40,278 nucleotides of DNA from contig NZ_SKOG01000152.1 in the NCBI RefSeq assembly GCF_007120195.1, positions 1-40,278 on the forward strand, given 5' to 3'. Below the pieces are notes generated by a model that was given only the letters and a program-made list of their open reading frames with translations, did no database searches and was not told the DNA's origin. The number at the start of each line of letters is the position of its first letter. The first letter of the stretch is position 1. This document shows positions 1-40,278 of this stretch, piece after piece. Origin of the DNA: Aquisalimonas sp. Its GTDB lineage: Bacteria; Pseudomonadota; Gammaproteobacteria; Nitrococcales; Aquisalimonadaceae. Position numbers and translations under genes: made by a program.

Positions 1-110
1 AGCGGTGTTGCGCCTCTTGCCAAGGGCGACGGCCATTGGCTGCGAGCCGCGCCTTGCTCCACGGCCGGACAGGCAGCTCAAAAGACAACGCATTTCGGTT
101 ACAGGACACT
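1..110 (+). repeat. Right-hand part of a dispersed MITE-like element, cut by the window edge
   Basis: This stretch is nearly identical to the reverse complement of the sequence near the right end of the window (40051 onward). It shares the terminal segment that reads TGTCCTGTAACCGAAAT on the minus strand (from 110 leftward). Its left part also matches the copy between gspI and gspJ (22193-22224). It contains one arm (CGGCCGGACAGGC, 62-74) of a long inverted repeat whose partner would lie beyond the window. No coding capacity is evident. It ends 24 bases before the EVE-domain gene, so it may carry or displace that gene's promoter. Confidence 0.8.
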
Positions 111-134
111 GGAAAACGCCGGGAGCGTCTGCCC

Positions 135-599
135 ATGCAGTACTGGCTGATGAAATCAGAGCCGGACACCTTTAGCATTGACGATCTAGCGAGCGCGCCC
201 AATCAGACCGACCACTGGGATGGCGTGCGCAATTACCAGGCGCGCAACATCATGCGTGACGACATGCAGGTCGGCGATCAGGTCTTTTTCTATCATTCCA
301 GTACCAAGGTACCCGGCATCGTCGGCATCGCGGAAGTCGTTCGGCGTGGCTATCCAGACCACACGGCCTTCGACACCAAAGACCCGCACTACGACCCGAA
401 AAGTGATCCGGACAATCCCCGCTGGTACATGGTGGATATCCGCTTCGTGCGCAAGCTCGCGCGCACGATCAGCCTGGCGGAGCTCAAGGAATGCCCCGAC
501 CTCTCCGATATGCCGCTGGTGCGCAAAGGAAACCGACTGTCCGTGATGCCGGTAACCCCCGAGCAATGGCAGTTCATCCTTTCACTGGAGTCGACGTGA
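135..599 (+). CDS. EVE domain-containing protein
   Basis: Encodes 154 aa, MQYWLMKSEPDTFSIDDL onward, typical of the bacterial EVE family (PUA-like fold, related to human THYN1). The family's conserved N-terminal W-L-M-K-S-E-P, the W-D-G-V-R-N-Y-Q-A-R-N segment (about residues 27-37) and F-F-Y-H-S are all present. Family members bind modified nucleobases in DNA or RNA; the substrate here cannot be read from sequence. The start at 135 is preferred over the in-frame ATG at 36 because GGGAG lies 9 bases upstream (121-125), the family begins at this methionine, and the longer reading would run through the repeat element. The length matches single-domain family members. Confidence 0.9.
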   Translation: MQYWLMKSEPDTFSIDDLASAPNQTDHWDGVRNYQARNIMRDDMQVGDQVFFYHSSTKVPGIVGIAEVVRRGYPDHTAFDTKDPHYDPKSDPDNPRWYMVDIRFVRKLARTISLAELKECPDLSDMPLVRKGNRLSVMPVTPEQWQFILSLEST

Positions 600-917
600 A
601 GAATCGTGACCGACACCCCGGACGCAAGGAGGCAATCCATTGACACTCGAGACGATCCGCCGGCCGCGCGACGACGCAGCATGGCATGACTCGCGATAGG
701 CGCAGGTACGTGCCTAGCGGCACAGCGCGGGCCATGCCCGATCAGCACACTATGCAGTAACGGCCGGATGGGCGCTGGATGACACCTCGCCATTGAGCCA
801 TCCATCACCGCCGCAAGGGATGTTGCGGAAAACCAACAATATGAATAGTTTGCAGAACATTCCGTTTGTTATTCCGGACTTGCCGTTATAGAGTAACAAG
901 GCTTCTGTGATAGCGGC
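600..917. other. Intergenic region between EVE gene and M23 peptidase gene
   Basis: A 318-base gap with no supported gene. Two short hairpins are visible: GTGCC-N4-GGCAC (710-723) and CGGGC-N3-GCCCG (728-740). Neither has a T tract, so neither is called a terminator. The last 90 bases are markedly more AT-rich and include TATAGA at 887-892, a possible -10 box for the following gene, with only weak -35 candidates (around 864-871). Confidence 0.5.
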
Positions 918-2531
918 GTGTCGTCCGCAATCAGCAACGCCAAGGGGGAGACGTTGGGGCACGGACATCACCAATGGCAATGGCGAGACGGCTCGACGCC
1001 CCGGCGCGGATGGCGCTGGTGGCTGCGGCCGGTCCCCTTGGCAACCGCTTCGCTGGGCATATCCCTGATCGCCATCGCATTGATCGGCGCCGGCGGCGGG
1101 GCACCCAACGCCGCGCCACCATCGGCAGCAACCACCGCCATCGAGGTGGGGCTCCCCACCACGCGGGTCGGCGATGCGCTCACCCACCGTGCGGGCCACA
1201 ATCGTGGTGAAGCCGGCGGCCACTCGGGCGCGGCGAGTGCCGATCAGTTCGCCGCAACGCCCGCGCCGCAGGCGTTGGCTGCCCAAGCCCACGGCCTCGC
1301 CGAGATGGGCTCGGTTGACGGCAGCCGCAGCAGCAACGGAATCGCCCACGCGCGTCACGCGGGTGTTGATCCCGATTCCGTGACGGTTGCCTCCTTAGAG
1401 GCGACGCCCGAGGCATCGCCCGCGGCCCCTCACTGGGAAACCATCGAGGTCAACTCCGGCGACTCGTTGGCGGCGATTTTCAACCGTGCTGGCCTCAGCG
1501 CCGGGGAGTTGCACCGGCTGATCAACACGGACAATCGCACCGCTGCCTTGCAACGCATTTATCCCGGCGACACAGTCCGTTTCCGCGTTGACGACGATGG
1601 ACTGCAGGGGCTGCGTTATGAGATTGACAGAGAGCGCACCCTGGTGGTCACCCGGGGCGATGATGGTTTCAACGTGGCCGTGGAAAGCCGCGCCGTCGAG
1701 ACGCGTGTCAAGCACGCCACCGGGACGGTAACTACCTCCTTGTTCCGCGCGGGCCAGGATGCCGGGCTCAGCCACGGCCAGATCATGCGGCTGATGCAGA
1801 TCTTCGAGTGGCAGGTGGACTTTGCCCGCGAGGTGCGCTCGGGGGATGTCTTCTCCGTCGCCTACGAGGCCTATTACATCGATGATCAGCACGTGCGCGA
1901 CGGTCCCATTCTCGCAGCCCGTTACATCAACCGTGGCAACCCGATCGACGCAGTACGCTACCAGGATCCGGACGGCAATACCGGCTACTACAACCTCGAA
2001 GGCGAGAACCTGCGCAAGGCGTTTATTCGCCGGCCCGTGGGCGATGCCCGCATCAGCTCCCATTTCAACCCCAACCGGAAACATCCCGTGCTGGGGATCC
2101 GCCGTCCGCACCTGGGAACGGATTTTGCCGCACCCTCCGGGACGCCGATCAAAGCCGCCGGGGCCGGGCGCGTGGTCCACGCATCCCGCAAGGGGGGCTA
2201 CGGCCGTACGATTATCATCCAGCATGCCAACCGGTACCGTACCCTGTACGCCCACATGTCCCGCTACGCCAACGGCATCCGCGTTGGCACCCATGTCGAA
2301 CGAGGCCAGACAATTGGTTACGTGGGGGCCTCCGGGCTCGTAACCGGAGCCCACCTCCATTACGAGTTTCTCAAGGACGGCCGTCACCGCAACCCGATGA
2401 CCGTCGAGCTCCCCAGTGGCGATCCTGTGCCCAGTGAGCACATGGACGATTTTGTTGCCCGCGCCGGCCCCCTGGTCGCCCAGCTCAATGACATGAGCGA
2501 AGAGCAGCTGGCGCTCAGGGGCGACGAGTAA
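918..2531 (+). CDS. M23-family (LytM) murein endopeptidase, MepM-like
   Basis: Encodes 537 aa. An N-terminal membrane anchor (about residues 38-62) is followed by a low-complexity Ala/Gly/Thr linker. Next come a LysM/OapA-like module beginning near W-E-T-I-E-V-N-S-G-D-S-L and a C-terminal LytM domain. Zinc-site residues are visible as H398-LGT-D402 and H479-L-H481, so it should be catalytically active. The family cleaves peptidoglycan cross-links in the periplasm, allowing wall expansion or division. The reading frame opens with GTG at 918. A TTG at 954 preceded by GGGGGAG is a real alternative start and would remove 12 residues. The gene stands alone, with the EamA gene following at a 44-base gap. 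Confidence 0.88.
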   Translation: MSSAISNAKGETLGHGHHQWQWRDGSTPRRGWRWWLRPVPLATASLGISLIAIALIGAGGGAPNAAPPSAATTAIEVGLPTTRVGDALTHRAGHNRGEAGGHSGAASADQFAATPAPQALAAQAHGLAEMGSVDGSRSSNGIAHARHAGVDPDSVTVASLEATPEASPAAPHWETIEVNSGDSLAAIFNRAGLSAGELHRLINTDNRTAALQRIYPGDTVRFRVDDDGLQGLRYEIDRERTLVVTRGDDGFNVAVESRAVETRVKHATGTVTTSLFRAGQDAGLSHGQIMRLMQIFEWQVDFAREVRSGDVFSVAYEAYYIDDQHVRDGPILAARYINRGNPIDAVRYQDPDGNTGYYNLEGENLRKAFIRRPVGDARISSHFNPNRKHPVLGIRRPHLGTDFAAPSGTPIKAAGAGRVVHASRKGGYGRTIIIQHANRYRTLYAHMSRYANGIRVGTHVERGQTIGYVGASGLVTGAHLHYEFLKDGRHRNPMTVELPSGDPVPSEHMDDFVARAGPLVAQLNDMSEEQLALRGDE

Positions 2532-2575
2532 CCTGCTGACAGGTCTTGCCGGGTAAGGCCCTGGAGTCCGACCCC

Positions 2576-3523
2576 ATGACGCCCAGCGCATCGCTCTCCC
2601 CGGTTGCAGCCGTGACACTGCTCGGGCTGGTGATCCTGCTCTGGGGCGCTAACTGGCCAGTGATGAAGGTCGGGCTGGAGTTCATCTCGCCATTGCTGTT
2701 TACGGGCCTGCGCATGCTACTGGGCTGCCTGTGCATGATCATCGCAGCGGCCGTTATGGGGCAGCTGCGCCGGCCGTACCGCGACGAGTGGCCGCTCGTT
2801 TTCGGCGTTGGTCTGGTGCAGATGGCCCTATTCATGGCTCTGGTCACGATCGCTTTGCAATATGTCCCTGCCGGACGCTCGTCCATACTCGCCTATACCA
2901 CCTCGATCTGGGTGTTACCACTAGCCGCGCTGACCCTGGACGAACACCTCACGCGGCAACGCCTCGTGGGGTTCGCGCTCGGGATTGGCGGTGTCACGGT
3001 CATGTTCAACCCCTTCGGCTTCGACTGGTCGCAGCCCAGCGTGGTAATCGGCAACGGCTTGCTGTTGCTCGCAGCCCTGTGTTGGGCACTGCTGATCGTC
3101 TATGTCCGCGCCCGACGCGGCCAGGGTCCGCCGCTGACCCTGGCGCCATGGCAGTTCGGTATTGCCGCGGTCGTTCTGCTTCCCATCGCTGTGGTTGTCG
3201 AGGACACCAGCGCCGTGCAGTGGAGCAACCCGACCCTGATCGCCATTCTCGTCTACAATGGCCCTTTAGCCACGGCGTTCAGCTTCTGGGCCATGATCAC
3301 AATCACCCGTGCGCTGCCCGCGGTGACCACTTCGATTGGCAGCCTGGGCGTGCCTGCCTTCGGACTGACCGCCTCGGCGGTCGCCCTGGGGGAGCAGCTC
3401 AGCGCCACCAATGTCCTCGGGTTGCTGCTGATTGCGGCGGGGGTGGCCACGGTGACACTGGCGAACCGCCACCGCGAACCCGCAGCCAATCCAGTGGTCT
3501 CAAAAGACAGTCGGGAACCCTGA
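2576..3523 (+). CDS. EamA/DMT-family transporter
   Basis: Encodes 315 aa made almost entirely of about ten hydrophobic helices, in two homologous EamA halves. The first half opens with the family signature L-W-G-A-N-W-P-V-M-K. The second contains Y-N-G-P-L-A-T-A-F-S-F-W-A and ends with the usual G-E-Q-L-S-A-T-N-V-L-G loop before the last helix. Such drug/metabolite transporters move small metabolites across the inner membrane, and the substrate cannot be predicted. The start at 2576 is chosen because GGAG lies 9 bases upstream (2563-2566); the frame also opens at a TTG at 2546. Confidence 0.88.
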   Translation: MTPSASLSPVAAVTLLGLVILLWGANWPVMKVGLEFISPLLFTGLRMLLGCLCMIIAAAVMGQLRRPYRDEWPLVFGVGLVQMALFMALVTIALQYVPAGRSSILAYTTSIWVLPLAALTLDEHLTRQRLVGFALGIGGVTVMFNPFGFDWSQPSVVIGNGLLLLAALCWALLIVYVRARRGQGPPLTLAPWQFGIAAVVLLPIAVVVEDTSAVQWSNPTLIAILVYNGPLATAFSFWAMITITRALPAVTTSIGSLGVPAFGLTASAVALGEQLSATNVLGLLLIAAGVATVTLANRHREPAANPVVSKDSREP

Positions 3524-3582
3524 ACGGCGCGTCTTCAGGTGGACTAAGGAAAAGGCCGAATCCCGCAACAGGGAGAGGAGCC

Positions 3583-4152
3583 ATGCGCGTAAACGCCTTG
3601 CTGTCGCTTTTCGGGGTGTCGCTGTTTCTTATCGGCTGCGCGGGCACCCCGGGCGGTACCGCTGACCCGGGACCTGGCGCTCCGGGGCTTGCCGATGTGC
3701 GCGCGGCGCCGGAGCGCCATCAAGGCGAAACCGTGCGCTGGGGCGGCACCATTGCCGGCATCGAGAATAAGGCGGACGTCACCCTGGTCGAAGTCGTCGC
3801 GCGAGATCTGGATCGCGGTGGGCGCCCCCGGGATCGCGACGGCAGCTCGGGGCGGTTTCTCGCGGTGATCGACGGCTTTCTGGACCCGGCCATTCACGAG
3901 GCAGGGCGCAGCGTCACCGTCACCGGGACCTTGGACGGCGAGGAGATTCGTCCCGTTGGCGACCACGAGTACCCCTATGTGCGGGTGCGGGTGACCGATC
4001 ACCACCTCTGGCCGGAACGGATGCGTGACCCGTATGCCGACGATCGCCGCCACCGGCCGCCCTATCTCGGGCCGCGCTACCAGCCGTGGCATGATCCCTG
4101 GTACGACCCCTGGTATGACCCCTGGTATCCCCACCGACGCGGCTACTGGTAA
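3583..4152 (+). CDS. Slp-family outer-membrane lipoprotein (first of two)
   Basis: Encodes 189 aa. The lipoprotein signal MRVNALLSLFGVSLFLIGCAG has a lipobox ending at Cys19. The body carries the Slp-type pattern: V-R-W-G-G-T-I-A, a D-G-S-S-G-R-F-L-A-V-I-D-G-F segment, G-R-S-V-T-V-T-G-T, and Y-P-Y-V-R-V-R-V-T-D-H-H-L-W-P. Slp proteins are outer-membrane lipoproteins induced by starvation or stationary phase in enterics; their molecular role is unclear. The C-terminus is a Trp/Tyr/Pro-rich tail with three tandem D-P-W-Y units encoded by a 12-base repeat (4093-4128). The start follows a strong GGGAGAGGAG site (3571-3580). A longer frame open upstream from 2731 overlaps the transporter gene and is not used. 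Confidence 0.85.
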   Translation: MRVNALLSLFGVSLFLIGCAGTPGGTADPGPGAPGLADVRAAPERHQGETVRWGGTIAGIENKADVTLVEVVARDLDRGGRPRDRDGSSGRFLAVIDGFLDPAIHEAGRSVTVTGTLDGEEIRPVGDHEYPYVRVRVTDHHLWPERMRDPYADDRRHRPPYLGPRYQPWHDPWYDPWYDPWYPHRRGYW

Positions 4153-4176
4153 CCAACGAGTGTGGAGATCATTGCT

Positions 4177-4677
4177 ATGCGACGCTCGTCCCTGAAAATC
4201 GCTGTGCTCCTCTCGGCGCTGCTTGCGCTGACAGGCTGCGCAACCGGCCCTGAGTTCGACACCGAAGGTGTCAACCGCGACCTCCAGCCCCAGCAGGCTG
4301 CGAGCGAGCACATCGAACATGAGCGGGTCCTCTGGGGAGGCACCATCCTTGCGACAGAACCGCAGGAAGACACCACCCAGCTGGAGGTGCTTGCCTACCC
4401 GCTGGACCGCGGCCAGCAACCACGCACGGATCGCTCCAGCCAGGGGCGGTTTCTCGTGGTCGCCGATGGCTACCTGGAGCCAGCGGACTACAGCGAGGGG
4501 CGCCTGATTACGGTCCAGGGTCGGCTCCTCGAGAGCCGCACGGCTACCATTGGCGAGGCGGATTACCGCTATGCGGTGGTCCGCGCCGAGGACCTCCACC
4601 TGTGGCCAGGCCAAACCACAACCCAACGGCGTGAGCCGAGCGTCAACTTTGGCATTGGCATCGGAATTATGCGCTGA
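4177..4677 (+). CDS. Slp-family outer-membrane lipoprotein (second of two)
   Basis: Encodes 166 aa. The signal MRRSSLKIAVLLSALLALTG is followed by the lipobox cysteine. The protein shares with its upstream neighbour V-L-W-G-G-T-I-L, the R-S-S-Q-G-R-F-L-V-V-A-D-G-Y-L block, G-R-L-I-T-V-Q-G-R and the Y-A-V-V-R-A-E-D-L-H-L-W-P end. The two therefore look like a tandem duplication. It lacks the D-P-W-Y tail and ends instead in F-G-I-G-I-G-I-M-R. The start at 4177 is chosen because TGGAG lies 9 bases before it and the signal peptide begins there; GTG at 4162 is an alternative. The gap to the first copy is 24 bases, so co-transcription is likely. Confidence 0.85.
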   Translation: MRRSSLKIAVLLSALLALTGCATGPEFDTEGVNRDLQPQQAASEHIEHERVLWGGTILATEPQEDTTQLEVLAYPLDRGQQPRTDRSSQGRFLVVADGYLEPADYSEGRLITVQGRLLESRTATIGEADYRYAVVRAEDLHLWPGQTTTQRREPSVNFGIGIGIMR

Positions 4678-4725
4678 TGCTACCATCAGGCCTCCACCGG
4701 CAACGCGCGGACCACCGCAGGACCC

Positions 4726-7023
4726 ATGCCCAACTCACTGACTCGACGCTTGGCCGACGATCTCGGGGTGCCAACCACGCAAGTGGAAGCCGCCGTCAAA
4801 TTGCTGGACGAGGGCGCGACTGTCCCGTTCATCGCCCGCTACCGCAAGGAAGCCACCGGCGGCTTGGATGACACCCAGCTGCGGCGACTGGAGGAACGCC
4901 TCGGCTACCTGCGCGCGCTCGATGAGCGGCGCGCGATCATCATCAGCACCATCCGTGACCAGGGACAGCTGACCGACAGCCTGCACCAGGCTCTGCTGGC
5001 GGCGGATACCAAGACACGCCTGGAAGACCTGTACCTGCCCTACCGCAAGAAGCGCCGCACCAAGGGGCAGATCGCCCGTGAAGCCGGACTGGAACCACTG
5101 GCGCGCGCGCTGGTCGGCGACCCATCGCAGGATCCTCGCACCAGGGCCAAAGCCTACATCGCCGCGGACCACGGGGTTGCCGACGTGGACGCCGCCCTCG
5201 AAGGCGCGCGGTCCATTCTGGCCGAAGAGGCCGCAGAGGATCCGGATCTCGTCGGCCGCCTGCGGGAGTACGCCTGGAGCCACGCCGTGCTGGTCGCCGA
5301 GGTGGCGCCGGGCGAGGAAGAGGCTGGCAACAAGTTCGCCGACTACTTCGACTACCGCGAACCCCTCGCGGCCGTACCCTCCCATCGCGCCCTGGCCCTG
5401 TTACGCGGGCGCAAGGAGCGCGTGCTGCGCCTGGCCCTGGAAATCGACGGCGACCAGCCGGGGCCCTGCCACCAGCAGGTGGCGGGTTACTGGGGCATCC
5501 GCCACCAGGGCCGTGCGGGCGATGACTGGTTGGCCGCCCTGGTGCGCCACACCTGGCGGGTCAAGCTCTACACCCGACTGGAGACTGACCTGCTGGGCAG
5601 CCTGCGCGAACGTGCCGAGACGGAGGCGATTCAGGTCTTCGGGCGTAACATGCACGACCTGCTGCTGGCTCCACCGGCGGGCAGCCGTTGTGTCATGGGT
5701 ATTGATCCGGGCATCCGCACCGGCTGCAAGGTGGCTATCGTCTCGGCCACCGGTAAGCTGCTTGAGACCGCCACCGTCTACCCGCTGCCACCGCACAACG
5801 CCTGGGACGCGAGCATCCACGCCCTTGCCCAGCTCATGCAGCGCCACGGTGTGACGATGGTGGCCGTGGGCAACGGCACCGGCTCGCGCGAAACCGAACG
5901 CCTAGCAAGGGCGATCGGTAAGCGCCACCCGGAGCTGCGTGCACAGATCGTGATGGTCTCGGAGGCCGGGGCCTCGGTGTACTCTGCCTCGGAAACGGCG
6001 GCGAAGGAGTTCCCGCAGCTGGACGTGAGCCTGCGCGGCGCCGTATCCATCGCCCGGCGACTGCAGGACCCGCTGGCCGAATTGGTCAAGATCGACCCCA
6101 AGTCCATTGGCGTGGGCCAGTACCAGCACGACGTCAGCCAGACCCAACTCGCCCGGGCCCTGGACGCCGTGGTGGAGGACTGCGTCAACGCCGTGGGGGT
6201 GGACGCAAACACGGCCTCAGTGCCGCTGTTGGCCCGCGTCTCAGGGCTCAGCACCGCCCTGGCCGAGCGTCTGGTCGCCGAGCGCGATACCAATGGACCG
6301 TTTCCGGATCGTAAGGCGTTGCGCCGCGTGCCCCGTTTCGGCGACAAGACCTTCCAGCAGGCCGCCGGCTTCCTGCGCATCAACGACGGGCCCGAGCCCC
6401 TGGACCGCTCCGCCGTGCACCCGGAGGCCTATCCGCTTGTCGAGCGGATCCTCAAGCGCAACGGCCGCAGCCTGGACACGGTCATCGGCGACAGTGCCTT
6501 CCTGGGTACGCTCAAGGCTGCGGACTACGCCGACGAGCACTTCGGCGAACCCACCGTGGGCGACATCCTCGCGGAACTGGACAAGCCCGGCCGCGACCCG
6601 CGGCCGCAGTTCCGGACCGCCCAGTTACGCGATGACGTGGAAACCCTGGCCGACCTGGAACCGGGCATGAAGCTTGAGGGCACGGTCAGCAATGTGACCA
6701 ACTTCGGCGCCTTCGTGGACCTTGGCGTCCACCAGGACGGCCTGGTGCACATCTCGGCGATGAGCAGGCAGTTCATCCGCGACCCGCGCGAGGTGGTACG
6801 CCCCGGCGAGGTGGTGAGTGTGAAGGTGTTGAGCGTGGAGCCCCAGCGCAAGCGCATCGCACTGACCATGCGCCTGGATGATCCACTGCCGGATGTGCAG
6901 GGAGACGCACCCTCTCGGCCGGCGTCGAAGGGAAAGGGAAAGCCGCAGAACGCGAAAATGACCAAGCCGGCCCCGGCGGCGGGCGGCATGGCGGATGCGT
7001 TCCGCAAGGCCAGGAAGAAGTAG
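4726..7023 (+). CDS. tex: Tex-family S1 RNA-binding transcription accessory protein
   Basis: Encodes 765 aa, full length for Tex (E. coli YhgF is of similar size). The order is the N-terminal helical Tex domain with V-P-F-I-A-R-Y-R-K-E-A-T-G-G, a YqgF/RNase H-like domain starting near V-M-G-I-D-P-G-I-R-T-G-C-K, the helix-hairpin-helix region around C-V-N-A-V-G-V-D-A-N-T-A-S, and a C-terminal S1 domain (L-E-P-G-M-K-L-E-G-T-V-S-N-V-T-N-F-G-A-F-V-D). A basic tail follows. Tex associates with nucleic acid and the transcription machinery in the cytoplasm. The gene begins 48 bases after the second Slp gene and converges on ilvA. Confidence 0.95.
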   Translation: MPNSLTRRLADDLGVPTTQVEAAVKLLDEGATVPFIARYRKEATGGLDDTQLRRLEERLGYLRALDERRAIIISTIRDQGQLTDSLHQALLAADTKTRLEDLYLPYRKKRRTKGQIAREAGLEPLARALVGDPSQDPRTRAKAYIAADHGVADVDAALEGARSILAEEAAEDPDLVGRLREYAWSHAVLVAEVAPGEEEAGNKFADYFDYREPLAAVPSHRALALLRGRKERVLRLALEIDGDQPGPCHQQVAGYWGIRHQGRAGDDWLAALVRHTWRVKLYTRLETDLLGSLRERAETEAIQVFGRNMHDLLLAPPAGSRCVMGIDPGIRTGCKVAIVSATGKLLETATVYPLPPHNAWDASIHALAQLMQRHGVTMVAVGNGTGSRETERLARAIGKRHPELRAQIVMVSEAGASVYSASETAAKEFPQLDVSLRGAVSIARRLQDPLAELVKIDPKSIGVGQYQHDVSQTQLARALDAVVEDCVNAVGVDANTASVPLLARVSGLSTALAERLVAERDTNGPFPDRKALRRVPRFGDKTFQQAAGFLRINDGPEPLDRSAVHPEAYPLVERILKRNGRSLDTVIGDSAFLGTLKAADYADEHFGEPTVGDILAELDKPGRDPRPQFRTAQLRDDVETLADLEPGMKLEGTVSNVTNFGAFVDLGVHQDGLVHISAMSRQFIRDPREVVRPGEVVSVKVLSVEPQRKRIALTMRLDDPLPDVQGDAPSRPASKGKGKPQNAKMTKPAPAAGGMADAFRKARKK

Positions 7024-7061
7024 CAAAACGGAGGGCACACAACGCGCCCCAACCCGCCGCC

Positions 7062-8576
7062 TCAGCTCAAAAACAACGCGTACGCCGGGTTGTCCGTTTC
7101 CTCCACATACCGATACCCGATTCCTTGCAGGAACCCGGCGAATCGCTCGGCGTGTTCGGGCGGCACCTGGATGCCAACAAATACCCGGCCGTAGGCCGCA
7201 CCGTGGTTACGGTAGTGGAACATGCTGATGTTGAACTTCCGCCCCAACTGGTTGAGGAACTGCATCAACGCCCCCGGGCGTTCCGGAAACTCGAAGCGGA
7301 ACACCCGTTCGTGCTCCACCAGATGGCCGTGACCACCCACCATGTGCCGCAGGTGCACCTTGGCCATCTCGTTGTCTGTGAGGTCCAGGACCGGGTAATC
7401 GCTGCCCCGGAGGTGGTTCACGAGTTCGTCTTTCTCATGGATGCCGTCGTGAATCGACAGCCCCACGAAGACGTGGGCCTTCTCCGGATCGGAGAAGCGG
7501 TAGTTGAACTCCGTCACCCCGCGCTTTCCGATGGCCTGGCAGAACTGCCGAAAACTCCCCGGCCGCTCCGGGATCGTCACCGCCAGCACCGCTTCCCGGT
7601 GCTCACCCACCTCGGCACGCTCCGCCACGTGGCCCAGACGGCTGAAATTCATGTTGGCGCCGCTGTTGATGGCAATCAGGCTCTCGCCCACAACGCCTGT
7701 TTGCTCTACGTACTTCTTCAGCCCCGCCACGGCCAACGCGCCGGCGGGTTCATTAATGGAGCGCGTGTCGTCGAAGATGTCGCGAATGCCGGCGCAGATT
7801 TCATCGGTATTGACCAGCACGACGCCATCAATGTGCTTGTGCAGCACGCGGAAGGTCTCCTTGCCGATCTGGCGCACCGCCACGCCATCTGCGAACAGGC
7901 CCACCTGCTCCAGCTGCACCCGCTTGCCGGCCTTCATGGCCGCGTGGAGGGTGGGAGCATCCTCGGGCTCCACGCCGATGACGCGCACGTCCGGGCGCAG
8001 CTGTTTTACGTACACGGCGACACCCGCCGCCAGTCCGCCGCCACCCACGGGCACGAAGATGGCGTGCAGCTTCTGCGGGTGCTGGTGCAGGATCTCCATG
8101 CCCACCGTGCCCTGGCCGGCGATAATATCCGGCGCATCGTAGGGCGGAATCCAGATCATGCCCCGTTCTTCCATCAGCTTGGTTGCATGCGCCGCCGCCT
8201 CGTCGTAGCTGTCGCCGTGCAACACGACTTTGCCACCAAGGCGCCGCGCGCCGTCCACCTTGATGCTGGGCGTCGTGCGCGGCATGACGATCACCCCTTT
8301 GATCCCCAGGCGATTCGAGGCCAGCGCCACCCCCTGGGCGTGATTTCCGGCGGAGGCGCAGATCACGCCCTTCGCCTTCGCCTCGTCCGAGAGCCGGGAG
8401 ATCATGTTGTACGCCCCGCGCAGCTTGAACGAGAACACCGGCTGCAGGTCCTCGCGCTTCATGAGCACCGTGTTACGAAGCCGGGCCGAGAGCGCCGGCG
8501 CCGCATCCAGCGGCGAGTTGATCGCCACGTCGTACACGCAGGCGGTGAGAATACGTTCCAGATAAGCCTGGGTCAT
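7062..8576 (-). CDS. ilvA: Threonine ammonia-lyase, biosynthetic (IlvA)
   Basis: Encodes 504 aa. It is a PLP enzyme that deaminates L-threonine to 2-oxobutanoate, the first committed step of isoleucine synthesis. K51 in F-S-F-K-L-R-G-A-Y-N is the Schiff-base lysine, and the glycine-rich phosphate loop V-G-G-G-G-L-A-A-G is present. Two C-terminal ACT-like regulatory domains follow (E-R-P-G-S-F-R-Q-F and E-R-P-G-A-L-M-Q-F), as expected of the isoleucine-inhibited biosynthetic form rather than the short catabolic one. The start at 8576 (M-T-Q-A-Y-L-E-R-I-L) matches the family; the frame extends upstream to 8678 but that part has no family character. The gene is divergent from rpiA. Confidence 0.96.
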   Translation of the reverse strand: MTQAYLERILTACVYDVAINSPLDAAPALSARLRNTVLMKREDLQPVFSFKLRGAYNMISRLSDEAKAKGVICASAGNHAQGVALASNRLGIKGVIVMPRTTPSIKVDGARRLGGKVVLHGDSYDEAAAHATKLMEERGMIWIPPYDAPDIIAGQGTVGMEILHQHPQKLHAIFVPVGGGGLAAGVAVYVKQLRPDVRVIGVEPEDAPTLHAAMKAGKRVQLEQVGLFADGVAVRQIGKETFRVLHKHIDGVVLVNTDEICAGIRDIFDDTRSINEPAGALAVAGLKKYVEQTGVVGESLIAINSGANMNFSRLGHVAERAEVGEHREAVLAVTIPERPGSFRQFCQAIGKRGVTEFNYRFSDPEKAHVFVGLSIHDGIHEKDELVNHLRGSDYPVLDLTDNEMAKVHLRHMVGGHGHLVEHERVFRFEFPERPGALMQFLNQLGRKFNISMFHYRNHGAAYGRVFVGIQVPPEHAERFAGFLQGIGYRYVEETDNPAYALFLS

Positions 8577-8686
8577 GAAGATTCCGTTGCCGTTGGAAAA
8601 GGGTCGAATCGTCGCGATCGCTCCAGAGCCCGCGCCGCCACAAGCCGCCCAGTCTAAACGCGCCTCCGGGCACGGCAAAGGACCAC

Positions 8687-8715
8687 TTCAACCCCCGCTC
8701 ACGACGCCGTATGAT
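8687..8715 (+). promoter_or_regulatory. Candidate sigma-70 promoter of rpiA
   Basis: TTCAAC (8687-8692) and TATGAT (8710-8715) are separated by 17 bases, 36 bases before the rpiA ATG. The -10 box is good and the -35 box weak. Confidence 0.5.
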
Positions 8716-8750
8716 GAGGCGTTAATCCATGCAGCGACGGGAGTAGCACC

Positions 8751-9416
8751 ATGTCCGCAGAGCCCGGTAAGCGCGCGGCGGCCGAAGCCGCGCTTCAGTA
8801 CCTCGACGCAGGCAGCGTTATCGGTGTCGGCACGGGCTCGACGGTGAACGTGTTCATAGAGCTGCTTGCCTGGGACAAGGGCCGTGTGCGGGCCGCCGTC
8901 TCCAGCTCCGAGGCGTCCACCCGGCGACTGAAGGACGCCGGTATCGAGACCGTGGACCTCAACACCGCCGGCCCGCTGGATCTGTACGTGGACGGGGCCG
9001 ACGAAGCCACGCGCCACCGGACACTCATCAAGGGCGGCGGCGGCGCGCTGACGCGCGAGATAGTCATCGCCGGCGCCAGCCGCACCTTCGTGTGCATCGC
9101 CGAAGCCAGCAAGCTGGTGGGCCGCCTCGGCGCCTTTCCGCTACCCGTGGAAGTGATCCCCATGGCGCGCAGCTTTGTCGCCCGGGAGATCGTCAAACGC
9201 ATCGGCGGCCGGCCCACGCTGCGCGAGCACGTCACCACGGACAACGGCAATGTGATCCTGGACATCCACCACCTGGGGATTGACGAGCCGGTAAAGATGG
9301 AGCGCACCCTGAACGACATACCGGGTATCGTCACCAACGGGCTTTTCGCCATCCGCCCCGCGGATGTGCTGCTGCTAGGCAGTGCCGAGGGGGTGCAGAC
9401 GCTAAAGCGCGGGTAG
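8751..9416 (+). CDS. rpiA: Ribose-5-phosphate isomerase A
   Basis: Encodes 221 aa, the usual RpiA length. It interconverts ribose 5-phosphate and ribulose 5-phosphate in the pentose phosphate pathway. Diagnostic motifs are G-V-G-T-G-S-T-V (25-32, phosphate loop), D-G-A-D-E (81-85) and K-G-G-G-G-A (94-99). The last two carry the catalytic acid and lysine positions of the family. The start follows a GGGAG site at 8739-8743. It is followed after 46 bases by a small DUF2905 gene on the same strand, which may be co-transcribed. Confidence 0.96.
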
Positions 9417-9462
9417 GGCGATGCGCTTTAGGTGCCTACCCACTGGCGCGAGCACCACGACC

Positions 9463-9663
9463 ATGCAACGCACCCTCATCACAATCGGCCTCATCGTCCT
9501 TGCCGTGGGCCTCCTGTGGCCGTGGATCAGCAAACTCGGCCTGGGCCGACTGCCCGGGGATATCATCATCGAGCGTGACGGGTTTACCGTGTACGTTCCG
9601 ATCACCACCTGCATCCTCATCAGCGTGGTGATCACGGTCATTTTCTGGCTGCTGCGAAGGTAG
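9463..9663 (+). CDS. DUF2905 small membrane protein
   Basis: Encodes 66 aa with two transmembrane helices (about residues 3-22 and 44-63). Between them is the family-typical L-G-R-L-P-G-D-I-I-I-E-R-D-G-F-T-V-Y-V-P-I. This arrangement is the signature of DUF2905, a widespread inner-membrane family of unknown function. The start at 9463 is preferred to the in-frame ATG at 9421, because homologues begin a few residues before the first helix and the upstream 14 residues look non-coding. Confidence 0.85.
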   Translation: MQRTLITIGLIVLAVGLLWPWISKLGLGRLPGDIIIERDGFTVYVPITTCILISVVITVIFWLLRR

Positions 9664-10034
9664 GGCCCAACGCCCTGGAATAATCCCGACTCACGCCGCT
9701 CTGCGTTGCCGCACCGAACACCACGCCAGAGTCACATCTTGCCACCGTTTAACACACGCCGCATGTTGCAATACAACATGGTCTTTGTTGCTCAGCTACA
9801 ACACAAACTTAAAGTAGTTTCTCAGGTATGTTGATTACACGAGACGATTGTAGTACACAGTGGGTGTGGATTATGAAAACACCACCGGGTGGTGCGCGTT
9901 GCAATTTCACAACATGTCCGGGGTGCTTTCGGGTGGTCACACCCACCGGGCCTCGTGGGGGGTCCGGAAGCGGCAGGAAAGCCGGCGACGAACCCACGCC
10001 ACTACCACACAAGAATCCTTAGGGGAATGCATCC
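9664..10034. promoter_or_regulatory. Long structured upstream region of the porin gene
   Basis: A 371-base gap with no convincing gene. It contains a perfect inverted repeat CATGTTG-N5-CAACATG (9762-9780), which looks like a repressor or activator site. An AT-rich stretch (9770-9860) follows that could hold the promoter. Two hairpins lie in the presumed leader: CACCAC-CGG-GTGGTG (9880-9894) and GGGTG-N4-CACCC (9931-9944). AGGGGA at 10021-10026 is the likely ribosome-binding site of the porin. The -35/-10 pair cannot be fixed by eye. Confidence 0.5.
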
Positions 10035-11270
10035 ATGAAAAAGACAACCTCAGCTTTGGCCCTGGCCGCCTTGGTCGGCAGCCCGGCGGCCGCAATGGCA
10101 ACCGTTGAGTTCGGTGGCGATTTCGATGCGCGTTATGTCGTCGCCCAAGATGGGGATAGAACAGCGGATGGGGATGACGACAAGCGCAAGGGCTTCCAAC
10201 AACGCATCCGCTTGCAGGCCGATTTCGAGGCCGATGGCGGCGTCTCCCTCCACACCCGGTTGAACCTGTTCAACGACCGCTGGACCGGTGACGCCTCCGG
10301 TAACACGAGCGAGCTGGACGAGCAGCCGTTCACCACAGTCGCACGCGACCACCGCAACGTGGCGCTGGACTATGGCTACGTCACCATGCCGCTGGCCGGC
10401 GGCACCCTGAGTATCGGCCGCATGATCTCCAACTGGCAGTTCAACCTGACCACAAGCGACGATCGCCGCGACCGCATCGCCTACGTGGCACCGCTGGGCG
10501 GCGGCCATACCGGTATCCTGCAGTACGACCGCCGGCAGGCGGCACCGGAGTCCGAGGGCAGCAGCGCCCTGGACGGCAACCAGGTCAATCTCGCCTTTCT
10601 AGGGCCGTTGGCGGCCGGCGCGAGCTACGGCTTCCTGGTCGCCCAGTGGGACGCCGGCAGCAGTGGCGCCGGTGCAGAGGGTCACGCCCTTCGCGGCGCC
10701 ACCCTGGTCGCCCCCTATATCGAGGGTGAGGCCGGCGACTTCGATTACCGCGTCGGCGGCCACTATATCGGCGGCAGCCGCGGTGGGGCGTTCACTGAGG
10801 ACACCTTTGTTGCCTATGTGGCCGGCGGCTTCCAGATGACGCCGGAGTTCAAGCTGGACGGCCAGGTCCTTCACGCCGAGGACGGCACGCTCATTGCCGG
10901 CGGCTACGACACGTTTTCCAGCATGATCCACAACAGCCTCGACCATGACCAGTCCGGGATCCGTGTCGACGACCTGAACCTGGGAGGCAGCGGCACCGAG
11001 GCGCAGAGTGGCTGGAGCCGAACCCTAGTCGCCGCCCGCGGCACTTTCGAGATGATGGACTGGACGTTCATCGGCGCCCTCGGCTGGGTCGATTACGACA
11101 ACGACGACGCCAGCGAGGACATCTTCTTCGCCGACGCCCAGGCGCACTACCAGCTCACCCCCTCGACCCGGGTTTTCGGCACCGCCGGTTACGCCGAGGC
11201 CGACGACGGTGAGGTCTTCGACCGGGATAACTACTGGGCCACCAGCCTCAACGTCAACGTCTTGTTCTGA
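10035..11270 (+). CDS. Outer-membrane porin-like beta-barrel protein
   Basis: Encodes 411 aa. A signal peptide (MKKTTSALALAALVGSPAAAMA) is followed by alternating hydrophobic/polar segments rich in Gly, Asp and aromatic residues, and a terminal phenylalanine (...N-V-N-V-L-F) as required for Bam-dependent insertion. The pattern fits general porin or carbohydrate-porin-like proteins of the outer membrane; ion or solute selectivity is not readable. The mature part is highly acidic, as is common in halophiles. It appears to be a single-gene transcript with its own long leader and a terminator-like hairpin just downstream. Confidence 0.8.
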   Translation: MKKTTSALALAALVGSPAAAMATVEFGGDFDARYVVAQDGDRTADGDDDKRKGFQQRIRLQADFEADGGVSLHTRLNLFNDRWTGDASGNTSELDEQPFTTVARDHRNVALDYGYVTMPLAGGTLSIGRMISNWQFNLTTSDDRRDRIAYVAPLGGGHTGILQYDRRQAAPESEGSSALDGNQVNLAFLGPLAAGASYGFLVAQWDAGSSGAGAEGHALRGATLVAPYIEGEAGDFDYRVGGHYIGGSRGGAFTEDTFVAYVAGGFQMTPEFKLDGQVLHAEDGTLIAGGYDTFSSMIHNSLDHDQSGIRVDDLNLGGSGTEAQSGWSRTLVAARGTFEMMDWTFIGALGWVDYDNDDASEDIFFADAQAHYQLTPSTRVFGTAGYAEADDGEVFDRDNYWATSLNVNVLF

Positions 11271-11294
11271 TCACCTGACCCGCGGTGGGTTGGC

Positions 11295-11317
11295 AAGGGC
11301 GCCTGCGGGCGCCCTTT
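11295..11317 (+). terminator. Terminator hairpin after the porin gene
   Basis: AAGGGCGCC (11295-11303) pairs perfectly with GGCGCCCTT (11308-11316) across a TGCG loop, 25 bases after the porin stop codon. The following T run is short, so efficiency is uncertain. Confidence 0.65.
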
Positions 11318-11392
11318 ACTATTGAGCGGCCTTGCCGCCTCGCCTGGCGTTGCACTCAACTGTGTTTCTTAAGGCCGCATGAGCGCGCGCCA

Positions 11393-11421
11393 TTGCCTCC
11401 GCCGGCACGGTTTCCTATGCT
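11393..11421 (+). promoter_or_regulatory. Candidate sigma-70 promoter of the 11458 lipoprotein gene
   Basis: TTGCCT (11393-11398) and TATGCT (11416-11421) are spaced by 17 bases, about 37 bases before the start codon and beyond the porin terminator. Confidence 0.5.
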
Positions 11422-11457
11422 GCTCTTCCTGATGATTGACCTTGCCTGGAGCTTCCC

Positions 11458-12417
11458 ATGACGCAACACCCCGCCGTTATCTACGGCTCACTGACGCTCG
11501 CCGCCGCGCTGCTCGCGGGCTGTGCGTCCAATGGCCTCGACGACGAGACCCAGGAACGCTACCGCAAAGCCTTCGGCCAGGAGCACGAAGACTGGTCCGA
11601 CCGGCCAAGCCTGTTCAGGGAACTCTTCGGCAAGGAGGATGGCGCTGTCTCAGCGGACGAGGCGCGCATCGCGGAGCTCGAAGCAGCCGTCCGTGAGCTC
11701 GAAGGCGAGCGCAGCGCGCGCACTGGTGAGCGGGAGCGTGCCGAGACCGATTCCCCGCGACCGCGTGTCGGCCTGCTGCTGGAGGGCAACAGCGACGCCT
11801 TGGCCAGAGCATTTCGGGAGGTCTCGCCAGACCACCCGGTGGTGCTGCTCGATGACGCCGCGACGCGCACCGCTCTGGAGGAGGCCGACTGTGACGCGCA
11901 GGACCTCTCGGCGTGCGCCGAATCCCTTGCCCTCTACCCGGGGCTGCGCACGGTTCTCTCCGTGGAGTCGCGCGGCCAGGAGCTGAGCTGGTCCAGCTAC
12001 GACGTTGCCCTGGATTACGCGCACACCGAGCGGACCAGCGAACTCCCAACCGTGGATGACAACGTCCCTGACGGCGCCTACCGCGCCTTTGCCGACCAGG
12101 CCTTGATCGCCACCCTAGACCGTCTGGACGCAGCACCTTGGCACGCCCGGGCCTTCGCGGAAGAGGGCGACGGCTGGGCGATTAACGCCGGGCGCGATGC
12201 CGGCCTGGAAGAAGGCCAGGAACTGCGCGTGCGCGGCGCCCCCAACACCATCCGCAACCCCAGCGACCGCCCCGTAGCCTGGCGCCCCGGCAGGCTCAAG
12301 GGCACGGTCAAGGTGATTGAGTTTGCCGGCGATAATGTCGCCCTCGTGCGTCTCGTCGATGGCGAGGGACCGGGCGAGGGTGATGTGCTGATGGTGAAGG
12401 ATGAGGACGCGACGTAA
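11458..12417 (+). CDS. Putative lipoprotein with CsgG/FlgT-like features
   Basis: Encodes 319 aa. The lipoprotein signal ends in L-L-A-G-C (Cys22). A charged, probably helical stretch follows (about residues 66-95, rich in Glu/Arg/Ala). Then comes an alpha/beta region starting R-P-R-V-G-L-L-L-E, with paired cysteines near D-C-D-A-Q-D-L-S-A-C-A. The C-terminal part, W-A-I-N-A-G-R-D-A-G-L-E-E-G-Q and G-T-V-K-V-I-E-F-A-G-D-N-V-A-L-V-R-L, resembles the C-terminal domain of FlgT-like proteins, and the middle resembles CsgG/LpoB-type folds. That resemblance is by eye and weak, so I assign no function. The start follows GGAG (11448-11451). No flagellar or cell-wall gene is adjacent. Confidence 0.7.
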   Translation: MTQHPAVIYGSLTLAAALLAGCASNGLDDETQERYRKAFGQEHEDWSDRPSLFRELFGKEDGAVSADEARIAELEAAVRELEGERSARTGERERAETDSPRPRVGLLLEGNSDALARAFREVSPDHPVVLLDDAATRTALEEADCDAQDLSACAESLALYPGLRTVLSVESRGQELSWSSYDVALDYAHTERTSELPTVDDNVPDGAYRAFADQALIATLDRLDAAPWHARAFAEEGDGWAINAGRDAGLEEGQELRVRGAPNTIRNPSDRPVAWRPGRLKGTVKVIEFAGDNVALVRLVDGEGPGEGDVLMVKDEDAT

Positions 12418-12479
12418 GTCACGCTAACCACCTCGCAGATCAATACTGCAACAAGCGGCGCTGAAGAACTCCAGGTTGA

Positions 12480-13736
12480 TCAGCGCTTCATCGCTTCGAA
12501 GAATTCGCTGTTCATCTTGGTGTCCTTGAGCTTATCCAGGACGAATTCGATCGCGGCGACCTCGTCCATGGAATGCAGGACCTTGCGCAGGATCCAGACT
12601 TTCTGCAGCTCGTCGGCGGGCATCAGGAGTTCTTCGCGGCGGGTGCCGGAGCGGTTGATATTGATCGACGGGAAGATGCGCTTCTCGGCGATCCGCCGGT
12701 CCATGTGCACTTCCATGTTGCCGGTGCCCTTGAACTCCTCGTAGATGACGTCGTCCATGCGCGAGCCGGTCTCTACCAGCGCCGTGGCCAGGATCGTCAG
12801 GCTGCCCCCTTCTTCCACGTTGCGGGCGGCGCCGAAGAAGCGCTTAGGCCGGTGCAGGGCGTTGGCGTCCACACCGCCGGTGAGCACCTTGCCGGAAGAG
12901 GGCACCACGGTATTGTAAGCGCGGGCCAGGCGAGTGATGGAGTCGAGCAGGATGACCACATCATGCTTGTGCTCGACCATGCGCTTGGCTTTCTCGATGA
13001 CCATCTCGGCCACCTGGACATGCCGGCTCGCCGGCTCATCGAAGGTGGACGACACCACTTCGCCGCGCACCGAGCGGGCCATCTCGGTGACCTCCTCGGG
13101 CCGCTCGTCGATCAACAGGACGATGACGTAACACTCGGGGTTGTTGGTGGTGATGCTCTGGGCAATGTTCTGCAGCATCATGGTCTTGCCGGCCTTGGGC
13201 GGGGAGACAATCAGCCCGCGTTGCCCCTTGCCGATGGGCGCGCACATATCGATGACGCGCGCCGTGAGGTCCTCGGTGCTGCCGTTGCCCCGTTCGAGGC
13301 GGAAGCGCTCGCGGGAGAACAAGGGCGTGAGATTCTCGAACAGCACCTTGTGCTTGGCGTTCTCCGGCGGCTCGAAGTTGATCTCGCTGACTTTGAGCAG
13401 GGCGAAGTAGCGCTCGCCCTCCTTCGGCGGCCGGATCTTGCCCGCGACCGTGTCGCCCGTGCGCAGGCTGAAGCGCCGGATCTGGCTCGGGGAGACGTAG
13501 ATGTCGTCGGGCCCGGCCAGGTAGGAGCTGTCTGCCGAGCGCAGGAAGCCGAAGCCGTCCTGCAGGATTTCCAGCACCCCGTCGCCATGAATATCCTCAC
13601 CCTTCTTTGCATGGGCCTTGAGGACGGCAAAGATGAGATCCTGCTTGCGCGAACGGGCCATGCCCTCGATTCCGAGCTCCTGGGCCACGTCCAGGAGCTC
13701 CTTGGCGGGCATCTTCTTGAGTTCAGTCAGATTCAT
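12480..13736 (-). CDS. rho: Transcription termination factor Rho
   Basis: Encodes 418 aa, the standard Rho length. The N-terminal helix bundle begins M-N-L-T-E-L-K-K-M. The RNA-binding OSB/cold-shock-like domain carries G-F-G-F-L-R (61-66). The ATPase core has Walker A P-K-A-G-K-T (180-185) and [12 protein letters not shown]. The hexameric helicase ends RNA synthesis at unstructured C-rich sites. It lies downstream of trxA on the same strand, the order known from enterobacteria, with a 281-base leader in between. It converges on the upstream lipoprotein gene. Confidence 0.98.
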
Positions 13737-14017
13737 GGCGTCGTCTAATTAGTGAATGTTGGCTCGGGTTTGCGGGCCAGGCCCTGCCCCGGCGAGAGAT
13801 GCCGGGGTCCTGTCGGTGGCGATCGCACCACGTCTATCATCGCTTGCATATCGGCCGCACGCCCCGCACCGCATCGACGGCCTGTGGGATGCCGCCCCAA
13901 AGTGAGCCTGTGGTGTCCGGCTAAGGGATGGCGCGTTCGCCCGCGCCTGACGATCGCGGGAGCGACCGCCCTGCCGGGTGCCTGGACGCCTGTGCTATGA
14001 CATCCTTTCTTATAGGA
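13737..14017 (-). promoter_or_regulatory. trxA-rho intergenic region / rho leader
   Basis: A 281-base gap without a supported gene. Hairpins visible are CCCCGGC-N7-GCCGGGG (13787-13807) and GGCGCG-N6-CGCGCC (13930-13947). A GGGCC-A-GGCCC palindrome lies near 13774-13784. Long rho leaders are known sites of autoregulation by Rho in enterobacteria; that this leader acts the same way is an inference. Confidence 0.45.
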
Positions 14018-14344
14018 TCAGATATTGCTGTCGATGAACGCTGCGAGTTGAGACTTGGACAGCGCGCCCACCTTGGTGGCTTCCACATTGCCATTCCGGA
14101 ACAGCATGAGCGTCGGGATGCCGCGAATGCCATACTTCGGCGGCGTCTCCGGATTTTCATCAATATTCAGCTTGGCAATCTTCAACCGGCCTTCATAGTC
14201 ATTGGAGACTTCTTCGAGAATCGGCCCAATCATCTTGCACGGGCCGCACCATTCCGCCCAGTAATCTACGAGCACGGGCCTGTCGGCCTGGAGGACCTCC
14301 TGCTCAAAGTTATCGTCCCTTACGTAGGCTATCTCTCCGCTCAC
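14018..14344 (-). CDS. trxA: Thioredoxin 1
   Basis: Encodes 108 aa. The redox centre W-C-G-P-C has cysteines at 33 and 36 in the context [11 protein letters not shown]. The cis-proline motif G-I-P-T-L and the end segment A-L-S-K-S-Q-L are also present. It reduces cytoplasmic protein disulfides and serves enzymes such as ribonucleotide reductase. Length and motifs are standard. A good promoter lies about 130 bases upstream on the same strand, and rho follows. Confidence 0.98.
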
Positions 14345-14749
14345 GGTGACGTGCCTCCAGAGTGCTTGGTTTCGGAGTCTTCCGGAAAAGATCGATCAGT
14401 TGATGGAATGCGAAGCGGGGATTCGCGTTGGGCGCGCTCACTGGCAACGCGGCGGCCGGTTGACTGATAACCGCAACCATAGCCGCGCCAATCCGGCGTG
14501 TCAATCACCCGTCGGCGGATGCCGCGGCCTCAGCGGCTATTGCAAGCACGGCGCAGGGGGCATATTGTGGGCAGTCATGGTGAGGATGCTCAACAAATCA
14601 ATCGAAACACTGCGCGCGCGTGCCTCCTGAGTAGCCACCAAGTGGGCGCCAGCCCGAGCCCGGAGCCAGCAGCTCGACCGGGAGTCCCCGGCAAGCACAA
14701 CGACAAACGTACGGCCCCACGCCGACATGTATCGCCCCGTTAAGCCGAG
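14345..14749. other. Divergent intergenic region between trxA and gspC
   Basis: A 405-base gap that must contain the promoters for trxA (seen, 14476-14504) and for the gsp operon. No convincing sigma-70 boxes are visible on the plus strand before gspC. A reading frame of 94 codons (14346-14630) overlaps the trxA promoter, has no recognisable features and is not called. Confidence 0.5.
14476..14504 (-). promoter_or_regulatory. Strong candidate sigma-70 promoter of trxA
   Basis: On the minus strand TTGACA (14504-14499) is a perfect -35 box. It is followed after exactly 17 bases by TATGGT (14481-14476). The predicted leader to the trxA ATG is roughly 125 bases. Confidence 0.75.
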
Positions 14750-15688
14750 ATGACCGACGTGCCCAGCCTGTTGCCTGGATTGCAATGGAATTCCGATTAT
14801 CTACAGCGCCTCGCTTTGCCGGTGACCGTGGTACTGGTGATCCTGGTGGCGTACAGTGCCGCACGACTGACCTGGGGGCTGATGCCGCCACCGGCGGAAG
14901 ACGTTGCGCCCCCGGCGCCCGCTCCAAGCCAGGCGATGGTGACTCGCGAGGAGACCGCCTCACCGGAGGCCATCGCCCAGTGGCACCTGTTCGGCGAAGC
15001 CGAACCCCTGGATAGCGAGCCACCTGCACGCATTGACGCTCCGGAGACGCGGCTCAACCTTCAGCTCAAGGGGGTGTTCTACAGCCCCGATGCGGCACGT
15101 GCGCAGGCCATCGTCACAACTGGCCGGGACGGGACAAAACAGTACCGCGCCGGGGACTCCATCCGCGGCGGCGGCACCATTGAAGCGATCTACGAGGACC
15201 GCGTCATCCTGCGCCGGGAAGGCGCGTTTGAGACGCTCTCGCTGCCCGGCGAGCGCATCCCCCTAAACCGCCAACTGGCGGACCTTGACCTTGATGGCGG
15301 CAACGGCTCCGCTACTGCGGTAGCTCAGCCGGCCGAGCCGAGCGCCGAAGCGCAGGGGGCGCCCGAACCCGGGGCCGAAGACGCACTGCAGCAGTACCGG
15401 CAACAGCTCATGGATGATCCACGCAGTCTAGCTCAGATGATCAATATGCAGCCGGCCATGGAGGGCGGGGAAATGGTCGGGGTCCGCATTTCCCCGGGCC
15501 AGGAGCCGCAGATCATGGACCTGCTGGGCCTGCAGCCCGATGACGTGGTAACCGCCATCGACGGTACGGCACTGAGCAACCCCAACGACGCCTTCCAGGC
15601 ACTGCAGGGTCTCTCGGCAGATGGACCCATTGAACTGCGCGTGCGTCGCGACGACACGGAACAGACCATGCTGATTGATCTCCACTGA
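14750..15688 (+). CDS. gspC: Type II secretion system protein GspC
   Basis: Encodes 312 aa. A short cytoplasmic start is followed by one transmembrane helix (about residues 21-44). A Pro/Ala-rich linker leads to the homology region (W-H-L-F-G-E-A through L-N-L-Q-L-K-G-V-F-Y-S). A C-terminal PDZ domain (G-V-R-I-S-P-G-Q-E ... L-G-L-Q-P-D-D-V-V-T-A-I-D-G) follows. GspC links the inner-membrane platform to the secretin and helps select substrate. It is first in a 12-gene operon, with gspD starting 13 bases after it. No strong ribosome-binding site is visible at the ATG. Confidence 0.93.
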   Translation: MTDVPSLLPGLQWNSDYLQRLALPVTVVLVILVAYSAARLTWGLMPPPAEDVAPPAPAPSQAMVTREETASPEAIAQWHLFGEAEPLDSEPPARIDAPETRLNLQLKGVFYSPDAARAQAIVTTGRDGTKQYRAGDSIRGGGTIEAIYEDRVILRREGAFETLSLPGERIPLNRQLADLDLDGGNGSATAVAQPAEPSAEAQGAPEPGAEDALQQYRQQLMDDPRSLAQMINMQPAMEGGEMVGVRISPGQEPQIMDLLGLQPDDVVTAIDGTALSNPNDAFQALQGLSADGPIELRVRRDDTEQTMLIDLH

Positions 15689-15701
15689 CAGGGACGCAAC
15701 G

Positions 15702-17621
15702 ATGACAATCTGGCACCAACTGCTGATCACGGCTTTCGCCCTTAGCCTAGCCATGAGTGTCTATGCCGATGACGAGACGGTGGACGTCGAAGACGGCGAC
15801 CAAATCACGCTGAACCTCCAGAACGCGGAAATCACCGCATTGATCAACACTGTTGCCGATATTACCGGGCGGAACTTCATCATTGATCCGCGTGTGCGCG
15901 GGACCGTCACCGTGGTCACCAGCCGCCCCATGGACGAAGACGAACTCTATCGAGTGTTCCTCTCGGTACTGGAAGTTCATGGCTTTGCCACGATCCCCAC
16001 TGGCGATATCATCAAGGTCATCCCCGACGCCAATGCCAAGCAGCTCGGCACAGACGGCGAGCCTGAGGCCCCGGCGGATATCGTCACCGCGGTGATTCCC
16101 GTGGATAACGTCCCGGTCGCGCAGCTGGTGCCCATTCTGCGTCCGTTGGTGCCGCAAAACGGCCACCTGGCGGCCTACCCCCCCACCAATGTGCTGATCG
16201 CCTCGGACCGCGCCGGTAACCTGGAGCGGATTCGTCACCTCGTGGAGCAGGTTGACCGGGCCGGCGATGCGGAAATCGACATCGTCCCCGTGGAGAACGC
16301 CTCGGCCACGGAAGTCGCCCGCATTCTGCGCAGCCTGCAACGTGGCGATGCGGAGGGCGTTCCCGGGCGTGACCTGCAGATCGCCGTCGACGAGCGCACC
16401 GGCAGTATCCTGCTCTCCGGTGAAGAGAACCAGCGCCAGCGCATGCGGCGGTTGATCACTGAACTCGATGAACCCGACGAGGACCAGGGCGACACCCACG
16501 TCATCTATTTGCGCTATGCCCGCGCGGAGGATCTGGTGGATACCCTGACGGGGGTCAGCGAGAACATTCAGCAGCGGCGGGACGCCCAGGAGGGCGACGA
16601 CGCGGCGCCGGTGAGCATCCAGGCGGACGAAGCCACGAACGCACTGATCATCTCCGCGCAGCCGAACATCGTCGACTCCCTGCTCCGGGTCATCGAGCGG
16701 CTGGATATTCGGCGCGCGCAGATCATGGTGGAGGCGGCGATCGCGGAGATCTCCACGGAGCGCGATGCTGAGCGCGGCGTGCAGTGGTTCGTGGATGGCG
16801 GCGAGGAGGGCGCGCTGGGCCTGACGCGCTTCGGCAACATCGGTACCCCCATCGAGAGTCTGCTGACCCTCGACACGGACGCGCCGCAGCTGGGTGATGG
16901 GGTCAGCGCGGTAATTGGGGATCTGGACAGCCGCGTGCAGTTCGGCGCCTTTGTGCGCGCCCTCTCCCAGGACCGCAACACCAACATCCTGTCCACGCCC
17001 TCGCTGGTGACCATGGACAACCAGGAGGCCGAAATCCGGGTGGCGGAGAACCGCCCGTTCGTTACCGGGCAGTTCAGCCAGGAAGGGCGCACGGTGCAGA
17101 ACCCGTTCCAGACCATCTCCCGTGAGGACGTGGGCATCATTCTCAAGATCACCCCGCAGATCAACGAGGGCGATGCCATCCGGCTGGATATCGAGCAGGA
17201 GGCCTCCAATGTGATCGGTCAGACCACCGCGGCCGGCCCCATTACCAACCGGCGCACGATACAGACCAGCGTTCTGGCCGAAGACGGGCAGATCATCGCC
17301 CTGGGCGGACTCATGGACGACGACGTCCAGGAGGAGGAGCAGCGCGTGCCCGGACTGGGCTCCATTCCGTTGCTCGGCGAACTCTTCCGTTACCGCTCCA
17401 CCAGCGAGACCAAGCGCAACTTGATGGTGTTCATGCAGCCGAACATCATCCGCGATCGCGCCATGGCGGACGGGCTCACCGGGCGCAAATACAGTTACAT
17501 GCGTGCCAGGCAGCTGGCGCAACGTGACCGGGACAGCAGCCTGCTGAGTAACCCGAGAACGCCGACGCTGCCGCAGATGGAGCGCCCGGAGCTACCCGTC
17601 CCCTTTAGCAGTAGCCGCTAA
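15702..17621 (+). CDS. gspD: Type II secretion system secretin GspD
   Basis: Encodes 639 aa. A signal peptide (cleavage near V-Y-A-D) is followed by the N0 domain ([14 protein letters not shown]) and N1-N3 repeats. The C-terminal secretin domain contains [15 protein letters not shown]. It forms the outer-membrane channel for folded exoproteins. No extra C-terminal pilotin-binding S domain is obvious: the protein ends shortly after the secretin core with a Pro/Ser-rich tail. The start at 15702 gives a proper signal peptide; the frame opens at 15675 inside gspC. Confidence 0.96.
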
Positions 17622-17622
17622 C

Positions 17623-19170
17623 ATGAACACCGTGAACACAGGCGCAAGCACCGGCATGAGCGGAGCGCAAGCCCCGGAGACCATGCCCCGGCGAACCTCC
17701 TTCGCCTTTGCGCGGCGCCACGGCGTGTGCCTGATTGCCGTGGAGGCCGAGCATGCCCGGGTCGCCTACCGCCCGGGCGCGAATGTCCGCAGTTTGCAGG
17801 AACTGCGCCGAAGTATCGGCCTGCCGTTGCGCCTTGAGCGCATGGAAAGCGATGCCTTCGAGGGCCTGCTACAGCGCACCTATGAGCGCCAGAGCGGCGA
17901 AACCCAGCAGATGATGGAGGATATCGGCGAGGACCTGGACCTCAGTCGGATCGCCGAATCCCTGCCTGAGCCCGCAGACCTCCTCGAGAGTGAGGACGAT
18001 GCACCCATCATCCGGCTCATCAACGCCATCCTCACGGAGTCGATCAAGGAGAACGCCTCGGATATCCACATCGAGCCGTTCGAAAACCGGCTGCTGGTGC
18101 GTTTCCGCGTGGACGGGGTACTGCGGGAGGTGCTGGAGCCGCCGCGGGTGCTCGCCCCACTGCTGATCTCGCGCATCAAGGTCATGGCGCGGCTGGATAT
18201 TGCCGAGAAGCGCCTGCCCCAGGACGGGCGCATCGGCCTGCGTGTTGCCGGTCGGGCCGTGGACATCCGCGTCTCCACCCTGCCCTCCGGACACGGCGAG
18301 CGCGTGGTGCTACGCCTGTTGGACAAGCAGGCGGGCCGCTTGAACCTGACGCACCTCGGCATGCCCGAGAGGCTCCGCCAGCCGCTGGACACCATTATCC
18401 ACCGACCCCACGGCATTCTGCTGGTCACGGGCCCTACGGGCTCGGGCAAAACCACCACGCTCTATGCCGGGCTCACCGAACTCAACGATCAGACCCGAAG
18501 TATACTGACGGTCGAGGATCCCATCGAGTACTACCTGGAGGGGATTGGCCAAACCCAAGTCAACACCAAGGTAGACATGACGTTCGCCCGCGGACTGCGC
18601 GCGATCCTACGCCAGGACCCGGACGTGGTCATGGTGGGCGAGATCCGTGACCTGGAAACCGCCGAGATTGCCGTGCAGGCCAGCCTGACCGGCCACCTGG
18701 TGCTCTCGACACTGCATACGAATACCGCCGTGGGCGCCGTGAGCCGCCTGCGGGACATGGGGGTGGAGCCCTTTCTGCTCGCCTCCAGCCTCATTGGTCT
18801 GATGGCGCAGCGCCTGGTGCGCATGCTCTGCGAGCACTGCAAGGAGCCCTACACGCCGAACGCCGTGGACTGCGAGCGACTGGGGATCGACCCCGCCGAC
18901 CCGCCCACGCTGTACCGGCCGGTGGGCTGCAGCCACTGCAACCAAAACGGGTACCGAGGCCGGGGCGGCATCTTCGAACTGGTTCCCGTGGACGACCGCG
19001 TGCGCACCATGATCCACGACGGGGTGTCGGAGCAGGATATTGAGAGGTATGCACGCGACCGGACGCCGAGTATGCGGCAGGATGGCATCCGGCGCGTTCT
19101 GGCCGGCCAGACGACCGTTGACGAAGTCCTGCGGGTCACAATCGAAGACACGGTGCCAATGGATGCGTAG
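17623..19170 (+). CDS. gspE: Type II secretion system ATPase GspE
   Basis: Encodes 515 aa. It is the cytoplasmic hexameric ATPase that drives pseudopilus assembly. It has Walker A G-P-T-G-S-G-K-T (270-277), the Asp box ([10 protein letters not shown]), Walker B ([10 protein letters not shown]) and the His box ([10 protein letters not shown]). The zinc-binding four-cysteine module is intact (C403, C406, C436, C439). The start lies one base after the gspD stop codon, so translational coupling is likely. It is followed by an unusually long 171-base spacer before gspF. Confidence 0.97.
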
Positions 19171-19223
19171 GCGGGGGCTTTAGCCCCGAGCGTTGCAGGG
19201 GCTCGACAGGGCGCCTGCAACGC
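19167..19223 (+). repeat. REP-like hairpin sequence in the gspE-gspF spacer
   Basis: A GTAG head (19167-19170, overlapping the gspE stop) is followed by GGGGCT-TT-AGCCCC (19174-19187), the layout of REP elements associated with RAYT transposases. Next comes a second perfect stem, GCGTTGCAGG (19190-19199) with CCTGCAACGC (19214-19223). The rest of the spacer to 19341 has no gene. The structures could stabilise or punctuate the gsp mRNA, which is an inference. Confidence 0.6.
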
Positions 19224-19341
19224 ACAGGCTGGAAGGCTTGCGGCTGGCCCTTCCACAGCGGGCTGACGGCAGTGCCGAGCCGGACGCTGTAGAGGGCTTT
19301 CGGCCAGGCCCAGACGGCCAGGAACGACAGACGGACCGCAG

Positions 19342-20562
19342 ATGGGCGCATTCGAATACGCAGCACTGGACCACTCCGGCAAAGAGCTAAAGGGCGTTCT
19401 GGAGGGTGATACCGCCCGCCAGGTGCGCCAGCAGTTGCGCGATAAGGGCTGGATCCCGCTATCCGTGGATTCCGTCTCGGAGAAGCCGGCGGGCGCGCAG
19501 CGCCTGGGGCCGGTGCGGCTGGGCGGGGGCGTCAGTGCCTGGGAGCTTGCGCTGTTTACCCGCCAGCTTGCCACGCTGGTTGGCTCCGGCCTGCCTCTGG
19601 AGGAGGCGCTGCGCGCGACCGCCGAACAGGCGGACAAACCGCGGCTTCGCAGCATGATCACGGCGGTGCGCGCCCGGGTCATGGAGGGACACACCCTGGC
19701 CGATGGCCTGGCCCAGTTCCCCCGCGCCTTCCCCGAACTCTACCGCGCCACGGTCGGGGCCGGTGAACACACGGGGCATCTGGACGTCGTTCTGGAGCGG
19801 CTGGCCGATTACACCGAAAGCCGCCAGCAGATGCAGCAGAAGATTCAAAACGCCCTGATTTACCCGATCGCACTGGTTGTCATCGCCACAGCCGTGGTGG
19901 TGCTGCTGCTCACGTACGTGGTGCCGCAGGTTACCGATGTCTTTGCCGATGTGGGACAACAGCTACCGGCACTGACGGTGGGGCTGATCGCGGTCAGCGA
20001 TTTCTTGCGCCATTACGGCATCTGGCTGCTGGCCCTCCTGGGTCTGGGGGCCGTGGTCTTCAGCTACGGCATGCGCCGGGACGCGTTTCGTTTCCGGATT
20101 CACAAGGCGGCGCTGCGCCTGCCCCTGGTCAGCCGGGTCACGCGGGGCCTGAACGCCGGCCGCTTCGCGCGCACGTTCAGCATTCTGGTCGGCAGCGGCG
20201 TGCCCGTTCTGGAGGCGATGCGCATCTCGGCAGAGGTCATGTCAAACCTGCCCATGCGCGAGGCGGTCGGCACGGCGGCAACGCGGGTGCGGGAAGGGAC
20301 GGCCATTTACAAGGCGCTGCAGCAAAGCGGCCAGTTTCCGCCCATGCTCATGCACCTCATTGCCAGCGGCGAGAACAGTGGCCGTCTGGAAGCGATGCTG
20401 GAACGCGGCGCACTCAACCAGGAGCGTGAAGTCCAGGGGTTGGTGGACACGGCGTTGGCAATCTTCGAGCCGGCGCTGATCGTCATCATGGGCAGCATCG
20501 TGCTGATCATCGTGGCGGCCATCCTGCTTCCCATCTTTGAACTCAACCAGCTCGTCGCCTGA
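19342..20562 (+). CDS. gspF: Type II secretion system inner-membrane protein GspF
   Basis: Encodes 406 aa. Two homologous T2SSF domains each carry the family phrase: L-A-T-L-V-G-S-G-L-P-L-E-E-A-L (residues 77-91) and F-S-I-L-V-G-S-G-V-P-V-L-E-A. Three transmembrane helices lie near residues 172-194, 225-243 and 375-400. GspF is the polytopic platform protein thought to couple GspE to pilin assembly. Upstream is the 171-base spacer with REP-like hairpins; gspG follows after 32 bases. Confidence 0.96.
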   Translation: MGAFEYAALDHSGKELKGVLEGDTARQVRQQLRDKGWIPLSVDSVSEKPAGAQRLGPVRLGGGVSAWELALFTRQLATLVGSGLPLEEALRATAEQADKPRLRSMITAVRARVMEGHTLADGLAQFPRAFPELYRATVGAGEHTGHLDVVLERLADYTESRQQMQQKIQNALIYPIALVVIATAVVVLLLTYVVPQVTDVFADVGQQLPALTVGLIAVSDFLRHYGIWLLALLGLGAVVFSYGMRRDAFRFRIHKAALRLPLVSRVTRGLNAGRFARTFSILVGSGVPVLEAMRISAEVMSNLPMREAVGTAATRVREGTAIYKALQQSGQFPPMLMHLIASGENSGRLEAMLERGALNQEREVQGLVDTALAIFEPALIVIMGSIVLIIVAAILLPIFELNQLVA

Positions 20563-20594
20563 ACGCGACGGACAACGACCACGACGGAGACGTT

Positions 20595-21041
20595 ATGCAC
20601 GGCAAATCAGGCGAGAGACCACCGCGGCGACAGGGCGGTTTCACGCTCATCGAGATCATGGTGGTGGTGGTGATTCTGGGAATTCTTGCGGCCTTCGCCA
20701 TTCCCAACATCATGGACAATCCCGAGCGCGCGCGGGTCACCAAGGCGCAACACGATATTCGCACGCTGGAATCGCAGCTGGAGATGTATCGGCTGGACAA
20801 CCACCGCTATCCAACCACGGACCAGGGCCTTCAGGCCCTGGTGGAGCGCCCGCGCAGCCAACCGGAGCCACCCAACTGGAAAGAAGGCGGATACATGCGC
20901 AGCGTGCCGTCGGACCCCTGGGGCAATGAGTACCAGTACCTTGCCCCGGAGGACGCCGACGGCCGCATTAAGATTTACACCTACGGCGCCGACGGCCGGC
21001 GCGGCGGAGAGCCCGCAATCAGCAACCGGGATCTGGACTGA
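20595..21041 (+). CDS. gspG: Major pseudopilin GspG
   Basis: Encodes 148 aa. The prepilin leader ends at Gly15, giving the cleavage site G-G/F-T-L-I-E with Glu at +5 of the mature protein. A long hydrophobic helix follows. The C-terminal part has the GspG hallmarks Y-P-T-T-D-Q-G-L-Q-A-L-V and D-P-W-G-N-E-Y-Q-Y. It forms the body of the pseudopilus after processing by a prepilin peptidase not encoded here. A GGAG site precedes the ATG. Confidence 0.97.
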   Translation: MHGKSGERPPRRQGGFTLIEIMVVVVILGILAAFAIPNIMDNPERARVTKAQHDIRTLESQLEMYRLDNHRYPTTDQGLQALVERPRSQPEPPNWKEGGYMRSVPSDPWGNEYQYLAPEDADGRIKIYTYGADGRRGGEPAISNRDLD

Positions 21042-21049
21042 CCGCCGCA

Positions 21050-21595
21050 ATGGCGCGCCTGCCAGGCAGCCCCAGCAGGGGACATCGGCGTCACCAGTCC
21101 GGCTTCACGCTGATCGAGGTCATGGTGGTGGTGGTGCTCATCGGTATTATCACGACCCTGGCCGTACTCAATATGGGCGGCGAGGATGATCGCGTGGAGC
21201 GCGAAGCGCGTCGCCTGGCCGCGGTGCTGGATACCGCCGGCCGCGAGGCAGTAATCCAGGCCCGGGAGCTGGGGCTGGTGCTGGAGCCTGATGGCTATCG
21301 TTTCGCCCGCCTGGAAAGCGACGCATGGCGCACGGACGCCTATCAGCACGATCGCGCGCTCGGCGCGCACGCGCTACCGGGGGATTTGCGCTTGCGGGTG
21401 AGCACCGATGATCTCCCCGGTGAGCGGGAACCGGGTGACAACGACGACCGCCCCCATGTGCTGATCCTCTCCAGCGGCGAGCTGACACCCTTTGAGGTGG
21501 AAATCCGACGCCCTGGCAGTCGATCCCCGCCGTGGATCGTCACCGGGGAACTGGATGGCACCATCGACTATCGACAGGATGATGACCGGCCATGA
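21050..21595 (+). CDS. gspH: Minor pseudopilin GspH
   Basis: Encodes 181 aa. The leader ends S-G (17-18), followed by F-T-L-I-E-V-M-V-V-V-V-L-I-G and the hydrophobic helix. The remaining part fits the GspH fold. It starts 8 bases after gspG and overlaps gspI by 4 bases (ATGA), which implies coupled translation. The leader of 18 residues is longer than is typical for pseudopilins but still acceptable. Confidence 0.93.
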   Translation: MARLPGSPSRGHRRHQSGFTLIEVMVVVVLIGIITTLAVLNMGGEDDRVEREARRLAAVLDTAGREAVIQARELGLVLEPDGYRFARLESDAWRTDAYQHDRALGAHALPGDLRLRVSTDDLPGEREPGDNDDRPHVLILSSGELTPFEVEIRRPGSRSPPWIVTGELDGTIDYRQDDDRP

Positions 21596-22038
21596 CCGCT
21601 AGCAAAGCGCTCAACGGTAGTCGCGGCGACCTGCGCGGCCGCACAGGCGCGCGTGGCTTCACGCTGCTGGAGGTGATGATTGCCGTGGCGGTGCTCGCCA
21701 TCGCCATGACGGCGGTGATCAAGGCCGGGTCGGAAATGACCGCCAATGCCCGCCACCTGCAGGACCGCACGTTCGCCCAGTGGGTCGCCGGCAACGTCAT
21801 GGCCGAACTCCAGGCCGCCGCGTTCTGGGACGACGAGGGCGATGATGGCATCCAGTCCCTGGGCGGCCAGGAGTGGTACTGGGCCTTTGAGGTGCAGTCC
21901 ACGCCCAACCCCGATTTCCGCCGGGTCGACGTGGAGGTCTACCGCGACGAGGACGACGACGCCCCGGTGGCCACCTTGACGGGGCTTATCAGCGACCCGG
22001 CCATGACCGAAACCGTTGTGCTGGCGCCGGAGGCCTAG
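21592..22038 (+). CDS. gspI: Minor pseudopilin GspI
   Basis: Encodes 148 aa. The prepilin site is A-R-G/F-T-L-L-E-V-M-I-A-V-A-V-L-A-I-A-M, with the leader ending at Gly22. A typical small GspI C-terminal domain follows (Q-E-W-Y-W-A-F-E-V, R-R-V-D-V-E-V-Y). GspI joins J and K at the pseudopilus tip. The TAG stop (22036-22038) falls exactly at the left boundary of a dispersed repeat element, separating it from gspJ by about 179 bases. Neighbouring gene pairs overlap instead. Confidence 0.93.
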   Translation: MTASKALNGSRGDLRGRTGARGFTLLEVMIAVAVLAIAMTAVIKAGSEMTANARHLQDRTFAQWVAGNVMAELQAAAFWDDEGDDGIQSLGGQEWYWAFEVQSTPNPDFRRVDVEVYRDEDDDAPVATLTGLISDPAMTETVVLAPEA

Positions 22039-22224
22039 TGTCCTGTAACCGCCATTCGTTGTTTTTTTCTTGTCGGTGCGCCTTCGAGGCCAAGCGCTGG
22101 GCCGAAGGCGTAGCGGCCCCTACGGCGAGGATCGGCAACACCGCCTCGGAGGCGCACCGGCAAGCCCGCCGGGAGCGCCCATCCGACCGCGGAGCGGTGT
22201 TGCGCCGCTTGCCTAGGGTGACGG
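22036..22224 (+). repeat. Truncated MITE-like element between gspI and gspJ
   Basis: The left terminal repeat TGTCCTGTAACCG starts at 22039. From 22073 to 22224 the sequence aligns without gaps to the reverse complement of 40127-40278, with about 14 mismatches in 152 positions by eye. The right end of the element (about 76 bases in the other copies, with the second terminal repeat) is missing. GGTGCGCCTTCGAGGC (from 22075) and GCCTCGGAGGCGCACC form a long imperfect stem. The copy stays open in the gspJ frame throughout and contains the GTG at 22218. Confidence 0.8.
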
Positions 22225-22850
22225 GAGAACGGGGGTTTACGCTCATCGAGATTCTGGTGGCCCTGGCGATCTTTGCCCTGGTCTCCGCCGTGAGCTTCTC
22301 CGGCATACTGGTGATGGTGGACAATCGCGCACGGGTCACGAACCACGCCGACCGTCTGGCCGCCATCCAGACGGCCGTCAGCCTACTGGAGCGCGATTTG
22401 CAACAGGCCGTCGCGCGCCCGATCCGCGATCCCTTCGGTGATCCGCGCCCGGCGATGCTCAGCGAGGACCTGGCGGACCTGGAATTCACCCGTGCCGGGC
22501 GTTCCAATCCGCTGGGCCTGCGGCGCAGTGAGCTCGAACGTGTGGCCTATCGCATCGAGGACGAGCAGCTCGTGCGCCTGAGCTGGGGGGTGATCGATCA
22601 ACAGCCCGAACCCCCCCGGCAGGATCGCGCGCTGCTCAGCGGCGCGCTGGAGATTGCACTGCGCTTCATGGATGCAGACACGCAATGGCGAGAAACCTGG
22701 CCGCCGCCGGGTGACGCGCCAGGTTCACCGCAACTGCCACGCGCGGTGGAGTTTACGGTGATCCTCGAGGACATGGACCGCGTTACCCGGGTCCTCCTGC
22801 TGGTCGATGTGCCGGAGAGCCTGCAGTGGCCCCAGGATCTCGAACCGTGA
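22218..22850 (+). CDS. gspJ: Minor pseudopilin GspJ
   Basis: Encodes 210 aa from GTG 22218. The short leader V-T-G-E-R-G precedes F-T-L-I-E-I-L-V-A-L-A-I-F-A-L, a standard prepilin cleavage site. The C-terminal portion, with L-E-R-D-L-Q-Q-A-V-A-R-P-I-R-D and V-A-Y-R-I-E-D, is typical of GspJ. The frame is open upstream to GTG 22038, which would add 60 residues translated from a repeat element. I prefer 22218 because pseudopilin leaders are short, although no good ribosome-binding site precedes it; GTG 22197 and TTG 22200, just after a GGAG, are alternatives. The stop overlaps gspK (GTGA). Confidence 0.88.
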   Translation: MTGERGFTLIEILVALAIFALVSAVSFSGILVMVDNRARVTNHADRLAAIQTAVSLLERDLQQAVARPIRDPFGDPRPAMLSEDLADLEFTRAGRSNPLGLRRSELERVAYRIEDEQLVRLSWGVIDQQPEPPRQDRALLSGALEIALRFMDADTQWRETWPPPGDAPGSPQLPRAVEFTVILEDMDRVTRVLLLVDVPESLQWPQDLEP

Positions 22851-23791
22851 GCGGCGCCCACCACCGCCAACGCGGTGTCGCCCTGATCACGGCCTTGCTC
22901 GCTGTGGCCATCGTCACGATTCTGGCCGTGGAGTTGACCACCCGCCAGCACCTGGACATCAGGCGCACCCAGAACTTGCTGGCTCGGGACCAGGCCTACA
23001 CCTACGCCCTGGGTGTGGAGCGCTGGGCGTTGTCCATGCTCATGGAGGACCGGCGCCAGAACGATGACGGCGTGGACCACCTCAATGAGTTCTGGGCGCA
23101 GGAGCTAACGCCCCCGCCCTTCGAGGGCGCCACCATGCGCCTGCGCATGCAGGACCTGCAGGGCCGATTCAACCTCAACAACCTGGTCACCGGGCCGGGG
23201 GAGGACGCCGAGGAGGCCATGGCGCAGCTCACGGGGCTGCTCCGGGGCCTGGACGTGGAGGCTGCGTTCGTGCAGGCCGCCGCGGACTGGATCGACGTCG
23301 CGCCGGACATCCGCTTCCCGGACGGCGCCGGGGACGACGTCTATTCGCGCCTCGACCCGCCGTACCGCACGGCCAACCGCCCCATGATCAGCGCCTCGGA
23401 GCTGCGCCTGGTGCGGGGCGTCGAAGACAGTGACTGGCGCGCGGTGGCCGCCTTCGTGACGGCCCTGCCGGAGCGAACACCGATCAACGTCAACACCGCA
23501 CCCCCGGAAGTCTTGCGTGGCCTTGCGCCCGGGCTGTCCATGGATGCGGCGGAGTCCCTGGCGGCCGGCCGGCCAGACGACGGCTGGCAGTCGGTGGACG
23601 ACTTCCTGGCGCAATCGGCGCTGGCCGGCCGGGAGATTGACGCCGCGGGCCTCAGTGTCGGCAGCAATTATTTCCTGCTGCAAAGCGAAATCGAGCTCGG
23701 GCGGGTGACCATCCGCAGCGAAAGCGTCCTGTACCGGCCGAGCGAGCACGGCGGGCAGGTCATTTTGCGACGTCAGGGGTTTTTTCCTTGA
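22847..23791 (+). CDS. gspK: Minor pseudopilin GspK
   Basis: Encodes 314 aa. The leader V-S-G-A-H-H-R-Q-R-G is followed by V-A-L-I-T-A-L-L-A-V-A-I-V. As is known for GspK, the mature +5 position is not glutamate (threonine here). The large globular domain is present, with L-Q-G-R-F-N-L-N-N-L and N-V-N-T-A-P-P-E-V-L-R-G-L. GspK caps the pseudopilus tip. GTG 22847 overlaps the gspJ stop by 4 bases and has AGGA about 10 bases upstream; GTG/ATG-like starts a few codons earlier, from 22826, are possible. Confidence 0.94.
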   Translation: MSGAHHRQRGVALITALLAVAIVTILAVELTTRQHLDIRRTQNLLARDQAYTYALGVERWALSMLMEDRRQNDDGVDHLNEFWAQELTPPPFEGATMRLRMQDLQGRFNLNNLVTGPGEDAEEAMAQLTGLLRGLDVEAAFVQAAADWIDVAPDIRFPDGAGDDVYSRLDPPYRTANRPMISASELRLVRGVEDSDWRAVAAFVTALPERTPINVNTAPPEVLRGLAPGLSMDAAESLAAGRPDDGWQSVDDFLAQSALAGREIDAAGLSVGSNYFLLQSEIELGRVTIRSESVLYRPSEHGGQVILRRQGFFP

Positions 23792-23890
23792 GGCTGGCAA
23801 GCGATTGCACCGGGACAACGGACCCATGACAATGCCGCAGGGTGTCTCGGGGCACCGCCCCAGGAACCGAAAAACCACCAGGAACGATTC

Positions 23891-25099
23891 ATGAATCCGA
23901 CACTGTTGCTACGCTTGACCCCCGGCGATGCCCATGAGGCGCAATGGGCGCAGCTGGACCGTGACGCTCTGGTGGAACAGCGGGGCCGGGATGCGCTCCC
24001 GGCGTTGGGGGCCAATGCGCAGGGCCGAGACATCGTCGTCCTCGTGCCCACGGAGGAGGTCCTGCTGACCCGGGTCAGCATTCCAACGCACAACCGCCAG
24101 AGGCTCTTGCAGGCCATCCCCTACGCGTTGGAGGATCAGCTCGCCAGCGACATCGACGACCTCCACTTCGTACCGGGCCAGCGCATGGCCGATGGCACCT
24201 GCCCGGTGGCTGTGGTCGAACACGCGCGCATGGAGGCCTGGCTCGATGCCCTCGACGCGGCCGGTCTGCAACCCAAACGCATGCTGCCCGATGCGCTGGC
24301 CGTACCCCTGCAGGATGACGCCTGGGCCGGGGTCGTGGATGGCGAGCGCTTCCTGATCCGCACCGGGCCCAGCACCGGGTTTGCCGGCGAAACGGTAAAC
24401 CTGGCGGTGCTGCTGGATGCGGCTCTGGCCGACGCCGAGACGCAGCCGCCGCAACGGCTCGTCCTCAACGGTGACACACTGGATGCCGCCACCGTCGAGG
24501 ACGTGTTGGCCTTGGAGCAACAACAACGCCCGGCGGACGCCGTGCTGGCCGAAGGCATCGCTGGCGGCGGCGGGCTGGAGCTGCGGACCGGGCGTCATGT
24601 GGGGCGCCATGAACAACGCGCCCGCTGGCGACCCTGGATACCGGCCGCCGCACTGCTGGTCGCCTTCGTACTGGTGGACGCCAGTCGCGTTGTCGTGGAG
24701 CGGTGGCAATTGCAGCGGGAACTGGCGAGCCTGGATGCACGCGTGGAAACCATCTTTCGCGATGTCTTCCCGGATGCCACGCGCGTGGCCGCCCCCCGGG
24801 AGCGCATGCAGACTCACCTCAATCGCCTGCGCGCGGGGGAGCGACCGGCCGACGGCGACATACTCGACACGCTCCTGGTCGTCGGCCCCCACCTGCGCGA
24901 GAACCATTTCCGACTCGGCGGGCTCAGCTGGCGCAGCGACACCCTCGAGCTGGAGCTCACGGCGCGCACGCTGCAGGAGCTCGACGCGCTGCAACAGACG
25001 CTCGACGGCGAAGACACGCTCAACGTCGAAATCCGTCAGGCTCGCTCGCAAGACGACGAGGTGCAGGGCCGGCTGCTGATCCGGCGGGAGGCCTCATGA
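23891..25099 (+). CDS. gspL: Type II secretion system protein GspL
   Basis: Encodes 402 aa. An N-terminal cytoplasmic actin-like domain is followed by one transmembrane helix near W-I-P-A-A-A-L-L-V-A-F-V-L-V and a periplasmic ferredoxin-like domain. Family phrases include L-L-T-R-V-S-I-P and Q-A-I-P-Y-A-L-E-D-Q-L-A. GspL recruits the ATPase GspE to the membrane. The 99-base spacer after gspK contains a short GGGGC-ACC-GCCCC hairpin (23849-23861). AGGAA lies six bases before the ATG. The stop overlaps gspM by 4 bases. Confidence 0.92.
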   Translation: MNPTLLLRLTPGDAHEAQWAQLDRDALVEQRGRDALPALGANAQGRDIVVLVPTEEVLLTRVSIPTHNRQRLLQAIPYALEDQLASDIDDLHFVPGQRMADGTCPVAVVEHARMEAWLDALDAAGLQPKRMLPDALAVPLQDDAWAGVVDGERFLIRTGPSTGFAGETVNLAVLLDAALADAETQPPQRLVLNGDTLDAATVEDVLALEQQQRPADAVLAEGIAGGGGLELRTGRHVGRHEQRARWRPWIPAAALLVAFVLVDASRVVVERWQLQRELASLDARVETIFRDVFPDATRVAAPRERMQTHLNRLRAGERPADGDILDTLLVVGPHLRENHFRLGGLSWRSDTLELELTARTLQELDALQQTLDGEDTLNVEIRQARSQDDEVQGRLLIRREAS

Positions 25100-25584
25100 A
25101 GGAATGGTGGCAACAGTTGGCGCCGCGGGAACGCCAGGTGTTGCTCTTCGGCGGGGCTGCCCTTGCGGTGATCCTCTACGTCTTCGCCATCCGTATGCCG
25201 GCGGCGGAAGCCGTGGCGGAGCTCCGGACCCACGTCAGCCAAGAGCGCGAACTTGTCGCCTGGATGGAAGACAGCCGCCGCGAGATCCGCAGGCTCCGGG
25301 GACAAGCGGACCTGTCGACCGCCGGCGAATCGCCACACCAGAGCTTGTACTCTCTGGCTGACGCAAGCGCCCGGGAGGCCGGCCTCGATTCCGTACTCAG
25401 CCGCGTGGAACCCGCCGGTGGCAATGGTGCCCGTGTCAATTTCGAGGATATCGCCTTTGACGAACTGGTCCGCTGGCTGGTGCAGCTGCGCCGCGAGCAC
25501 GGCATCATCGCCGATCAGGTTACGGTTCGGCGCGGAACCGACCAGGGCCGTGTCAACGTGCAACTGGTCCTGGAACCGGCATGA
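25096..25584 (+). CDS. gspM: Type II secretion system protein GspM
   Basis: Encodes 162 aa. M-K-E-W-W-Q-Q-L-A-P-R-E-R-Q-V-L-L is the classic GspM opening. A single transmembrane helix (about residues 18-35) and a periplasmic ferredoxin-like domain follow. It stabilises GspL in the platform. The start sits in an ATGA overlap with gspL, and the end overlaps gspN the same way. The same frame is open far upstream inside gspL, but that part is a shadow. Confidence 0.92.
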   Translation: MKEWWQQLAPRERQVLLFGGAALAVILYVFAIRMPAAEAVAELRTHVSQERELVAWMEDSRREIRRLRGQADLSTAGESPHQSLYSLADASAREAGLDSVLSRVEPAGGNGARVNFEDIAFDELVRWLVQLRREHGIIADQVTVRRGTDQGRVNVQLVLEPA

Positions 25585-26375
25585 TCCGTCGCGTTGCCCT
25601 GATTGCCCTCGGAGTGTTCGTCTTTCTTGTCACGCTGACCGTCACCGTGCCGGCCCATCAGGCGTACCGATTGCTGCCTGGCCACCTTCCCGTGGAGGCC
25701 TGGGGAGTTCGTGGGACACTGTGGAACGGGGGGGCCGATACGGTCATTGCCGAAGACGTGCGGCTCGAGCGTCTGCGTTGGGAGCTCGATCCGTCGGCAC
25801 TGTGGCAGGGCCGGCTGGCCTATGACCTCTCGGGGCGCATCGCCGATGGCCAGTTCAGCGGCCGTGTCGCGACCCGCACGGGTCAGGTGGTGGAGATCAC
25901 GGAGCTGCGCGCGGACATGAGCGCGGATGCCCTGTTGCGCCTGATCGGCACCGCCGAGTATCCGGCCGCCTTGGGAGGACGGCTGGATGCATTCATTCAC
26001 CATGGGACGCTGGACCGAGGCACGCCAACCCGCCTGCAGGGCATCGCGAACTGGCAGAATGCCGACATCACAGCGTTCGGCGAGACAGTCGCCCTTGGCA
26101 GTTTCGGTGTGCGCATTGAGACCGCGGCGGACGGTACACTGCTGGGCGATCTGCGGAATACGGAGCACGGTCCGCTGGAGATCAACGGCGACGTCCAGCT
26201 GACCCTGGACGGCACCATGACGGGCGAGACCCGCGTTGTTACCACCGAGGCGGCCAGCGAGGAACTGCTTCAGGGCATGATGGTCCTGGGTATACCGGAC
26301 CCCGAGTCGGAGCTGAACATCCGTTTCGAAGGCAACATCAACGACCCCATGGGCTTCCGAGGGCACCTCGAGTAA
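25581..26375 (+). CDS. gspN: Type II secretion system protein GspN
   Basis: Encodes 264 aa. An N-terminal membrane anchor (M-I-R-R-V-A-L-I-A-L-G-V-F-V-F-L) is followed by a beta-rich periplasmic domain containing V-R-G-T-L-W-N-G, typical of the PulN/GspN family. GspN is an accessory subunit absent from many systems. It closes the gsp operon, overlapping gspM by 4 bases. nudE begins 15 bases later, so nudE and cysQ probably share the transcript. Confidence 0.9.
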   Translation: MIRRVALIALGVFVFLVTLTVTVPAHQAYRLLPGHLPVEAWGVRGTLWNGGADTVIAEDVRLERLRWELDPSALWQGRLAYDLSGRIADGQFSGRVATRTGQVVEITELRADMSADALLRLIGTAEYPAALGGRLDAFIHHGTLDRGTPTRLQGIANWQNADITAFGETVALGSFGVRIETAADGTLLGDLRNTEHGPLEINGDVQLTLDGTMTGETRVVTTEAASEELLQGMMVLGIPDPESELNIRFEGNINDPMGFRGHLE

Positions 26376-26390
26376 GCGGACGATCATCAC

Positions 26391-26960
26391 ATGGCAGATA
26401 AGCCCGAGATCCTAGCGACCCGCACAGTGGCACAATCGCGCCTGTTCCGCGTCGAAGCCGTGGACTTGCGGTTTGCCAACGGCGTGGAGGTGACATTCGA
26501 GCGCATGCGCGGCTCCGGGCGGGTCGGTGCGGTCATCCTGGTACCGGTGACCGGCGACGGGACCCTGAAGCTGATCCGGGAATACGGAGTCGGCACGGAG
26601 CGCTACGAACTGGGACTCCCCAAGGGGCGCGTTGAGCCCGGCGAAGACATGCTCGAGGCGGCCAACCGCGAAATCATGGAGGAAATCGGCTATGGCGCAA
26701 GACAACTGACCACGCTGCGGGCCCTGAGCCTGGCCCCAGGCTATTTCGGCCATCGCACGCAGGTGATTCTGGCCGAAGACCTCTACCCCGAGCGGGCCGC
26801 GGGAGACGAACCGGAGCCCCTGGAGGTGGTCGATTGGCCGTTATCCGGGATCGAGGATCTCGTGCTGCAAGAGGAGTTCAGCGAGGGCCGCTCCATTGCC
26901 GCGTTGTATCTGGCGCGCGACTTCCTTCGCCGTCGCAGTGCCAGTCAGGACGCGGGGTGA
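26391..26960 (+). CDS. nudE: ADP compounds hydrolase NudE
   Basis: Encodes 189 aa. The Nudix box is complete: G79-x5-E85-x7-R93-E94-I-M-E97-E98-I-G100. NudE hydrolyses ADP-ribose, NADH and related ADP compounds, releasing AMP. The flanking L-G-L-P-K-G-R and A-P-G-Y-F-G-H-R-T match NudE. It lies between gspN and cysQ, an arrangement also seen beside T2SS operons in other gammaproteobacteria. The stop overlaps the cysQ start (GTGA). Confidence 0.93.
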   Translation: MADKPEILATRTVAQSRLFRVEAVDLRFANGVEVTFERMRGSGRVGAVILVPVTGDGTLKLIREYGVGTERYELGLPKGRVEPGEDMLEAANREIMEEIGYGARQLTTLRALSLAPGYFGHRTQVILAEDLYPERAAGDEPEPLEVVDWPLSGIEDLVLQEEFSEGRSIAALYLARDFLRRRSASQDAG

Positions 26961-27769
26961 ACCAGCGCGATCTGCGCCGGTTGTCGCCCCAGGCCTGCCT
27001 GCTCGCACGGCAGGCGGGACGCGCGATTCTCGGCATCTACCGGCAGGGCTTCGACGTGGCCACCAAGGCTGACGCCACCCTGATTACCCCGGCGGATCGC
27101 CGCGCCAATGCGCTGCTGCGTGAGGGGCTCGCCCGCCTCGGTCCGGCGCTGCCCATCGTCTCCGAGGAAACCGTGGCGCCGGCCTTCAGCGAGCGCCGCG
27201 CCTGGCGACGCTACTGGCTACTGGATCCGCTGGACGGCACCCGCGAGTTCGTGCGGCGTTCGGACCAATTCACGGTCAACATTGCCCTCGTGGACGACCA
27301 CCAGCCGGTGCTCGGTATCGTCCACGCCCCGGCCCTGGGTCAGACCTGGTTCGGCGGTCGGGGCCTCGGCGCGTTCCGTCAGGCCGACGGCGGCGAGCCG
27401 ATACCGATCCGCGCGTCCCCGAGGGCGCACGACCCCCTGCGCGTGGTGCTCGGCCGCAATCGCCCCGGGCCACGGACCCGCGCGGCGCTGGAGCGACTGC
27501 CGCGCCACGAGACCAAGGTGTGGGGGGCATCACTGAAGTTTTGCCTGATCGCTGAGGGTAAAGCCGATTTCTTCCCCCGCTACGGCCCCATCTCGGAATG
27601 GGATATGGCCGCACCGCAGGCCATTCTTGAGGCAGCGGGCGGTTACGTCACGGACATGGCCAGCCTGGCGCCGATCCGGTACAACACGCGGGAGGCATTG
27701 ACCACCAGTGACATTCTCGCGTTTGCCGATGAGCATGTGGATTGGCGACGGTACCTGGCCGAGAAGTGA
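26957..27769 (+). CDS. cysQ: 3'(2'),5'-bisphosphate nucleotidase CysQ
   Basis: Encodes 270 aa of the inositol-monophosphatase superfamily. Metal-site motifs are S-E-E (69-71), D-P-L-D-G-T (90-95) and the later S-E-W-D-M-A-A-P. The enzyme removes the 3' phosphate of PAP or PAPS, recycling the by-product of sulfate assimilation. GTG 26957 overlaps the nudE stop and has AGGA about six bases upstream. The frame is open from 26834 inside nudE, but homology begins here. It converges on the DUF2007 gene with an 11-base gap. Confidence 0.94.
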   Translation: MNQRDLRRLSPQACLLARQAGRAILGIYRQGFDVATKADATLITPADRRANALLREGLARLGPALPIVSEETVAPAFSERRAWRRYWLLDPLDGTREFVRRSDQFTVNIALVDDHQPVLGIVHAPALGQTWFGGRGLGAFRQADGGEPIPIRASPRAHDPLRVVLGRNRPGPRTRAALERLPRHETKVWGASLKFCLIAEGKADFFPRYGPISEWDMAAPQAILEAAGGYVTDMASLAPIRYNTREALTTSDILAFADEHVDWRRYLAEK

Positions 27770-27780
27770 ATTGGAACCGG

Positions 27781-28098
27781 TTACAACCGCCCGCGCCTGC
27801 CGCCACACTTCCAGCACTGCTCAAACTGGGGCTCCAGCTCCTCACCGCACTCGCGACAGCGCCAGCTCTCGCCCTCCGGCGGGGTGTCGTCCAGGGCCGC
27901 TTCGATGATCGCCTCGGCACGCCCGTGGTCGATTTCCCGCTCCACCCAGAGTTCGGGCCACACGGCCGTGGGCGGTAATTCGCCGGCGCCACCAACCAGC
28001 CCCATGTTGCGAGTGGTGCAGCGGATACCTTCGTTCTCCAGCAAATTGCGCATATGCCCCACGAGCAGTGGGCTATGGGCGCTGTAGACCCGCTTCAT
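27781..28098 (-). CDS. DUF2007 domain protein with C-terminal zinc ribbon
   Basis: Encodes 105 aa. The N-terminal half (M-K-R-V-Y-S-A-H-S-P-L-L-V-G-H-M-R-N-L-L-E) is the DUF2007 signal-transducing-type domain. The C-terminal half has two C-x-x-C knuckles (C-R-E-C and C-W-K-C), forming a probable zinc ribbon. Function is unknown. It follows ackA on the same strand after 55 bases. Confidence 0.85.
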   Translation of the reverse strand: MKRVYSAHSPLLVGHMRNLLENEGIRCTTRNMGLVGGAGELPPTAVWPELWVEREIDHGRAEAIIEAALDDTPPEGESWRCRECGEELEPQFEQCWKCGGRRGRL

Positions 28099-28153
28099 GG
28101 CCGGCCCTCCGTTGTCTCTGCACTCCGGAATGGTTGCGGCCTCAGCCGTGCCA

Positions 28154-29323
28154 CTACGATAACAACGCCACTGTATGCCGCGCGATCATGCCCTCCTCAT
28201 CCGTTGACACAACGAGCACGGGCAAGCTATCCGCAGCACTGATCGTTCGCGCGTTGACAGCGTTGGCCTCGGCGTCCACGCACAGCCCCAGGCTGCCCAA
28301 GTGCTGAACAATGCCGGCGCGCACCGCCGCGGCGTTCTCGCCAACCCCGGCGGTAAAGACCAGGCCATCAACCCCGCCCAGGGCCACGGTGAGGGAACCG
28401 ATCTCCCGTGCCGCCCGGTAGACGTAGGTGTCCACGGCCTCGGCGGCCGCCGGTTCGGTGCTCGCCAGCAGCTCCCGCATGTCGTGGCTGATACCGGACA
28501 TGCCCAGCAGCCCGGAGCGATGGTAGAGCATGTCCTGGACGTCCTCGCGGCTCATGCCCTGCTCCAGCAGGTAAAGCACGACACCGGGATCCAGAGCGCC
28601 GCAGCGCTGACCCATGGGCAGGCCATCCAGGGCGGTAAACCCCATACTGGTGGCCATGCTACGCCCGTCGCGCATGGCACAGAGGCTGGCGCCATTGCCA
28701 AGGTGGGCGGCAATCACCCGAGCCCCCGCGAGCGCCGGGTGCTCCTGGCGCAGGCGCTCGGCGACCGCCTCGTAAGAGAGCCCGTGGAAGCCATAGCGGA
28801 TCACCCCGCGCTCGGTCCACTCGCGCGGCAGGGCGAAGCGTTGCGCCACTGCGGGCTGGCTGCGGTGGAACGCGGTGTCGAAACACGCCACCTGCGGCAG
28901 CTCTGGACGCAGCTCGGCGAGGATTCGCACCGGGGCGAGATTATGGGGCTGGTGAAGCGGCGCCAGGCTGCTGAGCGCATCGAGGGCCTCCACGTTCGCC
29001 TCGGTGAGCCGCACCGGGGCATGGAAATCGGTGCCACCATGCACCACGCGATGGCCCACGGCCAGTAATTGCTCATAGCCCACAGCGGCATCGAGCCAGT
29101 CGAGCAGCCGCTGCAAGGCCGAGCGGTGGTCGGCATTGCCCAGGTTTTCATCGGTGGTGGTCACGCCGCGATCATCCCGGACCCACAGCCGCGCGCGGCT
29201 ACCCCCGAGACCGCCCACCTGTCCGCGCCAGGCGAGCGCCGGGTGGTCCTGGCCGGTGTAGACGGCGAACTTGATGCTCGAGGAGCCGGCATTGAGTACC
29301 AGCAGGCGGGGTTTCTCACTCAC
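28154..29323 (-). CDS. ackA: Acetate kinase (acetate/propionate kinase family)
   Basis: Encodes 389 aa. Motifs are N-A-G-S-S-S-I-K-F (11-19, phosphate 1), F-D-T-A-F-H, and H-L-G-N-G-A-S (phosphate 2); the ending G-M-I-A-R is also typical. It interconverts acyl phosphate plus ADP with the acid plus ATP in the cytoplasm. The start overlaps the end of the preceding phosphate acyltransferase gene by 4 bases, so the two are translationally coupled. The substrate could be acetate or propionate; sequence alone does not separate these. Confidence 0.94.
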   Translation of the reverse strand: MSEKPRLLVLNAGSSSIKFAVYTGQDHPALAWRGQVGGLGGSRARLWVRDDRGVTTTDENLGNADHRSALQRLLDWLDAAVGYEQLLAVGHRVVHGGTDFHAPVRLTEANVEALDALSSLAPLHQPHNLAPVRILAELRPELPQVACFDTAFHRSQPAVAQRFALPREWTERGVIRYGFHGLSYEAVAERLRQEHPALAGARVIAAHLGNGASLCAMRDGRSMATSMGFTALDGLPMGQRCGALDPGVVLYLLEQGMSREDVQDMLYHRSGLLGMSGISHDMRELLASTEPAAAEAVDTYVYRAAREIGSLTVALGGVDGLVFTAGVGENAAAVRAGIVQHLGSLGLCVDAEANAVNARTISAADSLPVLVVSTDEEGMIARHTVALLS

Positions 29324-30282
29324 GGCTGTCTGCCCTCCCGGTAGTAGTCCGCCAGCAACAAGGCGACGGCACAGGAGGCCATACGCGAGAATACATCATC
29401 GGCACGGCTGGTCAGCACAATGGGCACCCGGGCGCCCAGGACAATGCCGGCCGCCTCCGCCTCCGCCAGGTAATGCAGCTGCTTGCCCAGCATGTTGGCC
29501 GACTCCAGGTCGGGGGCCAGCAGGACATCAGCCCGTCCGGCCACCTCGGAGCGCAGACCCTTGGCCCGGGCGGCCTCCTCGGAGATGGCGTTATCAAAGC
29601 CCAATGGACCATCCAGACGGCCGCCGCGGATCTGGTCGCGATCGGCCATCTTGCACAGCGCGGCGGCATCGATCGTGGAACGAATTTGTGGGGTCACCTC
29701 TTCGGTGGCCGATAGAATGGCCACGCGCGGGCTGCTCACCCCCAGCGCCTGCGCCAGCTCGATGACGTTGCGCACGATATCGGCCTTGGCGAGCAGATCG
29801 GGGGTAATATTCAGCGCGGAATCGGTGATCAACAATGGCCGTGGGTATGTGGGCACATCCATGGCCCACACGTGGCTCATGCGCCGATCTGTGCGCAAGC
29901 CGCCGCTGCGACTCACCACGGCGCGCATGAGCTCGTCGGTGTGCAGCTTCCCCTTCATCAGGGCGGCCACCTCGCCCCGGCGCGCCATTCGCACGGCGGT
30001 GTCGGCGGCTTCATGGCTGTGTTCCGTGGCAACGATTTCCAGTTGACCCAGATCCAGATCGTTCGCCTCGGCGCAGGCGCGGATCTTGGCCTCCGGACCC
30101 ACCAGCACAGGTATAATCAGGTCACCGTGGTAGGCTTCCACGGCCCCACTGAGGCTGGCTGCGTCTACGGGATGCACCACGGCAGTGCGCAGCGGGCGTA
30201 TGCCATCCGCCATGCGCAACAGCCGCGTGAGCTGCCTGCGGTATGCCGTCTTCGGTGTGTCCTCGGTTTGCTGGTTGTTCAT
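29320..30282 (-). CDS. Phosphate acetyl/butyryltransferase family protein
   Basis: Encodes 320 aa of the short, single-domain PTA_PTB family. It carries A-A-L-M-K-G-K-L-H-T-D, the D-S-A-L-N-I-T-P segment, S-A-T-E-E-V and the conserved G-P-L-G-F-D-N-A-I-S region. Some databases name such proteins enoyl-CoA hydratase/phosphate acetyltransferase, but no MaoC domain is fused here. It should exchange CoA and phosphate on a short acyl group, feeding the coupled kinase. It lies between fabI (67 bases upstream) and ackA (4-base overlap). Whether acetyl, propionyl or butyryl is preferred is unknown. Confidence 0.9.
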   Translation of the reverse strand: MNNQQTEDTPKTAYRRQLTRLLRMADGIRPLRTAVVHPVDAASLSGAVEAYHGDLIIPVLVGPEAKIRACAEANDLDLGQLEIVATEHSHEAADTAVRMARRGEVAALMKGKLHTDELMRAVVSRSGGLRTDRRMSHVWAMDVPTYPRPLLITDSALNITPDLLAKADIVRNVIELAQALGVSSPRVAILSATEEVTPQIRSTIDAAALCKMADRDQIRGGRLDGPLGFDNAISEEAARAKGLRSEVAGRADVLLAPDLESANMLGKQLHYLAEAEAAGIVLGARVPIVLTSRADDVFSRMASCAVALLLADYYREGRQP

Positions 30283-30349
30283 GTCTGCTCCGTGTCAGGT
30301 TGGTGTCACCGTAGCTCGTTGCATGCCGCGAACCTGGGTGGCGAGAGAC

Positions 30350-31123
30350 TCAGCCGACAATGTGGTAACCGGCGTCGATGAAGGTCGTGTTTCCCGTGAG
30401 CGTCTTCGCCCGGTCGCTCACCAGAAAGGCCGCCACCGCTCCGACATCGTCAATGTCGGCGAGGTTGTACTGGGGAGCCCGCTGGCGCGTGCGTTCCAGG
30501 AGCTCGTCGAAGCGATGGATGCCCGATGCGGCCCGGGTCTTCAGCGGGCCCGGTGAGAGGGCGTGTACTCGAATGCCCTGCGGGCCCAGTTCGGCCGCGG
30601 CGTAACGCACGCTGGACTCCAGGGCCGCCTTGACCGGCCCCATGAGGTTGTAGTCCTCGACGACCTTCTCCGCCCCGTAGAAGCTCACGGTCAACAGCGC
30701 CCCGCCCTTGGGCATCAGCGGCTCCGCCTCGTGGGCCATGCGCAGGAAGCTGTGGCAGGAGATGTCCATCGCCTGAAGAAAGCCGGCCTGGCTGCTGTCG
30801 ACGACGCGCCCGTGGAGGTCATCCCGGGGCGCAAAGGCGATGGAGTGCAGCAGGAAGTCCAGTTCACCCCACTCGTCACCGATGCGCTGGAAGACAGCCT
30901 CCAGCTGCCCCGGCTCGCGCACGTCGCAGGGCACAAGCAGCGAGGCCTCCACGCGCCGGGCCAGGGGTTCCACGTGCGGGAGTGCCCGATCGTTCACGTA
31001 CGTCAAGGCAAGCTCGGCACCAAGCTCGCGGAATGCCCGCGCGCAAGCCCAGGCGATGGAGTCCTCGTTGGCGACGCCCACCACCAACCCGCGCTTACCG
31101 CGCAGAGACAGAAATTCGGACAT
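30350..31123 (-). CDS. fabI: Enoyl-[acyl-carrier-protein] reductase (NADH), FabI type
   Basis: Encodes 257 aa. It is a short-chain dehydrogenase-fold enzyme that reduces trans-2-enoyl-ACP in the last step of fatty-acid elongation. The nucleotide site G-V-A-N-E-D-S-I-A-W and the FabI active-site pattern S-F-Y-G-A-E-K ... Y-N-L-M-G-P-V-K (Tyr-x6-Lys) are present. G-P-L-K-T-R-A-A-S-G and the ending T-F-I-D-A-G-Y-H-I-V-G also fit. It precedes the pta-ackA pair rather than sitting with fab genes, so it may be a second or specialised FabI; other copies cannot be seen from this window. Confidence 0.93.
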   Translation of the reverse strand: MSEFLSLRGKRGLVVGVANEDSIAWACARAFRELGAELALTYVNDRALPHVEPLARRVEASLLVPCDVREPGQLEAVFQRIGDEWGELDFLLHSIAFAPRDDLHGRVVDSSQAGFLQAMDISCHSFLRMAHEAEPLMPKGGALLTVSFYGAEKVVEDYNLMGPVKAALESSVRYAAAELGPQGIRVHALSPGPLKTRAASGIHRFDELLERTRQRAPQYNLADIDDVGAVAAFLVSDRAKTLTGNTTFIDAGYHIVG

Positions 31124-31162
31124 AAGTGTACCTCTCTACCCACTGATTGTCCCGTCGGTAAT

Positions 31163-32062
31163 CTACCGCCTGCCGCCATTGCCGTCTTGATCCGGATCAG
31201 CTCCAGGCGGATTGTCGGCTGCTCCGGCCTGCGGATGCACCACCGGAAACGCACGGGTGGCGCTGCCGGTGTAAAGGCTCAGGTGCGGGAACGGGATCTC
31301 GATCCCCTGCTCATCGAATGCCTGTTTGATCTCAAGCGGCAGCGTGTTGCGGAGCTCGAGAAAGTTCTCCCGCAGCCCCCAGACTGAGAATTGCAGGTCC
31401 ACGGATGAGTTGCCGAACCCCTGGAAGAAGACCTGCGGTTTCGGCTCCTGCAGGCACAGCGGGTTGCTGTCGGCCACGCTTTCGAGCACGCCTTTCACCC
31501 GCGTCAGGTCTTCCTTGTACGCGACACCCACCTGCAGGTCGTAACGGCGGATCGGGAAGCGCGAGTAGTTCGTGACCTGGGTTTTAACCAGGGTTTCGTT
31601 CGGCACGCGAACGAACAGGTTATCGCGGGTGCGCAGCTTCACGGACAGTAGATCGATGGCCAGGACCTCTCCCGCCGTGTCACCGATCTGGACGAAGTCG
31701 CCGATCTGGAACGGGCGCTCGGCAATGAGGAAAAGACCACTGATCAGGTTGGAAGCCGACGTTTGGGAGGCAAACCCAATGGCCACCGTGAGGATGCCCG
31801 CCGCACCGAGGAGGACACCGAGTTTGAAACCCAGCTGGTGCAACGCGGACGCGATCACCAGGCCGAAAATGACGTAGAAGACGACGCGGCGCAGTAGCGT
31901 CGTCTGATGAATGTCCAGGTGCAGCGTCAGCACGCGTCCCACGGCCCGCGACACCACCCGCGCCAAGGCCCAGCCGACCACGAGGATGATCAGAGCCTGC
32001 AGGAGACCGGCCCAGTTCACGCCGGTGATCTGTTCCCACAGTGTTGTGCCGAAATCGCCCAC
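31163..32062 (-). CDS. MscS-family mechanosensitive channel
   Basis: Encodes 299 aa with three N-terminal transmembrane helices (about 17-36, 60-80 and 88-120). The third is the Gly/Ala-rich pore helix leading into the MscS signature A-S-Q-T-S-A-S-N-L-I-S-G. A cytoplasmic beta domain follows (Q-I-G-D-F-V-Q-I-G-D-T-A-G-E-V, V-P-N-E-T-L-V-K-T-Q-V-T-N-Y-S) and an alpha/beta vestibule. The length is close to small MscS. The channel releases solutes on hypo-osmotic shock. It lies directly after the DUF432 gene (33-base gap) and before fabI (39-base gap). Confidence 0.93.
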   Translation of the reverse strand: MGDFGTTLWEQITGVNWAGLLQALIILVVGWALARVVSRAVGRVLTLHLDIHQTTLLRRVVFYVIFGLVIASALHQLGFKLGVLLGAAGILTVAIGFASQTSASNLISGLFLIAERPFQIGDFVQIGDTAGEVLAIDLLSVKLRTRDNLFVRVPNETLVKTQVTNYSRFPIRRYDLQVGVAYKEDLTRVKGVLESVADSNPLCLQEPKPQVFFQGFGNSSVDLQFSVWGLRENFLELRNTLPLEIKQAFDEQGIEIPFPHLSLYTGSATRAFPVVHPQAGAADNPPGADPDQDGNGGRR

Positions 32063-32095
32063 GTCAGGCCTCCTGCAGCGGTGTCATTGGTTGTT

Positions 32096-32902
32096 CTAGA
32101 ACAACGCACTGAATGCCCTGACCAGGGTGTTCTTTTGCGGCGCCTCGCGCGGTTCCGCCACTTTTCGCGCTCCTACGGCTTCTTCCGGCGCACTGTGTCC
32201 CAGCGCCAGATCGGCCAGGCCGCCGTCGGCCTGCCGCGTCAGGGTCACTGCCTGGCTCCAGAATCGGCCGTCCCGATCCCGGTAAAGGCTCAGCGTCGAT
32301 ACGGGTAGGCGCACGCGATCCAGCAGCAACGTATCCAGACCCTGGTTGCGGATGACCAGCGGCGTGATGGCCCGGTAAGGCAAATGCGGGTGATCGGCCA
32401 GATTGAGCCGGCAACGGCTGCGCGTTGCGTAGCAAACCACACCCTCGCGGGTATTCTCGCCGAACCAGGTATCTGACAACCGCATGCTGGGGAACTCCAG
32501 CAACTGCCGCAGTGGATCGCCGGCGGACACGCTCACCCATAGCGGATAGCTCAGGTACAGGCGCACCGCCTCCCCGGCCGGGACGTTGAGCGGCGTAAGC
32601 GGACGCGAGACGATGCCGCGATCGGGCAGTCTCACCGCAATGTGCAGCGCCGGGCTATCCCCGGCGAGGACGAATCGCTGTTCTCTGCGGTCCTCGGGCT
32701 CACTGCGCTTTTGCTGGCGCCGCTCCAGGGCCACGGCATCGGCGTAGGCGTCCCCTTTGCTGTGGAAGCGGATGAGCCATTCACGCGGGCTCCGGTGGAT
32801 GTTGAGCGACAACGGCCCCACCGACAGCGTCAATGTGCTGTCGGTGGGTACCGTAAAATCGCCGATCCACGCGTCCGGTCGCAGACGTTGCGTCGCCGCC
32901 AT
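32096..32902 (-). CDS. DUF432 domain-containing protein
   Basis: Encodes 268 aa with no signal peptide or membrane helix. Segments such as F-V-L-A-G-D-S-P-A-L-H-I-A-V-R-L-P-D-R-G and V-N-V-P-A-type beta strands fit DUF432, a family often encoded beside MscS channels. Function is unknown; the pairing with MscS suggests an accessory role, which is an inference. It lies four bases after the MaoC-type hydratase gene and just before mscS. The C-terminal tail is charged and probably disordered. Confidence 0.72.
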   Translation of the reverse strand: MAATQRLRPDAWIGDFTVPTDSTLTLSVGPLSLNIHRSPREWLIRFHSKGDAYADAVALERRQQKRSEPEDRREQRFVLAGDSPALHIAVRLPDRGIVSRPLTPLNVPAGEAVRLYLSYPLWVSVSAGDPLRQLLEFPSMRLSDTWFGENTREGVVCYATRSRCRLNLADHPHLPYRAITPLVIRNQGLDTLLLDRVRLPVSTLSLYRDRDGRFWSQAVTLTRQADGGLADLALGHSAPEEAVGARKVAEPREAPQKNTLVRAFSALF

Positions 32903-32906
32903 GCCG

Positions 32907-33329
32907 CTACCCTTGTGACGGGACCATCACGACGGCCTCACCGGTGACGACTGGCTTGCCCTTCACCAGGCAGGAGGTGCTAAACGTCACGATGTTCTTG
33001 TCAGGGCGCAGGTCAATGAGTTCGACGCGCACCAAGAGTGAGTCACCGATCCGCACCGAGCCACGAAAACTCAAAGACTGGTCGAGATAGATTGCTCCCG
33101 GCCCAGGCGACTGCATACCGAGTACCGCGGAGATATAGGCAGCGCTCAACATGCCATGGGCGATACGGCCCTTGAACTGGGTCTGGCTGGCGAACTCCTC
33201 ATCCACATGGATCGGATTGAAGTCGCTGCTGACCCCGGCAAAGTTGACGATATCCGCCTCCGTGATGGTCTTTCTGAAGGTCGCCTGCATACCCACTTCC
33301 AGCGTCTCGAAACGGTACCCTTGGCTCAC
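32907..33329 (-). CDS. MaoC-like (R)-specific enoyl-CoA hydratase
   Basis: Encodes 140 aa with the single hot-dog domain and hydratase 2 motif. The catalytic pair D36 and H41 lies in S-S-D-F-N-P-I-H-V-D, followed by G-R-I-A-H-G-M-L-S-A-A. The length and motif match PhaJ-type enzymes that hydrate trans-2-enoyl-CoA to (R)-3-hydroxyacyl-CoA. No polyhydroxyalkanoate synthase is in the window, so a role in storage polymer or fatty-acid metabolism is only a possibility. It begins the run that continues with DUF432, mscS and fabI. Confidence 0.9.
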   Translation of the reverse strand: MSQGYRFETLEVGMQATFRKTITEADIVNFAGVSSDFNPIHVDEEFASQTQFKGRIAHGMLSAAYISAVLGMQSPGPGAIYLDQSLSFRGSVRIGDSLLVRVELIDLRPDKNIVTFSTSCLVKGKPVVTGEAVVMVPSQG

Positions 33330-33387
33330 AGAATGTCTCCCCGGCCTCAGTCAGATCCAGTGCCCTGCAGTCTATTCGATTGCCGCC

Positions 33388-35877
33388 TCAGCCGTCGTCC
33401 GCCTCCTGCAACAGTCGCATGGGCGACACCCGGTAGAGACGCCGCGTCGCCAACAGCCCGGCCAGGGCGACGACCCCGGCCCCCACCGCGGCGCCGATGA
33501 GCGGTAGCCAGGGGTTGAAGGTGTACTCCAGCTCGAAGAGCTGCCGCGCCATGAACACGCCCGCCGTCCCGGCGCCAGCGCCGGCAAGCAGCCCGGCGAC
33601 AGCGCCGAGCAGAAGGAATTCCGTCGCCGCAAGCCGCCGGATCAGGGCACGTCGGGCGCCCAACGCGCGCAACAGGGCGCTCTCGAACTGCCGCTCCTCC
33701 CGCGTGACCTGCAGCGCCGCAAGCAACACGACCAGCCCGGACAGTAGCGTCAGCAGGGCCATCAGTTCCACGACACGCGCACCCTGATCCATGATGCCGC
33801 GAACGGTGTCCAGGATGGCATTGACATCGATCAGCGTCACGCTGGGAAATTCGCGAACGAGCTGCCCCAAAAGGCGCGACTGCCCGGACGGTAAATAGAA
33901 GCTGGTGATGTAGGTCGCCGGGGCATCGTCCAAAAAGCCCGGCGCGGTGGCGGCAAAGAAGTTAACGTTGAAGCTATCCCATTGGACCGAGCGCAGGTTG
34001 GTCACCGGGGCGCTGTACCGCTCCCCGCCGATTTCGAAGGCCAGCCGGTCGCCTACACCCACGCCCAGTCGCTCAGCCATCTCCTCTTCCAGGGAGAACT
34101 GCTCCGGGTCGGAGGGGTTCTTGTTCCAGAACTCGCCCGCCACGATACGGTTATCCTCCGGCAGCCGCTCGAGCCACGAGAGGTTGAACTCCCGTGCCAC
34201 CAGGCGCCGGGTGCGCGGCTCCTCGAAATCCGAGGGTCTGATGTCCTGGTCATTGATGCCGACCAGTCGCGCGCGGACCATGGGATAGACAGACGTCTCC
34301 AGGCCAGCGTCGTCGAGCATGGCCCTGAGCCCATCCACCTCATCGTCCTGAATATTGATGAGAAAGTAGTTGGCGGCGTTCTCCGGTACACGATCCTGCC
34401 AGGTCGCAAGCAGATCGTTACGCACCACAGTCAGCAACGCCAGCGCCATCAGCCCGAGACCGAGGGCCATGATCTGGATCACCGCGGTCCAGGGGCGCCG
34501 GGTCAGACCGGAGAGCAGCAACGAGGCGCTACTGCGCTGACCGCGCTGGCGTCGCAGTACCCAGATGACGCCCCCTGCTGCCATGCCCAGGGCGGACAGG
34601 GTTCCCAGCACCGCACCAAATACATAGACGCTGAGCAGCAGATCGCGCGCCTGCCAAAGCATCAGCGCAAAGACAGCTGCCAGCGCAGCCACGTAGACGC
34701 TGGCGCCGCGGTAGACGTGATCGCCGAGATCCCGGCGCAGCACGCGCAGCGGCGGCACGCGTTTTAGGCGCAGCACCGTCGGCACGGCAAAGCCGAGCAG
34801 GATGATCTGGGCAGAAAGCAGCCCCACCAGGGCGGGGCGCAAAGAGGGTGCGGGCAGTGATGGCAGCAAGTCGACCAGCAGGGCAAGCATGAGCAGATGC
34901 ACCAGAAACCCGAGCGCGGTGCCTATCAGCGCGGCGAACAGGCCCAGCCAAATCATCTTCCAGGTCAGCAGGGCAACGATCTGGCGCTGGGTCGCCCCCA
35001 GACAACGCATCACCGCGACGCGATCCAGGTGTCGAGCGGCATAATGGCGAATGCTCAACAGCATGGCCACGCCGCCCACCACCACGGTGAGCAGGGCGCT
35101 CAAGCCCAGAAACCGCTCGGCGGCGTCCATGGCCTGCGCCACCCCGGGCTGCTCGCGCCCGGGCTCCTCGATTCCGGCGCCGTCCCCCAACCCCGGCTCG
35201 ACTCGCTCGACCCACTGCGAGACGCTTTGGGGTTCACCCGCGACCAGCAGCCGATGGGTCACGCGACTCGCCGGCCCGACCAGGCCCGTATCGGAGACAT
35301 CGTCCAGGTGCATCATCACGCGCGGGGAGAGGCCCTGAAAGCCGCCGCCGCGGTCCGACTCCAGGAACAGCACCTGACTGAGGGTGAACGTGCTGGCCCC
35401 AAGCTCGAGCGGATCCCCGGGCTCCAGGTCCAGCTGCAGAAACACCCTCGGTTCTGCCCAGATTTCCCCCCGTTGCGGAATGCCGTCCGCGACGCGGGGC
35501 TCGGCATCCAGATGATCCCCGACTTCCAGCCGACCGCGTAGCGGATAAGCGCCACCCACCGCCTTCACGGCAGTGAGCTGGGTATCGTCACCGGAGAGCA
35601 CGACGCTGGTGAACTCGAGCGTGCGGGTGGTCTCCAGACCCAGATCCAACGCCACGGTCTCTGGCTCAGGACCGATTTCCGAGTTGCTCACCAGGGCGCG
35701 ATCACCGCCAAGCAGTTCCGCCGCGCGCCCCTCGGTGCCAGCAGCCACGCGGTCGGCCAGCCATGCCACAGCAGTGATCGCCGTGACGGCAAGCACCACC
35801 GCCGTGGCCAGCAGGCGCAACTCGCCGGCACGCCAATCCCGACTGAGCAGTCGCAGCCCCTGGCGTGGCGCCTTCAT
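33388..35877 (-). CDS. ABC transporter permease, YbbP/FtsX type
   Basis: Encodes 829 aa with an N-terminal helix, a large periplasmic domain and ten or so membrane helices grouped into two FtsX domains. The FtsX phrases are V-A-V-M-R-C-L-G-A-T-Q-R-Q-I and E-S-A-L-L-R-A-L-G-A-R-R-A-L-I. The size and double FtsX layout match YbbP, the partner of YbbA. Proteins of this type act in extraction or processing of envelope molecules rather than classic import. Its start at 35877 overlaps the end of the ATPase gene by 4 bases (ATGA). The frame extends 15 codons further upstream inside that gene. Confidence 0.92.
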   Translation of the reverse strand: MKAPRQGLRLLSRDWRAGELRLLATAVVLAVTAITAVAWLADRVAAGTEGRAAELLGGDRALVSNSEIGPEPETVALDLGLETTRTLEFTSVVLSGDDTQLTAVKAVGGAYPLRGRLEVGDHLDAEPRVADGIPQRGEIWAEPRVFLQLDLEPGDPLELGASTFTLSQVLFLESDRGGGFQGLSPRVMMHLDDVSDTGLVGPASRVTHRLLVAGEPQSVSQWVERVEPGLGDGAGIEEPGREQPGVAQAMDAAERFLGLSALLTVVVGGVAMLLSIRHYAARHLDRVAVMRCLGATQRQIVALLTWKMIWLGLFAALIGTALGFLVHLLMLALLVDLLPSLPAPSLRPALVGLLSAQIILLGFAVPTVLRLKRVPPLRVLRRDLGDHVYRGASVYVAALAAVFALMLWQARDLLLSVYVFGAVLGTLSALGMAAGGVIWVLRRQRGQRSSASLLLSGLTRRPWTAVIQIMALGLGLMALALLTVVRNDLLATWQDRVPENAANYFLINIQDDEVDGLRAMLDDAGLETSVYPMVRARLVGINDQDIRPSDFEEPRTRRLVAREFNLSWLERLPEDNRIVAGEFWNKNPSDPEQFSLEEEMAERLGVGVGDRLAFEIGGERYSAPVTNLRSVQWDSFNVNFFAATAPGFLDDAPATYITSFYLPSGQSRLLGQLVREFPSVTLIDVNAILDTVRGIMDQGARVVELMALLTLLSGLVVLLAALQVTREERQFESALLRALGARRALIRRLAATEFLLLGAVAGLLAGAGAGTAGVFMARQLFELEYTFNPWLPLIGAAVGAGVVALAGLLATRRLYRVSPMRLLQEADDG

Positions 35878-36560
35878 GCCGCCACCAGCTGGCCGCCGTC
35901 CAGGTGCAGGACGCGGTGACAACGCCCGGCCAGAACCGGGTCATGGGTGACGACAACCAGTGTGGTACCGTTGGCGCGATTGAGCTCGAAGAGGAGATCC
36001 TGGATACGGGCACCGGTGGCGCGGTCGAGGTTACCCGTGGGCTCGTCGGCCAACAGCAGGCGTGGTTCGCCGACAAAGGCGCGGGCAATGGCCACACGCT
36101 GCTGCTCGCCGCCAGAGAGCTGCTTGGGGTAGTGGCCCATGCGCTCGCCCAGACCCACCTGCTCCAGTGCCCGTCGGGCCGCCACCGCGGGCTCGGGTCG
36201 ATCCGCCAGTTCCAGCGGCATCATGACGTTCTCCAGCGCCGTCAGACCACCTAGCAGGTGAAACGCCTGGAACACGAAGCCGATCTGCTCGCCCCGGACC
36301 CGGGCCCGCTGGTCCTCATCCAGGGCGGTGAGCTCGGCATCCCCCACGACAACCCGACCCTCGGTGGGCACATCCAGGCCAGCCAGCAGCCCGAGCAGGG
36401 TGGACTTGCCACACCCTGACGCCCCCAGTATGGCAAGCGTCTCTCCTCGTTCGATGGCAAGATCGATATCCTGAAACAATCGAATGTCACCATCGGGACC
36501 GCGAAAGACCATGCCCAAACCTTCAGTACGCACAACGCTGGCGCTTGCGGCGTCGACCAT
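35874..36560 (-). CDS. ABC transporter ATP-binding protein, YbbA type
   Basis: Encodes 228 aa. It has Walker A G-A-S-G-C-G-K-S-T (46-54), the Q-loop F-V-F-Q-A-F-H-L, signature L-S-G-G-E-Q-Q-R-V-A-I-A-R-A, Walker B L-L-L-A-D-E-P-T-G-N-L-D and the H-loop V-V-V-T-H-D. It belongs to the LolD/MacB branch and should power the adjoining permease. It is divergent from tesA, as ybbA is in E. coli. Only 13 bases separate the two start codons, so each promoter must lie in or near the other's coding region. Confidence 0.94.
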   Translation of the reverse strand: MVDAASASVVRTEGLGMVFRGPDGDIRLFQDIDLAIERGETLAILGASGCGKSTLLGLLAGLDVPTEGRVVVGDAELTALDEDQRARVRGEQIGFVFQAFHLLGGLTALENVMMPLELADRPEPAVAARRALEQVGLGERMGHYPKQLSGGEQQRVAIARAFVGEPRLLLADEPTGNLDRATGARIQDLLFELNRANGTTLVVVTHDPVLAGRCHRVLHLDGGQLVAA

Positions 36561-36573
36561 TGATCATTCCCTT

Positions 36574-37206
36574 ATGCTGCGCGTCGCCGTGGCGGCGATG
36601 CTGCTGTTCGTACTCAGCGCCCCGGCCCACGCCGAAGAACGCACCATTGTTGTCCTGGGCGACAGCCTCAGTGCCGCCTACGGCATGGACCGCGAGCAGG
36701 GCTGGGTCGCACACCTCGAAAGGCGGCTCGCTGACGAGCAGTTACCCTGGCGGGTTGCCAACGCCAGCGTCAGCGGGGATACCCTTCGCAGCGGCCTGAA
36801 CCGCCTGCCCCGTGTACTGGAACGTCATGAGCCCGCGATCGTGATCGTCGCCCTGGGCGGCAATGACGGCCTGCGCGGCGTTAGCCCCGGCGAAATCGAG
36901 AACAACCTCACGGGCATCGTGGAGAAGGCCCGCGCGGCGGGAGCCGAGGTCCTGATTGCCGGCGTGAGAATCCCCCCGAATTACGGTCAGGCGTATACGC
37001 AGCGTTTTGCGGCGACATTCACCGATGTGGCCGAGGAACATGACCTCAGGCTGGTGCCGCGCATTCTCGATGGCGTGGCAGAGAACCGTGATCTGATGCA
37101 AGACGACGGCATCCATCCCCGCGCCGAGGCGCAGGCGCGGATCCTCGACAACATCTGGTCAGAACTGAGACCAATCCTTGAGGAGCAAGGTTCCGTGGAA
37201 AGCTAG
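36574..37206 (+). CDS. tesA: Arylesterase / acyl-CoA thioesterase I, TesA type
   Basis: Encodes 210 aa of the SGNH-hydrolase family. Signal peptide MLRVAVAAMLLFVLSAPAHA is followed by block I G-D-S-L-S (nucleophile S31), block III G-G-N-D (95-98) and block V D178-G-I-H181. It is a periplasmic esterase, thioesterase and lysophospholipase. The start at 36574 is chosen because it gives a complete signal peptide. It has no visible ribosome-binding site and lies 13 bases from the divergent ATPase gene. The frame is open from 36484, but that reading is antisense to the ATPase gene. Confidence 0.93.
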   Translation: MLRVAVAAMLLFVLSAPAHAEERTIVVLGDSLSAAYGMDREQGWVAHLERRLADEQLPWRVANASVSGDTLRSGLNRLPRVLERHEPAIVIVALGGNDGLRGVSPGEIENNLTGIVEKARAAGAEVLIAGVRIPPNYGQAYTQRFAATFTDVAEEHDLRLVPRILDGVAENRDLMQDDGIHPRAEAQARILDNIWSELRPILEEQGSVES

Positions 37207-37236
37207 TGCCCTGTCGCCGAAGTGACAGGGCACTAG
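37203..37236. repeat. Perfect 13-bp palindrome related to the element termini
   Basis: CTAGTGCCCTGTC (37203-37215) and GACAGGGCACTAG (37224-37236) pair perfectly around an 8-base loop. The hairpin overlaps the tesA stop codon and sits between convergent tesA and rdgC. It could serve as a bidirectional terminator, but no T tract follows on either side. Its left arm plus loop matches the terminal repeat of the dispersed element at about 16 of 19 positions. Confidence 0.7.
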
Positions 37237-37240
37237 ACGA

Positions 37241-38149
37241 TCACTCGGCCTGCTCGGTGCTCATCACGTCCAGCAGGCGCGGGATGAACCGGGCGAGCTC
37301 CAGGTGCATGATGGTGAAGTCGCTGTCGAAGCGCTCCGCGTCCGTATGGGCCTCGGTGTCGGCGCGCTCGTCCTGGACGGCGTCCAGGAAGCGCAGGCGC
37401 TTGATGCTCATGTCTGCGTCGAGGACAAAACTGACCCGCTCCTGCCAAATCAGCGCCAGGCGCGAGACGCGTTTGCCGGCTTTGATATGACTCTTGACTT
37501 CGCTGGAGGAGAGGTCCAGCCGCTTGCAGCGCACTTCCCCGCCTTCAAGTTCCGGGTCGATGAGCACGCATTCGTCGCCCAGGGTGAAGTCAGACGGCGC
37601 GGCATCCCGCGTGAGCCATCGCGTCATGACAGCCTGCGGCGCGGTATCGGGCTCTGGAGGCGCCAGTGGCAGCGTGCCGAGGGCGTCGCGGAGGCGCTCA
37701 CTGAACTCCTCGGCTTTTTTCCAGCTGGCGGCATCCACCAACAACCAACCGTTGCGCGTGTCCAGGTAACCGAAGGTGCGCTTGCTGCGCGTGAAGGCCC
37801 GCGGCAGCAGGTCCAGGATGACCTCGTCCTTGAGCCGCTCCTTCTCCTTCTTTCGCACCTTGCGCCCCTCCTGCTCCTCGATCACCTGCACGCGCTCCTG
37901 CAGCGACTCGCGCACTACCGCCGCCGGCATGAGCTTGCCCTCCTCCTTGAGTGCCATCATCAGGCAGCCCCCGGCGGCATGGACCAGCTGGGTGTAGCCG
38001 TCGCCCAGGGGCGCGCTCCAGCCGCCGGATTCCAGGTCCAGCCGGCCACAGGGCTGAAAACCGTCCCGCGCCAGCCGTTCTTCCAGGCCGTCGCCGTCGA
38101 GGGGGAAATCCTGCTCGAGGATGTACGGACAGACATTCTTGAACCACAT
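37241..38149 (-). CDS. rdgC: Recombination-associated protein RdgC
   Basis: Encodes 302 aa, the usual RdgC size, beginning M-W-F-K-N-V-C-P-Y-I-L. The conserved segments are F-x-P-C-G-R, a basic, coiled central part with E-E-Q-E-G-R-K-V-R-K-K-E-K-E-R-L-K-D-E, and F-D-S-D-F-T-I-M-H-L-E-L at the end. RdgC forms rings that bind double-stranded DNA and restrain RecA-dependent recombination. The start at 38149 fits the family; upstream in-frame sequence to 38209 does not. The 106-base gap to purK presumably holds its promoter, with TATCTA on the minus strand as a possible -10 box. Confidence 0.95.
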   Translation of the reverse strand: MWFKNVCPYILEQDFPLDGDGLEERLARDGFQPCGRLDLESGGWSAPLGDGYTQLVHAAGGCLMMALKEEGKLMPAAVVRESLQERVQVIEEQEGRKVRKKEKERLKDEVILDLLPRAFTRSKRTFGYLDTRNGWLLVDAASWKKAEEFSERLRDALGTLPLAPPEPDTAPQAVMTRWLTRDAAPSDFTLGDECVLIDPELEGGEVRCKRLDLSSSEVKSHIKAGKRVSRLALIWQERVSFVLDADMSIKRLRFLDAVQDERADTEAHTDAERFDSDFTIMHLELARFIPRLLDVMSTEQAE

Positions 38150-38255
38150 GGGTAAAGGGATCCTTGTGCGTCGGTTGGTGCGGTTTAGATAGCTTGGCGC
38201 CTTTTCCACCGAACGCGCAGGGAAGCGCTCGGCAACAGTCGCAACCCATGTCGCC

Positions 38256-39395
38256 CTAAGCGGCCGTCAGCGCTGCTCGGGCCTCCAGGGCCCGTTTCCG
38301 GGCGTCCATGTGATCGCTCCCGAAGGCGACGATATGGCCCATCTTGCGACCAGGTTTGGCCTCGTTTTTGCCGTAGAGGTGGAGTTTCACGTACGAATCC
38401 CGCAGGGCCGCCGACCAGTTCGGCTCCCCCGCGGCCCAGAGATCGCCGAGGAGGTTCACCATGGCCGCTGGGCGCAGCAGTTCCGTACTGCCCAGGGGCA
38501 GGCCGCAGATCGCACGGACCTGCTGCTCGAATTGACTGGTGACGCTGGCATCAAAGGTGAAATGACCGGAGTTGTGGGGGCGGGGCGCCATCTCGTTGAC
38601 CATCAGTTCGCCGTCCGCGCGCAGGAAGAATTCCACACACAGGACCCCGACCACGTCCAGGGAGTCCATGATGCCGCGGGTGACATCCACGGCCCGCTCG
38701 CGCGCCGGCGCCGGGACCGCCGCGCCAGGGATCGAGACATCAAGAATGTGATTCCGGTGCTCGTTGGCCACAACGCCCCAGTGGGTGAAAGTGCCGTCGA
38801 CGCCGCGGGCGCCGATGACCGACACCTCGCACTGGAAGTCCACGAGTGTCTCAAGCACGGCATCGCCGGCGCCAATGCTTGCCCACGCCGCATCCACTTC
38901 GCTGTCGCTTCGAATCACCGCCTGGCCCTTGCCATCGTAGCCGAAGCCAGCGGTCTTGAGGACGGCAGGCAACCCGATTGCCCGGACAGCACTCCCAAGG
39001 CGATTCCGCGTGTTGACCTCGCGAAACGGTGTCACTGGAAAGCCGTTAGCAGTGAGAAAGCGCTTCTCCCGCGTCCGGTTTTGGCACACGTGGAGGACCC
39101 GGCCCGCGGGTCGGACTGGCGTGTACCGTTCGGCGCAGTCGGTGGTTGCCGAGGGCACGTTCTCGAACTCGAAAGTCAGCACATCCACCCCGCGGGCGAA
39201 ATCGGACACGGCGTTGAGGTCGTCATAGTCCGCGGTGATCTCACGATCGGCCAATTGCCCGGTGGGCGTATCGGTACCGGGGGACAGGGTATGGACCCGA
39301 TAACCGAGTCGCCTGGCCGCGGAGGCGGTCATGCGGCCCAGCTGGCCGCCGCCTAGGATGCCAATGGTCGCTCCGGGCAGAAGGGCGTGGGTCAC
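38256..39395 (-). CDS. purK: N5-carboxyaminoimidazole ribonucleotide synthase PurK
   Basis: Encodes 379 aa, an ATP-grasp enzyme. It uses ATP and bicarbonate to convert AIR to N5-CAIR in purine synthesis. The start motif [11 protein letters not shown], the grasp segment [14 protein letters not shown], and [12 protein letters not shown] are all present. GTG 39395 overlaps the purE stop by 4 bases (GTGA), giving a coupled purE-purK operon. The frame stays open to 39776 across purE, but that part is a shadow. Confidence 0.96.
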
Positions 39396-39880
39396 GATAG
39401 GCCGTCCTCCATCACCCCCCGGGCTTGCTGCTCGCGGAAGTCGTGAAGGCGTTGGCGAAGCTCGGGGCGCGTGTTGGCCAGAATCGCGATGGCCAGCAGG
39501 GCCGCATTCTTTGCGCCGGCCGAGCCGATGGCCAGGGTACCGACAGGCACGCCAGCGGGCATCTGAACGATGGAATACAGGGAATCGAGGCCTTTCATGG
39601 TGCGACTCTCCACTGGCACCCCCAACACCGGCAGGGTTGTCTGGGCGGCGACCATGCCGGGCAGATGGGCGGCACCGCCGGCGCCGGCGATCACCACCTC
39701 CAGCCCACGACCTTCGGCCTCTTGGGCGTACTGGCGCATCCACTCCGGCGTGCGATGCGCGGAGACGATCCGGCACTCGTGGGCCACACCGAATTCAGTG
39801 AGCGTCTCGTCGGCGTGTCGCATGGTCTCCCAATCCGACTTGCTGCCCATGATGACGCCAACCAGCGGCTGTTGACTCAT
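39392..39880 (-). CDS. purE: N5-carboxyaminoimidazole ribonucleotide mutase PurE
   Basis: Encodes 162 aa. Class I PurE motifs are G-S-K-S-D-W (12-17), S-A-H-R-T-P (40-45), [10 protein letters not shown] and G-T-L-A-I-G. It rearranges N5-CAIR to CAIR, using the product of PurK encoded next to it. Length is normal for the octameric bacterial enzyme. A reasonable promoter lies about 50-80 bases upstream. Confidence 0.97.
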
Positions 39881-39931
39881 ATACTCTTCCAGTCCCGAGA
39901 AAAAGGCCGTGATTCTAGCAGCTTCTTGCAG

Positions 39932-39960
39932 GTTATAAGAGCGCCTTCAGTCAAGCGCAA
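39932..39960 (-). promoter_or_regulatory. Candidate sigma-70 promoter of purE-purK
   Basis: On the minus strand TTGCGC (39960-39955) and TATAAC (39937-39932) are separated by 17 bases. TAGAAT nearer the gene (about 39911-39916) is an alternative -10 box. No clear PurR-type operator was seen. Confidence 0.45.
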
Positions 39961-40047
39961 ATCTCCGCATAGCCGCAACAAAGTCCGGCAACTCACCGTT
40001 GAAGCCGCGATGGTCATCGCGCCTTGACCGCCATCACGGCGGGGCAC

Positions 40048-40278
40048 TAGTGTCCTGTAACCGAAATTCGTTGTCTTTTGAGCTGCCTGTCCGGCCGTGG
40101 AGCAAGGCGCGGCTCGCAGCCAATGGCCGTTCCCCTTGGCAAGAGGCGCAACACCGATGCGCGGCCGGACAGGCGCTCCCGGAGGGCTTGCCGGTGCGCC
40201 TCCGAGGCGGTGTTGCCGGTCCTCGCCGTAGGGGCCGCTACGCCTTCGGCCCGGCGCCTAGCCTCGAAGGCGCACCGA
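40048..40278 (-). repeat. MITE-like dispersed element, most complete copy, cut by the window edge
   Basis: The element end TGTCCTGTAACCGAAATTCG starts at 40051, and the copy runs off the window. It is the reverse complement of the copies at 1-110 and 22073-22224. Two large inverted pairs are visible: GCCTGTCCGGCCG with CGGCCGGACAGGC (perfect, 13 bp), and GCCTCCGAGGC...GCCTCGAAGGCGCACC-type arms near the edge. No open reading frame of note is present, so it is non-coding. Positions 39881-40047 before it hold only the purE promoter region. Confidence 0.8.

Follow-up and report, generated by a model that had tools for sequence, protein, structure and literature searches.

An IS630-type MITE remnant at the gspI stop codon and a possible relocated start of gspJ in Aquisalimonas sp.

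The gspI and gspJ genes of Aquisalimonas sp. are separated by the left part of a dispersed element that, judging by its ends and its target duplication, is an IS630-type MITE, and that begins exactly at the gspI stop codon. The account that we consider probable as a whole is that the MITE inserted at this stop codon and lost its right end, that gspJ would now be translated from a GTG formed at the left junction (GTG 22038), and that the resulting leader would be trimmed. The relevant features of the window, i.e., the whole 40,278-nt stretch of DNA that was analysed, are as follows.

21592 to 22038, plus strand: gspI (NCBIfam TIGR01707, above cut-off); its stop codon TAG occupies 22036-22038, the G being base 1 of the element
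22029 to 22033, plus strand: GGAGG Shine-Dalgarno (SD) sequence within the gspI 3' end, the putative ancestral SD of gspJ; anti-SD pairing estimate -9.5
22036 to 22037, no strand: TA, left copy of the target duplication, in CTAG 22035-22038; 27 of the 33 paired copies in this genome have a TA at each side
22038 to 22213, plus strand: IS630-type MITE remnant; the surviving 176 nt include the left inverted end, while the right 88 nt and right inverted end are lost, according to an alignment of 23 sequences
22038 to 22040, plus strand: junction GTG (in TAGTG), proposed present-day start; in frame with gspJ, frame open to 22850, SD 4 nt upstream (direct count)
22191 to 22202, plus strand: element-borne GGAG (22191-22194) with in-frame TTG 22200 and GTG 22197, candidate alternative starts; SD estimates -5.8 (TTG 22200) and -2.6 (GTG 22197)
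22214 to 22215, no strand: TA, probable right copy of the target duplication, in CTAG 22213-22216; same architecture at the zapA and sufU-like junctions
22218 to 22850, plus strand: gspJ from its probable native start GTG 22218 (TIGR01711, above cut-off); leader length matches three congeners

The original prediction placed a repeat at 22036-22224, and a search of the organism's own genome (G000, 4.05 Mb, 292 contigs) bore this out with 50 matches at E<=1e-3. The best non-self match is 92% identical over 188 nt, and 10 matches besides the window copy itself are at least 150 nt long. Similarity begins at the gspI TAG (22036-22038) and extends to 22224, as had been reported; the element itself probably does not reach that point, however, since with a TA duplication the proper element would span 22038 to about 22213. 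The right terminus was correctly described as lost, the window copy having the left end only, whereas full copies are 264 nt long with inverted ends. Copies also occupy both ends of the window (1-110 and 40048-40278), and the contig probably breaks at the repeat, both of its ends being inside copies. At Rfam thresholds no known RNA family was found anywhere in the window. Folding of 22015-22245 was only slightly better than that of shuffled sequences (z -1.95, with 9 of 200 shuffles as good), and a special RNA structure of the gspI-gspJ spacer was dropped on these figures.

Across this genome, 92 matches to element ends were found, and the alignment of 23 sequences, the window copy among them, gives family inverted ends of (A)GTGTCCTGTAACCGAAATTCGTTG. 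Paired copies measure 33, 50, 66, 159 or 264 nt, apart from two indel variants (32 and 262 nt). Measured from first G through last C, full copies come to 264 nt in three cases and 262 nt in a fourth. TA is present on both sides of 27 of the 33 paired copies and absent in the other 6, and the flank pairs ATAG/CTAT, TTAG/CTAG and CTAA/TTAG have only TA in common, which indicates a TA duplication. Two other readings of CTAG, a 4-bp target duplication and a portion of the inverted end, were given up in favour of TA, as the flanks of some copies share TA alone. An IS701-type origin had been guessed from the CTAG flanks; a DDE_5 search of the genome was empty, with a model that matched 2 of 14 control genomes, and the guess gave way when an IS630-type element turned up in Salinisphaera japonica. 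That element (L165) is a 1145-bp IS whose 365-aa product has a DDE_3 domain and whose ends are the same as those of the family: its inverted ends begin GTGTCCTGTAAC, as in the element family, and the family ends equal one of its ends over GTGTCCTGTAACC and differ from the other at the last base. A tblastn search with the 365-aa transposase matched 2445 plasmid records, and 9 of the 10 records listed were annotated as IS630 family transposase. Related ends within CTAG flank IS630-annotated transposase genes on plasmids (L198-L200), with ends CTAGTGTTCTG and CTAGTGTCCTG in L199 and L200 and CTAGTGCGCTG in L198. The identification as an IS630-type MITE therefore rests on the TA duplication together with ends common to the S. 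japonica IS and the IS630-annotated plasmid elements. According to excerpts of PMC2170065, the IS630-family element ISY100 likewise inserts into TA and duplicates it.

The IS630/Tc1-mariner ISs (L165, ISY100 and Shigella IS630) carry a transposase, whereas the element has none. A preference for TA within CTAG was reportedly described by Tenzen and Ohtsubo in 1991, going by the title of their paper. Searches for a DDE_3 transposase gave no match in the organism's own genome or in the congeners G002-G004 and one partial match in the congener G001, with a model that was positive in 3 of 14 control genomes and in an own assembly of 292 contigs from which an IS could be missing. Because no such transposase was found in this genome, mobility of the element is deduced from its repeats. 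A search of 40 genomes, the organism's own included, found an element match in 9; the congeners G001, G002 and G003 carry copies with identities of up to 74-76%, and G004 has none.

Paired copies of about 159-163 nt that share the family ends CTAGTGTCCTGTAACC also occur in Vicinamibacterales or Acidobacteria MAGs (L154, L156, L192) and in a Planctomycetota genome (L166). These copies in distant phyla have up to two mismatches at one end, and several of the MAGs seem marine by name. Within the organism's own genome, 22 copies are perfect or near-perfect 33-nt palindromes in which one end is joined directly to the other, for example C210:31578 (L116), C173:3301 (L133), C260:5156 (L123), C235:5797 (L119), C273:7006 (L134), C6:2986 (L103), C290:337 (L127) and C157:7202 (L131). 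Several show matching changes on both arms, e.g., TGTGCTG/CAGCACA, and in 9 of the 22 an end was scored as a gene stop. These palindromes may serve as 3'-end RNA hairpins, or their symmetry may be kept by DNA repair.

The 264-nt element also occupies two further operon junctions of this genome, in each case starting at the TAG that ends the upstream gene. At the TIGR02449/zapA junction (C246, L006), an intact 264-nt element lies at 1503-1766 and zapA begins with ATG 1772, 2 nt past the right TAG, with the right end of the element supplying AGGA 8 nt before the ATG; all four congeners are without insert there and have TGA at the same codon. The sufS-like/sufU-like junction (C193, L007, 17497-17760) likewise holds an intact 264-nt element, the insert occurs in none of the four congeners, and G004 (L210) has an empty CCTAG at the same codon, while G002 and G003 have TGA and the product of G001 is one residue longer. 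The ZapA and SufU models scored below NCBIfam cut-offs and PF05164 and PF01592 above those of Pfam, and the name sufS-like is a reading of an Aminotran_5 match. The sister junctions without insert in the congeners support the view that the element inserts cleanly into CTAGs at stop codons and duplicates the TA. A codon score classed 20 of 77 TAG or TAA element ends as gene stops, compared with 10 of 150 background CTAG sites, in a count that takes both ends of each element, draws its background from the loci around the elements and leaves out 18 other ends, one near-edge end and 12 near-edge background sites. The score was trained on 12 window genes including gspI, which is also among the 20 stops.

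The original prediction held that the insertion had broken the coupling of gspI and gspJ and proposed a comparison with relatives that lack it. The 4-base overlaps it had noted between neighbouring genes are present (H-I at 21592-21595, J-K at 22847-22850, L-M at 25096-25099 and M-N at 25581-25584). For the comparison, GspJ was searched in 30 genomes including the organism's own, of which 24 matched, and the junction was inspected in the window and, of the 23 other genomes with a match, in the 16 strongest; in G006 and G009, where the script missed the gspI frame, the overlaps were taken from the printed DNA. In 14 of the 16 relatives gspI and gspJ overlap by 1 or 4 nt, and the congeners G002, G003 and G004 have an ATGA overlap and no insert. 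Such tight overlap, shared by the three congeners that have gspJ, indicates that the insertion broke an ancestral tight coupling, in agreement with the earlier claim, although the congener stops are TGA and their flanks differ from those of the window. The two exceptions have their gspI stop 149 nt (G017, L046) and 127 nt (G023, L044) before the gspJ cleavage codon; G017 has no match to the element and G023 one weak 32-nt match on another contig, so gspI-gspJ spacers can also arise in other ways, without the element. The congener G001, rated 100% complete, has no gspJ match, unlike the other congeners, and may be without type II secretion genes.

It is improbable in the extreme that gspJ is unexpressed and the operon decaying. 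The broken gspI-gspJ coupling with its displaced SD and the lack of a gspJ match in G001 point that way; against this, the GspJ of the window is intact and 68-72% identical to those of three congeners, and it scores 120.6 bits with TIGR01711 against a cut-off of 64.85 and has the prepilin motif TIGR02532 and PF11612, despite a divergence of about 8.5% (15 of 176 nt) between the element copy and the family majority.

At the right border, a TA duplication in a CTAG target leads one to expect TA followed by G, and this is found at 22214-22216, followed by GGTGACGGGAG. Closing the site would give the putative empty sequence GCGCCGGAGGCCTAGGGTGACGG, in which the gspI stop is followed by one base and a GTG, with GGAGG six bases before it. 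If this GTG is native, the predicted empty site is GAGGCCTAGGGTGACGGGAG, with TAGGGTGACGG ahead of GAGAACGG. The estimated SD strength is -9.5 at the putative empty site, and -9.5, -8.9 and -8.1 in G004, G003 and G002, respectively, the start of these three congeners having been set one base early; all ribosome-binding figures given here are simple, uncalibrated duplex and unfolding estimates whose spacings are one less than direct counts. From GTG 22218 the leader reads MTGERGF, of the same length as MTRRRGF, MSRRRGF and MNPARGF in G002-G004. Because the TA within CTAG stands at the expected right copy, the leader has the length found in congeners and the empty site has an SD, GTG 22218 is probably the native gspJ start. 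It had originally been placed inside the element, a position that finds no support in a GTG that follows the CTAG of the expected right target copy, has no SD now and gives the congener leader length.

The similarity that continues to 22224 would also fit an element running on to that point. In 22214-22224, where the element has AAGGGCGACGG and the window TAGGGTGACGG, 9 of 11 bases match the copies in C193 and C190 and 8 of 11 that in C246; in 106 of 2000 shuffled elements, the start of the gspJ-side flank was matched at 9 or more of 11 positions anywhere. A chance origin of the 9/11 match is thus possible but not likely. Quite apart from where gspJ now starts, the earlier model, in which the element extends to 22224, the native start was lost and GTG 22218 is mutated element DNA, gains from this match, for which chance is a modest explanation. 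It would nevertheless need two changes, A22214T and C22219T, that jointly made a CTAG-borne TA and a GTG at both the congener leader length and the empty-site SD distance, and we regard it as quite unlikely. By this comparison, 22214-22224 is probably native DNA that resembles the element, and we infer that the 9/11 match may have served as a short direct repeat in the deletion of the right 88 nt.

The history that these observations suggest would begin with an IS630-type MITE, whose transposase was not found in this genome, inserting at the TA within the CTAG of the gspI stop codon. As the first base of the element is G, the gspI stop TAG would have been preserved, while the native gspJ GTG, one base past that stop, would have been displaced from the SD lying within gspI. 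The right end would have been lost later, probably via slippage between the 9/11 matches in the element interior and at the gspJ start; both the slippage and the order of events are what we infer. With the full 264-nt element, GTG 22038 would have stood 268 nt from GTG 22218 and out of frame, and after the deletion the distance is 180 nt and in frame. The junction TAGTG sets a GTG four bases behind the putative old SD, and this GTG now reads without a stop through 60 codons into gspJ. We suggest that GTG 22038 has become the main start of gspJ, yielding a precursor whose putative leader, 66 residues long, positively charged and non-hydrophobic, would be removed by prepilin peptidase, leaving mature GspJ as before.

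A new start, if one exists, may most likely be GTG 22038 (or TTG 22200). GTG 22038 combines an SD of -9.5 with the lowest unfolding estimate of the four candidates (15.9, compared with 20.4-24.3), and its surroundings, GGAGGCCTAGTG, are nearly identical to GGAGGCCTCATG at the start of gspM in the same operon. From the sequence we would put its use as the gspJ start at an even chance. It is rather unlikely that gspJ still starts at the native GTG 22218, with ribosomes scanning or reinitiating from the gspI stop, 180 nt upstream, to reach it at a reduced level. This start has by estimate no SD at present, compared with -8.1 to -9.5 at the empty site and in the congeners, and classical reinitiation is unlikely at such a distance; yet its leader has the length of those of three congeners, and gspE in the same operon is likewise without an SD. 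The unfolding estimate of 20.4 at 22218 equals that at gspH and lies near the 19.5 of the empty site, so structure does not speak against a start there. Unlikely, too, is a start within the element, for which TTG 22200 (or GTG 22197) would draw on the element-borne GGAG and give the leader MRRLPRVTGERG of normal length. That leader is short and Arg-rich and resembles the congener leaders, and GGAG 22191-22194 lies 5 nt from TTG 22200 by direct count (SD estimate -5.8); on the other hand, TTG is a weak start codon, the unfolding estimates at TTG 22200 and GTG 22197 are the highest among the candidates (23.1 and 24.3, compared with 15.9 at GTG 22038), and G 22192 of the GGAG is C in the family majority, though G in some copies.

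Translation from GTG 22038 would add 60 codons and give a leader of 66 residues, with 14 Lys or Arg and 6 Asp or Glu. The peak 19-residue hydropathy is 0.35 in the added leader, compared with 2.58 in the GspJ membrane helix. Since the added residues precede the prepilin-peptidase site, mature GspJ could be unchanged. Excerpts of PMC10191384 state that prepilin peptidase cleaves the leader on the cytoplasmic side after Gly or Ala and that leaders vary in length, and those of PMC6497953 give 8-18 residues for the prepilin leaders of S. sanguinis. A leader of 66 residues is long by that standard and might be tolerated.

The frame from GTG 22038 is open to the gspJ stop at 22850, encoding 270 aa with no stop between. 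The original prediction read the open frame as a sign that the insertion had been tamed, which the other copies do not bear out: 9 of the 10 other own-genome copies that reach 150 nt have the same frame open (the tenth, in C242, lacks 2 nt), and in neutral simulations with fifteen random changes it stays open in 70%. On the strength of the other own-genome copies, the open frame was rejected as evidence of domestication. The indel-bearing copies from other genomes have this frame open in one case of seven. The window copy departs from the family majority at 17 positions (two in the presumed native stretch), which divide among codon positions 1, 2 and 3 as 3, 10 and 4; 4 are silent and 13 are not, with 52 silent and 134 other sites available. 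No protein-level selection on the 60 added codons was seen among these 17 differences, which show no bias to silent sites, and evolution thus gives no support for their translation.

A wider reading, which we hold very doubtful, is that the element family is translation-transparent, landing on TAG stops, regenerating the stop, making an overlapping GTG and relaying ribosomes between operon genes. TIGR02449/zapA would be an example, and gspI-gspJ would be a later stage in which the deletion turned the relay into an in-frame leader fusion. The length is divisible by three in 28 of the 33 paired copies, 22 of these being of the 33-nt class. Frame 0 is open on the plus and minus strands in 21 and 21 of 22 copies of 33 nt, in 2 and 2 of 2 copies of 159 nt, and in 2 and 3 of 3 copies of 264 nt, and copies of these three lengths, read from TAGTG, reach their end at the second TAG, directly ahead of the following gene. 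However, an open frame is a frequent chance outcome in short or G+C-rich sequence, the length of the three 50-nt copies is no multiple of three, four of the five long paired copies in other Aquisalimonas loci are 263 or 265 nt long and one 264, and frame 0 is open in just one of the seven copies from other genomes.

The TA-flanked bacterial MITEs Correia/NEMIS and RUP differ from the Aquisalimonas element in sequence and host, and, unlike them, the Aquisalimonas element often lies exactly on TAG stops. They are also short, with inverted ends, a terminal TA and many copies, according to excerpts of PMC2229807. In excerpts of PMC2759123, PMC2229807 and PMC10969869, repeat ORFs of ERIC/RU-1, RU-2 and RPE are described as joined in frame to bacterial genes, YP_0349 being an example of an N-terminal fusion (PMC2759123, PMC10969869). 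As in the RU/ERIC/RPE fusions, the frame of the element is continuous with that of its host gene, here gspJ; unlike them, it is positioned at a stop codon, draws its putative start from the junction, downstream of an SD that was already there, and adds residues that a dedicated peptidase would presumably trim. The Chunjie MITE of Geobacter uraniireducens, another element among other genes, is said to lie in an operon whose structure is undisturbed. In excerpts of the openly licensed PMC literature, neither this element nor the targeting of stop codons by a bacterial MITE was found described.

The gspI-gspJ junction illustrates how a mobile element may insert into a coupled operon without destroying it: the stop is kept, the buried SD would gain a start at the junction, and the extra residues would fall in a leader that should be removed. 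With the same element at three stop-codon junctions of one genome (gspI/gspJ, TIGR02449/zapA and sufS-like/sufU-like), its effect on coupling is directly testable.
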